DNA of 64,000 nt from assembly GCF_036867135.1 (NCBI RefSeq), contig NZ_JBAJIJ010000001.1, positions 1,302,001-1,366,000 on the forward strand, read 5' to 3'. The notes under the pieces were generated by a model. That model was not told where the DNA came from, ran no database searches, and saw only the letters and a list, made by a program, of their open reading frames with translations. This DNA is from Aeromicrobium sp. Sec7.5. GTDB lineage: Bacteria > Actinomycetota > Actinomycetes > Propionibacteriales > Nocardioidaceae. The first letter of the stretch is position 1. Every line of letters begins with the position of its first letter. Both the position numbers and the translations under genes were made by a program. Positions 1-64,000 of the stretch are shown piece after piece.

Positions 1-770
1 AGAACGAGGACGGCACCGGCCGCGATCCAGCAGGTGGCCCGGTCGGCGGCGAGCCGGCTTGCGCGCCGGGTCAGGGTCGACGGGGAGGCGGAGTCGGCGT
101 CGGTGGCCAACGCTGCCAGGGCGATGCCGGCCACGAACCAGCCGAGGTGCGACGGGAGCTGGGCACGGAGCGCGACGCTGAGGCCGGAGTCCAGGCCCCA
201 GGAGACGATGTTCCAGCCGATGCTCAGCAGCGCCAGTGCGCCGAGTGCCGTCATCAGCCGGGACAGGCTGCCACGCCCCACGCGGACCAGGCACCACCCG
301 ATGAGGGGTAGTGCGAGGTAGAAGGAGGCCTCGACGGTCAGGCTCCACATCTGCGTGAGTCCGGCCGGGAGCTCGGGGTCGCCCAGGTGCGCCACGAGCG
401 TCAGGTTCTGCACCCAGACCCCGACGCCCTCGTCGCGGTTGGCCGGCAGCAGGACCATCGCCGCGACGACGGTCAGGACGTAGACGGGGAAGATGCGGAA
501 GAAGCGCTTGCGGTAGTAGCGGCGCACCGATCCCCGTGTCGGTGCCGAGGCCGACGAGTCCAGCGCGCGGGAGACCCACGGTCGGCCGAGCAGGAACCCC
601 GAGAGCACGAAGAAGATCGCGACCCCGATCTCGAGGCGATGGGTCAAGGCACCCAGCACGCCCTCGCCGTAGATGCCGGCCCAGAAGGCCGTGTGCGTCC
701 CGACCACCGCGATCGCGGCGACGGCGCGCAGGCCGTCGAGCTCGGCATAGGTGCGGCTCTGGACGGACAT
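1..770 (-). CDS. Acyltransferase family 3 membrane protein, C-terminus outside window
   Basis: The minus-strand frame opens at an ATG at 770 and stays open to the left edge, so about 256 N-terminal residues are visible. It begins with [13 protein letters not shown], followed by a histidine in VGTHTAFW and a hydrophobic [10 protein letters not shown] segment; this order is typical of integral-membrane acyltransferase_3 (OafA/YrhL-like) proteins, which transfer acyl groups to cell-envelope sugars. Several further membrane segments follow ([28 protein letters not shown]). It is divergent from the aminopeptidase gene, leaving 85 bp for two promoters. A GACGAT hexamer lies 7 nt before the ATG, so the mRNA may be leaderless. 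The family is clear, the substrate unknown. Confidence 0.82.
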
Positions 771-855
771 GCTTCCGATCGTCCCACGCTGTCCGGTCAC
801 GGGCAGGGTTCGAAAGAAGCGGGGGGCGCCGGTCGAGGTGGCTAGGCTCACCCGC

Positions 856-2106
856 ATGGACGACGCCGACCGGATGCTGCAGTTCATCGACGCCTCGCCG
901 TCACCGTTCCACGCCTGCGCGACGGCGGCGGCGTGGCTCGTCGAGGCCGGCTGGGTCGAGGTCGCCGAGCGGGATCCATGGCCGACGGAGCCGGGGCGCT
1001 ACCTGGTGCGCCGCGGCGGCTCGCTGGCTGCGTGGTCCACGACGGCCTCCACGCGTCCGTCCGACGCCTTCCGGATCGTGGGTGCCCACACCGACAGCCC
1101 GAACCTGCGCCTCAAGCAGCACCACGACCGCCGCTTCGCGAACCTCGCCGTCCTCGCCCTCGAGCCGTACGGAGGTCCGCTCCTCGCGACCTGGCTCGAC
1201 CGCGACCTCGGCGTCGCCGGTCGCCTCGGCCTGCGCGACGGCACCGAGCGGCTCGTGCACGTGGCCGATCCGGTCCTGCGGGTGCCGAACCTGGCGATCC
1301 ACCTGGACCGGGACGCCTCGAACGCCCCGGACCGCCAGCGTCACCTCGACGCCGTGTGGGGCGTGGGCGACGAGCCGTTCCTGACCTGGCTCGGCCGTCG
1401 CGAGGGCTTCGACCCGTCGGAGGTCCTGGGGTTCGAGCTCATGACCACCGACACGCTGGCGAGCAGCCGCGTCGGTGCCGACGGCTCCTTCGTGGCCGCG
1501 CCCCGCCTCGACAACCAGGCCACCTGCTTCGCCGGGGTGCAGGCGCTGATCGACGCTCCTGCCGTCGAGGGCGTCCGCCCGGTCCTGGTGATGTTCGACC
1601 ACGAGGAGGTGGGCAGCACCTCCGAACGCGGTGCCCAGTCCGACCTGCTCGCCACGATCCTCGAACGCACCGTGCTCGCCGCCGGCGGTACCCGCGACGA
1701 CGTGCACCGGGCCGTCGCGGAGTCGATCTGCGCGTCCGGCGACATGGCGCACGCGACCCACCCCAATCACGCCGACCGGCACGAGCCGCTCCACCGCATC
1801 GTCGCCGGCGGTGGCCCGGTGCTCAAGGTCAACCAGAACCTGCGCTACGCGACGGACTCCCGGGGCACGGTCGCGTTCGCCCTCGCGTGCGAGCAGGCCG
1901 GGGTGCCCCTCCAGCGCTACGTGCACCGTGCCGACCTGCCGTGCGGGTCGACGATCGGGCCGATGAGTGCGGCCCGGACCGGCATCACCACGGTCGACGT
2001 CGGCGCGCCCCAGCTGGCGATGCACTCGGCCCGCGAGCAGATGGCCGCGGCCGACGTGACGCCGTACGTGCGATCGCTCGGCGCCTTCCTCGCTCCGGCC
2101 CGCTAG
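856..2106 (+). CDS. M18 family aminopeptidase
   Basis: This 416-residue protein has the metal-binding landmarks of M18 (aspartyl aminopeptidase/DnpEP-like) zinc peptidases: H78 in [13 protein letters not shown], the FDHEEVGS motif near D248-E251, the GDMAHATHP segment near 296, and a C-terminal [13 protein letters not shown] plus LAMHSAREQ. The length fits the family (about 420-430). It should remove N-terminal residues from peptides in the cytoplasm. The chosen ATG has no ribosome-binding site, but a TAGGCT -10-like hexamer sits at 843-848, 7 nt upstream, suggesting a leaderless transcript. The frame is open further upstream, but no start there has better support. Confidence 0.93.
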
Positions 2107-2122
2107 GCACTCCCGCCCCGCA

Positions 2123-2152
2123 TTCACCGGCAGACGGGCCGTCGCGTACCCT
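2123..2152 (+). promoter_or_regulatory. Probable sigma-A promoter of rpsA
   Basis: TTCACC (2123-2128) and TACCCT (2147-2152) are separated by 18 bp. The same spacing is seen at candidate promoters of the sigA-type gene and rpsP in this window. It would give an rpsA leader of about 130 nt, with a small hairpin (TGGGGA/TCCCCA, 2214-2230). Confidence 0.5.
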
Positions 2153-2289
2153 TGAGGGGCGTCGATGGCCTGCGTCCGTCTCGGACCTGAGCAGACTGGC
2201 GCTCGTGTTTCTCTGGGGATCTCGTCCCCATGATCCAGGGGCCTTCGGCGTGTCCACCAATTCCATCCATCCATCGGAGCCCACCGGCT

Positions 2290-3756
2290 ATGACTTCTGG
2301 CATCGCAACACCTGCTGTCGCACCGCAGGTTGCGGTCAATGACATCGGCAACGAGGCTGACTTCCTCGCTGCGATCGACAAGACCATCAAGTACTTCAAC
2401 GACGGCGACATCGTCGAAGGCACCATCGTCAAGGTTGACCGTGACGAGGTCCTTCTCGACATCGGTTACAAGACCGAAGGTGTCATCCCCTCCCGCGAGC
2501 TGAGCATCAAGCACGACGTCGACCCGCACGAGGTCGTCAGCGTCGGCGACGCGGTCGAGGCCCTCGTCCTCCAGAAGGAGGACAAGGAAGGTCGTCTGAT
2601 CCTGTCCAAGAAGCGTGCTCAGTACGAGCGCGCCTGGGGCGACATCGAGAAGATCAAGGAAGAGGACGGCGTCGTCGAGGGCACCGTCATCGAGGTCGTC
2701 AAGGGCGGCCTCATCATGGACATCGGTCTGCGCGGCTTCCTGCCCGCCTCGCTCGTCGAGATGCGCCGTGTCCGCGACCTGGATCCGTACATCGGCCAGA
2801 AGCTCGAGGCCAAGATCATCGAGCTCGACAAGAACCGCAACAACGTGGTCCTGTCGCGCCGTGCCTGGCTCGAGCAGACGCAGTCGGCCGTGCGCCAGAA
2901 CTTCCTGACCGAGCTCAAGAAGGGCCAGGTCCGCAAGGGCGTCATCAGCTCGATCGTCAACTTCGGCGCGTTCGTCGATCTCGGCGGCGTCGACGGCCTG
3001 GTGCACGTCTCGGAGCTCTCCTGGAAGCACATCGACCACCCGAACGAGGTCGTTCAGGTCGGCGACGAGGTCACCGTCGAGGTGCTCGACGTCGACATGG
3101 ACCGCGAGCGCGTCTCGCTGTCGCTCAAGGCGACGCAGGAGGATCCGTGGCAGCACTTCGCCCGGGTCCACCAGATCGGTCAGATCGTGCCGGGCAAGGT
3201 CACCAAGCTCGTCCCCTTCGGCGCGTTCGTGCGCGTCGAGGAGGGCATCGAGGGCCTGGTGCACATCTCCGAGCTCGCCGAGCGTCACGTCGAGATCCCC
3301 GAGCAGGTCGTGCAGATCAACGACTCGGTCATGGTCAAGATCATCGACATCGACCTGGAGCGTCGCCGCATCTCGCTGTCGCTCAAGCAGGCCAACGAGA
3401 CCGAGGCCGCCGTCGCCGACGACTTCGATCCCACCCTGTACGGCATGACCTCCTCGTACGACGAGGAGGGCAACTACATCTACCCCGACGGCTTCGATCC
3501 GGAGACCGGCGAGTGGCAGGAGGGCTTCGACGAGGCCCGCGCCACGTGGGAGAAGCAGTACGCCGAGGCGCACGAGCGCTGGGAGGCCCACAAGAAGCAG
3601 ATCGCCGACTCCGAGAAGGCGGCGATCGAGGCCAGCGAGGCCAGCAACTACTCCTCGGAGGTCCCCGAGGCCGCCGAGGGCGGCCCCGGCGGCGGTTCGC
3701 TGGCGTCCGACGAGGCGCTGCAGGCCCTGCGCGAGAAGCTCACCGGCGGCGAGTGA
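2290..3756 (+). CDS. rpsA: 30S ribosomal protein S1
   Basis: The 488-residue protein carries four S1 (OB-fold RNA-binding) domains, beginning near residues 37, 125, 210 and 297, each with the GxVxxGxVxxIxxxGAFVD-type core. This is the short actinobacterial form, against six repeats in E. coli. The C-terminal third has the conserved YDEEGNYIYPDGFDPETG stretch and a charged tail ending in REKLTGGE. S1 helps mRNA binding on the 30S subunit and trans-translation. The ATG at 2290 lies about 10 nt after a GGAG. The gene is monocistronic, with a promoter at 2123-2152 and a strong hairpin at 3800-3839. Confidence 0.97.
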   Translation: MTSGIATPAVAPQVAVNDIGNEADFLAAIDKTIKYFNDGDIVEGTIVKVDRDEVLLDIGYKTEGVIPSRELSIKHDVDPHEVVSVGDAVEALVLQKEDKEGRLILSKKRAQYERAWGDIEKIKEEDGVVEGTVIEVVKGGLIMDIGLRGFLPASLVEMRRVRDLDPYIGQKLEAKIIELDKNRNNVVLSRRAWLEQTQSAVRQNFLTELKKGQVRKGVISSIVNFGAFVDLGGVDGLVHVSELSWKHIDHPNEVVQVGDEVTVEVLDVDMDRERVSLSLKATQEDPWQHFARVHQIGQIVPGKVTKLVPFGAFVRVEEGIEGLVHISELAERHVEIPEQVVQINDSVMVKIIDIDLERRRISLSLKQANETEAAVADDFDPTLYGMTSSYDEEGNYIYPDGFDPETGEWQEGFDEARATWEKQYAEAHERWEAHKKQIADSEKAAIEASEASNYSSEVPEAAEGGPGGGSLASDEALQALREKLTGGE

Positions 3757-3799
3757 TCGCCCGCTGAGCCTGGCTCAGCACCCCGCTGGATCGAGCATG

Positions 3800-3839
3800 G
3801 TTCGAGCCCGGTCACCGTTCGCGGTGGCCGGGCTCGAAC
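3800..3839 (+). terminator. Hairpin terminator after rpsA
   Basis: GTTCGAGCCCGG and CCGGGCTCGAAC form a perfect 12-bp stem, extended by a GGTCACC/GGTGGCC-like inner stem, with a short loop. It lies 44 nt after the rpsA stop and also faces the small minus-strand gene at 3870-4022, so it may end transcription from both sides. There is no T-run, as is usual in high-GC actinobacteria. Confidence 0.7.
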
Positions 3840-3869
3840 GCGTCCTGGGCCGTGTCGGTGCCGGCCCCG

Positions 3870-4022
3870 TCAGTGCTGGGCAGATCGGCCGGCGGCAAAC
3901 TCGTCGGCGGCGTGGCTGCGCGGGGGAGCGAGGTGCCCGAGGCCGTCGCCGCGCACGAGCAGCAGGACGACCCCCGCCACGGCGAGGAAGGACAGGACGA
4001 GGAGTGCGGCGAGGAGGATCAT
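3870..4022 (-). CDS. Small single-pass membrane protein, 50 aa, hypothetical
   Basis: An ATG at 4022 (minus strand) opens a 50-residue frame starting MILLAALLVLSFLAVAGVVL, a clear N-terminal transmembrane helix, followed by a short charged tail and a TGA. It is divergent from the GlxA-type regulator, and its start lies next to the palindromic site at 4045-4070, whose third half-copy overlaps its 5' end. It could be a small membrane protein co-controlled with the regulator. I recognise no family. A chance open frame is possible, but the membrane helix at the very N-terminus and the promoter arrangement favour a real gene. Confidence 0.5.
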   Translation of the reverse strand: MILLAALLVLSFLAVAGVVLLLVRGDGLGHLAPPRSHAADEFAAGRSAQH

Positions 4023-4044
4023 GGCAGTAATTCTTCTGGCATCT

Positions 4045-4070
4045 CATTACTGCCACCAGTGGCAGTAATG
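4045..4070. promoter_or_regulatory. 26-bp palindromic operator candidate between divergent genes
   Basis: CATTACTGCCAC, 2 bp, then GTGGCAGTAATG is a perfect 12-bp-arm inverted repeat. A further copy of GGCAGTAAT lies at 4023-4031. The position in the 93-bp divergent interval fits an operator for the adjacent AraC/GlxA-type regulator. A weaker TGCCA-N6-TGGCA repeat follows at 4090-4105. Confidence 0.65.
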
Positions 4071-4115
4071 ACAGTGCTCATCGAATATCTGCCATGCGTG
4101 TGGCACGATGGCGGC

Positions 4116-5126
4116 ATGGAGATCGAGCCGTACGGCGACGCCGCCTGTGTCCCTGCCCCCTCAGGCCCGCTGCGCAAGGTCGTGGCGGTCGTGCAGGACG
4201 GCGTGGAGCCGTTCGGGCTCGGCGCGATCTGCGAGGTGTGGGCCGAGCCGTACCACCCCGACGACGACAACCCCGTCTTCGAGTTCGTGGTCTGTGCGGA
4301 GAACCCCGGCGTCGTGAAGGGTCGGGCCGGTTTCGACCTCGTCGTGCACCACGGGCTGGAGGAGCTCGAGGACGCCGATCTGGTCTGCATCGTGCCGAAG
4401 CGCGACTACCGGGACCACTCGCCGGTCGTGGCCGAGGCGATCGCTCGCGCGCACGCTCGCGGTGCCTGGATCTTCGCGCACTGCTCCAGCAGCTTCCTGC
4501 TGGGTGACGCGGGTCTGCTGGAGGGCCGTCGGTGCACGACGCACTGGCGCTACGGGGAGCAGCTGGCCCGGGCCTTCCCGGGGGCGATCGTCGATCCCGA
4601 CGTCCTCTACGTCGAGGACGACCGCATCGTGACCGGCGCGGGATCGGCCGCCGGCATCGACGCTGCACTGCACCTGCTGCGACGCCACTACGGCGCCCGG
4701 GTCGCGGCCACCGCTGCGCGGCGGATCGTCGTGCCGCCGCACCGTGACGGGGGGCAGGCGCAGTTCGTGCGCGCTCCGGTCCGTGCGGAGGCGGCCGAGA
4801 CCTTGGCGCCGCTGCTGGCCTGGGCCACGGCGCACCTCGACGAGCCCCTGACCGTCGACCGCCTGGCTCGGCAGGCGCACATGTCGCCCCGGACGTTCGC
4901 CCGGCGCTTTCGCGACGAGACGGGCACGACCCCGCTGCAGTGGATCACGGGCCAGCGCGTCGCCCTGGCCGAGGAGCTGCTCGAGAACTCGACCCTCGCG
5001 GTCGAGCAGATCGCGACCCGCGTCGGCTTCGGCAATGCCGCCACGCTGCGTCACCACTTCACGCAGGCGCGCGGCCTGGCACCCCTGGTGTACCGCAAGC
5101 AGTTCAGCTGCCTCGAGCCGGCCTAG
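4116..5126 (+). CDS. GlxA/FtrA-type AraC-family transcriptional regulator
   Basis: This 336-residue protein has an N-terminal DJ-1/PfpI-like (class I glutamine amidotransferase-like) domain (about 15-200), including VVQDGVEPFGLGAICEVWAE and the AHCSSSFLLGDAGLLEGRR nucleophile-elbow region. A C-terminal AraC double helix-turn-helix (about 225-330) has the family signatures VDRLARQAHMSPRTFARRF and VGFGNAATLRHHF. Such proteins sense small metabolites through the DJ-1-like domain and activate or repress nearby genes. The ATG at 4116 is 6 nt after a CACGAT -10-like hexamer (leaderless candidate). The palindrome at 4045-4070 lies just upstream and suggests autoregulation. The inducer cannot be read from the sequence. 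Confidence 0.93.
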   Translation: MEIEPYGDAACVPAPSGPLRKVVAVVQDGVEPFGLGAICEVWAEPYHPDDDNPVFEFVVCAENPGVVKGRAGFDLVVHHGLEELEDADLVCIVPKRDYRDHSPVVAEAIARAHARGAWIFAHCSSSFLLGDAGLLEGRRCTTHWRYGEQLARAFPGAIVDPDVLYVEDDRIVTGAGSAAGIDAALHLLRRHYGARVAATAARRIVVPPHRDGGQAQFVRAPVRAEAAETLAPLLAWATAHLDEPLTVDRLARQAHMSPRTFARRFRDETGTTPLQWITGQRVALAEELLENSTLAVEQIATRVGFGNAATLRHHFTQARGLAPLVYRKQFSCLEPA

Positions 5127-5173
5127 GGCGCGCGGCTCGTTCCTCGCCGCTCCAACGCCTCGTTCCTCGCCGT

Positions 5174-5212
5174 TGCCGGGCTGACGCCCGGGCGCCTGCC
5201 TCGCTTCGCTCG
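5174..5212. repeat. Dispersed intergenic stem-loop repeat, copy 1
   Basis: CCGGGC-loop-GCCCGG followed by GCGCCTGCCTCGC and a CTCGG end is nearly the same as a stretch at 49747-49787. It lies between convergent genes. A 14-bp direct repeat (CTCGTTCCTCGCCG) precedes it at 5136-5149 and 5159-5172. The stem may also act as a terminator for both flanking genes. Confidence 0.5.
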
Positions 5213-5247
5213 GCCCGCCCGACTGTCAGTGGATCGGCCGTCGCGGA

Positions 5248-6567
5248 TCAGGTCAGCTCGGTGCGCCGGACCTTGCCCGTCGCCGTCCGGGGGAGCTCGG
5301 CGAGCCGCTCGTACTCCTTGGGTCGTTTCGGCGGTGCCAGCTGCTCGGTCGCGACGGCCCGGAGGTCGTCCTCCGTGGCCTCCCCGACCCAGGCGGCGCA
5401 GACGCGCTGACCCCACTGGTCGTCGGGGCGACCGAAGACCGCGACGTCGCGCACGCCGGGCACCGCGCCCAGCACGTCCTCGACCTCGGCCGGGTACACG
5501 TTGACCCCGCCGGTGATGACCAGGTCGGTGCGGCGGGCGTCGAGGAACACGTGGCCGTCCTGCACCCGCCCCAGGTCGCCCACGGTGAAGGAGGGCCCAT
5601 GCGCTGAGTCGGTCCATGCCGAGCGGGTCTTGTCGGGGTCGCGCCAGTACTCGAAGTGCGACCACGGCGGCACGGCGCACCAGATCTGGTCCTCGGTGTC
5701 GGTCCACACGACCCGTCCGGGCCGGGCGCGTCCGAGCGAGCCGGGCCGTTCCTGCCACTCGTGCGCGGAGCAGGCGGTGAACTGGCCCTCGGTCGACCCG
5801 TAGAACTCCCAGACGACGTCGGTCCCGAACCTCTCGTGGGCTCGCGTACGGACCGGTGTGGGACACGGCGCTCCGGCATGGGCCACGAGGCGGAACGACG
5901 TGGTTTCCAGACGTTCCCCGGACTCGGCCTCCAGGGCGAACAGGCGCTGGAGGTGCGCGGGGACGCAGAACATCGTCGTGGGGGCGAGGGTCCGGAACGC
6001 CCGGGCGACGGCGGTCGGCTCGAACGGGACCACCACGACCGACCCGCCGGCCAGGAGCGTTCCGATCGCGAACCGCAGCGGCGCCGAGTGGTAGAGCGGC
6101 GAGACCGCGATGTTGAGGTCGTCGGCGGAGAAGCCCCACAGCGCGCGCTCCTCGAGCGCGGCCGCCTCGGCGTGCTCGGGCGAGAGCCACCCCGACCAGA
6201 CCCCCTTTGGGCGTCCGGTGGTGCCCGAGGTGAAGTGCATCGGGCGGCAGCGAGGATAGGGATCGAGTCCGCGCTCGGGGCCGCGGGCGAGCTCGTCGAG
6301 CACCGCGGGGTCGTCGACGACGAGCGTGGGCTCGACCTGGTCGAGCACCACGGCACGCTCACGCGCGGTGAGCCGTGGATCCAGGGGAACGGGCACGATG
6401 CCGCTCCGTGAGGCGGCCAGGACCAGGTCGACCGTCGCCGTCGTCCCGGACGTCAGGAGCGCGACGCGGTCGCCGTGATGCAGGCCCGCGTCATGGAGGG
6501 CTCCGGCCATCCGGCGCTGGCGCGCCTCGCTCGACGCGGCGCTGTGGATGTCCGGTTGAACCGTCAC
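5248..6567 (-). CDS. Class I adenylate-forming enzyme (acyl-CoA synthetase / acid-CoA ligase type)
   Basis: The roughly 439-residue protein has the AMP-binding core motif HFTSGTTGRPKGV, an EFYGSTEGQ A5-like motif, DLVITGGVNVYPAEVE (A8) and a C-terminal TGKVRRTEL with the catalytic lysine (A10). These enzymes activate a carboxylic acid as acyl-AMP and transfer it to CoA or a carrier protein. The protein is short for the family (usually 500 or more) because the N-terminal part is compact, which resembles MenE-like or small acid-CoA ligases. I place the start at the GTG at 6567, which follows an AGGAG; a GTG at 6606 is also open but lacks a ribosome-binding site. It is monocistronic and the substrate is unknown. 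Confidence 0.85.
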   Translation of the reverse strand: MTVQPDIHSAASSEARQRRMAGALHDAGLHHGDRVALLTSGTTATVDLVLAASRSGIVPVPLDPRLTARERAVVLDQVEPTLVVDDPAVLDELARGPERGLDPYPRCRPMHFTSGTTGRPKGVWSGWLSPEHAEAAALEERALWGFSADDLNIAVSPLYHSAPLRFAIGTLLAGGSVVVVPFEPTAVARAFRTLAPTTMFCVPAHLQRLFALEAESGERLETTSFRLVAHAGAPCPTPVRTRAHERFGTDVVWEFYGSTEGQFTACSAHEWQERPGSLGRARPGRVVWTDTEDQIWCAVPPWSHFEYWRDPDKTRSAWTDSAHGPSFTVGDLGRVQDGHVFLDARRTDLVITGGVNVYPAEVEDVLGAVPGVRDVAVFGRPDDQWGQRVCAAWVGEATEDDLRAVATEQLAPPKRPKEYERLAELPRTATGKVRRTELT

Positions 6568-6727
6568 GACGCTCCTGGGACGTTGGATTCGCGTGATGTG
6601 CCTCACGTCGTTTCGCCTGAACGGGGGCCCCGGTCACCAGGCTCGTGTCAGTATGGTTCAGTCGAGGGGCGGCCGCGTCGTCGGTCCGCGCCTCGTGCCG
6701 TGTCCAACGTCTGAAGGTGGTTTTACT

Positions 6728-7564
6728 GTGGGTTCTCCCGGCAAGCGACGGGCGGACGTGCGAGCGACCCCAGTTCGGCGGGGACCGACCTTCTGGCAGC
6801 TCCAGCTGCGTCGTGTCGTCCTGCCCACGGTCGGGGTCGGCGCACTCGCCGTCGCCACGGCCGCTGTGGCCGCCCACCCGAGCGCCGATCTGCCCGTCTC
6901 GCCCGACCGGGTGTCGACGGTCCAGGCCAGCGAGGTCAGCCGGAGCGGCGAGCGCCCCGTGCTCGCCCCCCAGGCCGAGACGGTCCAGCAGGCCACCGGC
7001 GCCCTGTGGGTCACGGGCGATGCCGAGATCCGATCCGACGCCGCCCCCACCGCACCCGTGCTCGGCCAGGCCGAGGAGGGCACCCAGATCCTCGTGACGG
7101 GTGTCGTCGAGGGCGAGTGGACCCAGGTCCTGCTCAACGACGTTCCGCGGTGGGTCGCCTCCAGCACCCTGTCGACGGAGGAGCCGCTCGGCACGGCGCC
7201 CTGCGCCCGAGGCGGAGGCGTCGAGAAGGGCCTCCAGCCCGACACCACCAAGGTCTACCGGGCCGTGTGCGCCAAGTTCCCCCAGATCTCGAACTACGGG
7301 GGTCGCGCCGCACGCTCCGGCAGCTCCGGTCACCCCACCGGCCGCGCGCTCGACATCATGGTGTCCGACCAGGCCCTCGGCGACGAGATCGCGCAGTTCG
7401 TGATCGACAACCGCGAGAAGCTCGGCATGACCCAGGTCATCTGGCGTCAGCGCATCTGGGAGCCGGGCTCGGGATGGCGCGGCATGAGCGACCGTGGGAG
7501 CTCCACGGCCAACCACTTCGACCACGTGCACGTCACCACCTCCGGCGACGCCGCCACCAGCTGA
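6728..7564 (+). CDS. Secreted or membrane-anchored SH3-like domain protein with HxxxxxxD/HVH C-terminal domain
   Basis: The GTG at 6728 follows AAGGTGG at good spacing. The 278-residue product has a basic N-terminus and one hydrophobic segment (about 30-50, VVLPTVGVGALAVATAAVAA), which is a signal anchor. Then come an SH3-like fold (about 93-150, ALWVTGDAEIRSDAAPTAPV) and a C-terminal domain with GHPTGRALDIM and NHFDHVHV. The last two motifs resemble the metal site of VanY/M15-like peptidases and the ARB_07466-like domain of many actinobacterial secreted proteins. A cell-wall role is likely from the domain pair but is inferred. coaE follows after 13 nt, so the two may be co-transcribed. Confidence 0.8.
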   Translation: MGSPGKRRADVRATPVRRGPTFWQLQLRRVVLPTVGVGALAVATAAVAAHPSADLPVSPDRVSTVQASEVSRSGERPVLAPQAETVQQATGALWVTGDAEIRSDAAPTAPVLGQAEEGTQILVTGVVEGEWTQVLLNDVPRWVASSTLSTEEPLGTAPCARGGGVEKGLQPDTTKVYRAVCAKFPQISNYGGRAARSGSSGHPTGRALDIMVSDQALGDEIAQFVIDNREKLGMTQVIWRQRIWEPGSGWRGMSDRGSSTANHFDHVHVTTSGDAATS

Positions 7565-7577
7565 CCCCTCCCTGCCC

Positions 7578-8177
7578 ATGGGTACAGCGGTCCGCGTCGG
7601 CCTGACCGGGGGCATCGGCTCCGGCAAGAGCACCGTGAGCGCCCTGCTGCGCGACCACGGGGCCGTCGTGGTCGACTACGACCGCATCGCACGCGAGGTG
7701 GTCGAGCCGGGCAGCCCCGCACTCGACGCCATCGTCGAGCGCTTCGGCCCGGGCGTCCTCGCGGCCGACGGATCTCTCGACCGACCGGCGCTCGGTGCCA
7801 TCGTCTTCGCCGACGAGGCGTCACGGCGCGACCTCGAGGGCATCACCCACCCGGCGGTCCGGGCCCGCGCGGCGGAGCTGGAGGCCGGCGCCGACACCGC
7901 CGACGTCGTGGTGCACGACATCCCGCTGCTGGCGGAGTCCGGCGGACGCGGTCCCTACGACGTCGTGGTGGTCGTCGACGTCCCCGTGGAGGTGCAGGTC
8001 GAGCGTCTCGTGCGCGATCGCGGCATGTCGCCCGACGAGGCGCGGGCGCGCATCGACGCGCAGGCGTCCCGCGACGACAGAGCCGCTGTCGCCGACGTGG
8101 TCGTCGACAACAGCGGCTCCCTCGAGGAGCTCACTGCCGCGGTGCGTGACCTCTGGCAGGAGCTCTCGGCCCGTTAG
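7578..8177 (+). CDS. coaE: Dephospho-CoA kinase
   Basis: The 199-residue protein starts with the P-loop [12 protein letters not shown] (about 7-18), followed by the CoA-site motif [17 protein letters not shown] and the lid-like [19 protein letters not shown]. It phosphorylates dephospho-CoA at the 3'-hydroxyl, the last step of CoA synthesis. It lacks the C-terminal UPF0157/GrpB domain found on mycobacterial CoaE. In mycobacteria coaE directly follows rpsA; here four genes stand between them. It overlaps the convergent sigma-factor gene by 4 bp at its 3' end. Confidence 0.95.
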
Positions 8178-9127
8178 GCCGCGAGGTCGGGGTCGGCGAT
8201 GCGGCGCAGGGTGGCCAGCGCTTCCCGCTCGAGCTGGCGCACGCGCTCGGCACTGATGCCGTGCCGCTTGCCGATGTCAGCCAGCTTCTGCTGACGGCCG
8301 TCGAGCAGGCCGAAGCGCGAGCGCACGATGTCGGCCTCGCGGTCGCCCAGGTGGTCGATCAGACCCCCGAGCAGCTGACGGGTCGCGTCGGACATGACGC
8401 TTTCGTCGGGGCCCGGTGCCTGCTCGCGCGCGATCAGGTCGCCGAGCGAGGTGTCGCCGTCGTCGTCGACGGGCGTGTCGAGGCTGACGTGGTCACGTCC
8501 CCAGGACATCAGGTCGATCACGCGATCGACGTCCATCTCGAGGACCATGGCGATCTCCGCGGGATCCGGGTCGTAGCCGAGCTCGCGCTCGAGGTTGCGG
8601 CGTGCCGCCGTGACCTGGTTGAGCTCCTCGACGACGTGGACGGGCAGCCGGACCACGCGGGCCTGCTGCGCGATGCCACGCGTGATGGCCTGACGCACCC
8701 ACCAGGTGGCGTACGTCGAGAACTTGAAGCCCTTGCTGTAGTCGAACTTCTCGACCGCGCGGATCAGGCCCGTGTTGCCTTCCTGCACGAGGTCGAGCAT
8801 CGGCATGGCCGACCGGCCGTACTTGCGGGCGATCGAGACGACGAGTCGCAGGTTCGCCTGGATGAACTCCTGCATGGCGTGCTCACCCTCGGCGGCGATC
8901 CACTCCAGCTCCTCGAGGCTCGCGCGCTTGGGCGCGCCACCCTTGGCGCGACCGACGCGGCCGGTCTCGATCAGGTGCTGGGCGAACAGACCGGCTTCGA
9001 TGGTGCGGCTCAGCTCGACCTCGCGCTGTGCGTCGAGGAGAGGGGTCCGGGCGATCTCGGCCAGGTACATGCCGACGCTGTCCTTGCCCTCGGACTCGCG
9101 GACTCGGGTGTCCGTCTTCATGCTCAT
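8174..9127 (-). CDS. Group-2 sigma-70 family RNA polymerase sigma factor (SigB-like)
   Basis: The 317-residue protein has sigma regions 1.2 ([16 protein letters not shown]), 2 ([27 protein letters not shown] and [17 protein letters not shown]), 3 and 4 ([15 protein letters not shown]). It is close to the principal sigma factor at 15503-16966 but lacks the long N-terminal extension, as in SigB/HrdA-type secondary sigma factors that act in stress or stationary phase. The ATG at 9127 is chosen because GGGAGG (9134-9139) sits 6 nt upstream. It is downstream of ptrB in the same direction, across a 104-bp gap that holds a 15-bp palindrome at 9207-9221. Confidence 0.93.
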
Positions 9128-9206
9128 GGTGCGCCTCCCAATCGTGGGTCTGTATGGGGTCAACGCACGGAGTGCGCGGAGGATTCCGCTCTCAGTCTGT
9201 TCTTAG

Positions 9207-9221
9207 GCCGGAATTTCCGGC
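9207..9221. promoter_or_regulatory. 15-bp palindrome between ptrB and sigma gene
   Basis: GCCGGAA-A-TTCCGGC has 7-bp arms around one central base and lies 10 nt after the ptrB stop and 80 nt before the sigma-factor ATG. It could be a short terminator stem or an operator for the sigma gene. Confidence 0.4.
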
Positions 9222-9231
9222 GTGTCGCGGC

Positions 9232-11409
9232 TCACCCCGACACCTCGGGGTTGCCGGAGCCCGGGGCTGCGGTGTCGATGATCCAGGCGAGCTCGAAGGC
9301 CCGCTCGCGCCAGGAGTCGTAGCGCCCGCTGACGCCGCCGTGACCGGCGTGCATCTCGGTCTTCAACAGGATCGGCGCGGCACCGGTGGTGGTGGCCCGC
9401 AGGCGGGCGACCCACTTGGCCGGCTCGACGACGCTGACGCGTGTGTCGTGCAGGCTCGTGACGGCGAGGATCGCCGGGTAGGGGCGAGCCTGCACGTTCT
9501 CGTACGGCGTGTACGACTTCATGTAGGCGTAGACCTCGGGGTCGTGCAGCGGGTCACCCCACTCGTCCCACTCGATCACCGTGAGCGGCATCGACGGATC
9601 CAGGATCGTCGTCAGGGCGTCGACGAACGGCACGGCCGCCAGCACGCCGCGGAACGCCTCGGGCGCGAGGTTGGTCACGGCGCCCATCAGGAGACCGCCG
9701 GCGCTCCCGCCCTCGGCCACGAGGCGCTCGTGGCTGGTCCAGCCCTCGGCGACGAGATGGTGGGCCGCGGCCACGAAGTCGGTGAACGAGTTTCGCTTGT
9801 GGTCGAGCTTGCCGTCGTCGTACCAGGACCGGCCCATCTCGCCCCCGCCCCGGACGTGCGCCACGGCGAACACGAAGCCCCGGTCGAGCAGGGACAGGCG
9901 CGCGACGGACATGCCGGGGTCGATGCTGATCTCGTACGCGCCGTACCCGTAGAGCAGGGCCGGCGCGGTGCTGTCGCGGGGCATGTCGGCCCGCGCCACG
10001 ATCGAGACCGGCACGAGGGTGCCGTCGTCGGCCGTGGCCCACGAGCGGTGCTGGACGTAGTCAGCCGGGTCGTACCCCCCGAGGACCTCGGCCTGCTTGC
10101 GCAGCACCGTCTCGAACGTGTCCGGGTCGAGGTCGAGGACCGACGCCGGCGTGATGAACGAGCCCACGCCGATCCGCACGAGCGGCTGGTCCCACTCGGC
10201 GTTGGCGCCGAGCCCCACGGAGAACAGCTCTTCGTCGAAGGGGACCTCGCGGAGCGGTCCGAACCCGCCGGTGTGGTCGGCGTCGATCGACAGGACGCCG
10301 ATACGGGTGAGCGCGGCGCGGCGGTAGGAGACGAAGAGGTGACGGGCGAAGACGTCGACGTCCTCGAGCCGGAGGTCCGGCTGGGCGGGGACGACGACCC
10401 GCCCGTCGCGGGCCGACGCCAGGGGCGTCATGAGGACCGGCTGGAGATCGGTCGCGACGAGCTCGAAGTCGGGTGCACCGTCGTTGTGCAGTACGAGCAG
10501 CACGTCGGTCTCGCCCACGACGGCGTGCTCGATGGAGTACTCGATGCCCGTGCGGCGCTCGAGGACGACGCGGAACTCGCCCTCGGGGTCGTCGGCCGGG
10601 AGCAGTCGTGACTCGCTCGTGATCTTCGAGGAGGCGCCGATCACGAGGTACTTCTCCGACTGGGTGCGTCCGATGCCGGTGAAGAAGCGCTCGTCGGTCT
10701 CCTCGTGGACCAGCACGTCGTCGCTGACCGGGGTTCCGAGGCGGTGCCGCCAGACCCGGTGGGGACGCCAGGCGTCGTCGACCGTGGAGTAGAAGACGTG
10801 GGTCCCGCCGGCGGACCACGTGGCACCCCCGCTCGTGCCGGGGATCTCGTCGGCCAGCTCCTCGCCGGTGCGCAGGTCCTTGAAGCGGATCGTGTAGCGC
10901 TCGTCGCCGGTCGTGTCGGTCGAGTACGCCAGCACCGTGTCGTCGTCGGTCAGGCTGAAGGCGCCGAGGGAGAAGAACTCGTGCCCCTCGGCCAGCAGGT
11001 TGGAGTCCAGGAGCACCTGCTCGCCGGGGGCTCCAGAGCCGTCCGACGACGAGCCAGCCTCGATCTCCGGCGGGTCCCAGTCGTCCGGGGTGGCCGGCAG
11101 GCGGCTGCGGATCGCGTACGACAGACCCTCGACCGTGCGACTGAAGTACCACCACTGGCCGTGGCGGACCGGCACGGAGAGGTCGGTCTCGCGGGTGCGG
11201 GCCTTGATCTCGCCGAAGATCGTCTCGCGCAGGCCCGCCAGGTGCGAGGTGCGCGCGTCGGTGTGGGCGTTCTCGGCCTCGAGCAGGGCCAGCACGTCGG
11301 GGTCCTCGACGTCGCGGAGCCACTCGTACTCGTCGACGAACTCGTCGCCGTGAAAGCGGCGGACGGTCGGACGGACGTCGGCGACGGGCGCGTCGGGTGT
11401 ACCGGTCAT
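9232..11409 (-). CDS. ptrB: S9 family serine oligopeptidase (oligopeptidase B / PtrB)
   Basis: This 725-residue protein has an N-terminal beta-propeller region (about 70-420) and a C-terminal alpha/beta-hydrolase domain. The catalytic residues are visible as the serine in AEGGSAGGLLMG, the aspartate in LAVTSLHDTRV and the histidine in EMHAGHGG. It cleaves short peptides after basic residues (oligopeptidase B) in the cytoplasm; exact specificity is inferred from the family. Its ATG overlaps the dinB stop as ATGA, so translation is coupled to the polymerase gene, an unusual pairing. Confidence 0.93.
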   Translation of the reverse strand: MTGTPDAPVADVRPTVRRFHGDEFVDEYEWLRDVEDPDVLALLEAENAHTDARTSHLAGLRETIFGEIKARTRETDLSVPVRHGQWWYFSRTVEGLSYAIRSRLPATPDDWDPPEIEAGSSSDGSGAPGEQVLLDSNLLAEGHEFFSLGAFSLTDDDTVLAYSTDTTGDERYTIRFKDLRTGEELADEIPGTSGGATWSAGGTHVFYSTVDDAWRPHRVWRHRLGTPVSDDVLVHEETDERFFTGIGRTQSEKYLVIGASSKITSESRLLPADDPEGEFRVVLERRTGIEYSIEHAVVGETDVLLVLHNDGAPDFELVATDLQPVLMTPLASARDGRVVVPAQPDLRLEDVDVFARHLFVSYRRAALTRIGVLSIDADHTGGFGPLREVPFDEELFSVGLGANAEWDQPLVRIGVGSFITPASVLDLDPDTFETVLRKQAEVLGGYDPADYVQHRSWATADDGTLVPVSIVARADMPRDSTAPALLYGYGAYEISIDPGMSVARLSLLDRGFVFAVAHVRGGGEMGRSWYDDGKLDHKRNSFTDFVAAAHHLVAEGWTSHERLVAEGGSAGGLLMGAVTNLAPEAFRGVLAAVPFVDALTTILDPSMPLTVIEWDEWGDPLHDPEVYAYMKSYTPYENVQARPYPAILAVTSLHDTRVSVVEPAKWVARLRATTTGAAPILLKTEMHAGHGGVSGRYDSWRERAFELAWIIDTAAPGSGNPEVSG

Positions 11410-12716
11410 GGCTCGACGCTACTGACGAACGCCCGAGCTGACAGGGCCGGGTCGTCGGCCGCGAAGGTCTTGACCGGGCCCAGGGGGGACTCGCGTGTCT
11501 CGAACCGCACGGTGACGCGGCCGAGGCCGGATCCCCAGACCCAACCGTCCCCGTGCTCGACGTGGGTCACGTCCTCGCCCGGGGTCCAGCCGCGTCGTTG
11601 CCGCCGCTCGACGCGCGAGGGCAACGGCCCCAGCTCCTCCTCGGGCTCAGGGTCGGTGAACAGGTCGTCCTGCACCCAGTCGGCCATTCCGCTGACGCCC
11701 ACCCCGAGCAGGCGCAGCCCGCCGCCGAGGTCCTCGGCGTCCAGCAGGCGGCGGGCCGTCTCGGCGAGCACGCGGCCGTTGTCGGTGGGGCCGCTCAGGG
11801 TCGAGGAGCGGGTGTGCGTCTCGAAGTCGTGGTAGCGGACCTTCAGGGTCACGGTCCGGCCGGACAGGCCGCTCTTGCGCAGGCGCTGCGCGACCCGGCG
11901 GGCCATCTGCTCGGCGATCTCGCTCAGGTGAGTGCGGTCGACGAGATTGGTCTCGAAGGTGTCCTCGACACTCACCGACTTGGTCTCGCGGGTCGCGTCG
12001 ACCGGGCGGTCGTCGTCCGCGCGTGCCAAGCGGTACAGCGACTCCGCCGACGACTGGCCCAGGTGGGCGCCGAGGTCGTCGACCGAGAATCGCCGGAGGT
12101 CCTCCACCGTGGCGACACCGAGGCGGCGCAGGCGCTCGGCCGTCGCGGGGCCGACACCCGGGATCGCGGTGGCCTGCATGGGTCCGAGCACGTCGGCCTC
12201 GGTGCCGGGCTGCACCACGAAGGCGCCGTCGGGCTTGTTGATCTCGCTGGCGATCTTGGCCATGAGCTTGCTGGACGCGACCCCCACCGACGCCGTGAGT
12301 CCGTGCGTCAACCGCGTCACGTCGGCCCGGAGCACCCCGACCAGGTCGTCGACCCGGTCGGGATCGAAGTCCTCGCCCGCAGCGAGGTCGACGAAGGCCT
12401 CGTCGAGCGAGAGCGGCTGCACGACGGGGGAGAGCTCACGGAGCCGAGCCATCACGATGCCGCTCGCCTCGCGGTAGGCGTCGAAACGTCCCCCCAGGAA
12501 CGCCGCCTGCGGGCAGCGGGCGCGGGCCTCGGCAGCGCTCATGGCCGATCGCACACCGAACCTGCGCGCCTCGTACGACGCCGTTGCGACGACGCCGCGC
12601 GCCCCCACGCCGCCGACGACCACGGGCTTGCCGCGCAGCGAGGGCTTGTCGCGCTGCTCCACCGAGGCGAAGAAGGCATCGAGGTCCAGGTGGAGGATCG
12701 ACGCCGTGGACCGCAT
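11406..12716 (-). CDS. dinB: DNA polymerase IV (Y-family translesion polymerase)
   Basis: The 436-residue protein begins with ILHLDLDAFFASVEQRDKP (first catalytic aspartates), followed by VVATASYEARRFGV, LSLDEAFVDL (the catalytic DE pair), the thumb HhH GVGPATAERLRRLGV and a little-finger domain. It copies damaged DNA. The end has a short extra segment (DDLFTDPEPEEELGPL and onward). The ATG at 12716 lies 6 nt after CACAAT, so the transcript may be leaderless. No LexA box (TCGAAC-N4-GTTCGA) is visible upstream. The gene overlaps ptrB by 4 nt and is divergent from the DUF4192 gene over 90 bp. Confidence 0.95.
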   Translation of the reverse strand: MRSTASILHLDLDAFFASVEQRDKPSLRGKPVVVGGVGARGVVATASYEARRFGVRSAMSAAEARARCPQAAFLGGRFDAYREASGIVMARLRELSPVVQPLSLDEAFVDLAAGEDFDPDRVDDLVGVLRADVTRLTHGLTASVGVASSKLMAKIASEINKPDGAFVVQPGTEADVLGPMQATAIPGVGPATAERLRRLGVATVEDLRRFSVDDLGAHLGQSSAESLYRLARADDDRPVDATRETKSVSVEDTFETNLVDRTHLSEIAEQMARRVAQRLRKSGLSGRTVTLKVRYHDFETHTRSSTLSGPTDNGRVLAETARRLLDAEDLGGGLRLLGVGVSGMADWVQDDLFTDPEPEEELGPLPSRVERRQRRGWTPGEDVTHVEHGDGWVWGSGLGRVTVRFETRESPLGPVKTFAADDPALSARAFVSSVEP

Positions 12717-12731
12717 CGGTCCATTGTGGCC

Positions 12732-12756
12732 GTCCACAGCCCTCCGGGATCCACAG
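12732..12756 (+). promoter_or_regulatory. Paired GTCCACAG / ATCCACAG direct repeat upstream of DUF4192 gene
   Basis: Two TCCACAG copies (12733-12739 and 12750-12756) are 17 bp apart on the strand of the DUF4192 gene, with 50 nt from the end of the second copy to its ATG. The same layout is found at 52652-52676 and, on the other strand, at 57685-57709. Confidence 0.55.
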
Positions 12757-12806
12757 GTCGTCGGACCGGGCTTCGCTCGAGCCATGAACCGGCGCAGCGT
12801 GGAGCC

Positions 12807-13892
12807 ATGAGCAGACGCCGCCGCACTCGACCGACCACCCGACCCACCGCCGGCCCCGACCAGCCCGAGTCCGTCTTCACCGCCCACGACGTCGGCGACG
12901 TGCTCGCCGCCGTGCCGACCCTGTTCGGCTTCCGCCCCGCCGAGTCGTTCATCGCGATCGCGACCTACGGCCCGCGGTGCCGCTTCGGGTTCTCCCTGCG
13001 GCTCGACCTGCCGGACCTCGACCTGGCCGGCACCGTGGCCGACGTCGCGGTGCACCACCTGCGACGGCAGGGGGCCGACGGGGCGATCCTGCTGGCGCTC
13101 TCGGAGGACCACGAGCGGGCCGAGGCGGTCGTCCGGGCCGGCCTCCAGCGACTCGAGCCCGACATCACCCCGGTCGTGATCGCCTGGGCCGATGGTCGCC
13201 GGTACTGGCAGCCCCTGCCGGGGTTCCCTCGCCAGGGAATCGGTTACGAGGCTCCGGCCCACCACGAGGCCGTGGTCCGGGCCGTCGCCGCCGGTCAGGA
13301 GATCCTCGCGGGTCGCGACGACCTCGTGGCGCGGTTCGCGCGGTGCTCGGGGGCGGTCCTCGACCGCATGGCGGACGTCACGGAGGGCGAGCTCGACCGG
13401 GTCCTGCAGCTGTTCGGTGGGAGCCTGACCGACTCGGCTCTCGTGGGCGTGGCCGTGGGCGAGCTGGATGTCGTGCTCGACCGGGCGCTGAACGAGCAGG
13501 AGCGGCTGTCCGACGTCGAGGTCGCGCTGGTGTCGGTGTGGGGCGCGTCGGTCCTGGTCCGCGACGAGCTGATGTCGCGGATCAACCGTGACACCGCCCG
13601 CGACTGGCTCCGGGTGCTGACCGACGTCTCCGGCCGTGTGGTCCCTCCGTTCGAGCCGTCGGTCCTGTGCCTCGCCGGGTTCGCGGCCTACATGACCGGC
13701 GACGGGGCCCAGGCCGTCATCGCGCTGGAACGGTCTCTCGCGGCCGATCCGGAGCACGTGCTGAGCCAGCTCCTGATGCAGTTGATCCAGGGTGGGGTCT
13801 CCCCGGAGCAGTACGAGGCGATGGGGGAGATGACGATCGTGGAGGCCCAGCGGGCCGAGGCGCTCGCTCGCCAGCGGGAGCGTTCCGCCTGA
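12807..13892 (+). CDS. DUF4192 domain-containing protein
   Basis: The 361-residue protein contains the actinobacterial DUF4192 core starting at FTAHDVGDVLAAVPTLFGF and PAESFIAIA, then a helical C-terminal half that ends in repeats of E/Q/R. No catalytic motif or membrane segment is visible, so it is probably cytoplasmic and its biochemical role is unknown. It is divergent from dinB. The ATG at 12807 has a close GGAG, 3 nt away, and a CAGCGT hexamer 6 nt upstream, so a leaderless start is equally possible. The paired TCCACAG repeat lies 50 nt upstream. Confidence 0.85.
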   Translation: MSRRRRTRPTTRPTAGPDQPESVFTAHDVGDVLAAVPTLFGFRPAESFIAIATYGPRCRFGFSLRLDLPDLDLAGTVADVAVHHLRRQGADGAILLALSEDHERAEAVVRAGLQRLEPDITPVVIAWADGRRYWQPLPGFPRQGIGYEAPAHHEAVVRAVAAGQEILAGRDDLVARFARCSGAVLDRMADVTEGELDRVLQLFGGSLTDSALVGVAVGELDVVLDRALNEQERLSDVEVALVSVWGASVLVRDELMSRINRDTARDWLRVLTDVSGRVVPPFEPSVLCLAGFAAYMTGDGAQAVIALERSLAADPEHVLSQLLMQLIQGGVSPEQYEAMGEMTIVEAQRAEALARQRERSA

Positions 13893-13912
13893 CCCCGCCC
13901 TACGCTGTCGCC

Positions 13913-15385
13913 ATGGGGCAGGACGTCGATCACCAGGAGTTCACCGGCGAGGACCGTCGGCGCTATCGCGCCAAGGTGCGTCGCTGTCTCGACGTGCTGG
14001 CTCGCATGCTGACCGACCGCGACTTCTCGGTCGGCGAGCCGCTGGTGGGCGTCGAGATCGAGTTCAATCTCGCGGATGCCTCCGGCGACGCCGCGATGAC
14101 GAGCGCCGAGGCGCTCGCGGCCATCGCCGACGAGGACTTCCAGACCGAGCTCGGCCGCTACAACATCGAGATCAACGTGGCACCCCGTCCGATCTCCGGC
14201 GCGGGACTCCTGGAGCTCGAGACGATGGTGCGCGACGACCTCAACGAGGCCGAGCGCAAGGCGGCTGCCACCGGTTCGGGGCTCGTGATGGTCGGCATCC
14301 TGCCGACGGTGCGCGAGGAGCACTTCGCCCGCGAGGCGATCGCCCCAGATCCGCGCTACAGCCTGCTGAGTGACCAGATCCTGGCGGCGCGGGGCGAGGA
14401 CATCGAGATCCTGATCGATGGCGTCGACCGGCTCGAGCTGCGCACCGACACGATCATGCCGGAGGCGGCCTGTACGAGCACCCAGCTCCACCTGCAGGTC
14501 GAGCCCGACCGCTTCGCCGCGGTCTGGAACGCCGCCCAGGTCATCGCCGGGGTCCAGGTCGCGGTCGCGGCCAACTCGCCGTTCCTGCTCGGGCACCGGC
14601 TCTGGCACGAGACCCGTGTCCCGTTGTTCGAGCAGTCCACCGACACCCGCAGTGACGAGCTGAAGGCCCAGGGCGTCCGTCCACGGGTCTTCTTCGGTGA
14701 CCGGTGGATCACGTCGGTCTTCGACCTGTTCGAGGAGAACGTGCGGTACTTCCCGGCCCTGCTGCCGATCGTCGAGGACGAGGATCCCGCCGAGGTCATG
14801 GCCGCGGGTGGCGTCCCAGAGCTGGCCGAGCTCCGCCTGCACAACGGCACCGTCTATCGCTGGAACCGCCCCATCTACGACGTGGTCGACGGCGCGCCGC
14901 ACCTGCGGGTCGAGAACCGGCTCCTGCCCGCGGGCCCCACCGTGATCGACACCGTGGCCAACGCGGCCCTGTTCTACGGACTCGTCGCCGCGATGTCGGC
15001 CGCCGACCGTCCGGTGTGGTCGCGCATGCCGTTCTCGGTCGCGACCGACAACTTCTACGCCGGCGCGCGACGTGGCATCGAGGCCGAGCAGCGGTGGCCG
15101 GGCCTCGGCACGGTCCCGGTCCGCGACCTGGTGCTGCACCACCTCCTACCGGTCGCGGCTGCCGGACTCGACCAGCTCGGCGTGTCCACCGAGGCGCGCG
15201 ACCGGTACCTCGGCGTCATCGAGCGCCGCTGCGCCCTCGGTGCCAACGGGGCGACCTGGCAGATCGACGCGGCCGAGTCGTTCGACCGTTCCGGGGATCC
15301 CGAGGGTGCGATGCGCCGACTCGTCGTGGCCTACCGGGAGCACATGCACGGGGGAGAACCCGTCCACACCTGGCCGGTTCCCTGA
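13913..15385 (+). CDS. Glutamate--cysteine ligase family protein (GCS2-like)
   Basis: The 490-residue protein has the GCS2/ATP-grasp-like glutamate-cysteine ligase features: VGVEIEFN near the N-terminus, YNIEINVAPRP, a metal-site TSTQLHLQV and HLRVENRLLPAGPT. Family members join glutamate to cysteine or a related amine; in actinobacteria this family includes relatives of mycothiol- and ergothioneine-organism enzymes whose true substrate is often unknown. A TACGCT hexamer (13901-13906) lies 6 nt before the ATG, a leaderless candidate. The gene stands alone between DUF4192 and the principal sigma factor. Confidence 0.82.
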   Translation: MGQDVDHQEFTGEDRRRYRAKVRRCLDVLARMLTDRDFSVGEPLVGVEIEFNLADASGDAAMTSAEALAAIADEDFQTELGRYNIEINVAPRPISGAGLLELETMVRDDLNEAERKAAATGSGLVMVGILPTVREEHFAREAIAPDPRYSLLSDQILAARGEDIEILIDGVDRLELRTDTIMPEAACTSTQLHLQVEPDRFAAVWNAAQVIAGVQVAVAANSPFLLGHRLWHETRVPLFEQSTDTRSDELKAQGVRPRVFFGDRWITSVFDLFEENVRYFPALLPIVEDEDPAEVMAAGGVPELAELRLHNGTVYRWNRPIYDVVDGAPHLRVENRLLPAGPTVIDTVANAALFYGLVAAMSAADRPVWSRMPFSVATDNFYAGARRGIEAEQRWPGLGTVPVRDLVLHHLLPVAAAGLDQLGVSTEARDRYLGVIERRCALGANGATWQIDAAESFDRSGDPEGAMRRLVVAYREHMHGGEPVHTWPVP

Positions 15386-15411
15386 CCCCGAGCAGAACCT
15401 GCCGTGTCGGG

Positions 15412-15441
15412 TTCAACGTGTTTGCCGAGGCATGGCAGACT
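15412..15441 (+). promoter_or_regulatory. Probable promoter of principal sigma-factor gene
   Basis: TTCAAC (15412-15417), an 18-bp spacer and CAGACT (15436-15441) precede the sigma gene by about 60 nt. The spacing matches the candidate rpsA and rpsP promoters. Confidence 0.4.
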
Positions 15442-15502
15442 GTCCCCAGAGGTTGACCAGAGGTCTCCTTGTCGCGCCCTTGAACCGTTCGAGAGGTGAA
15501 AC

Positions 15503-16966
15503 ATGCCGGTGAATCCAGCTGCTTCTGCCGTCAAGACGGTGGGTCGACTCATTCCCAAGACGCTCAAGGACGCCGCCGCTGCGGCCACCTCCGGAGGCCA
15601 CGACCACGTCGACGGCCCCGACCCTGTCCCGTCCCGTTCGACCCCGGAAGACACTGTGACGAAATCCTCCTCCGCCTCGACGAAGGCTCCCGCCAGCAAG
15701 GCGCCCGCCAAGAAGGCCCCCGCGGCCAAGAAGGCGCCTGCGGCCAAGAAGGCCCCTGCGGCCAAGAAGGCGCCGGCCAAGAAGGCCCCCGCCGCCAAGA
15801 AGGCCCCGGCGAAGAAGGCGGCGTCGACCAAGCAGGAGATCAACGTCGAGATCACCGACAGCGAGGTCGTGGTCGAGGTCGGCGAGCCGGTCGCGGTCGA
15901 CGAGAACGGCAAGAAGATCCTGCCGGACATCCCTGACGACCAGTTCGTCAAGGACGTCAAGAACGATCCGACCATCAAGGAGGACGAGCAGTCCGCCTTC
16001 ACGCTGAGCGCGGCCGACGAGTCCGACGAGCCGGTCCAGCAGGTCATGGTCGCCGGTGCCACCGCCGATCCGGTCAAGGACTACCTGAAGCAGATCGGCA
16101 AGGTCTCGCTGCTGACCGCCGGCGAAGAGGTCGAGCTCGCCAAGCGCATCGAGGCCGGCCTGTTCTCCGAGGAGAAGCTCGCCGCCGGCGGCCGCATCTC
16201 CGAGAAGGTGCGTGAGGAGCTCGAGTGGATCGTCGTCGACGGTCGCCGCGCGAAGAACCACCTGCTGGAGGCCAACCTGCGCCTCGTCGTCTCGCTGGCC
16301 AAGCGGTACACCGGTCGCGGCATGCTGTTCCTGGACCTGATCCAGGAGGGCAACCTCGGTCTGATCCGCGCCGTCGAGAAGTTCGACTACACCAAGGGCT
16401 TCAAGTTCTCGACCTACGCCACGTGGTGGATCCGTCAGGCCATCACCCGCGCCATGGCCGACCAGGCCCGCACGATCCGCATCCCGGTGCACATGGTCGA
16501 GGTCATCAACAAGCTCGCCCGCGTCCAGCGGCAGATGCTCCAGGACCTGGGCCGCGAGCCCACGCCCGAGGAGCTCGCCAAGGAGCTGGACATGACGCCC
16601 GAGAAGGTCGTCGAGGTCCAGAAGTACGGACGCGAGCCGATCTCGCTGCACACCCCGCTCGGCGAGGACGGCGACAGTGAGTTCGGCGACCTGATCGAGG
16701 ACTCCGAGGCCATCGTGCCGGCCGACGCGGTCTCGTTCACGCTGCTCCAGGAGCAGCTGCACGCGGTCCTCGACACGCTCAGCGAGCGCGAGTCCGGTGT
16801 CGTCTCGATGCGCTTCGGCCTGACCGACGGCCAGCCGAAGACCCTCGACGAGATCGGCAAGGTCTACGGCGTCACGCGTGAGCGGATCCGTCAGATCGAG
16901 TCCAAGACCATGAGCAAGCTGCGGCACCCGTCGCGTTCGCAGGTCCTGCGCGACTACCTCGACTGA
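15503..16966 (+). CDS. sigA: Principal RNA polymerase sigma factor (SigA/HrdB/RpoD)
   Basis: The 487-residue protein has all conserved sigma-70 regions: [16 protein letters not shown] (1.2), [16 protein letters not shown] and [19 protein letters not shown] with [17 protein letters not shown] (2), region 3, and [20 protein letters not shown] (4.2). An N-terminal extension holds a lysine/alanine/proline repeat, AKKAP units at about residues 61-107, followed by an acidic stretch. AGAGGTGA precedes the ATG at 15503. A GTG at 15656 (residue 52) is a possible alternative start that keeps the repeat. The gene ends in a perfect 18-bp stem terminator. In Streptomyces hrdB is likewise followed closely by parE. 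Confidence 0.97.
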
Positions 16967-16988
16967 GCCCACCGCTTCCAGCGTGCAC

Positions 16989-17025
16989 GACGAAGGCCCC
17001 GGTCCACTGGACCGGGGCCTTCGTC
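16989..17025. terminator. Perfect 18-bp stem terminator, bidirectional
   Basis: GACGAAGGCCCCGGTCCA, one base, then its exact reverse complement. It lies 22 nt after the sigma-factor stop and 25 nt after the stop of the convergent DUF6458 gene, so it can serve both. Confidence 0.88.
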
Positions 17026-17050
17026 ATGGGCGCGGCATTGCCGCGTCGGA

Positions 17051-17245
17051 TCAGTAGCGCGGCGGCGGCTCGTCGCGACCGCGACGCTGGCTGTTGAGGA
17101 TGAGCGAGAGCGCCAGGCCGATCGCACCGACGACGATCAGGATGTAGCCGATCATGGTGAGGTCGACCGCGTCGACCGCGTCGCGCACGGCGAACGCGAG
17201 AATGGCTCCTACGGCGAGCAGGAACAGGGATCCGCCGATCTGCAT
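17051..17245 (-). CDS. DUF6458 family small membrane protein
   Basis: The 64-residue protein starts MQIGGSLFLLAVGAILAFAV and has two hydrophobic helices (about 4-22 and 30-50) joined by a short loop, then a basic tail (SQRRGRDEPPPRY). This matches the DUF6458 two-helix actinobacterial membrane proteins of unknown function. GGAGG lies 5 nt before the ATG at 17245. It stands alone between two strong hairpins. Confidence 0.8.
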   Translation of the reverse strand: MQIGGSLFLLAVGAILAFAVRDAVDAVDLTMIGYILIVVGAIGLALSLILNSQRRGRDEPPPRY

Positions 17246-17377
17246 GGTGCCTCCAAGGTGTGGGGCCGCGGGGGGCGGCCGTGGGGTCGAACAGATCGAC
17301 CTTGGCACGGTGTGCCCGACCGCGCATGTCGACGAGCTCGGTGGCCCGTTGGTTCGCTCGTCCCTGTGGCGCCGAGA

Positions 17378-17417
17378 CGCCGAGTGCCCCGGACCAGGTG
17401 GTCCGGGGCACTCGGCG
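17378..17417. terminator. Perfect 19-bp stem terminator
   Basis: CGCCGAGTGCCCCGGACCA, 2 bp, then the exact reverse complement. It lies 22 nt past the stop of the minus-strand DUF7455 gene and insulates it from the DUF6458 gene. Confidence 0.88.
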
Positions 17418-17439
17418 TGCAAAGCCTTCGGGCGGGGGC

Positions 17440-17667
17440 TCAGGCCTCCGCGTCGGCGCCGGTCGCGGGCGTGGCCGCCAGCTGACCGGACTCGTCGTGG
17501 ATGGAGGCGGCGACGTCGCGCAGCTTGTCCTCGTACGCACGAGCGTGGTGGGCGCAGAACAACAGCTCGAGCCCGCTCGAGAGCTCGACGCGGACGTAGG
17601 CCTGCGCGCCGCAACGATCGCAGCGGTCGGTGGCGTTCAGCGCGGGGCGTTCAGCAAGTGCCGTCAC
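17440..17667 (-). CDS. DUF7455 small zinc-ribbon-like protein
   Basis: The 75-residue protein has CDRCGAQA (C16, C19) and FCAHHA (C38, H41), a CxxC...CxxH arrangement that could hold one zinc ion, in line with the actinobacterial DUF7455 family. The helical tail (HHARAYEDKLRDVAASI) follows the zinc site. Function is unknown. The GTG start at 17667 is the only in-frame start with family-like length. It is divergent from the parE-type gene, which is a conserved neighbour, with a 12-bp palindrome at 17751-17762 between them. Confidence 0.82.
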   Translation of the reverse strand: MTALAERPALNATDRCDRCGAQAYVRVELSSGLELLFCAHHARAYEDKLRDVAASIHDESGQLAATPATGADAEA

Positions 17668-17750
17668 GGTGACCTACTTTCCTTCGGGGGATTTTCGTGC
17701 TCTGTGCCATCAACATCATTTCACGGACTGGCATTCCGCGCGGGTGGTGG

Positions 17751-17762
17751 TGACGTACGTCA
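17751..17762. promoter_or_regulatory. 12-bp palindrome TGACGTACGTCA
   Basis: A perfect palindrome in the divergent interval between the DUF7455 gene and the parE-type gene. It is operator-like in place and symmetry, but no regulator is encoded next to it. Confidence 0.35.
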
Positions 17763-17906
17763 TTGATACTGCCTGAGGCGGACAACTTCACGGCAGCCAC
17801 GCGGTCCGCGTGTCACATCCACGTGACATCTTCGGGCCTCGATAGATTGGCGACAGCGCCGACCGCCCCGTGGACCGGCGCGCCCGCACGACCGAGGAGA
17901 TCTGCC

Positions 17907-19919
17907 ATCACCACGTACGACGCCCGCAACCTGCTGGTCCTCGAGGGTCTCGAGGCCGTCCGCAAGCGGCCGGGCATGTACATCGGCTCGACCGACACCC
18001 GTGGCCTCATGCACTGCCTCTGGGAGATCATCGACAACTCGGTCGACGAGGCGCTCGCCGGCTTCGGCTCCAAGATCCAGGTCATCCTGCACGCGGACGG
18101 GTCGGTCGAGGTCCACGACGACGCCCGTGGCATCCCGGTCGACATCGAGCCGAAGACCGGCCTGACCGGTGTCGAGGTCGTGTTCACGAAGCTGCACGCC
18201 GGCGGCAAGTTCGGCGGCGGGGCGTACAACGCCTCCGGCGGGCTGCACGGCGTCGGTGCCGCGGTCGTCAACGCCCTCTCGGAGCGCCTCGACGTCGAGG
18301 TCGACAAGGGAGGCGCCACCTGGGCGCAGACCTTCCGGCGAGGTGCGCCCGAGGGCAGCCTCGAGAAGGTCGGCAAGGTGGCGAAGGCCCGTACCGGCAC
18401 GCGCGTGCGGTACTGGGCCGATCCGCAGATCTTCATCAAGGGCGCCAAGTTCTCCTACGAGGACCTCACGCGGCGGGCCCGCCAGACCGCGTTCCTCGTG
18501 CCCGGGCTCGAGATCGCGATCCGTGACGAGCGCACCGACGAGGTCGTCGAGGAGTCGTTCAAGCACGAGGGCGGCATCGCCGAGTTCGTCGAGTACCTCG
18601 CGGTCGACGAGCCGGTGACCACCGTGCTGCGGCTGCAGGGCGAGGGATCGTTCACCGAGACCGTGCCCATGCTCGACCCCCAGGGTCACATGACCCCGCA
18701 GGACGTCGACCGCACGCTCGGGGTCGACGTGGCGTTGCGCTGGGGCACGGGCTACGACACCGACGTCCGCTCGTTCGTCAACATCATCTCGACCCCCAAG
18801 GGCGGCACCCACGTCCAAGGCTTCGAGCGCGCCATGACCAAGACCTTCAACGACGTGCTGCGGGGCACCCGGCTGCTCAAGAACGGCGACACCGACGTCA
18901 TCAAGGACGACGTCCTGGAGGGCATCTCGGCCGTCGTCACGGTGCGTCTGGCCGAGCCGCAGTTCGAGGGACAGACCAAGGAGGTCCTCGGCACGCCGGC
19001 CGTCACCCGGCTCGTGCAGAAGGTCGTGTCCGACGAGCTCCGCACCTTCCTGACCTCGACCCGGGGTGCCGAGAAGGCCGCGGCGCGCCTGGTGATGGAG
19101 AAGGTCGTCGGCGCCTCCCGCACCCGTCTGATGGCGCGCCAGCAGCGCGACACCCAGCGCCGCAAGAACGCGCTGGAGTCGAGTGCGCTCCCGGCCAAGC
19201 TCGCCGACTGCCGTACCAGCGACGTCGAACGCTCCGAGCTGTTCATCGTCGAGGGCGACTCTGCGCTCGGCACGGCCAAGAGCGCGCGCGACTCCGGGTT
19301 CCAGGCGCTGCTGCCGATCCGCGGCAAGATCCTCAACGTCCAGAAGGCGTCCATCGGCGACATGCTCAAGAATGCCGAGTGCTCCTCGATCATCCAGGTC
19401 GTGGGCGCCGGATCGGGCCGCACGTTCGACCTCGACGCGGCGCGCTACGGCCGCATCATCTTCATGGCCGACGCCGACTCCGACGGTGCCCACATCCGCT
19501 GCCTGCTCGCCACGCTGTTCTTCCGCTACATGCGTCCGCTGGTCGAGGCGGGGCGCGTCTACTCCGCCGTGCCTCCGCTGCACCGCATCGAGCTCTCCAA
19601 CCCGAGGAAGGGCCAGGAGAAGTACCGGTACACGTACTCCGACGCCGAGCTGCAGCGCGCCCTGGCCGAGCTGCGCAAGAAGAACGTCAGCTGGAAGGAC
19701 CCGGTGCAGCGCTACAAGGGTCTGGGCGAGATGGACGCCGACCAGCTGGCCGAGACCACGATGGAGCCGCGGCACCGCACGTTGCGCCGACTCACGGTCG
19801 ACGACGCGGAGGAGGCGAGCGAGGTGTTCGAGCTGCTCATGGGCTCGGAGGTCGCACCGCGCAAGGACTTCATCGTGGCGGGTGCCTACGAGCTCGACCC
19901 GGACCGCATCGACGCCTGA
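17907..19919 (+). CDS. parE: Type IIA DNA topoisomerase subunit B (ParE/GyrB family)
   Basis: The ATPase domain shows VRKRPGMYIGST, EIIDNSVDEALAGF and DDARGIPVD, then GLHGVGAAVVNALS. The TOPRIM domain shows FIVEGDSALGTAKSA and the metal site MADADSDGAHIRCLL, with the C-terminal QRYKGLGEMDADQL. It supplies ATP hydrolysis for a topoisomerase IV or second gyrase. Neighbourhood of the principal sigma gene matches Streptomyces parE. The start is odd: the only clear ribosome-binding site, GAGGAG (17894-17899), lies 7 nt before an in-frame ATC at 17907, exactly where family alignment expects the start (TTYDARNLLVLEGLEAV). GTG 17823 and TTG 17847 are in frame but unsupported. The 3' end overlaps the PH-domain gene by 34 bp. 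Confidence 0.92.
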   Translation: MTTYDARNLLVLEGLEAVRKRPGMYIGSTDTRGLMHCLWEIIDNSVDEALAGFGSKIQVILHADGSVEVHDDARGIPVDIEPKTGLTGVEVVFTKLHAGGKFGGGAYNASGGLHGVGAAVVNALSERLDVEVDKGGATWAQTFRRGAPEGSLEKVGKVAKARTGTRVRYWADPQIFIKGAKFSYEDLTRRARQTAFLVPGLEIAIRDERTDEVVEESFKHEGGIAEFVEYLAVDEPVTTVLRLQGEGSFTETVPMLDPQGHMTPQDVDRTLGVDVALRWGTGYDTDVRSFVNIISTPKGGTHVQGFERAMTKTFNDVLRGTRLLKNGDTDVIKDDVLEGISAVVTVRLAEPQFEGQTKEVLGTPAVTRLVQKVVSDELRTFLTSTRGAEKAAARLVMEKVVGASRTRLMARQQRDTQRRKNALESSALPAKLADCRTSDVERSELFIVEGDSALGTAKSARDSGFQALLPIRGKILNVQKASIGDMLKNAECSSIIQVVGAGSGRTFDLDAARYGRIIFMADADSDGAHIRCLLATLFFRYMRPLVEAGRVYSAVPPLHRIELSNPRKGQEKYRYTYSDAELQRALAELRKKNVSWKDPVQRYKGLGEMDADQLAETTMEPRHRTLRRLTVDDAEEASEVFELLMGSEVAPRKDFIVAGAYELDPDRIDA

Positions 19920-21277
19920 GCGGGCGTCGAGCGCGACAGGCGCGAGGCCTCGGCCGCGACCGTGAACGCCTCCGCGCGGTCCAGGTGCGGTCCGGTGACG
20001 ACGACCGGGCCGTCCGGGCTGTGTACCGCGACCGAGGCGACCCCGAGCCGTCGCTGCAGCGGACCCTGCTCGACCGCGACGGACTGGTTCTTGCGGTGCG
20101 GCACGATGCTCGTGCGGCGGGTGATCCACCCCGTCCGTGCGACCACGGCGACGCCGTCGACGCCGATCCACCGGTAGCGCCAGCCGACGGGCGCGAAGGC
20201 CCGGCCGGAGCGGCTGGACCGGTGCCGGTCGTCGATCTCCTCGAGGGCCCCGGGGACGAGCAGGTCCACGACGCGGCGCGCCAGGTCAGGGTCGGCGATC
20301 GGCAGCACCGTGGCGGCCTGGTCCTGGTCGTTCGTGTCGCCCTTCCCGGCGGTGCCCGCGACCGAGACGAGCACCCGGCGCCATCCCAGCTGGCGCCAGA
20401 TGATCGGCTCCACGACCGCCACGCCCTGGACCCGGTCGAAGGGCACGGTCTCGGAGGTGCGGCTCAGCAGACCGCGTTCGATGCGCAGCCCGTGCTCGAC
20501 GCGACTCAGGCGGTACCCCCACTGGTCCAGCACGCGCCGACCGACGATCTGGAAGGCCCAGAACCCCGCACCGACGACGCCACCGAGTGCGGCGACGGGG
20601 GCGGCGAACCAGATCGAGGCGATCAGGGCTCCGACCGCCACGACGACGGCGCCCGCGAGGTCGAGCGACAGCAGCGTGCCGAGGACGACCCGGGACGGGG
20701 GCACCTCGGCCACGACCTCGATCGCCTGCGCCTCGAGGGGCGGGGGAGCCGCTGGGTCGGTGGGCCCGTCGGGAGGCGCCTCGCCGGTCGTGGCGGTGTG
20801 GGCGCGCCGGAGCAGGAGCGCCCGCAGCTCGTTCGACCGGGCCAGCGTGAGGTAGCGGACGGTCGTGCGCGACTCGGACCCGCCGGCGGAGTCCAGGTGC
20901 AGCTCGGCGAGTCCGAAGACGCGGGCGACGAGTGGCTCGTGGATGTCGACCGACTGCAGCCGCTCGAACGGGACGCGACGCGACTTCTTCCAGAGGATGC
21001 CGCTGTCGACGCGGGCCTCGCCGTCGTCGATCACGAACGTCGTGAACCGCCACGACAGCCACCCGATGAGGCTGCCGAGCACCAGGCCGCCCGCCGCGGC
21101 GGCCGGAAGTCCGAACACGCCCCAGGCGTCGAGGCCGCCGCCCTGGAACACCGTGCTGACGATGCCGACGAGGGCGGCGGCGGACCAGCCCAGCCCCAGG
21201 ACGACGGAGGTGAGGGGGTGCGTGCGCTGCGCCTCGGCGAGGGTGGCCCGCTCAGAGTCCGGCGCCACGCGACTCAC
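19886..21277 (-). CDS. PH domain-containing membrane protein (YdbT-like)
   Basis: This 463-residue protein contains repeated bacterial PH (bPH2/DUF304) domains: each has a short beta region such as VDSGILWKKSRRVPFERLQSVDI and RIERGLLSRTSETVPFDRVQGV after a pair of hydrophobic helices (about 22-65 and 195-250). A third copy lies near 360-440. Family members are membrane proteins of unknown role; B. subtilis YdbS/YdbT affect bacteriocin resistance. The GTG at 21277 overlaps the upstream YdbS-like gene by 26 nt, so the two are a translationally coupled pair. It is convergent with parE, overlapping 34 bp. Confidence 0.88.
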   Translation of the reverse strand: MSRVAPDSERATLAEAQRTHPLTSVVLGLGWSAAALVGIVSTVFQGGGLDAWGVFGLPAAAAGGLVLGSLIGWLSWRFTTFVIDDGEARVDSGILWKKSRRVPFERLQSVDIHEPLVARVFGLAELHLDSAGGSESRTTVRYLTLARSNELRALLLRRAHTATTGEAPPDGPTDPAAPPPLEAQAIEVVAEVPPSRVVLGTLLSLDLAGAVVVAVGALIASIWFAAPVAALGGVVGAGFWAFQIVGRRVLDQWGYRLSRVEHGLRIERGLLSRTSETVPFDRVQGVAVVEPIIWRQLGWRRVLVSVAGTAGKGDTNDQDQAATVLPIADPDLARRVVDLLVPGALEEIDDRHRSSRSGRAFAPVGWRYRWIGVDGVAVVARTGWITRRTSIVPHRKNQSVAVEQGPLQRRLGVASVAVHSPDGPVVVTGPHLDRAEAFTVAAEASRLSRSTPAQASMRSGSSS

Positions 21278-21755
21278 CCAGCTCGGTCAGACGCACCCGC
21301 AGGCGGAGGGCCTCCTCGTGGGGCACGCCGGGCACGGTCGCGGCGGTCCTGGTGCTCGCGGTGTGCAGGCCCAGGCTGGTGAAGCCGAGTCGCCGGGCCA
21401 ACGGGCCGGCCTGGAGGTCGACGAACTGCATGCGGCCGTACGGCACTGACACGACGCGACGGAACGCCACGCCGCTGCGCACCACCAGCTCCTCGTCCTG
21501 CTCGCGGTAGCCCCACGAGCGGCGGTTGCGAGGCGCCCACCAGGCCAGCCACGCCACGACCAGCAACCCGATCGCGAGGGGTACCGCGAGCCACCACGCC
21601 GGCAGGGAGGTCGCGTCGACGACGAGCGCGAGCACGCCCTCGACGACGAGGAGCGCGACGAGGGTCGTGAGCGATCCGACGAGGAGGCGGGCCGTGGCGA
21701 GCCGGGGCGAGATCGCGGTCCACCCCGCGTCGCCGGAGTCGAAGGGGTCAGCCAT
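21252..21755 (-). CDS. PH domain-containing membrane protein (YdbS-like)
   Basis: The 167-residue protein has two membrane helices (about 22-45 and 50-70) and one bPH2 domain with VVRSGVAFRRVVSVPYGRMQ and LGLHTASTRTAATVPG. It is the small partner of the downstream three-domain protein, as in the ydbS-ydbT pairs of many Gram-positives. The two genes overlap by 26 nt, and a complex between the products is likely but inferred. The gene is divergent from the 66-residue protein gene. Confidence 0.88.
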   Translation of the reverse strand: MADPFDSGDAGWTAISPRLATARLLVGSLTTLVALLVVEGVLALVVDATSLPAWWLAVPLAIGLLVVAWLAWWAPRNRRSWGYREQDEELVVRSGVAFRRVVSVPYGRMQFVDLQAGPLARRLGFTSLGLHTASTRTAATVPGVPHEEALRLRVRLTELGESRGAGL

Positions 21756-21798
21756 GTCCTCAACCTACGCCGACCCACGCCTGACCCGAGCGAGGCGT

Positions 21799-21828
21799 TT
21801 GACTGCAGGGAAGGCCCGGTGGGACAAT
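21799..21828 (+). promoter_or_regulatory. Strong sigma-A-type promoter with long leader
   Basis: TTGACT (21799-21804), an 18-bp spacer and GACAAT (21823-21828). This is the closest match to a consensus promoter that I found in the window. Transcription from here gives a leader of about 150 nt before the 66-residue gene, including a GCGGGA/TCCCGC stem at 21836-21854. Confidence 0.6.
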
Positions 21829-21986
21829 CGGAGACGCGGGAATTGTTCTCCCGCCCCGCGGGCGCCTCATCCGGCGCTCCTCTCGTTGTGGCGACTCTGC
21901 CTTGCTGCGTCGCTGCCGCGGGCCAAGGCCGGCACACCCGCTCGGCTCATCAGACTGTGTTCATCACGAACATGTGGAGGATCTCC

Positions 21987-22187
21987 ATGGCCAAGGCACT
22001 TGTCGGTTATCTCGGCGGCCCCACCCCCGCCCAGCTCCACCAGACGGCGCTGCTCAAGCGTCGCGTCGCCGACCTCGAGGCGGAGGTGCTGCGCCTCAAG
22101 ACCGAGAACGACGGACTGCTGACCGCGCTGCACGACCAGGTCGACTCCGTCACCCCGGCCGACCTGCTGGAGCCGGTCTCTCACTGA
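21987..22187 (+). CDS. Small conserved-type hypothetical protein, 66 aa, coiled-coil tail
   Basis: The ATG at 21987 lies 6 nt after TGGAGG. The product begins MAKALVGYLGGPTPAQL and continues with a heptad-like helix, LLKRRVADLEAEVLRLKTEN, that predicts a short coiled coil. I recognise no named family, though the reading frame, ribosome-binding site and promoter at 21799-21828 all support a real gene. smc starts 72 nt downstream on the same strand, so read-through is possible. Function unknown. Confidence 0.75.
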   Translation: MAKALVGYLGGPTPAQLHQTALLKRRVADLEAEVLRLKTENDGLLTALHDQVDSVTPADLLEPVSH

Positions 22188-22259
22188 GGGCCGCCCCGGC
22201 ACTAGGGTGGCTCCCACCCGCTCGACCCGTGGTCGACCCCTGACGTCCCTGGAGCCGCC

Positions 22260-25200
22260 GTGTACCTGAAGAGCCTCACGCTCCGCGGGTTCAAGTCGTT
22301 CGCCTCCTCCACGACCCTGGAGCTGGAGCCGGGCATCACGTGCGTCGTGGGCCCCAACGGCTCGGGCAAGTCCAACGTCGTCGACGCCCTCTCGTGGGTC
22401 ATGGGCGAGCAAGGCGCCAAGTCGCTGCGCGGCGGCAAGATGGAGGACGTCATCTTCGCCGGCACGTCCGGCCGTGCACCGCTCGGCCGCGCCGAGGTCG
22501 TGCTGACGATCGACAACTCCGACGGCGCCCTCCCGATCGAGTACAGCGAGGTCACGATCTCGCGCACGATGTTCCGCAACGGCGGCTCGGAGTACGCGAT
22601 CAACGGCAACACCGTGCGCCTGCTCGACGTGCAGGAGCTCCTGAGCGACTCGGGCATCGGGCGCGAGATGCACGTCATCGTCGGACAGGGTCAGCTCGAC
22701 TCCGTGCTGCGGGCCACGGCCGAGGAGCGCAGGGGCTTCATCGAGGAGGCTGCGGGCGTCCTCAAGCACCGCAAGCGCAAGGAGAAGGCGGTCCGCAAGC
22801 TCGAGGCGACGCAGGGCAACCTCACGCGTCTGGCCGACGTGCTCAACGAGCTGCGCCGCCAGCTCAAGCCCCTCGGGCGCCAGGCCGAGGTGGCGCGGCG
22901 GGCGGCCGTGATCCAGGCCGACGTGCGCGACTCCCGCGCCCGGCTGCTGGCCGACGACGTCGTGGGCGCCCAGCAGGTCATCGCCACCGAGCTGGCTGAC
23001 GAGTCGGCCCTGCGCGAGCGCCGCACGTCGGTCGAGACCGCGATCGCCCACGCCCGCCAGGCCGAGACCGAGCTCGAGGACCGCCTGCGTGACGACTCGC
23101 CGCGCCTGTCCGCGGCGCAGGAGGCGTGGTACGCCCTGTCCGGCGTGCGCGAGCGACTGCGTGGCACGGCGGGGCTGGCCACCGAGCGCGTGCGCCTGGC
23201 GGCCGTCGAGGCCGACGACCAGCACCACGGGCGCGATCCCGACGAGCTCGAGGCCGACGCCCGACGGGCGCAGGAGCAGCACGGGGTCCTGGCGCGCGAG
23301 GTCGCGGTCGCCACGACCCGCCTGCAGGAGGTGGTCGCCGGCCGCAGCGAGGCCGAGGCCGCCTACACGACCGAGGAGCGCCGCATCGCGGGCCTGCTGC
23401 GCGCTGCGGCCGACCAGCGCGAGGGTCTCGCGCGCCTCCACGGCCAGGTCAACGCGATCCGCCTGCGCGCCGGCGCCACGGACGCCGAGCTCGGACGCCT
23501 CACCTCCTCGCGCGACGACGCCGTCGCGCGAGCCGACTCGGCGCAGCAGGAGTTCACGGCGCTGGAGTCGCAGATCGCGGGCCTGTCGGCGGGGGAGTCG
23601 GGGCTCGACGAGCGGCTCGCCGCAGCCGAGAGCGAGCTCGGTGGCATCGACGCCGAGGTCGCCGAGATCGTGATGGCGGTGCAGGCCCTGGAGCGGGGCG
23701 AGGCCGCCCTGGTCGCACGCCGGGAGGCGCTCGAGATCGGTCTGGCCCGCAAGGACGGCGCCGGGGCGCTGCTCGCCGCGTCCGACGAGCTCAGTGGTCT
23801 CCTCGGTTCGGTGGCGGCGCTGCTGACCGTGCGCTCGGGCTACGAGGCAGCGATCGCCTCGGCGCTGGGCTCGGCCGCCGACGCCGTGGCGGTCGACCAC
23901 CTCGACACCGCCGTCGACGCGATGGAGAAGCTCAAGAGCGAGGACCTCGGACGCGCCGGCCTGCTCCTGGGCGCCGTCGACGGCAGTGCCGACGAGGGGG
24001 ACGACGCAGGCTGGCCGGGCCTTCCCGACTTCGCCACCTACGCCGTCGACGTGATCGATGGTCCGTCGACCCTCGACGCAGCCCTGCGCCGACTGCTCTT
24101 CAAGGTCGCCGTGGTCGACGATCTCGACCGTGCCCGGGCCCTCGTGCGCCAGGCCTCGGACGTCACGGCGGTGACGCGGGACGGCGACATGCTCGGTGCG
24201 CACTTCGCGTCGGGGGGCTCGACGTCGACCGAGAGCCTGATCGAGGTCAAGGCTGCCGTCGACGAGGCGGTCGCCGACCTCGACCGCACGCGTCACGAGC
24301 TGGAGCGCTCCCGGTTCGCGCAGCAGGGGCTGTCCGATCGGCGCCAGAAGGCCCAGGCTGCCGTCGACGCCGTGCTGGAGCAGCTGCACGAGTCCGATGC
24401 CGAGATGGCCGCAGTCGCGGAGTCGCTGGGTCGTCTCGGGTCCGCCGCCCGCGCCGCGCGGGCCGAGGCCGAGCGCCTCGAGCAGTCGATCGCCGAGGCC
24501 ACGGCGTCACAGGCACGCGACCTCGAGGGCCTCGCCGAGCTCGAGGACCGACTGGCGCAGGCGGAGTCGGCACCGGAGACCGAGCCCGACACGACCGAGC
24601 TCGAGGCCCTCGCCGAGGCGGCCTCCGCCTCGCGGCGCGCGGAGACCGAGGCGCGCCTGGCCCTGCGCACGAACGAGGAGCGGGCCCGGGCGCTGGAGGG
24701 TCAGGTCAGGGCCTTGGTGGAGTCGGCCGAGTCCGAGCGCCAGGCCCGGCGACGAGCGGCGGAGCGCCGCGCGCGTCAGGTGCGCGAGGCGGAGGTCGCC
24801 CGGGTCGTGATCGCGGCGACCGACCAGGTCCTCGTGCACCTCGGCCTGTCGATCGACCGGGCCGCCGCGCTGCGCACCGAGATCGAGCAGTCGCGAGCCA
24901 GCAGTGAGACCGAGCTGCGCGAGGTCCGCACCCGCCTGCGGGGGCTGAGCGAGGAGCTCGAGGCCCTGAAGGACTCCGTGCATCGCGACGAGATGGCCCG
25001 GGCCGAGCTGCGGATGCGGCTCGAGGCCCTGGAGTCCCGGTCGCTGGAGGAGCTGGGGCTCGAGGTCGAGGCCCTGGTGGTGGAGTACGGCCCGGAGGTC
25101 CCGGTGCCCACGTACGACGACGAGGGCGAGCCACTCGAGCCGCGGCCGTACGTGCGTGAGGAGCAGGCCAAGCGCCTGCGCACCGCCGAGCGTGGCCTCG

Positions 25201-25814
25201 CGATGCTGGGCAAGGTCAACCCGCTCGCCCTGGAGGAGTTCAGTGCCCTCGAGGAGCGGCACCAGTACCTGTCCGACCAGATGGCCGACCTGAAGAAGAC
25301 CTCCGCCGACCTCATGGCGATCGTCGAGGACGTCGACGCCACGGTCGAGCGGGTCTTCACGGAGGCCTGGTACGACGTCGAGCGCGAGTTCGAGGGGGTG
25401 TTCAGTCGCCTGTTCCCCGGGGGCGAGGGCCGACTGATCCTCACCGATCCGCAGAACATGCTGCTCACGGGCATCGAGGTCGAGGCCCGGCCGCCCGGCA
25501 AGAAGGTCAAGCGCCTCTCGCTGCTGTCGGGCGGTGAGCGCTCCTTGGTGGCGGTGGCGTTCCTGGTGGCGCTCTTCAAGGCGCGTCCGAGCCCCTTCTA
25601 CATCCTCGACGAGGTCGAGGCGGCGCTCGACGACACCAACCTCGGTCGTCTGCTCGAGATCTACGAGGAGCTGCGCGCCAACTCCCAGCTCGTCGTCATC
25701 ACGCACCAGAAGCGCACGATGGAGGTCGCCGACGCGCTCTACGGTGTCTCGATGCGGGGCGACGGCGTCTCGGCGGTCATCAGCCAACGGCTGCGGGAGC
25801 AGGAGCGCGTGTGA
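22260..25814 (+). CDS. smc: Chromosome segregation protein SMC
   Basis: This 1184-residue SMC has the N-terminal Walker A (GPNGSGKSN, about 32-40), long coiled-coil arms, a hinge around residues 500-650 (YEAAIASALGSAADAVAV) and a C-terminal head with LSGGERSLVAVAFL and the Walker B/D-loop FYILDEVEAALDDTN. It condenses and organises chromosomes with ScpA/ScpB, which are not in this window. The GTG at 22260 starts the conserved MYLKSLTLRGFKSFA. A downstream thioesterase gene overlaps its stop by 4 nt. In many actinobacteria smc is followed by ftsY; here the cyd cluster and others lie between. Confidence 0.97.
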   Translation: MYLKSLTLRGFKSFASSTTLELEPGITCVVGPNGSGKSNVVDALSWVMGEQGAKSLRGGKMEDVIFAGTSGRAPLGRAEVVLTIDNSDGALPIEYSEVTISRTMFRNGGSEYAINGNTVRLLDVQELLSDSGIGREMHVIVGQGQLDSVLRATAEERRGFIEEAAGVLKHRKRKEKAVRKLEATQGNLTRLADVLNELRRQLKPLGRQAEVARRAAVIQADVRDSRARLLADDVVGAQQVIATELADESALRERRTSVETAIAHARQAETELEDRLRDDSPRLSAAQEAWYALSGVRERLRGTAGLATERVRLAAVEADDQHHGRDPDELEADARRAQEQHGVLAREVAVATTRLQEVVAGRSEAEAAYTTEERRIAGLLRAAADQREGLARLHGQVNAIRLRAGATDAELGRLTSSRDDAVARADSAQQEFTALESQIAGLSAGESGLDERLAAAESELGGIDAEVAEIVMAVQALERGEAALVARREALEIGLARKDGAGALLAASDELSGLLGSVAALLTVRSGYEAAIASALGSAADAVAVDHLDTAVDAMEKLKSEDLGRAGLLLGAVDGSADEGDDAGWPGLPDFATYAVDVIDGPSTLDAALRRLLFKVAVVDDLDRARALVRQASDVTAVTRDGDMLGAHFASGGSTSTESLIEVKAAVDEAVADLDRTRHELERSRFAQQGLSDRRQKAQAAVDAVLEQLHESDAEMAAVAESLGRLGSAARAARAEAERLEQSIAEATASQARDLEGLAELEDRLAQAESAPETEPDTTELEALAEAASASRRAETEARLALRTNEERARALEGQVRALVESAESERQARRRAAERRARQVREAEVARVVIAATDQVLVHLGLSIDRAAALRTEIEQSRASSETELREVRTRLRGLSEELEALKDSVHRDEMARAELRMRLEALESRSLEELGLEVEALVVEYGPEVPVPTYDDEGEPLEPRPYVREEQAKRLRTAERGLAMLGKVNPLALEEFSALEERHQYLSDQMADLKKTSADLMAIVEDVDATVERVFTEAWYDVEREFEGVFSRLFPGGEGRLILTDPQNMLLTGIEVEARPPGKKVKRLSLLSGGERSLVAVAFLVALFKARPSPFYILDEVEAALDDTNLGRLLEIYEELRANSQLVVITHQKRTMEVADALYGVSMRGDGVSAVISQRLREQERV

Positions 25815-26263
25815 GCGAGCAGGACCAGGTCGACGATCCTTCGGCGCGCCGGCGCACCGACTACCCGGAGATCCGCCGGATCACGACCCGGTGGGAGGAC
25901 GAGGACGTCTACGGCCACGTCAACAACGTCGTCTACTACTCGTACTTCGACACCGCCGTGAACGGCTACCTGATCGAGGCCACCGGCACCGACACCCGCC
26001 AGCTGGCCGCCTACGGCGTCGTCGCCGAGACGAGCTGCCGCTTCCTGCGCGAGCTCCGGTTCCCGGTCGACGTCGAGGCGGGGCTGCGCGTCACGCGCCT
26101 CGGCTCGTCGAGCGTCGTCTACGAGATCGGCCTCTTCCAGGGCGACGCCGAGTCGCCCGCTGCGGTGGGCCGCTTCGTCCACGTCTACGTGACGGGCGAC
26201 GACCGGTCCGTCACACCGGTGCCGGACGTGGTCCGCGCCGTGCTGGAGCCCCTCGCGGTCTGA
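25811..26263 (+). CDS. Acyl-CoA thioesterase, hotdog fold
   Basis: The 150-residue protein has the 4-hydroxybenzoyl-CoA thioesterase-like hotdog signature RWEDEDVYGHVNNVVYYSYFD, with the aspartate and GHVNN helix that form the active site. It would hydrolyse acyl-CoA thioesters; the substrate is unknown. Its GTG overlaps the smc TGA (GTGA), which couples its translation to smc. It is convergent with the M56 peptidase gene. Confidence 0.88.
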   Translation: MSEQDQVDDPSARRRTDYPEIRRITTRWEDEDVYGHVNNVVYYSYFDTAVNGYLIEATGTDTRQLAAYGVVAETSCRFLRELRFPVDVEAGLRVTRLGSSSVVYEIGLFQGDAESPAAVGRFVHVYVTGDDRSVTPVPDVVRAVLEPLAV

Positions 26264-26314
26264 GTTGGGTCGCGCTGGAGCGCGTTCGCACCTCGACCAG
26301 CGGGTGGTGGCGGC

Positions 26315-27199
26315 TCAGCCGATCACGACGTCGAGGGCGTGCGCGATCCACGGCGCGGCCAGGAACACGGTCGGCCCGACCAGCACGACGACCGAGATGG
26401 TCCAGGCGAGGGTCGTGGCCCACCACCGGACCGGGGGGTCCTGCAGGCGCTCGAGACGGAGCAGCGCCTCGCTGCCGATGCCCATCGCGCCGTCCGGAGC
26501 CTGGCTGCCGGCGAGCGTGACGATCGCCCCCGCCAGGGCACGGTCGCCCGTGACCCGGCGAGCGGCGTCGTCGGCGAGGAGCTCGACCATGACCCGGCTC
26601 TGCGCGAGCGGTGCATCGGTGCGCAGGATCCGGGGATAGGCGGCCCGGAGGAACTCGAAGCCCTCAAGGACGAGGTCGTGGCGGGCGCCGACGTGGGCGC
26701 GCTCGTGGGCGAGGACCGCGCGCAGCTCGTCCGCGCCCAGCTTGTCGATCGTGCCGCTGGAGACCACGACACGCGCCTGGGTGCGGTCGGGCAGGCAGTA
26801 GGCCACGAGCGCCTCGTGCTGGAGCACCCGCAGGGCCGGCGACCTGCCGTCCGGCTCGCCGAGCAGGTCGACGAGCTCGCGCTGTCGACGACGGCGGGTG
26901 CCGGTGCGCCGCCAGACCGTCCAGGCCGCCCACCAGAAGCGCGCCCACACGAGCACGCCGACCAGCAGCACCAGGACGTGCAGCGCGACGCGCGACGGGG
27001 ACGGGTCCTGCTCCGAGACCAGCCAGAGCGCGGTGGAGAGCCCGGCACCCGAGATCGCGAGGATCGCCGCGATCGCGAGTGACTGCCACATCACGATCCC
27101 GGCGGCGGGGGAGCGGTACGGCCAGGAGGCCCGCGCCAGCAGGGCCGGGACCGGGAGGGCCAGTGCCACCCCGATCAGGCCCAGCAGGACCGGTGTCAC
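26315..27199 (-). CDS. M56 family membrane metallopeptidase (BlaR1-like, no sensor domain)
   Basis: The 294-residue protein has N-terminal membrane helices (about 3-25, 35-60, 75-95), then the zinc site VLAHERAHVGARHD (HExxH) and a C-terminal membrane helix (ISVVVLVGPTVFLAAPWIA). This is the BlaR1/MecR1 peptidase module, but the extracellular penicillin-binding sensor domain is absent, so its signal is not a classical beta-lactam response. It likely cleaves or inactivates the BlaI-type repressor encoded just upstream, whose stop it overlaps (GTGA). Confidence 0.9.
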   Translation of the reverse strand: MTPVLLGLIGVALALPVPALLARASWPYRSPAAGIVMWQSLAIAAILAISGAGLSTALWLVSEQDPSPSRVALHVLVLLVGVLVWARFWWAAWTVWRRTGTRRRRQRELVDLLGEPDGRSPALRVLQHEALVAYCLPDRTQARVVVSSGTIDKLGADELRAVLAHERAHVGARHDLVLEGFEFLRAAYPRILRTDAPLAQSRVMVELLADDAARRVTGDRALAGAIVTLAGSQAPDGAMGIGSEALLRLERLQDPPVRWWATTLAWTISVVVLVGPTVFLAAPWIAHALDVVIG

Positions 27200-27570
27200 A
27201 CGCCGTCGAGCGCCCGTCGCAGGGCGGCCGCCTCCGCAGGATCGACCGACCGGGCGAAGTGGACGAGGGCGGAGGTGCGGTCGCCCGAGGCATCGAGCGC
27301 GGCGTCGATGAGCTCGGCGGTCGCGGACTCGCGCGACTGGCTCGGCGTGTACCGGAACGCGCGGCCGTCGCGCTCGCGGTCGACCATCTCCTTGGCGCCG
27401 AGGCGATCGAGGACGGTCATGACCGTCGTGTAGGCGAGGCCCCGGCCCTCGCCCGTGCCGGCCTCGAGAGCGTCCTGCACCTCGCGCACCGACATCGGCC
27501 CGGTGGCGTCCCACAGCACGTTCATGATGGCGCGCTCGAGCTCGCCGGGACGGGTCGTGGATCGGGTCAC
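27196..27570 (-). CDS. BlaI/MecI/CopY family transcriptional repressor
   Basis: The 124-residue winged-helix protein has the family pattern LERAIMNVLWDATGPMSVREVQ, followed by LAYTTVMTVLDRLGAKEMVDRERDGRAFRYTP. Members bind palindromic operators as dimers and are inactivated by proteolysis. The GTG start lies 6 nt after TAGTCT on the minus strand, so its mRNA is probably leaderless. That hexamer abuts and partly overlaps the palindrome at 27581-27597, which fits autorepression. The divergent neighbour is cydABDC, and two more palindromes lie nearer to it. Confidence 0.92.
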   Translation of the reverse strand: MTRSTTRPGELERAIMNVLWDATGPMSVREVQDALEAGTGEGRGLAYTTVMTVLDRLGAKEMVDRERDGRAFRYTPSQSRESATAELIDAALDASGDRTSALVHFARSVDPAEAAALRRALDGV

Positions 27571-27580
27571 GGGGCAAGAC

Positions 27581-27597
27581 TACTACGTGACGTAGGA
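27581..27597. promoter_or_regulatory. BlaI-type operator 1 (TACTAC-N5-GTAGGA)
   Basis: TACTAC-GTGAC-GTAGGA differs from the two perfect copies at a single base. It lies 10 bp from the repressor GTG and overlaps its probable -10. Confidence 0.7.
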
Positions 27598-27632
27598 CTC
27601 ATGGGTGTGGGCTCCGTCGCCCCTCCTCGGTG

Positions 27633-27649
27633 TACTACGATCTGTAGTA
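27633..27649. promoter_or_regulatory. BlaI-type operator 2 (perfect TACTAC-N5-GTAGTA)
   Basis: TACTAC-GATCT-GTAGTA, extended to 7-bp arms by flanking G and C. It is 56 bp before the cydA ATG. Confidence 0.8.
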
Positions 27650-27651
27650 CT

Positions 27652-27668
27652 TACTACGGCGCGTAGTA
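27652..27668. promoter_or_regulatory. BlaI-type operator 3 (perfect TACTAC-N5-GTAGTA)
   Basis: TACTAC-GGCGC-GTAGTA begins 19 bp after the start of operator 2, nearly two helix turns, so two dimers could bind side by side next to cydA. Confidence 0.8.
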
Positions 27669-27704
27669 GTTCGACTCCTCGAGACTCGAGACAGTGGGGC
27701 CAGC

Positions 27705-29126
27705 ATGGAAGCGCTCGACATCGCCCGGTGGCAGTTCGGCATCACGACCGTCTACCACTTCTTCTTCGTGCCGGTCACGATCGGCCTGATCTTCCTCGTC
27801 GCGATCCTCCAGACCTGCTGGTACCGCACCGGTGACGAGCGCTACCTGCGACTCACGCGCTTCTTCGGGAAGCTCTTCCTCATCAACTTCGCGATGGGGA
27901 TCGTCACGGGCATCGTGCAGGAGTTCCAGTTCGGGATGAACTGGAGCGACTACTCGCGGTTCGTCGGCGACGTGTTCGGCGCCCCGCTCGCGATCGAGGG
28001 GCTGCTCGCGTTCTTCATGGAGTCGACGTTCCTCGGACTCTGGATCTTCGGGTGGGACCGGCTCAAGCCGTCACTGCACCTCGCGACGATCTGGATCGCC
28101 GCCGTCGGCACCGTGCTGTCGGCCTACTTCATCCTCGCCGCCAACTCGTTCATGCAGAACCCGGTGGGCTTCGCCTTCAACGCCGAGAGCGGCCGCGCCG
28201 AGCTGACCGACTTCATGGCGGTCATGACGAATCCCGTCGTGCTCGCGACGTTCCCGCACACGATCTTCGCGTGCTTCATGGTCGGCGGCGCCGTGGTGGC
28301 CGGGGTCAGCCTCTGGCGGATGATGCGCCACCCAACTGAAGACGGGGACGCCTTCCGCACGTCGTTCCGCCTCGGTGCGGTGTTCCTGCTCGTGGCCGGG
28401 CTCGGCACGATGATCTCCGGCGACTTCCAGGGCAAGGTCATGACCGAGGTCCAGCCGATGAAGATGGCGGCGGCCGAGGGGTTGTACGAGGACGAGGCGC
28501 CCGCGGCCTTCTCCGCCCTAACGGTCGGGACGCTCGACGGCTCCGAGCCCGTCCTCGAGATCAAGGTCCCGCACCTGCTGTCGTACCTCGGGACGGGGAC
28601 GTGGGACGGCGAGATCCGTGGCATCAACTCGCTGCAGGCCGAGTACGAGGAGCTGTACGGACCGGGCGACTACGCCCCGAACATCCCCGTCACGTACTGG
28701 ACGTTCCGCGCGATGATCACGGCGGGCGGGCTCTCGATGGCGCTCGCGGCCTGGATGCTCTGGGCGACCCGCCGGGGGCGCAGCCCCTCGAGCCGGACCT
28801 TCACGGGCCGATGGATGCTCCGGTGGGCGGTCGTGCTCCCGTTCCTGCCGCTCGCGGCCAACTCGTTCGGCTGGATCTTCACCGAGATGGGCCGTCAGCC
28901 GTGGCTCGTGTTCGGTCTGCTGCCGACGTCCGCCGGAGTCTCGCCGAGCGTCTCGGCGGGGACGGTCCTCATGAGCCTGATCGGGTTCACGACGCTGTAC
29001 GGCGTGCTCGCGGTGATCGAGGTCAAGCTCCTGCTCCGCACGATCCGGCAGGGCCTTCCAGCGGCCGATCCGCCCACGCCCGACCACGACCGCGACCCGG
29101 ACGCACCGCTCGCGTTCGCCTACTGA
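27705..29126 (+). CDS. cydA: Cytochrome bd ubiquinol/menaquinol oxidase subunit I
   Basis: The 473-residue integral membrane protein has H18 in TVYHFFFVPVTIG (heme ligand), the GRQPW motif in FTEMGRQPWLVFG, and about nine hydrophobic helices. The quinol-binding loop is the short type. With CydB it forms the bd oxidase that reduces oxygen to water with high affinity, used at low oxygen or when the cytochrome c branch is blocked. It is first in cydABDC, downstream of the BlaI-type operators. The ATG at 27705 has a GGGG upstream. Confidence 0.96.
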   Translation: MEALDIARWQFGITTVYHFFFVPVTIGLIFLVAILQTCWYRTGDERYLRLTRFFGKLFLINFAMGIVTGIVQEFQFGMNWSDYSRFVGDVFGAPLAIEGLLAFFMESTFLGLWIFGWDRLKPSLHLATIWIAAVGTVLSAYFILAANSFMQNPVGFAFNAESGRAELTDFMAVMTNPVVLATFPHTIFACFMVGGAVVAGVSLWRMMRHPTEDGDAFRTSFRLGAVFLLVAGLGTMISGDFQGKVMTEVQPMKMAAAEGLYEDEAPAAFSALTVGTLDGSEPVLEIKVPHLLSYLGTGTWDGEIRGINSLQAEYEELYGPGDYAPNIPVTYWTFRAMITAGGLSMALAAWMLWATRRGRSPSSRTFTGRWMLRWAVVLPFLPLAANSFGWIFTEMGRQPWLVFGLLPTSAGVSPSVSAGTVLMSLIGFTTLYGVLAVIEVKLLLRTIRQGLPAADPPTPDHDRDPDAPLAFAY

Positions 29127-29157
29127 CCCCCCTTCGACCGGAACCTGGAGACCAACC

Positions 29158-30150
29158 ATGGAGCTCACGACCGTCTGGTTCGTGCTCATCGCCTTCCTGT
29201 GGACCGGCTACCTCGTGCTCGAGGGCTTCGACTTCGGTGTCGGCATGCTGATGCGTCTGCTCGCCCGTGACGAGACGGAGCGACGCGTGCTGCTCAACAC
29301 GATCGGCCCGGTCTGGGACGGCAACGAGGTGTGGCTCATCGTCGCCGGCGGCGCCACGTTCGCGGCGTTCCCCGAGTGGTACGCCACGTTGTTCAGCGCC
29401 TACTACGTGCCGCTGTTCGTCATCCTGGTCGCGTTGATCGTGCGTGCCGTCGGCTTCGAGTACCGGCACAAGCGGTCCGAGCCGGAGTGGAAGCGCCGCT
29501 GGGACCACGCGATCGTGTTCGGGTCGGTCGTGCCGGCGGTGCTGTGGGGTGTGGCCCTGGCCGGCATCGTGCACGGCATCCCGCTCGACGCCGACCACGA
29601 CTTCGTGGGGTCGCTCGCCGATCTCGTGACCCCGTACGCGCTCCTCGGCGGAGTCGTGACGCTGACGGTCTTCATCACGCACGGCGCCTTCTTCATCGCG
29701 CTCAAGACCGTCGGCGACATCCGTCACCGGGCCCGCGCCCTCGGCCTGCGCTGGGGCGGGGTCGCCGCGGTCGTCACGCTGGTCTTCGTCACCTGGACCG
29801 CCGGACGCGACGGCGACCTGAGCGTCCGGGTCGCCGCCGTGGTCGCCGTCGCCACGTTCCTGGCCGGGCTGGTCGCCGCCCGGGCCGGCCGCGAAGGGTG
29901 GGCGTTCACCGGCACGGCGCTCGCGGTCGCCGCGGTCGCCACGATGCTGTTCCTTGCGCTGTTCCCCGACGTCATGCCGTCGACCCTCGGGAGCGGCACG
30001 CTCACCACCACGAATGCGGCGTCCACGCCGTACACGCTGGAGATCATGACGTGGGTCGCGGCAGCCTTCACGCCGATCGTGATCGGTTACCAGGCGTGGT
30101 CCTACTGGGTGTTCCGCCGTCGCATCGGCGTGCACCACATCCCGGCATGA
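29158..30150 (+). CDS. cydB: Cytochrome bd oxidase subunit II
   Basis: The 330-residue membrane protein shows the CydB start TVWFVLIAFLWTGYLVLEGFD and GPVWDGNEVWLI, with about eight membrane helices. It is the structural partner of CydA. The gap after cydA is 31 nt. Its stop overlaps the cydD ATG as ATGA. Confidence 0.96.
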   Translation: MELTTVWFVLIAFLWTGYLVLEGFDFGVGMLMRLLARDETERRVLLNTIGPVWDGNEVWLIVAGGATFAAFPEWYATLFSAYYVPLFVILVALIVRAVGFEYRHKRSEPEWKRRWDHAIVFGSVVPAVLWGVALAGIVHGIPLDADHDFVGSLADLVTPYALLGGVVTLTVFITHGAFFIALKTVGDIRHRARALGLRWGGVAAVVTLVFVTWTAGRDGDLSVRVAAVVAVATFLAGLVAARAGREGWAFTGTALAVAAVATMLFLALFPDVMPSTLGSGTLTTTNAASTPYTLEIMTWVAAAFTPIVIGYQAWSYWVFRRRIGVHHIPA

Positions 30151-31865
30151 GCACCGGACACCCGATGGATGAGGTGCGAGCGCGGAACGAGCGAGGCTCG
30201 AAGCCCACGCCCACCAAGACCCTTCGAGGCTCGTCGCTGCGCTCCTCGCACCTCAGGGAGCGGGGTGGCACAGCTCCGGTCGACCCGCGCCTGCTGCGCC
30301 GGTCGAGTGCCGTGCGGGGGGCGTTGGGCGCGGCGGTCGGTCTCGCGCTGCTGGGCGCCGTCCTCCTGGTCGGCCAGGCGTGGGGGTTCGCCCGGCTCGT
30401 CGAGGAGGCCTTCGAGGCCTCGCGGATCGACACGGAGGTGCTCCTGCTCGCCGCCGGGTGCATCGCCGGTAGGGGTCTCGTCGCGTGGGCGACGGCTGCC
30501 GTGGCGTCCAGAGCTGCCCTGCGGGTCAGGGCCGAGCTGCGCGCGGCCGTCGTCGCCGACGTCCTCGACCCCCGCCGGCTGGGCCCCCGTCCGTCGTCGG
30601 GCCGGATCACCACGCTGCTCGGTCCGGGACTGGAACCGCTCGACGGATACGTCGGCCGCTTCCTGCCGCAGCTCGTCGTGACGGCACTGGTCCCACCCGT
30701 GGTGGTCGTGGTCCTGGCGGTCGTCGACCCCCTGTCGGCCGTCATCGTGGGGCTGACGGTGCCGCTCGTGATCGGGTTCCTCGTGCTGGTCGGCCTGGCG
30801 ACGAAGGACCAGCTCGACGCTCGCTGGGGCGAGCTCGCCCGGCTGGGGCGTCACTTCTCCGACGTCGTCGGCGGGGTCCGCACCCTGTTGGTGCTGGGCA
30901 GCCGGCAGGAGCGTGGCCTGGCCGTGGTGGGAGAACGGCACCGACGCGCGACGATGGCGGCCCTGCGCAGCGCCTTCCTGTCCTCGCTCGTGCTCGAGCT
31001 CTTCTCCACCTTGTCGATGGCGCTCGTGGCCGTCGCGACCGGGCTCCGCATCGTGCAGGGCGACCTGAGCCTGCAGACCGGCCTGTTCGTGCTGCTGCTC
31101 GCGCCGGAGGCCTACCTGCCGGTGCGCCGGCTGGGGTCGCAGTTCCACGACAGCGCCGCCGGGGTCAGCGCGGCGCGCGAGGCGATGGACCTCCTGGACT
31201 CACCTCGCCACACCGGGACCGCCGCGCCGACCGCTCGTGCGCAGATCGTCGTGCGCTCGATGAGCGTCACCCGCGACGGTGGATCGACGGTCAGCGTCCC
31301 CCGCCTCACGGTCGGTCCCGGGGAGCTCGTCGCGGTCGCCGGTCCGTCCGGGATCGGGAAGTCGACCCTGCTGGAGGTGCTGCTCGGTCTCGTCCCTCCT
31401 GACTCCGGGACCGTGACGGTCGCCGGCGTGCCGATCGAGGACCTGGACGTGGTCGCGTGGCACCGACGGGTCGCGTGGGTGCCCCAGGTCCCCGCCGTCC
31501 CTGCCGGCACGATCGCCGACGCGGTCCGGCTCGGCACCGCCGGGTCGCGCACGCAGGTGGTCGCGGCGTTGGCGGACGCGGGGGCCGAGGACCTCGATCC
31601 CGATCGGGTGGTGCGCGAGGACGCCGGGGACCTGTCGGCAGGGGAGCGCCGGCGCGTCGCGATCGCCCGGGCTCTCCTGCGGGTGCGTCAGGGCGACGTC
31701 GACCTGCTGCTCCTCGACGAGCCCACGGCCGGACTCGACGCCGAGCGCGAGGACCGGGTCATGCAGGCCGTGCGCGACCTCGGCGTCACGACCCTCGTGG
31801 TCGCGCACCACGCGCGGGTCCTCGAGGCGGCCGACCGGGTCGTGCGGCTGGGTGATACCCGATGA
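30147..31865 (+). CDS. cydD: Thiol reductant ABC exporter subunit CydD
   Basis: The 572-residue ABC half-transporter has a six-helix membrane domain (about 55-310) and an ATPase domain with Walker A GPSGIGKSTL, signature LSAGERRRVAIARALL and Walker B LLLLDEPTAGLD. CydDC exports thiols or heme-related reductant needed to assemble cytochrome bd. The ATG overlaps the cydB stop. Residues about 9-36 are encoded by an imperfect inverted repeat (30171-30254) that looks like an intergenic element caught in the coding sequence, so the N-terminus is about 40 residues longer than expected before the conserved VDPRLLRRS. Confidence 0.92.
   Translation: MSTGHPMDEVRARNERGSKPTPTKTLRGSSLRSSHLRERGGTAPVDPRLLRRSSAVRGALGAAVGLALLGAVLLVGQAWGFARLVEEAFEASRIDTEVLLLAAGCIAGRGLVAWATAAVASRAALRVRAELRAAVVADVLDPRRLGPRPSSGRITTLLGPGLEPLDGYVGRFLPQLVVTALVPPVVVVVLAVVDPLSAVIVGLTVPLVIGFLVLVGLATKDQLDARWGELARLGRHFSDVVGGVRTLLVLGSRQERGLAVVGERHRRATMAALRSAFLSSLVLELFSTLSMALVAVATGLRIVQGDLSLQTGLFVLLLAPEAYLPVRRLGSQFHDSAAGVSAAREAMDLLDSPRHTGTAAPTARAQIVVRSMSVTRDGGSTVSVPRLTVGPGELVAVAGPSGIGKSTLLEVLLGLVPPDSGTVTVAGVPIEDLDVVAWHRRVAWVPQVPAVPAGTIADAVRLGTAGSRTQVVAALADAGAEDLDPDRVVREDAGDLSAGERRRVAIARALLRVRQGDVDLLLLDEPTAGLDAEREDRVMQAVRDLGVTTLVVAHHARVLEAADRVVRLGDTR
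30171..30254. repeat. Imperfect inverted repeat inside cydD 5' coding region
   Basis: The left arm starts GAGGTGCGAG and runs to GCTCGAAGC; the right arm runs from CTTCGAGGCTCG to CTCGCACCTC. Most positions pair across about 33 bases. It resembles palindromic intergenic repeats common in Nocardioidaceae. A decayed relative may lie at 26270-26305 (GTTCGCACCTCGACCAGCGG). Confidence 0.6.
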
Positions 31866-33451
31866 GGCGGCGCCTGCTCCTGGGGGCGGGGCTGGCGGCG
31901 ACCGCCCAGCTCGCTGCCACGGGCCTGCTCCTGACGTCGGCCTGGCTCATCGTGCGGGCCGCCGAGCAGCCGCCCGTGCTGTACCTCATGGTGGCCATCG
32001 TCGGAGTGCGGTTCTTCGGCGTCGGACGCGCTGCGGCGCGGTACGCCGAACGACTCGTCACCCACGACGTCGCGCTGGAGGCGGCGGTCCGCACCCGGGT
32101 CGCGGTCTATGCCGCCGTCGCACGACTCGCGCCCCACGGCCTCGGTGGCCGGCGCCACGGCGACGTCGTGCAGCAGGCGGTCGAGGACGTCGACACGGTG
32201 GGTGACCGGTTGCTCCGCGTCCGCCTGCCGTGGTGGTCGGCGCTCACGGTCTCGGTCGCCCTGACGGCGGTCGTGGCCTGGCTCGCGCCGTGGGCGGGAG
32301 TCGTCGTCGCCGCCCAGGCCGTCGTGACGCTCGTCGCGCTGCGCCTGGTCGTGCCGCGCCGATCCGGAGCCGTCGGTGCGTCGCCGCTCGCGGCGGACGT
32401 CACCGAGGCGGCCCGCACCTCGGCCGAGCTGACCGTCCTCGGGGTGGCGGTGGACGCCGTCGCGCGGGCCGAGGCCGAGATCGCCCGCGCCGCTCGCGAC
32501 GACCGACGCCGTGCGGGCGCCGGCGGTGCAGGGTCGGCGATCGTCCTGGGTCTCGCGGCCGTGGCCTGCGTCGTCGTGGCACTCGTGGTCGCGCCGGCAC
32601 TCGCCGCCGGGTCCCTGGCGCCGGTCCTCGTCGGGGTCGTGCTGCTCGCGCCGCTGGCCCTCGCCGACGCCCTGGACCCCGTCGCCGAGGCTGAGCGACG
32701 TCGCCCCGTCGTCTCGGCTGCCGAGGGCCGGGTGGCGGCCCTCGTCGGGGCCCGGCCCTCGGTGGTGGAGCCGGCCGCGCCGTCCGCCGCGCCGTGTGAC
32801 ACGACGATCGAGCTCGAGGGCGTGACGATCGGCTGGGACCGCGACCTGGTGCGCGGCGTCACCTGGCGGGTCGGACCAGGTGAGGTCGTCGGCGTGAGGG
32901 GGCCGAGCGGCAGTGGGAAGAGCACACTGGCGCTCACGCTGGCCCGGATGGTGACTCCCCGCGCCGGCAGGGTGCGCATCGGTGGGGTCGACGTGGCGGA
33001 CCTGCGCCCCGCGGTCGTGCGGTCCCTGGTGGGGATCCTCGGCCAGGACGAGGCGATCTTCGACACGACAGTGCGTCAGAACCTGCTGATCGCCCAGCCG
33101 TCCGCCGACGACCCGAGCCTGCTCGCGGCGATGGCCCGGGCCGGACTGGAGCTCGAGCTGGACCGGACGGTGGGGGAGCGCGGGTCGCGGCTGTCGGGGG
33201 GCGAGCGGCAACGACTGGCGCTCGCGCGGCTGCTCCTCGGGGGTCACCGGGTGCTGGTGCTCGACGAGCCGACCGAGCACCTCGACGCCCCCGTGGCGCG
33301 TGCGCTCGTCGAGGACGTCCTCCGGCTCGCCCCGGCGCACACCGTCATCCTGGTGTCGCACGACCCTGCCGTCCTGGCGCGCTGCGACACGGTGCTGGAT
33401 CTGGGCCTCGACCAAGGGCGCCGGAGCGCTCGGGTCGGCGCCGTCGCCTAG
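31862..33451 (+). CDS. cydC: Thiol reductant ABC exporter subunit CydC
   Basis: The 529-residue half-transporter has TLLTSAWL-type first helices (LLLTSAWLIVRAAEQPP is the CydC hallmark), Walker A GPSGSGKSTL, signature LSGGERQRLALARLLL and Walker B VLVLDEPTEHLD. It pairs with CydD. The two genes overlap by 4 nt. The stop codon TAG is also the first half of the TAGGGT hexamer that may drive ftsY. Confidence 0.94.
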   Translation: MRRRLLLGAGLAATAQLAATGLLLTSAWLIVRAAEQPPVLYLMVAIVGVRFFGVGRAAARYAERLVTHDVALEAAVRTRVAVYAAVARLAPHGLGGRRHGDVVQQAVEDVDTVGDRLLRVRLPWWSALTVSVALTAVVAWLAPWAGVVVAAQAVVTLVALRLVVPRRSGAVGASPLAADVTEAARTSAELTVLGVAVDAVARAEAEIARAARDDRRRAGAGGAGSAIVLGLAAVACVVVALVVAPALAAGSLAPVLVGVVLLAPLALADALDPVAEAERRRPVVSAAEGRVAALVGARPSVVEPAAPSAAPCDTTIELEGVTIGWDRDLVRGVTWRVGPGEVVGVRGPSGSGKSTLALTLARMVTPRAGRVRIGGVDVADLRPAVVRSLVGILGQDEAIFDTTVRQNLLIAQPSADDPSLLAAMARAGLELELDRTVGERGSRLSGGERQRLALARLLLGGHRVLVLDEPTEHLDAPVARALVEDVLRLAPAHTVILVSHDPAVLARCDTVLDLGLDQGRRSARVGAVA

Positions 33452-33460
33452 GGTGAATCC

Positions 33461-34612
33461 GTGTCGACCGAGCTGCTGCTGATCATCGCCCTGTCCGCGA
33501 TCGTCCTGTTCGCGCTCGTCGCGACGCTGCTGATGCGTCGTGGCGACGAGCTGCCGCCCACGGCCGAGTCGGAGCTGGAGACCCGCGAGGAGATCCTGCA
33601 TCCGGAGGTGCTGGGTAGCGGCGACGAACCGGAGCCCGACGACGACCTTTCGCCGACGGGCCCCGGCACCACGACGCTCGAGCGGCCCGAGTCGCCCGCG
33701 GGCCGGCTCGTCCGCCTGCGGTCGCGCCTGGCCCGATCCAACTCGACGCTCGGCAAGGGCCTGCTCGCGATCCTGGGTCGGGCCGACCTCGACCAGGCGG
33801 CCTGGGACGAGCTGGAGGAGACGCTGCTCGCGGCCGACGTCGGCACCGGGCCCACGACCGAGCTCGTCGACCGGCTGCGCACGCGACTGCGCGTGGAAGG
33901 GTCCACCGACACCGACCGGGCCCGCGCCATCCTGCGCGAAGAGCTCGTGAGCCTCGTGGGCCCCGAGCTCGACCGCAGCCTGCACACCACGGGCGACGAG
34001 GGCCACCCCGGGGTCGTCCTGGTCGTCGGCGTCAACGGCACCGGCAAGACCACCACCGTCGGCCGTCTCGCTCGAGTCCTGGTCGCCGACGACCGCCGTG
34101 TCGTCCTCGGCGCGGCCGACACGTTCCGGGCCGCCGCGGCCGATCAGCTGCAGACCTGGGGCGACCGAGTGGGCGCGCCGGTCGTGCGCGGCCCTGAGGG
34201 CGGCGACCCGGCCAGCGTCGGCTTCGACACCGTCAAGTCCGGCATCGAGACCGGCGCCGACGTCGTCGTGGTCGACACCGCGGGCCGGCTCCACACCAAG
34301 TCCGGGCTGATGGACGAGCTCGGCAAGGTCAAGCGGGTCGTCGAGAAGCAGGCTCGCGTCACCGAGGTGCTCCTCGTGATCGACGCCACGACGGGCCAGA
34401 ACGGCCTCACGCAGGCCCGCGTGTTCAGCGAGGTCGTCGACGTCACGGGCATCGTGCTGACCAAGCTCGACGGCACGGCCAAGGGCGGCATCGTCGTCGC
34501 GGTCCAGCGCGAGCTCGGCGTGCCCGTCAAGTTCGTCGGCCTGGGCGAGGGGCCCGACGACCTCGCCCCGTTCGACGCCGAGGAGTTCGTCGACGCGCTG
34601 CTCGGGGACTGA
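33461..34612 (+). CDS. ftsY: Signal recognition particle receptor FtsY
   Basis: The 383-residue protein has an N-terminal membrane helix (about 4-25), an acidic linker, the NG domain with GVNGTGKTTTVGRLA, DTFRAAAADQL, DTAGRLHTKSG and TKLDGTAKGG. It docks ribosome-SRP complexes at the membrane. The GTG lies 6 nt after TAGGGT (33449-33454), a leaderless candidate whose -10 overlaps the cydC stop. ffh, its partner GTPase, lies 4.1 kb downstream. Confidence 0.96.
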   Translation: MSTELLLIIALSAIVLFALVATLLMRRGDELPPTAESELETREEILHPEVLGSGDEPEPDDDLSPTGPGTTTLERPESPAGRLVRLRSRLARSNSTLGKGLLAILGRADLDQAAWDELEETLLAADVGTGPTTELVDRLRTRLRVEGSTDTDRARAILREELVSLVGPELDRSLHTTGDEGHPGVVLVVGVNGTGKTTTVGRLARVLVADDRRVVLGAADTFRAAAADQLQTWGDRVGAPVVRGPEGGDPASVGFDTVKSGIETGADVVVVDTAGRLHTKSGLMDELGKVKRVVEKQARVTEVLLVIDATTGQNGLTQARVFSEVVDVTGIVLTKLDGTAKGGIVVAVQRELGVPVKFVGLGEGPDDLAPFDAEEFVDALLGD

Positions 34613-34627
34613 CCGGTCCGGGCCCAC

Positions 34628-34643
34628 GTCACACGGCTGTAAC
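34628..34643 (+). promoter_or_regulatory. GlnR-type box upstream of amtB
   Basis: GTCAC-N6-GTAAC fits the actinobacterial GlnR half-site pattern (gTnAC-n6-GaAAC, or AC-n9-AC). A TACAGT -10-like hexamer lies 33 nt downstream (34676-34681), the distance expected for an activator site. Confidence 0.6.
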
Positions 34644-34751
34644 AGTTCGCGTCCTTGCGCGAAATCTTCGCTTCCTACAGTCGCCACACCGAGGAGACGG
34701 AGCAGGTCTCGGGCCGCTCCGTCCTGACCCGATGTGGAAGTAGAGGGATCG

Positions 34752-36369
<1,618 letters not shown>

Positions 36370-36382
36370 CAGCATCGGGCTC

Positions 36383-38701
36383 GTGAACGCTCTTCCACCA
36401 CGCGAGGGGCCACCACGCGAGGGGACGCCCCGCGAAGGACTGCGGACGGCACGCCAGGACCGCACCCTCGGCGTCGACCGTCTCGTGCGGTCGACGTACG
36501 TCGACCTGGTGCCGTCCGGCGGCGACGCCCGCATCGGCTCCGGCGTGGCGGTCGTCGCGGTCGGTGGGTACGGTCGCGGCGAGCTCACGCCGTTCGGTGA
36601 CGTCGACATCGTGCTGGTGCACGACGACGACGTCGCGACCGACGAGGTCGCCCGACTCGCCGAAGGCCTCTGGTACCCGCTGTGGGACGCCGGTCTCCGC
36701 CTCGACCACGCGGTGCGGTCGGCGCGCGAGATGCGCGAGGCCGCGCGCGGCGACTTCAAGGTCGCGATGGGATGGCTCGACGCCCGGGCCGTGGCGGGCG
36801 ACTCGGGACTCGTGCTGCGGCTGCGCTCGGAGGTGCTGGCCGACTGGCGTGCAGGAGCGCGGGCCGCGGTCGACGACCTGCGGCACGACCGATCGCGTCG
36901 CCAGCAGCGGTCCGGCTGGCTCGCCTACGCCGCCGTTCCGGACCTGAAGGAGTCGGCCGGAGGCCTCCGTGACGCCGTGGTGCTGCGCGCCCTCGTGGCG
37001 ACGTGGCTCGTCGACGCCCCGCTGGGCGAGGTGGAGTCGCTGCGCAGCGAGCTGCTCGACGTGCGCGACGTGCTGCACGTCGCAGCGGGGCGGGGCACCG
37101 ACCGACTCGACCCGCAGCTGTCGGTCGACGTCGCTTCGCTGCTCGAGGTGTCGCCGGCGGAGCTCCAGGTCCGGGTGCGGGACGCCGGTCGCCGCCTCGA
37201 CCACGTGGGTCGTCTCACCTGGCGCCGGCTCGACCAGACGCTCTCCCTCTCGGCGTCCCGGTCGCGGCGTGACCGGGCCCGGACGGTGCAGGTCGCCCCG
37301 GGGATCGGACGGGACGGGGACGAGGTCGCCGGTGAGATCGTCCTGACCGGTGGGCCGGGTGCCGTGCGCGAGGGCCTGCTCGCCCTGCGGGCGGCCGCCC
37401 TCGCGGCCACCGCCGGGCTCCCGTTGAGTCCCTCCGCCGCAGCGGCGCTGGCGTCGTCGGCCACCGAGGTGGAGTGGGACGAGCGGGCACGACGCGCGCT
37501 CATCGACCTCCTGACGGCCGGGCCCGGACTCGTCGACGTCTGGCACGAGCTCGACGTCGCGGGCCTGGTTGAACGGTGGCTGCCCGAGTGGTCGGACATC
37601 CGGCTCCGAGGGTCGTCCTCACCGGTCCACCGCTACACGATCGACCGCCACAGCATCGAGACCTGCGTCCTGGCCGGGGCGCAGATGCGTTCGGTCGAGC
37701 GGCCCGACCTGCTCGCGCTCGCCTCGCTCCTGCACGACATCGGTAAGGGGCGGCCCGGCGACCACAGCGAGGTCGGGGCGCCGATGGCGCGCGAGATCGT
37801 GCTGCGCTGGGGGTTCGCGCCGGAGGACGCCGAGGTCGTCGGCGAGCTCGTCCGGTGGCACTTGCTGCTGCCCACCGTCGCGACGCGCCGCGACATCGAG
37901 GATCCCGCCACCGCCGTCAGCGTGGCCGAGATCGTCCGCTCCGAGCGCTTCCTCGACCTCCTCGCGGCGCTGACCCGTGCCGACGGGGCCGCCACCAGCA
38001 GCGAGGCTCGGTCGCGCTGGCGTCGCGGACTCATCGACGGCCTGGTCGAGAAGGTCCGGGCCGTGCTGCAGGGCGACACCGACATCGATGCCGAGGCCTA
38101 CGAGGGATGGCCGGACTCGCAGCCGTTCCCGGACCTGACGACGGGCCGGGGCGCGGGGGACGGCGTGCGGGTCGACGTGGCCGCGCACCACGGAGGCTCG
38201 CTCCTGACGATCGTCGCGCCCGACTCGCCCGGACTGCTCGCACGGGTGGCCGGCGCGCTCGCCCTGGCCGGGATCGACCTGCAGTCGCTCCGCACCGTGA
38301 CCCGTGAGGGCCGCGCGGTCTCGATGTGGGAGACCCCCCGCCCGGACGTCGACCGCAACCTCGTGCTCGAGCGGGTCCGCCGGGTGCTGGCCGGCGACGT
38401 CGACCTGGACCTGCGGCTCGACCGGCCCGCGAAGGGCGACGACGACCCGCGCGTCCGCCTCGTCTCCCGGGCCCACCTCACCGCCACGATGCTCGAGGTC
38501 CGGGCTCTCGACCGCCGCGGCCTGATCTACCTGGTGGCCCGGGCCGCGCACGCCGCCGGCGCCTCGATCCGGTCGGCCCACGTCAGTACCTATGGCGCCG
38601 AGGTGCGTGAGGTCTTCTACCTCGTGGACGGCAGCGGCGACCCGCTCGACCCGACCGCCGCCGACCACGTGCGCGAGGCCGTCGTGTCCGCCCTGGCCTG
38701 A
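36383..38701 (+). CDS. glnD: [Protein-PII] nucleotidyltransferase GlnD
   Basis: The 772-residue protein has an N-terminal nucleotidyltransferase domain (GGYGRGELTPFGDVDIVLV, about 55-75), an HD domain (LLHDIGKGRPGDHSEVG, near 450), and two C-terminal ACT domains (from about 605 and 695). It adds and removes nucleotidyl groups on GlnK according to nitrogen state. The first 20 residues include a PPREG/PREG repeat (APPREGPPREGTPREG-like), a small low-complexity start. It begins with GTG 13 nt after glnK. Confidence 0.95.
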   Translation: MNALPPREGPPREGTPREGLRTARQDRTLGVDRLVRSTYVDLVPSGGDARIGSGVAVVAVGGYGRGELTPFGDVDIVLVHDDDVATDEVARLAEGLWYPLWDAGLRLDHAVRSAREMREAARGDFKVAMGWLDARAVAGDSGLVLRLRSEVLADWRAGARAAVDDLRHDRSRRQQRSGWLAYAAVPDLKESAGGLRDAVVLRALVATWLVDAPLGEVESLRSELLDVRDVLHVAAGRGTDRLDPQLSVDVASLLEVSPAELQVRVRDAGRRLDHVGRLTWRRLDQTLSLSASRSRRDRARTVQVAPGIGRDGDEVAGEIVLTGGPGAVREGLLALRAAALAATAGLPLSPSAAAALASSATEVEWDERARRALIDLLTAGPGLVDVWHELDVAGLVERWLPEWSDIRLRGSSSPVHRYTIDRHSIETCVLAGAQMRSVERPDLLALASLLHDIGKGRPGDHSEVGAPMAREIVLRWGFAPEDAEVVGELVRWHLLLPTVATRRDIEDPATAVSVAEIVRSERFLDLLAALTRADGAATSSEARSRWRRGLIDGLVEKVRAVLQGDTDIDAEAYEGWPDSQPFPDLTTGRGAGDGVRVDVAAHHGGSLLTIVAPDSPGLLARVAGALALAGIDLQSLRTVTREGRAVSMWETPRPDVDRNLVLERVRRVLAGDVDLDLRLDRPAKGDDDPRVRLVSRAHLTATMLEVRALDRRGLIYLVARAAHAAGASIRSAHVSTYGAEVREVFYLVDGSGDPLDPTAADHVREAVVSALA

Positions 38702-38760
38702 CCGCCTCGGCTAGGCTGGGCGGGCTGTCCGACGCTTCCCCCCTGTACCTGAGGAACTCC

Positions 38761-40338
38761 GTGTTCGACTCCTTGCAAGACCGCCTGCAGTCCGCGTTCA
38801 CCTCGCTGCGCGGCAAGGGCCGGCTCAGCCCGGCCGATATCGACGCGACGGTCCGCGAGATCCGTCTCGCGCTGCTCGACGCCGATGTCGCCGTGCCCGT
38901 CGTGCGCGACTTCGTCACGAAGGTCACCGAGCGGGCGAACGGCATCGAGGTCAGCAAGGCGCTCAACCCGGCGCAGCAGGTCATCAAGATCGTCAACGAC
39001 GAGCTCGTCACGATCCTGGGCGGGGAGACGCGTCGGGTCCGGTTCGCCAAGACGGCCCCGACCGTCATCATGCTGGCGGGCCTGCAGGGCGCGGGCAAGA
39101 CCACCCTGGCGGGCAAGCTCGGCCGGTGGTTGAAGGACAACGGCCACAGCCCGATGCTGGTCGCCTGCGACCTCCAGCGTCCCAACGCGGTCAACCAGCT
39201 CCAGGTCGTCGGCGAGCAGGCCGGCGTCACGGTCTTCGCGCCCGAGCCGGGCAACACGGGCGGTGGTCCCGGGCCCGGGGCGGGAAATGAGTCCGTGGGT
39301 GATCCGGTGCAGGTCGCCACGGCCTCGATCGCCGAGGCGCGTCGCACGCTGCACGACGTCGTCGTGGTCGACACCGCCGGCCGGCTGGGCATCGACACCG
39401 AGCTGATGAAGCAGGCGTCCGACATCCGCGATGCCGTCGATCCCGACGAGGTCCTGTTCGTCATCGACGCGATGACCGGCCAGGACGCCGTGCAGACGGC
39501 CCAGGCGTTCGCTGACGGCGTCGACTTCACGGGTGTGGTCCTGACCAAGCTCGACGGCGACGCCCGCGGCGGTGCCGCGCTCTCGGTGCGCCAGGTCACC
39601 GGCCGGCCCATCATGTTCGCGTCGTCGGGCGAGAAGCTCACCGACTTCGACGTGTTCCACCCCGACCGCATGGCCTCGCGCATCCTCGACATGGGCGACG
39701 TCATGACGCTCATCGAGCAGGCCGAGAAGGCGTTCGACGCCGACGAGGCGGCCAAGGCCGCCGAGAAGCTCGCCGGCGGCGCCTTCACGCTGACCGACTT
39801 CCTGGCGCAGCTCGAGGCCATCGCGAAGATGGGCTCGATGACGAAGATGCTGGGCATGCTGCCCGGCATGGGCCAGTTCAAGGACCAGATCGCGGCGCTC
39901 GACGACAGCGAGCTCGACAAGATCAAGGCGATCATCCTCTCGATGACGCCCAAGGAGCGCGAGAACCCCAAGATCATCGACGGCTCCCGCCGTGCGCGCA
40001 TCGCCAAGGGCTCGGGCCGCCAGGTCAGTGACGTCAACCAGCTCGTCACGCGCTTCTTCGATGCCTCCAAGATGATGCAGCAGATGGCCAAGGGGGGCGG
40101 AGTCTCCGGCATGCCGGGGATGCAGGGACTTCCGGGCATGCCCGGCAAGCGGGCCGGCGCCCGGCAGAAGCCGCAGCAGAAGAAGAAGGGCAAGCGCACG
40201 TCCGGCAACCCCGCGAAGCGCGCGGCCGAGGCCCAGGGCAAGACCGCTGCTCCGGCCGACGGCGCGGGAGCCTTCGGCTTCGGCCAGGACGCACCCGCCG
40301 ACTTCGAGCTCCCCAAGGAGCTGCGGGACCTCCTGTAG
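38761..40338 (+). CDS. ffh: Signal recognition particle protein Ffh
   Basis: The 525-residue SRP GTPase has GLQGAGKTTLAGKLG, DTAGRLGIDTEL and TKLDGDARGGAALS in its G domain, then the methionine-rich M domain (MTKMLGMLPGMGQ, KMMQQMAKGGG) and a basic, Lys/Ala-rich tail. It binds signal peptides with 4.5S RNA. Between PEPGN and GDPV (about residues 165-180) a Gly/Pro-rich insert (TGGGPGPGAGNES) breaks the usual short PGNGVGDPV loop. The GTG follows GAGGAAC. A TAGGCT at 38712-38717 may be its own -10. Confidence 0.95.
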   Translation: MFDSLQDRLQSAFTSLRGKGRLSPADIDATVREIRLALLDADVAVPVVRDFVTKVTERANGIEVSKALNPAQQVIKIVNDELVTILGGETRRVRFAKTAPTVIMLAGLQGAGKTTLAGKLGRWLKDNGHSPMLVACDLQRPNAVNQLQVVGEQAGVTVFAPEPGNTGGGPGPGAGNESVGDPVQVATASIAEARRTLHDVVVVDTAGRLGIDTELMKQASDIRDAVDPDEVLFVIDAMTGQDAVQTAQAFADGVDFTGVVLTKLDGDARGGAALSVRQVTGRPIMFASSGEKLTDFDVFHPDRMASRILDMGDVMTLIEQAEKAFDADEAAKAAEKLAGGAFTLTDFLAQLEAIAKMGSMTKMLGMLPGMGQFKDQIAALDDSELDKIKAIILSMTPKERENPKIIDGSRRARIAKGSGRQVSDVNQLVTRFFDASKMMQQMAKGGGVSGMPGMQGLPGMPGKRAGARQKPQQKKKGKRTSGNPAKRAAEAQGKTAAPADGAGAFGFGQDAPADFELPKELRDLL

Positions 40339-41144
40339 TGCGCGTCCGCCTTCTCGGCACCGGTGCGGCCGACGGGTGGCCCCAGGCGTTCTGCCGGTGC
40401 GCCTCGTGCGGGGCTCAGCGTGAGGACCGGATCCTGCGGGTCCCGACCAGCGCCCTCGTCGACGACGTGCTCCTGATCGACGGCAACGCGGACAGTCCCG
40501 GTGCCGCGACCCGTGCGGGCGCCGACCTGGCCGGCGTGCGGCACCTGCTCGTGACGCACGCGCACGTCGACCACCTGGCGCCCCAGCTGCTGCTCTTCCG
40601 GTCGTGGGTGAGCCAGGAGCCGATCGACGTCGTGGGCCCGGCAGCGGTCATCGACGCGTGCCGTCCCTGGGTGGCGCCCGACGCGCCGGTGCGGTGGATC
40701 GAGGTCGCTGCCGGCGATCACGTCGAGCTGGGTCGCCACCGGGTGCGCGTGCTGCCGGCGAACCACCGGGTCATGGCCGACGGCGACGCGGTGCTCTACG
40801 ACGTCGAGGACGCGGGCGGCGACCGCCTCCTGTGGGGCTGTGACACGGGGCCGTGGGAGCCCGCCTGGTTCGACGCGGTGCGCGAGGCGGACTTCGACGT
40901 CGTGGTGCTGGAACAGACCTTCGGACCGGCGGGCCAGGTCTCGCCGGGCCATCTGCACCTGGACTCGTTCGGTGAGCTCGTGAAGCGCTTGCGCGGGGTG
41001 GGGGCCGTGACGGCCTCGACGGACGTCCTGGCCGTCCACCTGAGCCACCACAACCCGCCTGAGTCCGAGCTGGTCGCCCGGCTCGCGGCCATGGGTGCGC
41101 GTCCGGCCCGCGACGGTGAGATCGTCACCGGTCGTCCTGCCTGA
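40338..41144 (+). CDS. MBL-fold metal-dependent hydrolase (PhnP-like)
   Basis: The 268-residue protein has LLGTGAADGWPQAFCRCASC, a cysteine-bearing N-terminus like PhnP, and the metal motif THAHVDHL (near 72), then LPANHRV and GCDTGP. PhnP hydrolyses cyclic phosphodiesters; here the substrate is unknown. Its GTG shares one base with the ffh stop (TAGTG), so it is co-translated with ffh. Confidence 0.85.
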   Translation: MRVRLLGTGAADGWPQAFCRCASCGAQREDRILRVPTSALVDDVLLIDGNADSPGAATRAGADLAGVRHLLVTHAHVDHLAPQLLLFRSWVSQEPIDVVGPAAVIDACRPWVAPDAPVRWIEVAAGDHVELGRHRVRVLPANHRVMADGDAVLYDVEDAGGDRLLWGCDTGPWEPAWFDAVREADFDVVVLEQTFGPAGQVSPGHLHLDSFGELVKRLRGVGAVTASTDVLAVHLSHHNPPESELVARLAAMGARPARDGEIVTGRPA

Positions 41145-41171
41145 CCGACCGGCCCGGCGTACGGTCGGGTC

Positions 41172-41711
41172 ATGACCGCAGACGACGCCCGACCGTTGAT
41201 CGTGGCGATGGGCATCTCGGGCACCGGGAAGTCAGCGGTCGGTCGCGCAGTCGCGGACCGGCTCGGACTGCCGTACGCCGACGGCGACGACTACCACCCC
41301 CGCTCGAACATCGAGAAGATGTCCGCCGGGAAGCCGTTGACCGACGAGGACCGCTGGCCGTGGCTCGAGCTCGTGGCCACCTGGATCGCCGAGCACGAGG
41401 GCGGTGGCGGTGTCATCGCCTGCTCGGCGCTGAAACGCTCCTACCGCGACGTCCTGCGCCGCGGGGCGCCGGACGTGGTCTTCCTCCACCTGGCGGGGGA
41501 CCACGACCTCATCCAGGAGCGGATGGAGAAGCGCGACCACTTCATGCCGGCGACGCTCCTGGCCTCGCAGGAGAGCACGCTCGAGCCCCTCGAGGACGAC
41601 GAGCAGGGCTGGGAGCTCGACATCACGCCGTCGATCGAGGAGATCGTCGACGAGTTCGTGACGCGTGCCGGACTGCAGGAGCCGGCCGCCGACCCACCGC
41701 GGGAGAGCTGA
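41172..41711 (+). CDS. Gluconokinase
   Basis: The 179-residue kinase has the P-loop MGISGTGKSAVG, then DGDDYHPRSNIEKMSAGKPLTDEDRWPWL and ACSALKRSYRDVLR, all typical of GntK/GntV-type gluconokinases that make 6-phosphogluconate from gluconate. A TACGGT hexamer (41160-41165) lies 6 nt before the ATG, a leaderless candidate. No gluconate transporter is nearby. Confidence 0.92.
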   Translation: MTADDARPLIVAMGISGTGKSAVGRAVADRLGLPYADGDDYHPRSNIEKMSAGKPLTDEDRWPWLELVATWIAEHEGGGGVIACSALKRSYRDVLRRGAPDVVFLHLAGDHDLIQERMEKRDHFMPATLLASQESTLEPLEDDEQGWELDITPSIEEIVDEFVTRAGLQEPAADPPRES

Positions 41712-41769
41712 CCCGCTCGAGCGCGTGATCGCCCCGCCGCGGTTCCCGGCGTCGTTGTAGCGTGCAACG

Positions 41770-43503
41770 GTGCTCGTCCCGCTGCTCCGCCACCACCTCG
41801 CGCCGTACCGGACGTCGCTGCTGGTGGTGCTGGTGCTGCAGCTCGCCCAGACCGTGGCGAGCCTCTACCTGCCGAGCCTCAACGCCGACATCATCGACCG
41901 CGGTGTCGTCGAGGGCGACACGGACCTGATCTGGCGACTCGGTGGCGTCATGCTGGCGGTGACCCTGGTGCAGGTCGTGGCCACGGTCGCTGCGGTCTAC
42001 GTCGGCGCCCGGGTGGCGATGGCCCTGGGGCGCGACCTCCGCTCCGCGGTGTTCGACCGGGTCGAGACGTTCGCGGCACGCGAGATGGCCCAGCTCGGTG
42101 CCCCGACGCTGATCACCCGGTCCACCGTCGACGTGCAGCAGGTGCAGCTGCTCGGCTTCATGCTGCTGACGATGTTCGTGACCGCGCCGATCATGGCGGT
42201 CGGTGGACTCGTCATGGCGCTGCGCGAGGACGTCGTGATGTCCGGCCTGCTCCTGGTCGTGCTGCCGGCCCTCGTCGTGAGCATCGGCCTGATCATCCGC
42301 CAGATGCGACCGCTGTTCCGGCTCATGCAGGGTCGCGTCGACCGGATCAACGGCGTGATGCGCGAGCAGATCATGGGCATCCGCGTGATCCGCGCCTTCG
42401 TCAAGGAGAACGAGGAGACCGATCGCTTCGCCGACGCGAACCGCGAGTACCGCGACGTCGCCGTCGCTGCCGGCCGGCTGATGTCGCTGATGTTCCCCAC
42501 CGTGATGCTGGTCATGAACCTGTCGGTCGCCCTCGCGACGTGGCTCGGCGGCTACCGGATCGGCACCGGCGACCTGCAGGTGGGCACGCTCACGGCCTTC
42601 CAGAACTACCTGGTGCTCATCCTGATGTCGGTCATGATGGCGACCTTCATCTTCATGCTCTGGCCCCGGGCCGAGGTGTCGGCCGAGCGCATCACCGAGG
42701 TCCTGGAGACGGAGCCGAGCGTCGTCGCCCCACCGGACGCCGTGCCCGTGACCCTCACGCGCGGACACGTCGACCTGCGTGGTGCCTCGTTCGCCTACCC
42801 CGGCGCCGAGCAGGACGTGCTGCACGACGTCGACCTCGTGGCCCGTCCCGGCGAGACCACCGCGATCATCGGATCGACCGGCAGCGGCAAGACCACCCTG
42901 CTCGGCCTGCTCGCCCGCCTCTTCGACGCCACCGGAGGCACGGTCGAGATCGACGGCCGGGACGTGCGCACGCTGCGTCCCGAGGACGTCTGGGCCGCGA
43001 TCGGCCTCGTGCCGCAGAAGCCCATGCTGTTCTCGGGCACGATCGCCTCCAACCTGCGGTACGGCCGGCCGGACGCGACCGACGAGGAGCTGTGGCACGC
43101 GCTCGACGTGGCGCAGGCCCGTGACTTCGTCGAGCGGCGCCCCGAGGGCCTGCAGACCCCCATCTCCCAGGGCGGCTCGAACGTCTCCGGCGGACAGCGC
43201 CAGCGGCTCGCGATCGCGCGCGCCGTCGTGAAGCGTCCCGCGATCTACCTGTTCGACGACTCGTTCTCGGCCCTCGACTTCTCCACGGACGCGGCACTGC
43301 GCGCTGCCCTGCGACCCGAGACCGCCGACGCGGCGGTGCTGGTGGTCGCCCAGCGGGTCAGCACCATCCGCCAGGCCGACCGGATCGTGGTGCTCGACGA
43401 GGGGCGCGTGGCCGGCACCGGCACGCACACCGAGCTCATGGCGTCGTGCACGGTCTACCGCGAGATCGTGCTCTCCCAGCTGACCGAGGAGGAGGCGTCA
43501 TGA
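41770..43503 (+). CDS. ABC exporter half-transporter with degenerate ATPase site (subunit 1)
   Basis: The 577-residue protein has six membrane helices (about 15-300) and an ATPase domain with Walker A GSTGSGKTTLLG, signature SGGQ (S473-Q476) and Walker B YLFDDSFSALD. D497 stands where the catalytic glutamate normally is, as in TM287-type subunits of heterodimeric exporters. The partner gene overlaps its stop (ATGA). Such exporters move drugs, lipids or peptides outward; cargo here is unknown. A TAGCGT hexamer (41758-41763) lies 6 nt before the GTG. Confidence 0.92.
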   Translation: MLVPLLRHHLAPYRTSLLVVLVLQLAQTVASLYLPSLNADIIDRGVVEGDTDLIWRLGGVMLAVTLVQVVATVAAVYVGARVAMALGRDLRSAVFDRVETFAAREMAQLGAPTLITRSTVDVQQVQLLGFMLLTMFVTAPIMAVGGLVMALREDVVMSGLLLVVLPALVVSIGLIIRQMRPLFRLMQGRVDRINGVMREQIMGIRVIRAFVKENEETDRFADANREYRDVAVAAGRLMSLMFPTVMLVMNLSVALATWLGGYRIGTGDLQVGTLTAFQNYLVLILMSVMMATFIFMLWPRAEVSAERITEVLETEPSVVAPPDAVPVTLTRGHVDLRGASFAYPGAEQDVLHDVDLVARPGETTAIIGSTGSGKTTLLGLLARLFDATGGTVEIDGRDVRTLRPEDVWAAIGLVPQKPMLFSGTIASNLRYGRPDATDEELWHALDVAQARDFVERRPEGLQTPISQGGSNVSGGQRQRLAIARAVVKRPAIYLFDDSFSALDFSTDAALRAALRPETADAAVLVVAQRVSTIRQADRIVVLDEGRVAGTGTHTELMASCTVYREIVLSQLTEEEAS

Positions 43504-45437
43504 GCAACCGGCAGCCGGCGCCCCCCATGCGCGGACCTGGTGCCGGCATGGCGCCGCCCGTGCAGAAGGCCACGCAGTTCGGTCCGACGTTCCAGCGGCT
43601 GCTCGGTCGCCTGCTCCGCAACCGCATGGCGGCCGGATCGATCCTGGCCTTCGGCGTCGTGGGCACGGCGCTCTCGGTCATCGGACCACGCGTGCTGGGC
43701 CACGCGACCGACATCGTCTTCACCGGGTACCTGTCGAGCCAGTTCCCGGCGGGGTCCAGCAAGTCCGAGGTCGTGGCGTCCCTGCGGGCCGAGGGCAACG
43801 ACCAGCTCGCCTCCCTGGTGGGCTCGGTCGACCTCCGGCCCGGCGAGGGCGTCGACCACGGGGCGCTCGCCCTGGTGCTGATCGCGGTGATGGTGCTCCA
43901 CACGATCGGCGCGTGGTTCATGTACCTGCAGGGCCGCACCACGACCACGGTCGTGCAGCACATGGTGGCCGACCTGCGCGACGAGGTCGAGGCGAAGCTG
44001 CACCGCGTGCCCCTGGCCTACCTCGACCGGTCCGAGCGCGGCGAGATCCTGTCGCGCACCACGAACGACATCGACAACGTGGCGCAGTCCCTGCAGCAGG
44101 CGATCTCGCAGTTCCTGGGCAGCCTGCTCATGATGCTCGGCACGCTCGGGATGATGCTGCTGATCTCGCCGGCACTCGCCCTCGTGGCGATCGTGACCAT
44201 CCCGGTCGTGGCCGTCGTCATGCGGTTCGTCGCGAAGCGGTCGCAGCCGCACTTCGTCGCCCAGTGGGGCGCGACCGGTCGCTTGAACGGGCACGTCGAG
44301 GAGGTCTTCACCGGCCACGACGTGGTGAAGGTCTTCGGCCGCCAGGCCGAGGCGCGTGAGACCTTCCGCCAGCACAACGACGACCTGTTCAATGCCGCGT
44401 TCCGGGCCCAGTTCCTCAGCGGAGCGCTGCAACCGCTGATGATGTTCGTGTCCAACCTCAACTACGTGCTGGTCGCCGTCGTCGGCGGGCTCCGGGTCGC
44501 CTCCGGCCAGCTCAGCATCGGCGAGGTCCAGGCGTTCATCCAGTACTCCCGCCAGTTCACCCAGCCGCTGGCCCAGATCGCGGCGCTCGTGAACCTCGTC
44601 CAGTCCGGTGTCGCGTCGGCGGAGCGCGTCTTCGAGCTCCTCGACGAGGCGGAGGAGTCCGCGGAGCCGCTGGACGCCCCGTTCCCGTCTCCCGTGCGGG
44701 GCCGCGTGTCCTTCGAGGACGTTGCCTTCGCCTACAGCCCCGACGAGCCCCTCATCGCGGGTCTCGACCTGGCGGCCGAACCGGGCGAGACCGTGGCGAT
44801 CGTGGGCCCCACGGGCGCCGGGAAGACGACCCTCGCTAACCTCCTCCTGCGCTTCTACGAGCTCGACGGGGGACGCATCACGCTCGACGGGGTGGACATC
44901 GCCCAGATGGATCGGCACGCCCTGCGCGACCAGTTCGGCGTGGTGCTGCAGGACACCTGGCTGTTTGCCGGCACGATCCGCGAGAACATCGCCTACGGCG
45001 CTGACGACCCCAGCGACGAGGACGTCGTGCGCGCGGCGGAGGCGGCCTCGGTCGACCACTTCGTGCGCACGCTGCCGGGCGGCTACGACACCCACATCGA
45101 CGACCTGGGGTCCAACATCAGCGCCGGTCAGCGGCAGCTGCTCACGATCGCCCGCGCCTTCCTCGCCGATCCGTCGATCCTGGTCCTCGACGAGGCCACG
45201 AGCTCGGTCGACACCCGCACCGAGGCCCTCGTGCAGACGGCGATGGCGCGTCTTCGGTCCGGCCGCACCAGCTTCGTCATCGCGCACCGCCTCTCGACGA
45301 TCCGCGACTCCGACCACATCGTCGTCATGACCGACGGCCGCATCGTGGAGCAGGGCACGCACGACTCGCTGCGTGCGGCGGGCGGCGCGTACGAGCGGCT
45401 CTACGCCGCCCAGTTCGCGGCGCCGGTGGAGGGCTGA
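43500..45437 (+). CDS. ABC exporter half-transporter with canonical ATPase site (subunit 2)
   Basis: The 645-residue protein has an extended first periplasmic/linker region (about 75-125), six membrane helices and an ATPase domain with Walker A GPTGAGKTTLAN, Walker B LVLDEATSSVD (E565 catalytic) and a non-canonical signature SAGQ (S541-Q544). Together with subunit 1 it forms the expected asymmetric pair: one full site (this Walker B with the partner SGGQ) and one degenerate site. Start overlaps the stop of subunit 1. The long insert after helix 1 is typical of the larger TM288-like partner. Confidence 0.92.
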   Translation: MSNRQPAPPMRGPGAGMAPPVQKATQFGPTFQRLLGRLLRNRMAAGSILAFGVVGTALSVIGPRVLGHATDIVFTGYLSSQFPAGSSKSEVVASLRAEGNDQLASLVGSVDLRPGEGVDHGALALVLIAVMVLHTIGAWFMYLQGRTTTTVVQHMVADLRDEVEAKLHRVPLAYLDRSERGEILSRTTNDIDNVAQSLQQAISQFLGSLLMMLGTLGMMLLISPALALVAIVTIPVVAVVMRFVAKRSQPHFVAQWGATGRLNGHVEEVFTGHDVVKVFGRQAEARETFRQHNDDLFNAAFRAQFLSGALQPLMMFVSNLNYVLVAVVGGLRVASGQLSIGEVQAFIQYSRQFTQPLAQIAALVNLVQSGVASAERVFELLDEAEESAEPLDAPFPSPVRGRVSFEDVAFAYSPDEPLIAGLDLAAEPGETVAIVGPTGAGKTTLANLLLRFYELDGGRITLDGVDIAQMDRHALRDQFGVVLQDTWLFAGTIRENIAYGADDPSDEDVVRAAEAASVDHFVRTLPGGYDTHIDDLGSNISAGQRQLLTIARAFLADPSILVLDEATSSVDTRTEALVQTAMARLRSGRTSFVIAHRLSTIRDSDHIVVMTDGRIVEQGTHDSLRAAGGAYERLYAAQFAAPVEG

Positions 45438-45524
45438 CGGTCCTCTCTCCCGAGGTCTCACCGCCTGGGTGGCGAGTGACAAGCGGCATGGACCAGGAAG
45501 CTGCCCCTCCCGCGTCAACCAGGT

Positions 45525-45629
45525 GGGCGGTGAGTGTTCCACCCTTGTCCGCTCGGGCGGTGAGTCATCCACGGTATGAGCGTTCGTGCGGTGGATGAGT
45601 CACCGTTCTGGGTGGAACACTCACCGCCC
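45525..45629. repeat. Nested inverted-repeat element between convergent genes
   Basis: Outer arms of 20 bp (45525-45544 and 45610-45629) and inner arms of 15 bp (45558-45572 and 45591-45605) are all perfect. All arms share a GGTGAGT...TCCAC core, so the element is built from four related units. A decayed unit lies at 45468-45488 (CACCGCCTGGGTGGCGAGTG). It lies between the exporter stop and the ArsC-like stop, so it may act as a two-way terminator or be a non-autonomous repeat. Confidence 0.75.
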
Positions 45630-45637
45630 CCTGACCT

Positions 45638-45994
45638 TCAGCCCTGGAGGAACCCCGCCACCCGGTCCTTCGGTCGGCCGATGACGGCCCGCTCGCCGCG
45701 CACGAGCACGGGCCGCTCCATGAGCCTGGGGTGCGTGACGAGCAGGTCCGCGACCTCGTCGGCCGTCGTGTAGTCAGCGGCGTCCAACCCCCGGTCCCGG
45801 AAGAAGGAGTCCTTGCGGACGAGGTCGGCGGGGGAGTCCTCGAGCTTCGCCAGGAGGGCCAGCAGCTCCTCCCGCGCCAGCGGCGCCTTGAGGTACTGGA
45901 CGACCTCGACGGCGACACCGAGGTCCTCGGCGACCGTCAACGCGTGGCGGGACGTGGAGCACTGGGCGTGGTGCAGGACGGTGACGTCGCTCAT
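45638..45994 (-). CDS. ArsC/Spx-family arsenate reductase-like protein
   Basis: The 118-residue thioredoxin-fold protein begins with [13 protein letters not shown], with C12 at the ArsC catalytic position, and has the family motif [15 protein letters not shown]. It resembles glutaredoxin-linked ArsC, though many such proteins do not reduce arsenate. No arsenic resistance genes are near. The ATG at 45994 lies 7 nt after a CACAGT hexamer on the minus strand. Confidence 0.88.
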
Positions 45995-46033
45995 GGGCGT
46001 CACTGTGGCAGATACCGGCCGGAGCGTGGCGAG

Positions 46034-46063
46034 TTGGAGGCGTTCGCGCGTACGTGGCACAAT
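46034..46063 (+). promoter_or_regulatory. Probable promoter of rpsP operon
   Basis: TTGGAG (46034-46039), an 18-bp spacer and CACAAT (46058-46063). The leader to the rpsP GTG would be about 125 nt. Confidence 0.5.
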
Positions 46064-46195
46064 GTCGCCTTGTGTCCGACGGACGGTGAGGACCCTCTCA
46101 CCCGCACCGACCGCGGCCCCAGACCCATCCGGCGCGTGTCCCCACCCGTTGCCGGTACGTCATCTCGTTCCGAGCATCAAGGAGACACCACAACC

Positions 46196-46702
46196 GTGGC
46201 CGTCAAGATTCGCCTCAAGCGGATGGGCAAGATCCGCGCACCGTTCTACCGCATCGTCATCGCCGACTCGCGCACCAAGCGCGACGGTCGCGTGATCGAG
46301 GAGATCGGTACCTACAACCCCAAGACCGAGCCGTCGACGATCCACGTCGACTCGGAGCGGGCCCAGTACTGGCTCGGCGTCGGCGCGCAGCCGACCGAGT
46401 CGGTCGCCGCGATCCTCAAGGTCACCGGTGACATCGGTGGCACCTCCACCCTCAAGACGCCCGAGCCGAAGGCCGACAAGGCCATCGCGTTCGACGCCGC
46501 GCTGAAGGAGCTGCACGCCGAGCCGAAGGCCAAGGCGACGACCGAGAAGAAGGCGTCGAAGAAGGCCGACACCAAGGCCGACACCAAGGCCGACGACGTG
46601 GCTGAGGAGCCCAAGGCCGAGGAGACGCCCGCCGAGGCCGCTCCCGCCGAGGAGCCCAAGGCCGACGAGAAGCCTGCCGACGAGAAGCCGGCCGAGGCCT
46701 GA
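46196..46702 (+). CDS. rpsP: 30S ribosomal protein S16 with long acidic tail
   Basis: The 168-residue protein starts [21 protein letters not shown] (as [11 protein letters not shown]), the S16 core of about 85 residues, and then has a tail of about 80 residues rich in Ala, Glu, Lys and Pro with [11 protein letters not shown] and EEPKAEE repeats. The usual S16 is 80-100 residues. AAGGAG lies 11 nt before the GTG. It heads rpsP-khpA-rimM-trmD, a conserved translation operon. Confidence 0.96.
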
Positions 46703-46704
46703 GC

Positions 46705-46953
46705 ATGGCTGCGCCCACCGTGGAGCTGATCGAGCACCTCGTCTCCGGCATCGTCGCCCATCCCGACGACGTCGACGTCCGTGCCAAGCAGACGCGTCGC
46801 GGTGACCTGTTCGAGGTTCGCGTCAACGCCGAGGACCTGGGCAAGGTCATCGGACGCCAGGGCCGCACGGCCGCGGCGATCCGAACCGTGGCGGCCGCGG
46901 TCGCCGGCGACGCGGCGCGCATCGACTTCGTCGATGTCGACCGTCGTCGCTGA
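46705..46953 (+). CDS. khpA: KH-domain RNA-binding protein KhpA
   Basis: The 82-residue protein is a single KH domain with the GKVIGRQGRTAAAIRT loop (GxxG, IGRQGR). It binds RNA, usually with KhpB/Jag, and lies between rpsP and rimM as in most Gram-positives. Start is 3 nt after rpsP. Confidence 0.95.
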   Translation: MAAPTVELIEHLVSGIVAHPDDVDVRAKQTRRGDLFEVRVNAEDLGKVIGRQGRTAAAIRTVAAAVAGDAARIDFVDVDRRR

Positions 46954-46976
46954 GACGGCGTGACGGACGTGGGGCG

Positions 46977-47510
46977 ATGACCGTCAAGGTCGTCGTCGGT
47001 CGCATCGGCCGGGCCCACGGCATCCGTGGTGAGCTGGCCGTCGAGGTCCGCACGGACGAGCCCGAGCGCAGGTATGCGCCGGGCTCGTCCGTCGTCTGTT
47101 CCGGCGGGCGCTCCCTCACGGTGGCGGCCACGCGCCAGCAGGGCACCAAGTTCGTGGTGCGCTTCGCCGAGGTCCCCGACCGCAACGCGGCCGAGACCCT
47201 GCACGGTCAGGTGCTCGAGGCCGAGGTCGATCCGGCCGAGCTGGCCGGCGACGACGCGTACTACGACCGCCAGCTCACGGGCCTGGAGGTCCGGGTCGCC
47301 GGCGCCGTCGTGGGCTCGGTCGCCCGGGTCGACCACCTGCCGGCCCAGGACCTGCTCGTCATCACGACCCCGGCCGGCGAGCTGCTCGTGCCGTTCGTCG
47401 AGGCGCTCGTGCCGGAGGTCGACCTCGACGCCGGGTACCTCACGGTCGTCGACCTCCCCGGTCTGATCGACCCCGACGCGGCCGAGGTCGTGCGGGGCGA
47501 CGAGTCCTGA
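46977..47510 (+). CDS. rimM: Ribosome maturation factor RimM
   Basis: The 177-residue protein has the RimM N-terminal [17 protein letters not shown], and a PRC-barrel C-terminal domain with [11 protein letters not shown] and [13 protein letters not shown]. It helps 16S rRNA processing and 30S assembly near S19. The stop shares one base with the trmD ATG. Confidence 0.95.
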
Positions 47511-48193
47511 TGCGCATCGACGTCGTCACGATCTTCCCCGACTACCTCGCGCCGCTCGACCTGTCACTGCCGGGCAAGGCCCGGCAGAACGGTCTGCTCG
47601 AGCTGGGGGTCCACGACCTGCGGCAGTGGACCACCGACCGGCACCACACCGTCGACGACACCCCGTACGGCGGGGGAGCGGGCATGGTCATGAAGCCCGA
47701 GCCGTGGGGTCAGGCGCTCGAGGCTGTCGCGAGTGACGACTGCGTCGTCCTGGTCCCCACCCCCTCCGGTCTGCCGTTCCGCCAGGCCGACGCGGCCAGG
47801 CTCGCCGGCGAGCAGCACCTCGTGCTCGCGTGCGGCCGGTACGAGGGGATCGACCAGCGAGTCATCGACGAGGCCGGCAGCCGCTGGCGCGTCGAGGAGG
47901 TCTCGCTCGGCGACTTCGTGCTCAACGGGGGAGAGGTGGCCGCCCTGGCCGTGATCGAGGCCGTCGTGCGCCTGCTCCCCGGCTTCATGGGCAACCCCGA
48001 GTCCATCGTCGAGGAGTCGCACGGCGCCGACGGGCTGCTGGAGTACCCCGTCTACACCAAGCCGGCCTCGTGGCGTGGCCGCGACGTCCCGGACGTCCTG
48101 CTGTCCGGTCACCACGGGCAGATCGCCGCGTGGCGCCGCGAGCAGTCGCTCGAGCGCACGCGCCTGCGGCGCCCCGACCTCCTGCCGGAGTAG
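47510..48193 (+). CDS. trmD: tRNA (guanine-N1)-methyltransferase TrmD
   Basis: The 227-residue SPOUT methyltransferase has [22 protein letters not shown], the knot region [15 protein letters not shown] and [17 protein letters not shown]. It makes m1G37 in tRNA, which prevents frameshifting. It is fourth in the rpsP operon; rplS normally follows, but a second ammonium transporter is inserted before it. Confidence 0.97.
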
Positions 48194-48207
48194 TCCGGGG
48201 CGCGCGT

Positions 48208-48223
48208 GTTACCTCCTGTTCAC
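48208..48223 (+). promoter_or_regulatory. GlnR-like box upstream of second ammonium transporter
   Basis: GTTAC-N6-TTCAC fits the AC-n9-AC form of the GlnR site, less well the full consensus. A further GTAAC-N6-GTGAT lies at 48239-48254. The box is 142 nt before the ATG. Confidence 0.4.
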
Positions 48224-48364
48224 ATGATCGGCGATGTCGTAACGCTGCCGTGATGCTGAGGCAAGCCTGAGGGAATCTCGCGCCGCCAGACTGACGGCGC
48301 AGTGAGTGGCAGCAACGACGCTGCCCTGACGATGGCTCTCCCCCAACAGGCAAATGAGGTTGAA

Positions 48365-49618
48365 ATGTCAGTCGATCTTTCCTGGCAGCTGATCTGCACG
48401 GCTCTCGTGCTCTTTATGACACCAGGGCTCGCGTTCTTCTACGGCGGACTGGTCAAGGCCAAGTCCGTGGTGTCGATGATGATGCTGAGCTTCGGCTCGA
48501 TCGCCGTGGTCACGGTCCTCTACGTGCTCTACGGCGGCACCGGCATCGCCGGCAACGGCACGAGCGGAGGCAGCGAGTACTTCGGCAACCCGTTCGAGGA
48601 CTTCGGCATGACCGACCTGGTGACGTCGGCCGGCACCGGCGACGCCGGCAACCTCTTCGGTGGTCACGCCTTCCTCGTCGCGTTCTGCATCATCACGGTG
48701 GCCCTCGTCTCGGGTGCCGTCGCCGATCGTGCGCGCTTCTGGCCCTGGATGCTCTTCGCGGCCCTGTTCTCGACCTTCGTCGTGTTCCCGACGTTCCGCT
48801 GGCTCTTCGGTGTCGACGCCGACGGCGAGTTCTACGGCTGGCTCGCGAACGACGTCTTCGGCTTCGGCGCTGCGCTCGACTGGGCCGGCGGCACGATCAT
48901 CCACCAGTCCGCGGGTGCTGCTGCCCTGGCGCTGGCCCTGGTGCTCGGCAAGCGCAAGGTCGGCTTCTCCAAGGAGGAGTCGAAGCCGCACAACGTGCCG
49001 CTCGTGCTCATCGGTGCCGCGATCCTGTGGTTCGGCTGGTTCGGCTTCAACACCGGTGTCTACGGCGCCGACGAGGGCCAGACCTCGCTGATCTTCTTCA
49101 ACACGCTGATCACCCCGGCCGCCGCGCTGATCGGCTGGATCGTCGTCGAGACCTTCCGTGACGGCAAGGCCACCGCGGTCGGTGCCGCCTCGGGCGTCGT
49201 GACCGGCCTGGTCGCCATCACGCCGGCCTGCGCCTTCGTCACGCCGGTCTGGGCCCTCGTGCTCGGCGTCGTCTCGGGTGTCGTCTGCGCCCTCGCGGTC
49301 GACCTGAAGTTCAAGTTCGGCTTCGACGACACGCTCGACGTCGTCGGCATCCACCTGGTCGCCGGCTTCATCGGTTGTGTCTACATCGGCTTCTTCGGCT
49401 CGGAGACGCTGACCGGAGGCAGCCTGGTGTTCGGCGGCGAGACCGACCTGCTGATCGCGCAGATCCTCTCCTCGCTCACGATCATCGTGTTCTCGTTCGT
49501 CGTCGCCTACATCATCGGCTTCGCGATCGAGAAGACGATCGGCTTCCGCGCCAAGGAGGAGGACGAGATCGCCGGCATCGACACGGTGCTGCACGGCGAG
49601 GGCTACGCCTTCGACTGA
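48365..49618 (+). CDS. amt: Ammonium transporter (second Amt copy)
   Basis: The 417-residue Amt protein has LAFFYGGLVKAKSVVSMMMLS, DWAGGTIIHQSAGAAALALA (conserved histidine), and DDTLDVVGIHLVAGFIG. It has the same fold as AmtB at 34752 but differs throughout, so it is not a recent duplicate. It sits between trmD and rplS, breaking the usual translation operon, with its own GlnR-like box and its own terminator. No PII gene follows it. The ATG is close to GAGG. Confidence 0.94.
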   Translation: MSVDLSWQLICTALVLFMTPGLAFFYGGLVKAKSVVSMMMLSFGSIAVVTVLYVLYGGTGIAGNGTSGGSEYFGNPFEDFGMTDLVTSAGTGDAGNLFGGHAFLVAFCIITVALVSGAVADRARFWPWMLFAALFSTFVVFPTFRWLFGVDADGEFYGWLANDVFGFGAALDWAGGTIIHQSAGAAALALALVLGKRKVGFSKEESKPHNVPLVLIGAAILWFGWFGFNTGVYGADEGQTSLIFFNTLITPAAALIGWIVVETFRDGKATAVGAASGVVTGLVAITPACAFVTPVWALVLGVVSGVVCALAVDLKFKFGFDDTLDVVGIHLVAGFIGCVYIGFFGSETLTGGSLVFGGETDLLIAQILSSLTIIVFSFVVAYIIGFAIEKTIGFRAKEEDEIAGIDTVLHGEGYAFD

Positions 49619-49659
49619 CCTCCCACACACCTGCTCGGGCTCGGGCCCGATCTGGATCA

Positions 49660-49694
49660 GGAACGCCCGCCGGATACGCTCCGGCGGGCGTTCC
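49660..49694 (+). terminator. 15-bp stem terminator after second amt
   Basis: GGAACGCCCGCCGGA, a 5-nt loop, and the exact reverse complement, 42 nt after the stop. Confidence 0.85.
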
Positions 49695-49746
49695 GCTGTG
49701 TCGCGCCACTCGTCCCTCGCGGCACCACCGGCTCGCCCCTCACCGG

Positions 49747-49787
49747 TGCCGGGCTTCGCCCGGGCGCCTGCCTCGCCTGCGGCTCGG
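49747..49787. repeat. Dispersed intergenic stem-loop repeat, copy 2
   Basis: Nearly the same as 5174-5212: TGCCGGGC-loop-GCCCGGGCGCCTGCCTCGC, then a CTCGG end. It lies between the second amt and rplS. Confidence 0.5.
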
Positions 49788-49852
49788 CTCGTGGATCTGG
49801 CGGCGCCCGATTTCCTCGGGAACCGAGGCGTGTGGCAACATTGACCCTCGGC

Positions 49853-49920
49853 GTGGTCGCCTCTGCCTCAGGGGTAGCGACCACTCTCGCCGAACTCCCT
49901 TCCGCCGACGCGGTGGAAGG
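49853..49920 (+). promoter_or_regulatory. Structured rplS leader with two hairpins
   Basis: Hairpin 1: GTGGTCGC (49853-49860) pairs with GCGACCAC (49877-49884). Hairpin 2: CCTTCCGCC (49898-49906) pairs with GGTGGAAGG (49912-49920), one G-U pair. Both lie upstream of the GAGGAG (49964-49969). The layout suggests an autoregulatory ribosomal-protein leader. Confidence 0.45.
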
Positions 49921-49975
49921 AGACCATTCTTCTGACCGTCCGTCGGTGACCTGTGGCACCAGCGAGGAGCACACC

Positions 49976-50326
49976 ATGACCAACATCGTCGACCAGGTCG
50001 CAGCGGAGTCCCGCCGCGACGACCTCCCCGACTTCCGCGCCGGCGACACCCTCAAGGTGCACGTCAAGGTCGTCGAGGGCAACCGCTCCCGCATCCAGGT
50101 CTTCCAGGGCGTCTGCATCAAGGTGCAGGGCTCGGGCATCGGCCGCACCTTCACGGTCCGCAAGGTCAGCTTCGGTGTCGGCGTCGAGCGCACCTTCCCG
50201 CTGCACACCCCGATCATCGACCACATCGAGGTCGCCACGCGCGGTGACGTGCGTCGCGCCAAGCTCTACTACCTCCGCAACCTCCGTGGCAAGGCCGCGA
50301 AGATCAAGGAGAAGCGCGACATCTGA
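49976..50326 (+). CDS. rplS: 50S ribosomal protein L19
   Basis: The 116-residue protein has the L19 core [22 protein letters not shown] (as [13 protein letters not shown]) and [23 protein letters not shown]. It lies at the 30S-50S interface. The ATG at 49976 has GAGGAG 6 nt upstream. A frame is open upstream but lies in the structured leader. A stem terminator follows at 50347-50373. Confidence 0.97.
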
Positions 50327-50346
50327 TCGCGCGAGGAACGAGTGTC

Positions 50347-50373
50347 ACGGGGCGGGCCTTCGGCCCGCCCCGT
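50347..50373 (+). terminator. 12-bp stem terminator after rplS
   Basis: ACGGGGCGGGCC, a 3-nt loop, then the exact reverse complement. It ends just before the -10-like hexamer of lepB. Confidence 0.82.
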
Positions 50374-50385
50374 TACGCTTCCCCG

Positions 50386-51072
50386 GTGGCCACGAGCAAA
50401 GAACCCCGCCAGAAGCGCGGACTGCCGATCTGGCAGGAGTCGTTGCTCCTGGTCGTGATCGCGACCGTGATGGCGATCGTGGTCAAGTCCTTCTTCCTGC
50501 AGGCCTTCTACATCCCCTCGGAGTCGATGCAGCCGACGCTGCTCGTCAACGACAAGCTGCTCGTCCAGAAGGTCTCGCTGTGGACGGGTGAGCCCGACCG
50601 CGGCGACATCGTCGTGTTCGAGGATCCGGGCGGCTGGCTCGGGGTGCAGGGCGACACGGTCGACCCGAACATCTTCCAGAAGACGCTCGAGACGATCGGG
50701 CTCTTCCCGACCGGCAACCACCTCATCAAGCGGGTCGTGGGGGTCGGTGGCGACCACGTCCAGTGCTGTGACGGCAGCGGGCGCCTGGTCGTCAACGGTG
50801 AGCCGATCGACGAGCCGTACGTCCTCGACCCGACCGTGATCCGCAACCGCGAGTTCGACGTCATCGTCAAGGACGGCTACCTCTGGGTCATGGGCGACAA
50901 CCGCGACAACTCCGCCGACTCCGTGGCCCACCTGGGTGACCCCGGTGGCGGGCAGGTCCGGCTCGAGAGCGTCGTGGGCATCGCCTGGGTCCGGGTCTGG
51001 CCCCTCAACCGCCTCGGCGGCCTGGGGGAGGTCGACGCGTTCGACGACGTCCCCGACTCGCCTCCCAGCTGA
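50386..51072 (+). CDS. lepB: Signal peptidase I
   Basis: The 228-residue protein has one N-terminal membrane helix (about 19-38), the catalytic S47 in YIPSESMQPTL, the catalytic K115 in NHLIKRVVGVGGD and the box E motif GDNRDNSADS. It removes signal peptides from exported proteins. A TACGCT hexamer (50374-50379) lies 6 nt before the GTG, right after the rplS terminator, so its mRNA is probably leaderless. Confidence 0.95.
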   Translation: MATSKEPRQKRGLPIWQESLLLVVIATVMAIVVKSFFLQAFYIPSESMQPTLLVNDKLLVQKVSLWTGEPDRGDIVVFEDPGGWLGVQGDTVDPNIFQKTLETIGLFPTGNHLIKRVVGVGGDHVQCCDGSGRLVVNGEPIDEPYVLDPTVIRNREFDVIVKDGYLWVMGDNRDNSADSVAHLGDPGGGQVRLESVVGIAWVRVWPLNRLGGLGEVDAFDDVPDSPPS

Positions 51073-51082
51073 GTCGCGGGCC

Positions 51083-51754
51083 ATGACGACACGACTGCCC
51101 GGGCGCACGATCCGTCGTGACGCCGGCCTGTACGGGTACCAGCGGGCCCTCGAGCGACGAGGACTCACACCGGTCGCCGGCGTCGACGAGGCGGGACGCG
51201 GAGCGTCGGCCGGCCCCCTGGTGGCGGCCGCCGTCGTGCTCGACCGGGAGATCCCCGGGCTGGCCGACTCCAAGCTGCTCACCGCAGCGCGACGCGAGCG
51301 GTGCTTCGACGTCGTCATGGAGCGGGCCGTCGCGGTCGACGTCGTCGTCATCAGCCCGCAGGACTGTGACCGCATGGGCATCCAGCGGGCCAACATCGAG
51401 GCGCTGCGCCGCGCCCTCGCCCGGCTCGCCGTGCGACCCGGTTACGTCCTGACCGACGGGTTTCCCGTCGACGGGCTCGGGGTCCCGGGACTCGCGATGT
51501 GGAAGGGCGACCGGGTCGCGGCCTCGATCGCCGCCGCGTCCGTCGTCGCCAAGGTCACCCGCGACGCGTTGATGGTCGACCTCCACGATCGATACCCCCA
51601 CTACGACTTCGCGACCCACAAGGGGTACTCCACCGCCGCGCACGAGCAGGCCCTGCGGCAGCATGGACCCTGCCCGGAGCACCGGCGCACCTGGGCCAAC
51701 GTGCGTGCCGTCATGGCGGGCGCGACCAACCACGACGAGCGGAGCGACCGATGA
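51083..51754 (+). CDS. rnhB: Ribonuclease HII
   Basis: The 223-residue protein has VAGVDEAGRGASAGPLVAAA, with the first catalytic DE pair, and AAASVVAKVTRDALM and YDFATHKGYSTAAH from the family. It removes ribonucleotides from RNA-DNA hybrids. The end, NHDERSDR, comes from the first unit of the 23-bp triplication at 51737-51805, so the C-terminus has been replaced or extended by the duplication. Confidence 0.95.
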   Translation: MTTRLPGRTIRRDAGLYGYQRALERRGLTPVAGVDEAGRGASAGPLVAAAVVLDREIPGLADSKLLTAARRERCFDVVMERAVAVDVVVISPQDCDRMGIQRANIEALRRALARLAVRPGYVLTDGFPVDGLGVPGLAMWKGDRVAASIAAASVVAKVTRDALMVDLHDRYPHYDFATHKGYSTAAHEQALRQHGPCPEHRRTWANVRAVMAGATNHDERSDR

Positions 51755-51777
51755 GCACCGAGCGGAGCGACCGATGA
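51751..51777 (+). CDS. Minigene 1 (MSTERSDR, 8 codons)
   Basis: ATG at 51751 overlaps the rnhB TGA, and its own TGA overlaps the next ATG at 51774. It arises from the 23-bp triplication. A ribosome that re-initiates at the rnhB stop would translate it. Any peptide function is unknown; a passive by-product is most likely. Confidence 0.4.
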   Translation: MSTERSDR

Positions 51778-51800
51778 GCACCGAGCGGAGCGACCGATGA
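51774..51800 (+). CDS. Minigene 2 (MSTERSDR, 8 codons)
   Basis: Same peptide as minigene 1. Its TGA overlaps the ATG of the DUF2469 gene at 51797, so the chain is rnhB, minigene 1, minigene 2, DUF2469, each joined by ATGA. Confidence 0.4.
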   Translation: MSTERSDR

Positions 51801-52111
51801 GCACCGAGGACCTGGACCGGTTCGAGGCCGACGCCGAGCTGGCGCTGTACCGCGAGTACCGCGACGTCGTGAAGATCTTCAAGTACGTCGTCGAGACCGA
51901 TCGACGTTTCTACCTCTGCAACGCGGTCGACGTGAAGGTCCGCTCCGAGACCGGCGACGCGTACTTCGAGGTCACGCTCACCGACGCCTGGGTCTGGGAC
52001 ATCTACCGCCCGGCCCGTTTCGCCAAGCAGGTCAAGGTGCTGACGTTCAAGGACGTCAACGTCGAGGAGCTGCAGGACTCCGACTTCAAGGTGCCGCCGG
52101 GCTCGGACTGA
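51797..52111 (+). CDS. DUF2469 domain-containing protein
   Basis: The 104-residue protein is nearly all one conserved domain, with YREYRDVVKIFKYVVETDRR, EVTLTDAWVWDIYRPARF and VLTFKDVNVEEL. It is a compact cytoplasmic protein of unknown function found next to rnhB across actinobacteria. The first residues MSTE come from the third repeat unit. The ATG is set by the ATGA chain. Confidence 0.9.
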   Translation: MSTEDLDRFEADAELALYREYRDVVKIFKYVVETDRRFYLCNAVDVKVRSETGDAYFEVTLTDAWVWDIYRPARFAKQVKVLTFKDVNVEELQDSDFKVPPGSD

Positions 52112-52151
52112 GCCGTGGCCTCCTGACCTCCTCGTCGTCCAGGATGGGCCC

Positions 52152-52646
52152 ATGGAGCCCCAGGACCCTGTGCCGCCGCGGTCGCCCGGACGGCGCCTCT
52201 GGTGGCTCGTCGGTGGTGCGGTCGCCGTCCCCGTGATCGTGATCGCCACCTTGGCCGTCACCCTCGTGCTGGTTCTCCGGCCCACCGAGGAGGATCGGGT
52301 CATCGAGGCGTACGCGGCGCACAACGACGCGCTGAACGCGGCCGACTGCGCCACGTACGAGTCCCTGCTGATGCCGGAGGATGTCGCGTTCTACGAGGAG
52401 AACGACCTGTCGTGCGACGACTGGTCGGCCGCGCAGGTCGGCGCGCTCTCGCGCCTGGAGTTCAGTTACGTGGCGCTCGGGGTCGAGATCGACGGCGACC
52501 ATGCGACGCTGCGGGCCGAGGAGCGCTACCGACCCCTCGACACGGTGACGGGCGAGCGGGCCAGCGAGCCCGAGACGTTCCTCGAGATCCATCGATGGGT
52601 GCGGTACGACGGCACCTGGCGCTTCGTGGAGTACTTCCCGGACTGA
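52152..52646 (+). CDS. Membrane-anchored hypothetical protein, NTF2-like fold possible
   Basis: The 164-residue protein has a proline-rich N-terminus, one membrane helix (about 17-43, LWWLVGGAVAVPVIVIATLA) and an outside domain of about 115 residues with two cysteines (C57, C84 approximately) and the ending RWVRYDGTWRFVEYFP, which resembles small SnoaL/DUF4878-like lumenal domains. No enzyme motif is visible. A CAGGAT hexamer (52140-52145) lies 6 nt before the ATG. Confidence 0.7.
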   Translation: MEPQDPVPPRSPGRRLWWLVGGAVAVPVIVIATLAVTLVLVLRPTEEDRVIEAYAAHNDALNAADCATYESLLMPEDVAFYEENDLSCDDWSAAQVGALSRLEFSYVALGVEIDGDHATLRAEERYRPLDTVTGERASEPETFLEIHRWVRYDGTWRFVEYFPD

Positions 52647-52651
52647 TCCCG

Positions 52652-52676
52652 GTCCACAGGGCCCAGGCGTCCACAG
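52652..52676 (+). promoter_or_regulatory. Paired GTCCACAG direct repeat upstream of yraN
   Basis: GTCCACAG copies at 52652-52659 and 52669-52676 are 17 bp apart, with 51 nt to the yraN ATG. Same layout, orientation and distance as before the DUF4192 gene and the double-LytM gene. Confidence 0.6.
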
Positions 52677-52727
52677 CCGGGCGTCGACCTCTCGCCCGAC
52701 GACGTCGGCGCGACGACGCTCGTGGTC

Positions 52728-53090
52728 ATGACCTACGCGCGCAACCAGGCCCTCGGGGCCTACGGCGAACGCATCGCCGCCGACCACCTCGTGGCCTCGG
52801 GCCTCGTGATCCTCGACCGCAACTGGACCTGCCGCTTCGGTGAGATCGATCTGGTCGCCCGCGACGGCACCACTCTCGTGATCGTCGAGGTCAAGACCCG
52901 CAGCAGCACCAGGTACGGCGGGCCCTTCGAGGCCGTCACGACGCACAAGGCCACCCGTCTACGGCGACTCGCCACGGCCTGGCTCGAGGCGCACGACGTG
53001 CACCCGAGCGCCGTCCGCATCGACGTCGTCAGCGTCGTCGTGCCGCGCACGGGCCCGGCCGAGGTCGACCGCATCCGGGGCGTGGCCTGA
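52728..53090 (+). CDS. YraN family (UPF0102) endonuclease-like protein
   Basis: The 120-residue protein has LGAYGERIAADHLVASG and the nuclease-fold signature GEIDLVARDGTTLVIVEVKTR (E, D, ExK), as in archaeal Holliday junction resolvase-like folds. It precedes comM and dprA, as in many bacteria, which suggests a role with transformation or DNA repair. The ATG at 52728 and a GTG at 52722 are both in frame. The stop shares a base with the comM ATG. Confidence 0.92.
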   Translation: MTYARNQALGAYGERIAADHLVASGLVILDRNWTCRFGEIDLVARDGTTLVIVEVKTRSSTRYGGPFEAVTTHKATRLRRLATAWLEAHDVHPSAVRIDVVSVVVPRTGPAEVDRIRGVA

Positions 53091-54667
53091 TGTCCGGACG
53101 CGTCGTGTCGGTCACGCTCGACGGCCTGACCGGTCGCGCGATCGAGGTCGAGGCTGACGTCGTGGGCGGCCTGCCGGGCACGGTCATCGTGGGCCTGCCC
53201 GACGCCACGGTCAACGAGGCCCGCGACCGCTGCAAGTCCGCCGTCGTGAACTCCGGGGCGCCCTGGCCCGACCAGCGCCTCACGATCAACCTCGCACCGT
53301 CGACCCTGCCCAAGTCCGGATCGCACTACGACCTCGCGATCGCGATGGCGGTGCTCTCGGCACAGAAGGCCGTCCCGGCCGAGGCGCTCACCGGAACCGC
53401 GTTCGTGGGCGAGCTGGCCCTCGACGGTCGCCTCCGGGCGGTGCCCGGGGTCCTGCCGGCCACCTTGGCCGCCGCGGAGGCGGGCTGCACCCACGTCGTG
53501 GTCCCCGAGGTCAACGTCCCGGAGGCCGAGCTGGTCGAGGGCATCGTCGTCACGGGGGTGCGGTCGCTGCGACACCTCGTGGCCCTGATCACGGGCGACG
53601 AGGTGCCCGACGACCCGCCGGTGCCCCCGATCGAGCCGCCTGCCGTGGCGCCGTGGGGCTCGGCCGCACGCCTGTCCGGGCTCGACCTCGCTGACGTGGC
53701 CGGCCACGAGGACGTGCGGCTGGCGGTCCTGGTGGCGGCGGTCGGTGGGCACCACCTGTCGATGGTCGGACCTCCGGGCGTCGGCAAGACGATGCTCGCG
53801 CAACGCCTCCCGGGCCTGCTGCCCGACTTGGAACGACAGGACGCGATCGAGGTCAGCGCGGTGCACTCGGTCGCCGGCATGCTCCCCGCCGACGTGCCGC
53901 TGCTCAGCCGGCCACCGTTCCTCGACCCCCACCACACCGCCAGCGCCGCCGCGATCGTCGGCGGCGGCAGTCGGCAGGTGCGGCCCGGGGCCATGAGCCT
54001 GGCGCACCGAGGGGTCCTGTTCCTCGACGAGGCGCCGGAGTTCGCCGTCAACGTCCTCGAGGCGCTGCGGCAGCCGCTCGAGAGCGGGCGCATCGTCGTG
54101 GCGCGATCGGCCCGCACCGTGGTCTATCCCGCGCGGTTCCAGCTCGTCATGGCCGCCAATCCGTGCCCGTGCGGTCAGGCGGCCACCCTCGATGCGTCCT
54201 GCCGCTGCACCCCGGCGATGCGCCGCCGCTACGGCGAGCGGATCTCCGGTCCCATCCGTGACCGCATCGACATCCGGCGCACGCTCGTCTCGCCCACCCG
54301 ACCGGAGCTCGCCGCCACCGTGTCCGCGGGGCGGGGCTCGGTCGAGCTGGCGCACCGCGTGCGTGAGGCGCGAAGCCGCCAGGCGCACCGGTTCGTCGGC
54401 ACCCCGTGGCGCACCAATGCCGACGTGCCGGGCACCGAGCTGCGCAAGGCCTGGCCCGTCGCCGACGACGCCCGGCTGCTGCTCGACCGGCAGCTCCATG
54501 CCGACAAGCTCAACCCGCGCAGCGCCGACCGCGTCCTGCGGCTGGCCTGGAGCGTCGCGGACCTCCACGGTCACGACGTCCCCGACGCCGACGACGTCCG
54601 CACGGCGCTGAGCCTGCGGTCCGACCTGCCGCTCGACGCGGCGATGCGCGCCCTGGTGGCGGCATGA
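53090..54667 (+). CDS. comM: YifB/ComM family Mg-chelatase-like AAA+ ATPase
   Basis: The 525-residue protein has an N-terminal Lon-protease-like fold (about 1-180, GLPGTVIVGLPDATVNEARDR), an AAA+ core with Walker A GPPGVGKTM (near 226), FLDEAPEF (Walker B) and a CPCG-type zinc site (NPCPCGQ). ComM is a branch-migration helicase that helps integrate taken-up DNA. It lies between yraN and dprA, which fits a natural transformation role. Confidence 0.94.
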   Translation: MSGRVVSVTLDGLTGRAIEVEADVVGGLPGTVIVGLPDATVNEARDRCKSAVVNSGAPWPDQRLTINLAPSTLPKSGSHYDLAIAMAVLSAQKAVPAEALTGTAFVGELALDGRLRAVPGVLPATLAAAEAGCTHVVVPEVNVPEAELVEGIVVTGVRSLRHLVALITGDEVPDDPPVPPIEPPAVAPWGSAARLSGLDLADVAGHEDVRLAVLVAAVGGHHLSMVGPPGVGKTMLAQRLPGLLPDLERQDAIEVSAVHSVAGMLPADVPLLSRPPFLDPHHTASAAAIVGGGSRQVRPGAMSLAHRGVLFLDEAPEFAVNVLEALRQPLESGRIVVARSARTVVYPARFQLVMAANPCPCGQAATLDASCRCTPAMRRRYGERISGPIRDRIDIRRTLVSPTRPELAATVSAGRGSVELAHRVREARSRQAHRFVGTPWRTNADVPGTELRKAWPVADDARLLLDRQLHADKLNPRSADRVLRLAWSVADLHGHDVPDADDVRTALSLRSDLPLDAAMRALVAA

Positions 54668-55764
54668 GTCGGGAGTCGACGGACCGTGACCGCCTGGTCA
54701 TGTCCGTCGCCACCGAGCCACTGGACGCCACGGCCCGGGAGCTCGTGGCCACCCACGGACTCGCGGCAGTGGCGGGAGCATGTCGAGGCGAGTCGGGTGC
54801 CCCCGAGGTGCCGGAGACCTGGGTCGAGCGTGCGGCACTCGGTCCGGTCGACGAGGTTCTGGAGGCCGGCGCCGCTGCCGGCGCGCGGTGGCTCACCCCT
54901 GCGAGTCCGGGGTGGCCGGCGGCGCTCGACGACCTGGCAGGCGTCGACGACCACGGCGCGGCACCGTGGGGCGTCTGGGTCAGGGGGTGCGGGCCCCTGG
55001 AGGTCGATCGGGCCGTCTCGGTCGTGGGAGCCCGGGCCTGCACGACCTACGGCGCCGAGGTCGCCGGTGATCTCGGCGCCGATCTCGCCGACCGTGGCTG
55101 GACCGTGGTGAGCGGCGCGGCGTTCGGCATCGATGCCTGCGCGCACCGTGGGGCGCTCGCCGTCGCGGGGCGCACCGTCGCTGTCCTGGCGTGCGGGGTC
55201 GACGTCGCGTACCCGCAGGCGCACGCGTCACTGCTCGACCGCATCGCGGAGGAGGGGTGGATCGTGGCCGAGCACCCGCCGGGCGCGAAGCCCCACCGGC
55301 ACCGCTTCCTGACCCGCAACCGGCTGATCGCAGCCCTGGGCGCCGGCACCGTGGTCGTGGAGGCCGCGCCGCGCAGCGGGTCGCTCAACACCCTGCGGTG
55401 GGCCGACCGGCTGGGTCGGTCCTCGATGGCGGTCCCCGGGTCGGTGCTCTCGCAGCAGTCCGGCGGCGCGCACCGTGCCGTCCGCGAGGGCGAGGCCGTG
55501 CTGGTCACGTCGGCCGACGACGTGGCCGAGGAGCTCGACGGCCTGGGGTGGGTCGACTCCGGAAGCTCGCAGGTCCTGACCGACGCCTCCCGTCGTCTCC
55601 ACGGCCAGCTGCCGCGTGACGGAGGAGTGACGGTGGGCGAGCTCGTGGTGCTCCTCGACGCCCCGTTGCGCCACGTCCGCGCGGGGTTGGCCCTGCTGGA
55701 GCGGCGCGGTCACGCCCGGCGCGCCGACGGGGGCTGGATCGCCCTGGGGCGACTTCCCGGCTGA
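54664..55764 (+). CDS. dprA: DNA-processing protein DprA
   Basis: The 366-residue protein has an N-terminal SAM-like region, the Rossmann-like fold with VVGARACTTYG, VSGAAFGIDACAHRGAL and FLTRNRLIAALGAGTVVVEA, and a C-terminal winged helix (about 300-360). DprA loads RecA on incoming single-stranded DNA. The ATG overlaps the comM stop. No comEC or comEA gene is in the window. Confidence 0.94.
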   Translation: MSRESTDRDRLVMSVATEPLDATARELVATHGLAAVAGACRGESGAPEVPETWVERAALGPVDEVLEAGAAAGARWLTPASPGWPAALDDLAGVDDHGAAPWGVWVRGCGPLEVDRAVSVVGARACTTYGAEVAGDLGADLADRGWTVVSGAAFGIDACAHRGALAVAGRTVAVLACGVDVAYPQAHASLLDRIAEEGWIVAEHPPGAKPHRHRFLTRNRLIAALGAGTVVVEAAPRSGSLNTLRWADRLGRSSMAVPGSVLSQQSGGAHRAVREGEAVLVTSADDVAEELDGLGWVDSGSSQVLTDASRRLHGQLPRDGGVTVGELVVLLDAPLRHVRAGLALLERRGHARRADGGWIALGRLPG

Positions 55765-55776
55765 GACAGTGGGGGC

Positions 55777-56697
55777 GTGAGCGAGCACGACGTGGCCTGG
55801 GACCGGGTCGTCGACGACTACGAGCGGCACCTCCGGCTTGAGCGGGACCTCACCGAGCACACCGTCCGCGGGTACGTCAGCGACGTCAAGGGGCTCGCCG
55901 ACCACGCCGAGCGGATGGGCGTCCGGGACCCGGCCGATCTCACGATCCGCACGGTGCGCAGCCACCTCGCGCAGCAGCGGTCACTCGGTCGCGCGCGGTC
56001 GACGTTGGCCCGCCGCAGCACCTCCCTGCGGGTCTTCTCGGCCTGGCTCCTCCGCACCGGCCGCGCCCCGACCGATGCCGCCGCACTCCTGGTCTCCCCG
56101 GCCGCACGCCGGGACCTGCCGGCCACGCTCAGCGCGAGCGAGGTCCGCGCGGTGCTCGATGCTGCTGGCGAACGCATCGACACCGACGCCGTGACCGGCA
56201 CCCGCGACCTCGCGATGCTCGAGCTGCTGTACGCCACCGGCATCCGCGTCGGCGAGCTGGTGGGCCTCGACATCGACGACCTCGACCACGCGCGCCGCCT
56301 GGTGCGGGTGTTCGGCAAGGGCCGCAAGGAGCGCTCGGTGCCCTTCGGCCTGCCCGCGCAGGACGCCGTGGAGGCCTGGCTGCAGCACGGCAGGCCCCAG
56401 GTCGTCACGGGATCGAGCGGTCCTGCCGTGTTCCTCGGTGTCCGAGGCGGACGCATCGACCAGCGCGCCGTGCGGGAGGTCGTGCACCGGCGGCTGGCCG
56501 ACGTCGACGGGGTGCCCGACCTCGGGCCGCACGGACTCCGGCACACCGCGGCCACCCACCTGCTGGAGGGAGGCGCCGACCTGCGGTCGGTGCAGGAGGT
56601 GCTGGGCCACGCCTCGATCGGGACCACCCAGATCTACACGCACGTCAGCAACGAACGACTGCGCGCGGCGTTCCGCCAGGCACACCCACGGGCCTGA
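55777..56697 (+). CDS. xerC: Tyrosine recombinase XerC
   Basis: The 306-residue protein has an N-terminal SAM-like core-binding domain (LRLERDLTEHTVRGYVSD) and the catalytic domain with R157, K181, H252, R255, H278 and the nucleophile Y287 (IYTHVS). With XerD it resolves chromosome dimers at dif. No dif site is evident nearby. The GTG lies 12 nt after dprA, with GACAGT 6 nt upstream. It is convergent with the double-LytM gene. Confidence 0.93.
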   Translation: MSEHDVAWDRVVDDYERHLRLERDLTEHTVRGYVSDVKGLADHAERMGVRDPADLTIRTVRSHLAQQRSLGRARSTLARRSTSLRVFSAWLLRTGRAPTDAAALLVSPAARRDLPATLSASEVRAVLDAAGERIDTDAVTGTRDLAMLELLYATGIRVGELVGLDIDDLDHARRLVRVFGKGRKERSVPFGLPAQDAVEAWLQHGRPQVVTGSSGPAVFLGVRGGRIDQRAVREVVHRRLADVDGVPDLGPHGLRHTAATHLLEGGADLRSVQEVLGHASIGTTQIYTHVSNERLRAAFRQAHPRA

Positions 56698-56716
56698 GCG
56701 CGGGACCGGCGGAGGG

Positions 56717-57634
56717 TCACAGCAGGGGAGCCGGGTCGACGGCCCTCCCGTGGTCGTGCACCGAGAAGTGCAGGTGGCAGCCCGTCGAGGTGCCGGTGGT
56801 GCCGACCCTCGCGACGGTGTCGCCGGCCGCGACCGTGGCCCCGGGAGCCACGCCCGCGGACGACAGATGGCTGTAGGACGTGACCCGGCCTCCGCCGTGG
56901 TCGATCTCGACCCGCAGCCCGAACCCGCCGGCGCGGCTGACGCTCGCCACGCGGCCCGCGGCCGCAGCGGTCACGGGTGAACCGCAGGGCGCGCCGAAGT
57001 CGATGCCGTCGTGGGCCCGGGGCTCGCCGGTGATCGGGTGGATCCGCAGGCCGAAGCCCGACGTGACCGGGGCCGTGAGGGGCGGTCGCAGCTCGCCGGT
57101 GCCCAGCGCCGGCGGTGCGGGCGGTGGACCCTCCGGGCTGATCAGGCGGTAGCGCCCACCGAACATCTCCGCCGGATTGAGGTACGTCTCGCCCTCGATG
57201 CGGCCGAGGTGCAGGCAGGCGGCCGCCCCGCAGCCGGCGTGACCCGGCAGCAGCGTGCCGATCACCTGCCCGGCATCGACGCTGCGCCCGACCTCGACGG
57301 CAGCCAGGACGGGCTGGTAGGTCGACCGCTCGCTCCCGTGGGAGACCGTCACCACCGGAGTGCCGGCGACCTCCCCGACGAAGGCCACGGTGCCGGCGGC
57401 CACCGCCCTCACGGCCTCGCCCGGTGCTCCGGTCAGGTCGATGCCCCGGTGACCCGCGGCGTAGGGGCCCGGGGGAGCGGCGTACGAGCGGTCGATCGTG
57501 TGCCCCTCGAGCGGCGAGGACCAGCTGCCGTCGGCGCGCGCCGAGGAGGCTGTGCCGCCCGCGAGCAGCACGAGGACCAGGGTCAGGCAGGCGCGGCCCG
57601 CTCGGGCGGCGTGACGAGGGAGGGCAGGACTCAT
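56717..57634 (-). CDS. Secreted M23 family protein with tandem LytM domains
   Basis: The 305-residue protein has a signal peptide (LTLVLVLLAGGTASSARA) and two M23/LytM-like folds. Domain 1 (about 45-160) has GHRGIDL but its HxH motif is CLH (ACLHLG), so one metal ligand is lost. Domain 2 (about 190-300) has HDGIDFG and CHLHFS, both intact. Domain 1 is probably inactive and regulatory or binding. It cuts or binds peptidoglycan. Its minus-strand ATG has the paired GTCCACA motif 50 nt upstream, and a TGACGT hexamer 6 nt before the ATG. Confidence 0.9.
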   Translation of the reverse strand: MSPALPRHAARAGRACLTLVLVLLAGGTASSARADGSWSSPLEGHTIDRSYAAPPGPYAAGHRGIDLTGAPGEAVRAVAAGTVAFVGEVAGTPVVTVSHGSERSTYQPVLAAVEVGRSVDAGQVIGTLLPGHAGCGAAACLHLGRIEGETYLNPAEMFGGRYRLISPEGPPPAPPALGTGELRPPLTAPVTSGFGLRIHPITGEPRAHDGIDFGAPCGSPVTAAAAGRVASVSRAGGFGLRVEIDHGGGRVTSYSHLSSAGVAPGATVAAGDTVARVGTTGTSTGCHLHFSVHDHGRAVDPAPLL

Positions 57635-57984
57635 GGATCCACGTCAGTGCACGGGAGCCGCGACCGACACCCCGCACGACGCGCGTGTGGACGGCCGAGC
57701 GCTGTGGACGACCTGCCTCGCGCCCCGGAACCCGCGGATTTCGTCCCCTCGGCGCCGTGGCCTAGGATGGTCCGAGCACCTCCTCTGGAGGTGACTTCGC
57801 GTGCCGTCATCCGCATCGGCGTCGCTCACGGGCCCGGCCCGCGAGCGCGGCCACCGCGGGCGAGGTCCTGGTCCGTTCCCAGCAACATCGGGTCCGGTGG
57901 GCCCCGTCACGGCACCAGGGCGCGGACACGGTGTCCGTGCGTCAACCAGGAACGGGCCGTCGTGCCCAGAAACGAGAGATCACC
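57635..57984. promoter_or_regulatory. Divergent control region: double-LytM gene and rpsB
   Basis: This 350-bp gap has no further gene. It holds the paired GTCCACA motif (57685-57709, minus strand), a TAGGAT -10-like hexamer (57763-57768) facing rpsB, a 7-bp hairpin CACCTCC/GGAGGTG (57777-57793) at the start of an approximately 210-nt rpsB leader, and a run of GC-rich sequence to the ribosome-binding site. Confidence 0.55.
57685..57709 (-). promoter_or_regulatory. Paired GTCCACA direct repeat upstream of double-LytM gene
   Basis: On the minus strand, GTCCACAG and GTCCACAC are 17 bp apart, with 50 nt to the ATG at 57634. Third instance of this layout in the window. Confidence 0.55.
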
Positions 57985-58992
57985 ATGGCCGTCGTGACCA
58001 TGCGTCAGCTGCTGGAGAGCGGTGTCCACTTCGGACACCAGACTCGCCGCTGGAACCCCAAGATGAAGCGCTTCATCTTCACCGAGCGCAACGGCATCTA
58101 CATCATCGATCTCCAGCAGTCGCTGGCGTACATCGATGCCGGCTACGAGTTCGTCAAGAACACCGTCGCCCGTGGCGGCACGATCCTGTTCGTCGGCACC
58201 AAGCGCCAGGCGCAGGAGCCGATCCAGGAGCAGGCCACCCGTGTGGGCATGCCCTACGTCAACCAGCGGTGGCTCGGCGGCATGCTGACCAACTTCCAGA
58301 CGATGCACCAGCGCCTCCAGCGCATGAAGGAGCTCGAGGAGATCGACTTCGACCAGGTCGCTGGCTCGGGTCGTACCAAGAAGGAGCTCCTCCAGATGCG
58401 CCGCGAGTTCGACAAGCTCTCGCGCACCCTCGGCGGCATCCGCGACATGGCCCGTACCCCGGCCGCACTGTGGATCGTCGACACCAAGAAGGAGCACCTG
58501 GCGGTCGACGAGGCCAAGAAGCTCGGCATCCCGATCGTCGCGATCCTCGACACCAACTGCGATCCCGACGAGGTCGACTTCCCGATCCCGGGCAACGACG
58601 ACGCGATCCGTTCCGTCGCGCTGCTGACGCGGGTCATCGCCGACGCCGTCGCCGAGGGCCTCGTGTCCCGCGGTGGGGCCAAGACCGGTGAGGAGTCGGC
58701 CGGCGAGGAGCTCGGAGCCGGCGAGCCGCTGGCCGAGTGGGAGGCCGAGCTGCTCACCACCGACGCCGCTCCGGCCGCTGCCGACGCCGCTCCGGCCGCT
58801 GCCGAGGCTGCTCCGGCCGCCGAGGCGCCTGCCGCGGACACTGCCGAGGCTGCTCCGGCTGCTGAGGCGCCTGCCGCCGAGGAGACCCCGGTCGCCGAGG
58901 CCGCGCCGGTCGAGACCCCCGCCGAGGAGGCCCCGGCTGCTGCCGAGGCCACCGAGGGCGCGGAGTCGGACGCCGCCACCACCGAGTCCTGA
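57985..58992 (+). CDS. rpsB: 30S ribosomal protein S2 with long Ala/Glu/Pro tail
   Basis: The 335-residue protein has the S2 core (about 1-250) with [19 protein letters not shown] and [14 protein letters not shown] and [17 protein letters not shown], then about 80 residues of [16 protein letters not shown] and EE repeats. The usual S2 is 240-280. S2 sits on the 30S back, near S1. The ATG at 57985 is far down a long leader. rpsB-tsf is the conserved order. Confidence 0.97.
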
Positions 58993-59033
58993 TCCAGAGA
59001 TTCCTCCCCTTCCCAGAATTGAGGTAGCGACAC

Positions 59034-59849
59034 ATGGCGATTGCCGCCGCTGATGTCAAGAAGCTCCGTGACGCCACGGGCGCCGGCATGATGGATGCCA
59101 AGAAGGCGCTCACCGAGGCCGACGGCGACTTCGAGAAGGCCGTCGAGATCCTCCGGATCACCGGAGCGGCCAAGGCCGCCAAGCGTGGGGCGGAGCGCGA
59201 GGCCTCCTCGGGCCTCGTCGCCTCGTCGGGCAACGCGATCGTCGAGCTCAACTCCGAGACCGACTTCGTGGCCAAGAACGAGCAGTTCATCGAGCTGGCC
59301 ACCAAGCTCGCGGCCACGGCCGACGCGGCACGCCCGGCCGACGCCGCGGCGTTCGCGCAGGTCACGCTCGACGACGGCACCACCGTCGCCGAGGCGATCA
59401 GCTCGCTGGCCGCGGTCATCGGCGAGAAGCTCGAGCTCGGTCGCGTCGCGACGTTCGACGGTCAGGTCGCCACGTACCTGCACCGCCGGGCCAGCGACCT
59501 GCCGCCCTCGGTCGGCGTGCTGGTCGAGTTCTCCGGCGAGGACGTCGATGCCGCCCGCGGTGCCGCGATGCAGATCGCGGCGATGCGTCCGCGCTTCCTG
59601 ACCCGTGAGGACGTCCCCGCGGACGTCGTCGCCAAGGAGCGCGAGATCGCCGAGGCCACGGCCCGCGAGGAGGGCAAGCCCGAGCAGGCGATCGTCAAGA
59701 TCACCGAGGGTCGCGTCAACGGCTTCTTCAAGGACGTCGTCCTGCTGGAGCAGGCGTCGGTCACCGACAACAAGAAGACGGTCAAGACCGTCCTGGACGA
59801 GGCCGGCGTCACGCTGACCGGCTTCGCCCACATCGAGATCGGCGCCTGA
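59034..59849 (+). CDS. tsf: Translation elongation factor Ts
   Basis: The 271-residue protein has [20 protein letters not shown], the EF-Tu contact [10 protein letters not shown] and the C-terminal core with [15 protein letters not shown]. It exchanges GDP for GTP on EF-Tu. GAGGTAG precedes the ATG. A strong terminator follows. Confidence 0.97.
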
Positions 59850-59864
59850 GGCACCGAGCTCGCT

Positions 59865-59904
59865 GACGAAGGGCCCCGTGGAGCGATCCGCGGGGCCCTT
59901 CGTC
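59865..59904 (+). terminator. 14-bp stem terminator between tsf and pyrH
   Basis: GACGAAGGGCCCCG and CGGGGCCCTTCGTC, with a 12-nt loop. It shares the GACGAAGG/CCTTCGTC ends with the terminator at 16989-17025. Confidence 0.85.
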
Positions 59905-59952
59905 ATGGCTTTGGTCGTCTCTCCCGCCGCAGGCCCAGCGGCGCCCGTCCGA

Positions 59953-59958
59953 TATCCT
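59953..59958 (+). promoter_or_regulatory. -10 hexamer for leaderless pyrH
   Basis: TATCCT ends 6 nt before the pyrH ATG at 59965, and no ribosome-binding site is present. No good -35 is visible. Confidence 0.55.
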
Positions 59959-59964
59959 CGACGC

Positions 59965-60711
59965 ATGGCCCGCCGCGTACTTCTCAAGCTGTCCGGTGAG
60001 GTCTTCGGTGGAGGAGCCATCGGCATCGACCCCGATGTCGTCAACGGCATCGCGGCCCAGGTGGCCGAGGCGGTCCGTGACGGCGTGCAGGTCGCCATCG
60101 TGGTCGGTGGTGGCAACTTCTTCCGGGGCGCCGAGCTCAGCCAGCGCGGCATGGATCGCGGACGCGCCGACTACATCGGCATGCTCGGCACCGTCATGAA
60201 CGCGCTCGCGCTGCAGGACTTCATCGAGAAGCAGGGTGTCGAGACGCGGGTGCAGTCCGCCATCGCGATGTCGCAGGTCGCCGAACCGTACATCCCTCGG
60301 CGTGCCGTCCGGCACCTCGAGAAGGGGCGTGTGGTGATCTTCGGCGCGGGTGCCGGGATGCCGTACTTCTCGACCGACACGGTCTCGGCCCAGCGCGCTC
60401 TCGAGATCAAGGCCGATGTCGTCCTGATGAGCAAGAACGGCGTCGACGGGGTGTACGACGCCGATCCCCGCACCACCCCTGACGCCCGCAAGTACGACGA
60501 CGTGACCTTCGCGGAGTCCTTGCAGCGGGGCCTGAAGGTCGTCGACGCGGCCGCGTTCGCCCTGTGCATGGAGAACAAGCTGCCGATGATCGTCTTCGGG
60601 ATGGAGGGCGAGGGCAACATCGCCCGAGCCCTGCAGGGTGAGAGGATCGGAACGCTGGTCCACGCAGGATCCGGCGCGAACAGTGGCACGACTACAGGAG
60701 AAGCACCGTGA
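59965..60711 (+). CDS. pyrH: UMP kinase
   Basis: The 248-residue amino acid kinase has [29 protein letters not shown] and [20 protein letters not shown]. It phosphorylates UMP to UDP. It starts the pyrH-frr-cdsA operon. The ATG lies 6 nt after TATCCT and after a strong terminator, a clear leaderless candidate. The stop overlaps the frr GTG. Confidence 0.97.
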
Positions 60712-61265
60712 TCGACCAGACCCTCCGCGAGGCCGACACCAAGATGGGCAAGGCCGTCGAGCACACCCGCGAGGAGTTCGCGGCCATCCGGACCGGTCGC
60801 GCGCACCCGGCGATGTTCGCGCAGATCACGGCCGACTACTACGGCACGCCCACGCCGCTGCAGCAGCTCGCCGGCTTCCAGGTGCCGGAGCCGCGCACCG
60901 TGATCATCAGTCCCTACGACGTCAGCGCCAAGTCGGCCATCGAGAAGGCCATCCGTGACTCCGACCTCGGCGTCAATCCGTCCGACGACGGCAAGGTGCT
61001 CCGTGTGACGCTCCCGGAGCTGACCCAGGATCGCCGCAAGGAGTACATCAAGCTCGCTCGGACCAAGGCCGAGGACGGCAAGGTCGCCGTGCGCGGCGTG
61101 CGCCGCAACGCCAAGCAGGCGATGGACAAGGCCGAGAAGGACTCCGAGATCTCCCAGGACGACAACACCGGCGCGGAGAAGCGTCTCGATGCCCTCACCA
61201 AGAAGTACGTCGACACGATCGACGAGCTGCTGAAGGGCAAAGAGGCCGAGCTCCTCGAGGTGTGA
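60708..61265 (+). CDS. frr: Ribosome recycling factor
   Basis: The 185-residue protein has the RRF pattern [40 protein letters not shown] and [15 protein letters not shown]. It splits post-termination ribosomes with EF-G. The GTG overlaps the pyrH stop. Confidence 0.97.
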
Positions 61266-62128
61266 CCTCCTCCATGACCGACTCATCCTCCGAGCCGGCC
61301 ACCCCCGCCAAGGACCACGGCCGGGCGGGCCGAGACCTGCCAGCGGCGATCGCCGTCGGCGTGACCCTCGCGGCGACCGTCGTCGCCTCCCTGTTCTTCG
61401 TCAAGGACCTGTTCGTCGCGGTCGTGATCGTCGCCCTGCTGGTGGGCATGTGGGAGCTCAAGCGGGCGTTCTCGACCGCCGGCATTCGCATCCCGATCCT
61501 GCCGGTCGCGTTCGGTGGCACCGCGATGCTCCTGTCGGCGTTCTACACCGACATGGAGGCGGCGGCCTTCGCGATGGCGCTCACGGTCATCGCGACGCTC
61601 GTCTGGCGCCTGGCCGACGGGGCCGACGGCTTCGTCCGCGACGTGAGCGCGGGGGTCTTCGTCCTGGCCTACCTGCCGCTCATGGGTGTCTTCGTCCTGC
61701 TCCTCCTCGACGAGTCCGACGGCCCGTGGCGCATCGTGGCCTTCATCGTCGCCACGATCGCGTCCGACATCGGCGGCTACATCGCGGGCGTCCTGTTCGG
61801 CAAGCACCCGATGGCACCCACGATCAGTCCGAAGAAGTCCTGGGAGGGCTTCACGGGGTCGATGCTGTTCGGCATCGGCGCCGGCGTCGCGGTCGTGGTC
61901 CTGGCGCTCGAGGGGGAATGGTGGGCTGGTGTCGTGCTGGGCGCGGCGAGCGTCGTGATGGCCACCTTGGGTGACCTCTCGGAGTCGCTCATCAAGCGCG
62001 ACATCGGCATCAAGGACATGGGCGACCTGCTCCCGGGCCACGGTGGCCTGATGGACCGGCTCGACTCCCTCATCATGGTCGCGCCCGTCGCGTGGGTCGT
62101 GCTGCACTACCTCGTGCCCGTCGCCTAG
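61262..62128 (+). CDS. cdsA: Phosphatidate cytidylyltransferase
   Basis: The 288-residue protein has about eight membrane helices and the CDP-diglyceride synthase signature near the C-terminus (SPKKSWEGFTGS and LGDLSESLIKRDIGIKDMGD with LLPGHGGLMDRLDSL). It makes CDP-diacylglycerol for phospholipid synthesis. GTG 61262 overlaps the frr stop; ATG 61274 is an alternative 4 codons in. Confidence 0.95.
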   Translation: MTSSMTDSSSEPATPAKDHGRAGRDLPAAIAVGVTLAATVVASLFFVKDLFVAVVIVALLVGMWELKRAFSTAGIRIPILPVAFGGTAMLLSAFYTDMEAAAFAMALTVIATLVWRLADGADGFVRDVSAGVFVLAYLPLMGVFVLLLLDESDGPWRIVAFIVATIASDIGGYIAGVLFGKHPMAPTISPKKSWEGFTGSMLFGIGAGVAVVVLALEGEWWAGVVLGAASVVMATLGDLSESLIKRDIGIKDMGDLLPGHGGLMDRLDSLIMVAPVAWVVLHYLVPVA

Positions 62129-62300
62129 TCGATCCTCTGGGGCCCGCCCTCCGCTGGTCGAGTGGCTCGTCGATGGACGAGGGCCGTGTCGAGACCCGTG
62201 CACGTGACGGCACCCGGTGGCACCGGTCGATGGTGCGGCAGGGCGTGGTTGCTCCTCCCCCCGACACGCGGCGGTAACGCTCGTCGTGCAGGGTGGTCAC
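62129..62300. repeat. Intergenic region with TGGTCGAG...GTGTCGAGACC repeat
   Basis: GCTGGTCGAGTGGCTCGTCG and GTGTCGAGACC (62153-62203) match the ends of the TGGTCGAG/TCGAGACC palindromic repeats common in Nocardioides-like genomes. A TAACGC -10-like hexamer at 62275 lies before a GTG at 62286 that could start the next gene. Confidence 0.4.
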
Positions 62301-64000
62301 ATGGCGATCAAGGTCGGGCTCGAGCACCGTACGACGTACACGTTCGACCGTCGGGTCCGGCTGAGCCCGCACGTCGTGCGCCTGCGGCCCGCGCCGCACT
62401 CGCGCACCCCCGTCGAGGCGTACTCGATGAAGGTCGAGCCGGCGGGCCACTTCGTGAACTGGCAGCAGGACCCGTTCGGCAACTGGTTGGCCCGCCTGGT
62501 GTTCCCCGAGCCGGTCGACCACCTCGACGTCACGGTGGGTCTCGTCGCCGATCTCACGGTCATCAATCCGTTCGACTTCTTCGTCGAGGAGTACGCCGAG
62601 CGCTTCCCGTTCGCGTACGAGCCCGGCCTGCGCGCCGATCTGGCTCCGTACCTCGCGCCGGTTCTCGAGGCCTCGGGCGACGGCCCCGGACCGGTCGTGT
62701 CGGACTGGCGGGCCGGCCTTCCCGCCCTGCCGGAGGACGGCGTGCCGATCGTCGACTTCCTGGTCGGGCTCAACGCGGCCGTCCACCGCGACGTCGAGTA
62801 CTCGGTGCGCATGGAGCCCGGCGTGCAGACGCCTGACACCACGCTGACCCGGGCGATCGGCTCGTGCCGTGACAGCGCCTGGCTGCTGGTGTCGCTGCTG
62901 CGGCAGTACGGCCTCGCGGCCCGCTTCGTGTCGGGCTATCTCGTGCAGCTCGCGACCGATCCCCTGCTCGCGGCGCAGGCGCTCGACGGCCCCACCGGCG
63001 CGAAGGAGGACTTCACCGACCTGCACGCGTGGGCCGAGGTCTACGTGCCCGGTGCTGGCTGGATCGGTCTCGACCCCACGTCGGCGCTGTTCGCCGGCGA
63101 GGGTCACATCCCGCTGTCGGCGACGCCCGACCCGGCCTCGGCCGCACCCATCACCGGGCTGATGGAGCCGGCCGACGTGTCGTTCTCCTTCGCCAACGTC
63201 GTCACCCGGGTGCACGAGGACCCGCGCGTCACGCTGCCGTACACCGACGAGGCCTGGGCCCGCGTCGACGCGCTCGGCGAGGAGATCGACGCTCGACTCA
63301 TCGCCGACGACGTGCGTCTCACGATGGGTGGCGAGCCGACGTTCGTGTCGATCGACGACGCCACCTCCCCGGAGTGGACCACCGACGCCGACGGCGACGA
63401 CAAGCGCCGGCTCGCCGGTGAGCTCGCCGGGCGTCTGCGAGAGATCTACGCCGGGGGCGGGCTGGTCCACCGGGGCCAGGGCAAGTGGTACCCGGGGGAG
63501 CCGCTGCCGCGCTGGCAGGTCGCCCTCCAGTGGCGCACCGACGGGGAGACGCTCTGGTCGCGGCCCGAGCTCCTGGCCGATCCGTGGAACGACGCCGAGG
63601 CGGTCGAGGATGCGCCGGAGCGGGCCGAGCGGCTCGCGAGCGCCTTCGCCGTCGCGCTGGGGCTCGACGCGGACCGGGCGATCGCGGCCTGGGAGGACCC
63701 GATCGTGCCGTTCGCCGCTGCCCTGCGGAAGCCCGACGGCGACGCGCCGATCGAGGCGCCCGACCGCATCGACCCGGCGTGGGCCACGGCCCTCGACGCC
63801 GGGGTCGGTGAGCCGTCGGGGTGGGTGCTGCCAGTCGTGACGGGTGAGACGTGGTCGAGCCCGCGCTGGACGTTCCGCCGTGGTCGGCTGGTCCTCGCGC
63901 CCGGCGACTCGCCGGTGGGGCTGCGACTGCCGCTCGACTCCGTCTCATGGCTGCCACCCGAGCCGTCGGGTGATCCCTCCTACCTGGAGTCGGGCCCGCC
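62301..64000 (+). CDS. Transglutaminase-like/DUF2126 protein, C-terminus outside window
   Basis: The visible 566 residues have an N-terminal BTLCP-like region (LEHRTTYTFDRRVRLSPHVVRLRP), a transglutaminase core with C189 in IGSCRDSAWLLV, H242 in DLHAWAEVY and D258 in GLDPTSA, and the start of a DUF2126 part (LTMGGEPTFVSIDD, VHRGQGKWYPGEPLPRW). Such proteins run to about 1,100 residues and lie with alpha-E and ATP-grasp proteins. The triad is intact. The ATG at 62301 or the GTG at 62286 may be the start; the right end is open. Confidence 0.9.
   Translation, partial: MAIKVGLEHRTTYTFDRRVRLSPHVVRLRPAPHSRTPVEAYSMKVEPAGHFVNWQQDPFGNWLARLVFPEPVDHLDVTVGLVADLTVINPFDFFVEEYAERFPFAYEPGLRADLAPYLAPVLEASGDGPGPVVSDWRAGLPALPEDGVPIVDFLVGLNAAVHRDVEYSVRMEPGVQTPDTTLTRAIGSCRDSAWLLVSLLRQYGLAARFVSGYLVQLATDPLLAAQALDGPTGAKEDFTDLHAWAEVYVPGAGWIGLDPTSALFAGEGHIPLSATPDPASAAPITGLMEPADVSFSFANVVTRVHEDPRVTLPYTDEAWARVDALGEEIDARLIADDVRLTMGGEPTFVSIDDATSPEWTTDADGDDKRRLAGELAGRLREIYAGGGLVHRGQGKWYPGEPLPRWQVALQWRTDGETLWSRPELLADPWNDAEAVEDAPERAERLASAFAVALGLDADRAIAAWEDPIVPFAAALRKPDGDAPIEAPDRIDPAWATALDAGVGEPSGWVLPVVTGETWSSPRWTFRRGRLVLAPGDSPVGLRLPLDSVSWLPPEPSGDPSYLESGP

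Follow-up and report, generated by a model that had tools for sequence, protein, structure and literature searches.

Cytochrome bd is a backup oxidase that helps mycobacteria to tolerate drugs targeting respiration. The closest described relatives of the system considered here are the BlaI repressor and the BlaR protease of Mycobacterium tuberculosis (Rv1846c/Rv1845c). PMC5473688 reports, citing Sala 2009, that this BlaI binds the promoters of cytochrome bd and of ATP synthase, a precedent stronger than the effect of a mycobacterial BlaI on respiratory genes that an earlier note on the DNA analysed below had invoked. Amoxicillin-clavulanate induces both blaR-blaI and cydAB in M. tuberculosis, and BlaR is described as a protease without an extracellular sensor, the trigger of which is an open question (PMC5473688). 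Repression by BlaI of Rv1303, a gene of the atp operon, was demonstrated by EMSA and qRT-PCR (PMC12565901), and a TnSeq study reported that blaR is essential when iron is supplied as heme or hemoglobin (PMC7058343). Additionally, blaC belongs to the published BlaI regulon. That a sensor-less BlaI/BlaR pair touches respiration is thus already known from M. tuberculosis; the locus described here is a cis-linked form of such a system.

The window, a 64,000-nucleotide stretch of the genome of Aeromicrobium sp. Sec7.5, a soil actinobacterium of the Nocardioidaceae, contains a blaI-M56 gene pair divergent from cydABDC (Table 1). Since the three palindromes upstream of cydA are very probably BlaI binding sites, it is most likely respiration, and not antibiotic resistance, that the pair controls. 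The interval between the GTG of blaI and the ATG of cydA (27571-27704) is exactly 134 bp long, in agreement with the length given in the earlier note. Overlaps of 4 bp join the M56 gene to the blaI stop codon, cydB to cydD and cydD to cydC (the last as ATGA). The assignment of cydD is based on its position and on similarity to CydD-like ABC proteins found beside the cyd genes of other genomes. As seen from its surroundings (22260-25814 and 27705-34612), the blaI-M56::cydABDC block is bordered on one side by an smc-like gene with a thioesterase gene after it, and on the other by ftsY. Because ftsY starts 9 bp past the end of cydC, this essential secretion gene may be co-transcribed with the bd oxidase operon.

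Table 1. Features of the blaI-M56::cydABDC locus, in window coordinates, and two related features elsewhere in the genome, in the coordinates of their own loci.
Feature	Position	Strand	Basis or remark
M56/M48-like membrane zinc metalloprotease, 294 aa	26315..27199	-	no sensor domain
blaI, BlaI/MecI-family winged-helix repressor, 124 aa, GTG start	27196..27570	-	Pfam Penicillinase_R PF03965
Probable operator O1, blaI-proximal, TACTACGTGACGTAGGA	27581..27597	.	1/12 half-site letters off TACTAC-N5-GTAGTA
Probable operator O2, TACTACGATCTGTAGTA	27633..27649	.	exact TACTAC-N5-GTAGTA
Probable operator O3, cydA-proximal, TACTACGGCGCGTAGTA	27652..27668	.	exact TACTAC-N5-GTAGTA
cydA, cytochrome bd subunit I	27705..29126	+	PF01654, 562.6 bits
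cydB, cytochrome bd subunit II	29158..30150	+	PF02322, 369.6 bits
cydD, CydDC ABC exporter half, start codon tentative	30147..31865	+	open frame, position
cydC, CydDC ABC exporter half	31862..33451	+	ABC_tran, 103 bits
TCCGAC-N5-GTCGTA, both ctaC-ctaD copies	L300 1501-1517, L303 1501-1517
Near-duplicate BlaI-M56 cassette	L051 1265-10559, L049 (G000 C2:322-332k, C1:192-206k)

Two perfect copies of TACTAC-N5-GTAGTA and one with a single change had been noticed in the interval, and direct reading of the sequence finds all three where they had been placed. O1 occupies the stretch 11-27 bp before the start codon of blaI; the spacing from O2 to O3 is 19 bp. The description of the latter two as flanking cydA is loose, both being located 37-72 bp upstream of this gene. 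A scan of the window with at most one mismatch gave three matches, all in the interval, where 0.00 are expected from dinucleotide shuffles. When the 134-bp interval itself was shuffled 20,000 times, a site of this quality arose in only one shuffle. The exact motif, searched genome-wide as the earlier note had proposed, occurs twice in 3,417,358 bases, both times in the blaI-cydA interval. A genome scan with two mismatches was discarded as a site finder, its 34 sites (against 188 for a control pattern) being mostly noise. No DosR or Rex boxes are present in the window interval at the thresholds used.

The palindrome and CydA were searched in 198 genomes of the family, and the DNA upstream of cydA was compared. 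This comparison covered 127 cydA promoters, 68 with a divergent adjacent BlaI gene (BlaI+) and 59 without (BlaI-), a site being called where at most one of the 12 half-site letters differed. At least one site is found in 68 of 68 BlaI+ promoters, compared with 1 of 59 BlaI- promoters (Fisher p 8e-36, with each promoter counted as independent despite kinship); owing to shared ancestry the promoters in the two groups are not independent of one another, and only 2 changes are needed to account for the BlaI label on a CydA tree with 30 rows. The sole BlaI- promoter with a site (G071) has blaI-M56 about 2.8 kb upstream, and two genomes with two cydA genes each (G072 and G057) carry sites at the BlaI-adjacent copy only. 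A reversed-pattern control gave zero sites across all promoters examined. Within the genus, BlaI orthologues of at least 68% identity are confined to genomes with the divergent arrangement, the BlaI proteins found elsewhere being weaker paralogues of at most 49% identity. Furthermore, M56 is present in nearly all BlaI+ loci.

Stacking of 66 sites from Aeromicrobium and 99 from other genera revealed nearly invariant half-sites around a drifting N5. Half-site variation mainly consists of T or G at position 4 paired with A or C at position 14, to which Aeromicrobium adds A or C at position 2 with T or G at position 16. Neighbouring sites are spaced by 19 bp in 50 cases among BlaI+ promoters, a third site lies 43-54 bp off in most Aeromicrobium, and a counterpart of O1 is present in all 22 BlaI+ Aeromicrobium promoters examined. 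Fixed half-sites, fixed spacing and a drifting spacer are the pattern expected from selection on a dimeric DNA-binding protein. The divergent blaI and cydA genes of Leifsonia (L235) are accompanied by a shifted operator, TTCTAC-N5-GTAGAA, present twice at a distance of 24 bp; repressor and operator have possibly changed together.

Many BlaI- promoters carry sites of other types. A perfect GGGAC-N4-GTCCC core, DosR-box-like when set against the DosR consensus, is found in 21 of the 59, and a TTGTGA-N6-TCACAA site, Rex-like by the Rex consensus, in 8 others; at the same threshold, sites of either type are found in 0 of the 68 BlaI+ promoters. The DosR-box-like palindromes are located about 75-190 bp upstream of cydA (e.g. 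L105, L108, L115 and L119). The promoters of these relatives serve the same target operon as in the window, with sensing presumably left to a two-component system or to a repressor that responds to NADH. This suggests that BlaI/M56 conveys the same sort of information, that is oxygen, redox or respiratory status, and the presence of such sites at many BlaI- and at zero BlaI+ promoters favours a respiratory or redox signal over a beta-lactam.

The 80 best BlaI relatives from named genomes, a selection that leans towards the window BlaI, include 35 with cyd genes near BlaI-M56 (31 with cydA in the DNA compared, 4 with other cyd genes). The divergent layout occurs in Aeromicrobium, Nocardioides, Kribbella, Microlunatus, Desertihabitans and Avipropionibacterium, and also in Actinoplanes, Actinomycetospora, Leifsonia and Ruania. 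Micromonospora possesses a co-directional blaI-M56-cydA-cydB cluster with an operator located some 21-27 bp before the BlaI match and a Pfam-confirmed CydA about 40% identical to that of the window, while Knoellia has the co-directional order cydD-cydC-blaI-M56, with blaI overlapping the end of cydC. In a BlaI tree with few resolved forks, the cyd label needs 9 changes.

Six genomes of Mycobacteriales (three Mycobacterium species, Mycobacteroides chelonae, Rhodococcus koreensis and Nocardia niigatensis) have no cydA in the DNA examined around blaI-M56. The strict operator TACKAC-N5-GTMGTA occurs 28 times in their approximately 41 Mb, against 36 for the control, and judged from sequence the signal is one of site location, not of site number. 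The operator stands upstream of blaI in 6 of 6 genomes, of cydA in 6 of 6 and of atpI-atpB in 5 of 6, and these positions account for 17 of the 28 sites; at cydA, it directly precedes the gene in the closest case and lies about 110 bp away in the farthest, with most distances below 40 bp. The site at atpI-atpB agrees with the reported control of Rv1303-atp by BlaI (PMC12565901), and the conserved operator leads to the prediction that mycobacterial BlaI controls cydA directly. Together with the co-occurrence at 127 promoters and the in-line cyd layouts, the cydA operators of Mycobacteriales lend support to the proposal of the earlier note that the palindromes are BlaI operators through which the pair would switch cydABDC. 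The mycobacterial operator is also found before genes for small membrane proteins (L354 1501-1517, L370 1513-1529 and L364 1501-1517), of the DUF4383 type in two Mycobacterium and of the DUF3817 type in Mycobacteroides chelonae.

In the whole Aeromicrobium genome, 0 of 9 relaxed-consensus sites stand at a recognisable beta-lactamase gene, a class of loci that the earlier note had also suggested scanning. Control of ATP synthase as in Mycobacterium is not claimed: the degenerate TACGACCTCGAGTAGGA, found some 135 bp before atpB, extends over the end of the preceding atpI-like gene and is kept only in the window species and four near relatives, with a variant in one more. Control of the aa3 oxidase by BlaI was likewise set aside. 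Both ctaC-ctaD copies, and ctaC of three sister species, are preceded at 61-69 bp by TCCGAC-N5-GTCGTA with a variable N5. This site was not found in other BlaI+ Aeromicrobium, and as it can equally be read as CGACA-N3-TGTCG, it may be that of a different regulator. Two contigs carry a near-duplicate cassette in which DsbA-like, SURF1 and ResB genes come after a second BlaI-M56 pair. The cassette also includes genes for thioredoxin-like and DsbD/CcdA-like proteins, an ArsR-type regulator and a P-type ATPase, and has its own one-mismatch operator as well as TCCTAC-N5-GTAGGA sites. A fourth BlaI gene, without adjacent M56, is found beside a CopD-CtaG fusion gene (L050 4973-7937, G000 C2:313k), and the TACTAT-N5-ATAGTA palindromes near it suggest that BlaI paralogues have operator variants of their own.

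Locus anatomy, operator conservation and the co-occurrence of repressor and operator are read directly from the sequences; dimer binding, repression and cleavage we infer from knowledge of the family. BlaI dimers on O2 and O3, the adjacent pair upstream of cydA, would block transcription of cydABDC, and a dimer on O1 would limit the blaI-M56 operon itself. Disturbed electron flow through the main chain, or a disturbed membrane environment, would activate the M56 protease, which would cut BlaI at His104-Phe105, beside the conserved phenylalanine. Cleaved BlaI would leave the DNA, cytochrome bd oxidase and the CydDC exporter would be made, and fresh BlaI and M56 produced alongside would reset the switch. 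BlaI could in principle be an activator instead of a repressor. We regard it as highly likely that BlaI acts through O1-O3 on cydABDC; the full chain, including cleavage of BlaI by M56, is reasonably probable, and the chances that the trigger is a respiratory or redox signal are about even. Besides low oxygen and a block of the main oxidase, candidate signals include heme or porphyrin stress, given that M. tuberculosis requires blaR on heme or hemoglobin iron (PMC7058343).

The M56 protein scores over the cut-off for Peptidase_M48 (40.9 bits) and below that for Peptidase_M56 (24.6 bits, cut-off 31), for which reason it is not filed here as a BlaR1 receptor. Its HExxH motif (H165, E166, H169) and E206 are invariant in 41 homologues. 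The predicted structure (mean pLDDT 89.8) aligns best with the transmembrane/protease part of S. aureus BlaR1 (8exs; Z 12.3, rmsd 5.6 over 219 residues), the next matches being BepA and ZMPSTE24, and judged by this model the protein would work like the protease half of a BlaR1 receptor. It ends after the last membrane helix, as do complete homologues of about 282-302 aa, and a penicillin-binding sensor domain is absent from it and from the 41 family homologues; length, alignment and predicted fold all bear out the earlier remark that this M56 protein lacks a penicillin-sensing domain. M56 has no recognisable sensor. Cys135, invariant in 41 cyd-linked homologues, was rejected as a cyd-specific redox sensor and is regarded as a mark of the subfamily, because further M56 proteins of the subfamily, the mycobacterial ones among them, have it too. 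The missing sensor bears on the possibility that the pair senses beta-lactams or cell-wall damage and switches on the bd oxidase within a response to envelope stress, along the lines of a proposal made for M. tuberculosis BlaI. This reading draws on the origin of the proteins in the BlaI/BlaR1 family, on the induction of M. tuberculosis blaR-blaI and cydAB by amoxicillin-clavulanate (PMC5473688) and on blaC in the published regulon, but with no penicillin-binding sensor among 41 M56 homologues, no recognisable beta-lactamase gene at the 9 relaxed genome sites and hypoxia/redox-type boxes in place of the operator at BlaI- promoters, we consider it unlikely.

BlaI itself passes the Penicillinase_R profile (PF03965) with 88 bits (cut-off 22.6), has M. 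tuberculosis BlaI as its best solved relative (2g9w, phmmer E 1.8e-24) and, as is usual in the family, is encoded beside palindromic sites that are its probable operators. Its Phe105 is invariant in 15 aligned cyd-linked BlaI proteins and takes the place of Phe102 in the S. aureus repressor, which directly follows the bond cut by BlaR1; the P1 residue of the putative cleavage site is His104 in the window, compared with Asn in S. aureus. CopY is a BlaI-family regulator that senses metals directly, and a CopY-like C-terminal Cys motif is found in 0 of the 15 aligned proteins. The invariant phenylalanine at the putative cleavage position and the missing motif, together with the 4-bp overlap of M56 with blaI and the presence of M56 in nearly all BlaI+ loci, argue against direct sensing of a small molecule or metal by a BlaI that regulates cydABDC while M56 has another substrate; such a scheme appears rather improbable, although metal-sensing members of the family such as CopY do exist and the BlaI gene beside CopD/CtaG (contig C2) has no adjacent M56. 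That the palindromes belong to another regulator, with BlaI as an incidental neighbour, is most improbable: gene order alone is no proof of control, but throughout the family the sites come and go together with BlaI, and the same operator is found upstream of blaI where blaI lies away from cydA.

Beyond control of the bd oxidase by BlaI and M56, a broader and still tentative interpretation, which we hold with more doubt than confidence, is that sensor-less BlaI/M56 is an old actinobacterial regulator of aerobic energy metabolism, in which M56 would sense a respiratory or heme-related signal within the membrane and the targets would be cytochrome bd, ATP synthase and, in some lineages, perhaps the aa3 oxidase. 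If so, control of beta-lactamase in mycobacteria would be a secondary role, with the penicillin-sensing BlaR1 as a specialised relative. In the open-licence literature, we found no description of blaI beside cydA or of blaI-M56::cydABDC with three operators, of the spread of this arrangement over several actinobacterial orders, of the alternation of BlaI with DosR-/Rex-type sites at cydA, or of a shared operator at cydA of Mycobacteriales. The cis-linked version occurs in non-pathogenic Aeromicrobium, Nocardioides and Micromonospora, and in the window repressor, protease, three putative operators and target lie together in about 7 kb, which makes the sensing step directly approachable.

The BlaI/BlaR1 and MecI/MecR1 systems of S. 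aureus share with this locus the repressor family, the membrane zinc protease fold, the divergent and, here, putatively autoregulated layout and the phenylalanine of the putative cleavage site. They differ in having a penicillin-binding domain, which the window M56 lacks, in their target, beta-lactamase or PBP2a instead of the oxidase encoded from the divergent cydA, and in their operator, the window type being TACKAC-N5-GTMGTA. SenX3-RegX3 also controls a mycobacterial oxidase gene (cydB), but is a two-component system without a protease (PMC7719681). M. tuberculosis BlaI/BlaR comes closest, with the nearest solved BlaI and, as here, a sensor-less protease, and mycobacterial relatives have the same operator family as the window at their blaI, cydA and atp loci. 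However, blaI-blaR lies away from cydA in the mycobacterial genomes that were compared, and blaC is a published target in M. tuberculosis, whereas the window pair is divergent from cydABDC with three probable operators between them and both exact sites of its genome are at blaI-cydA.
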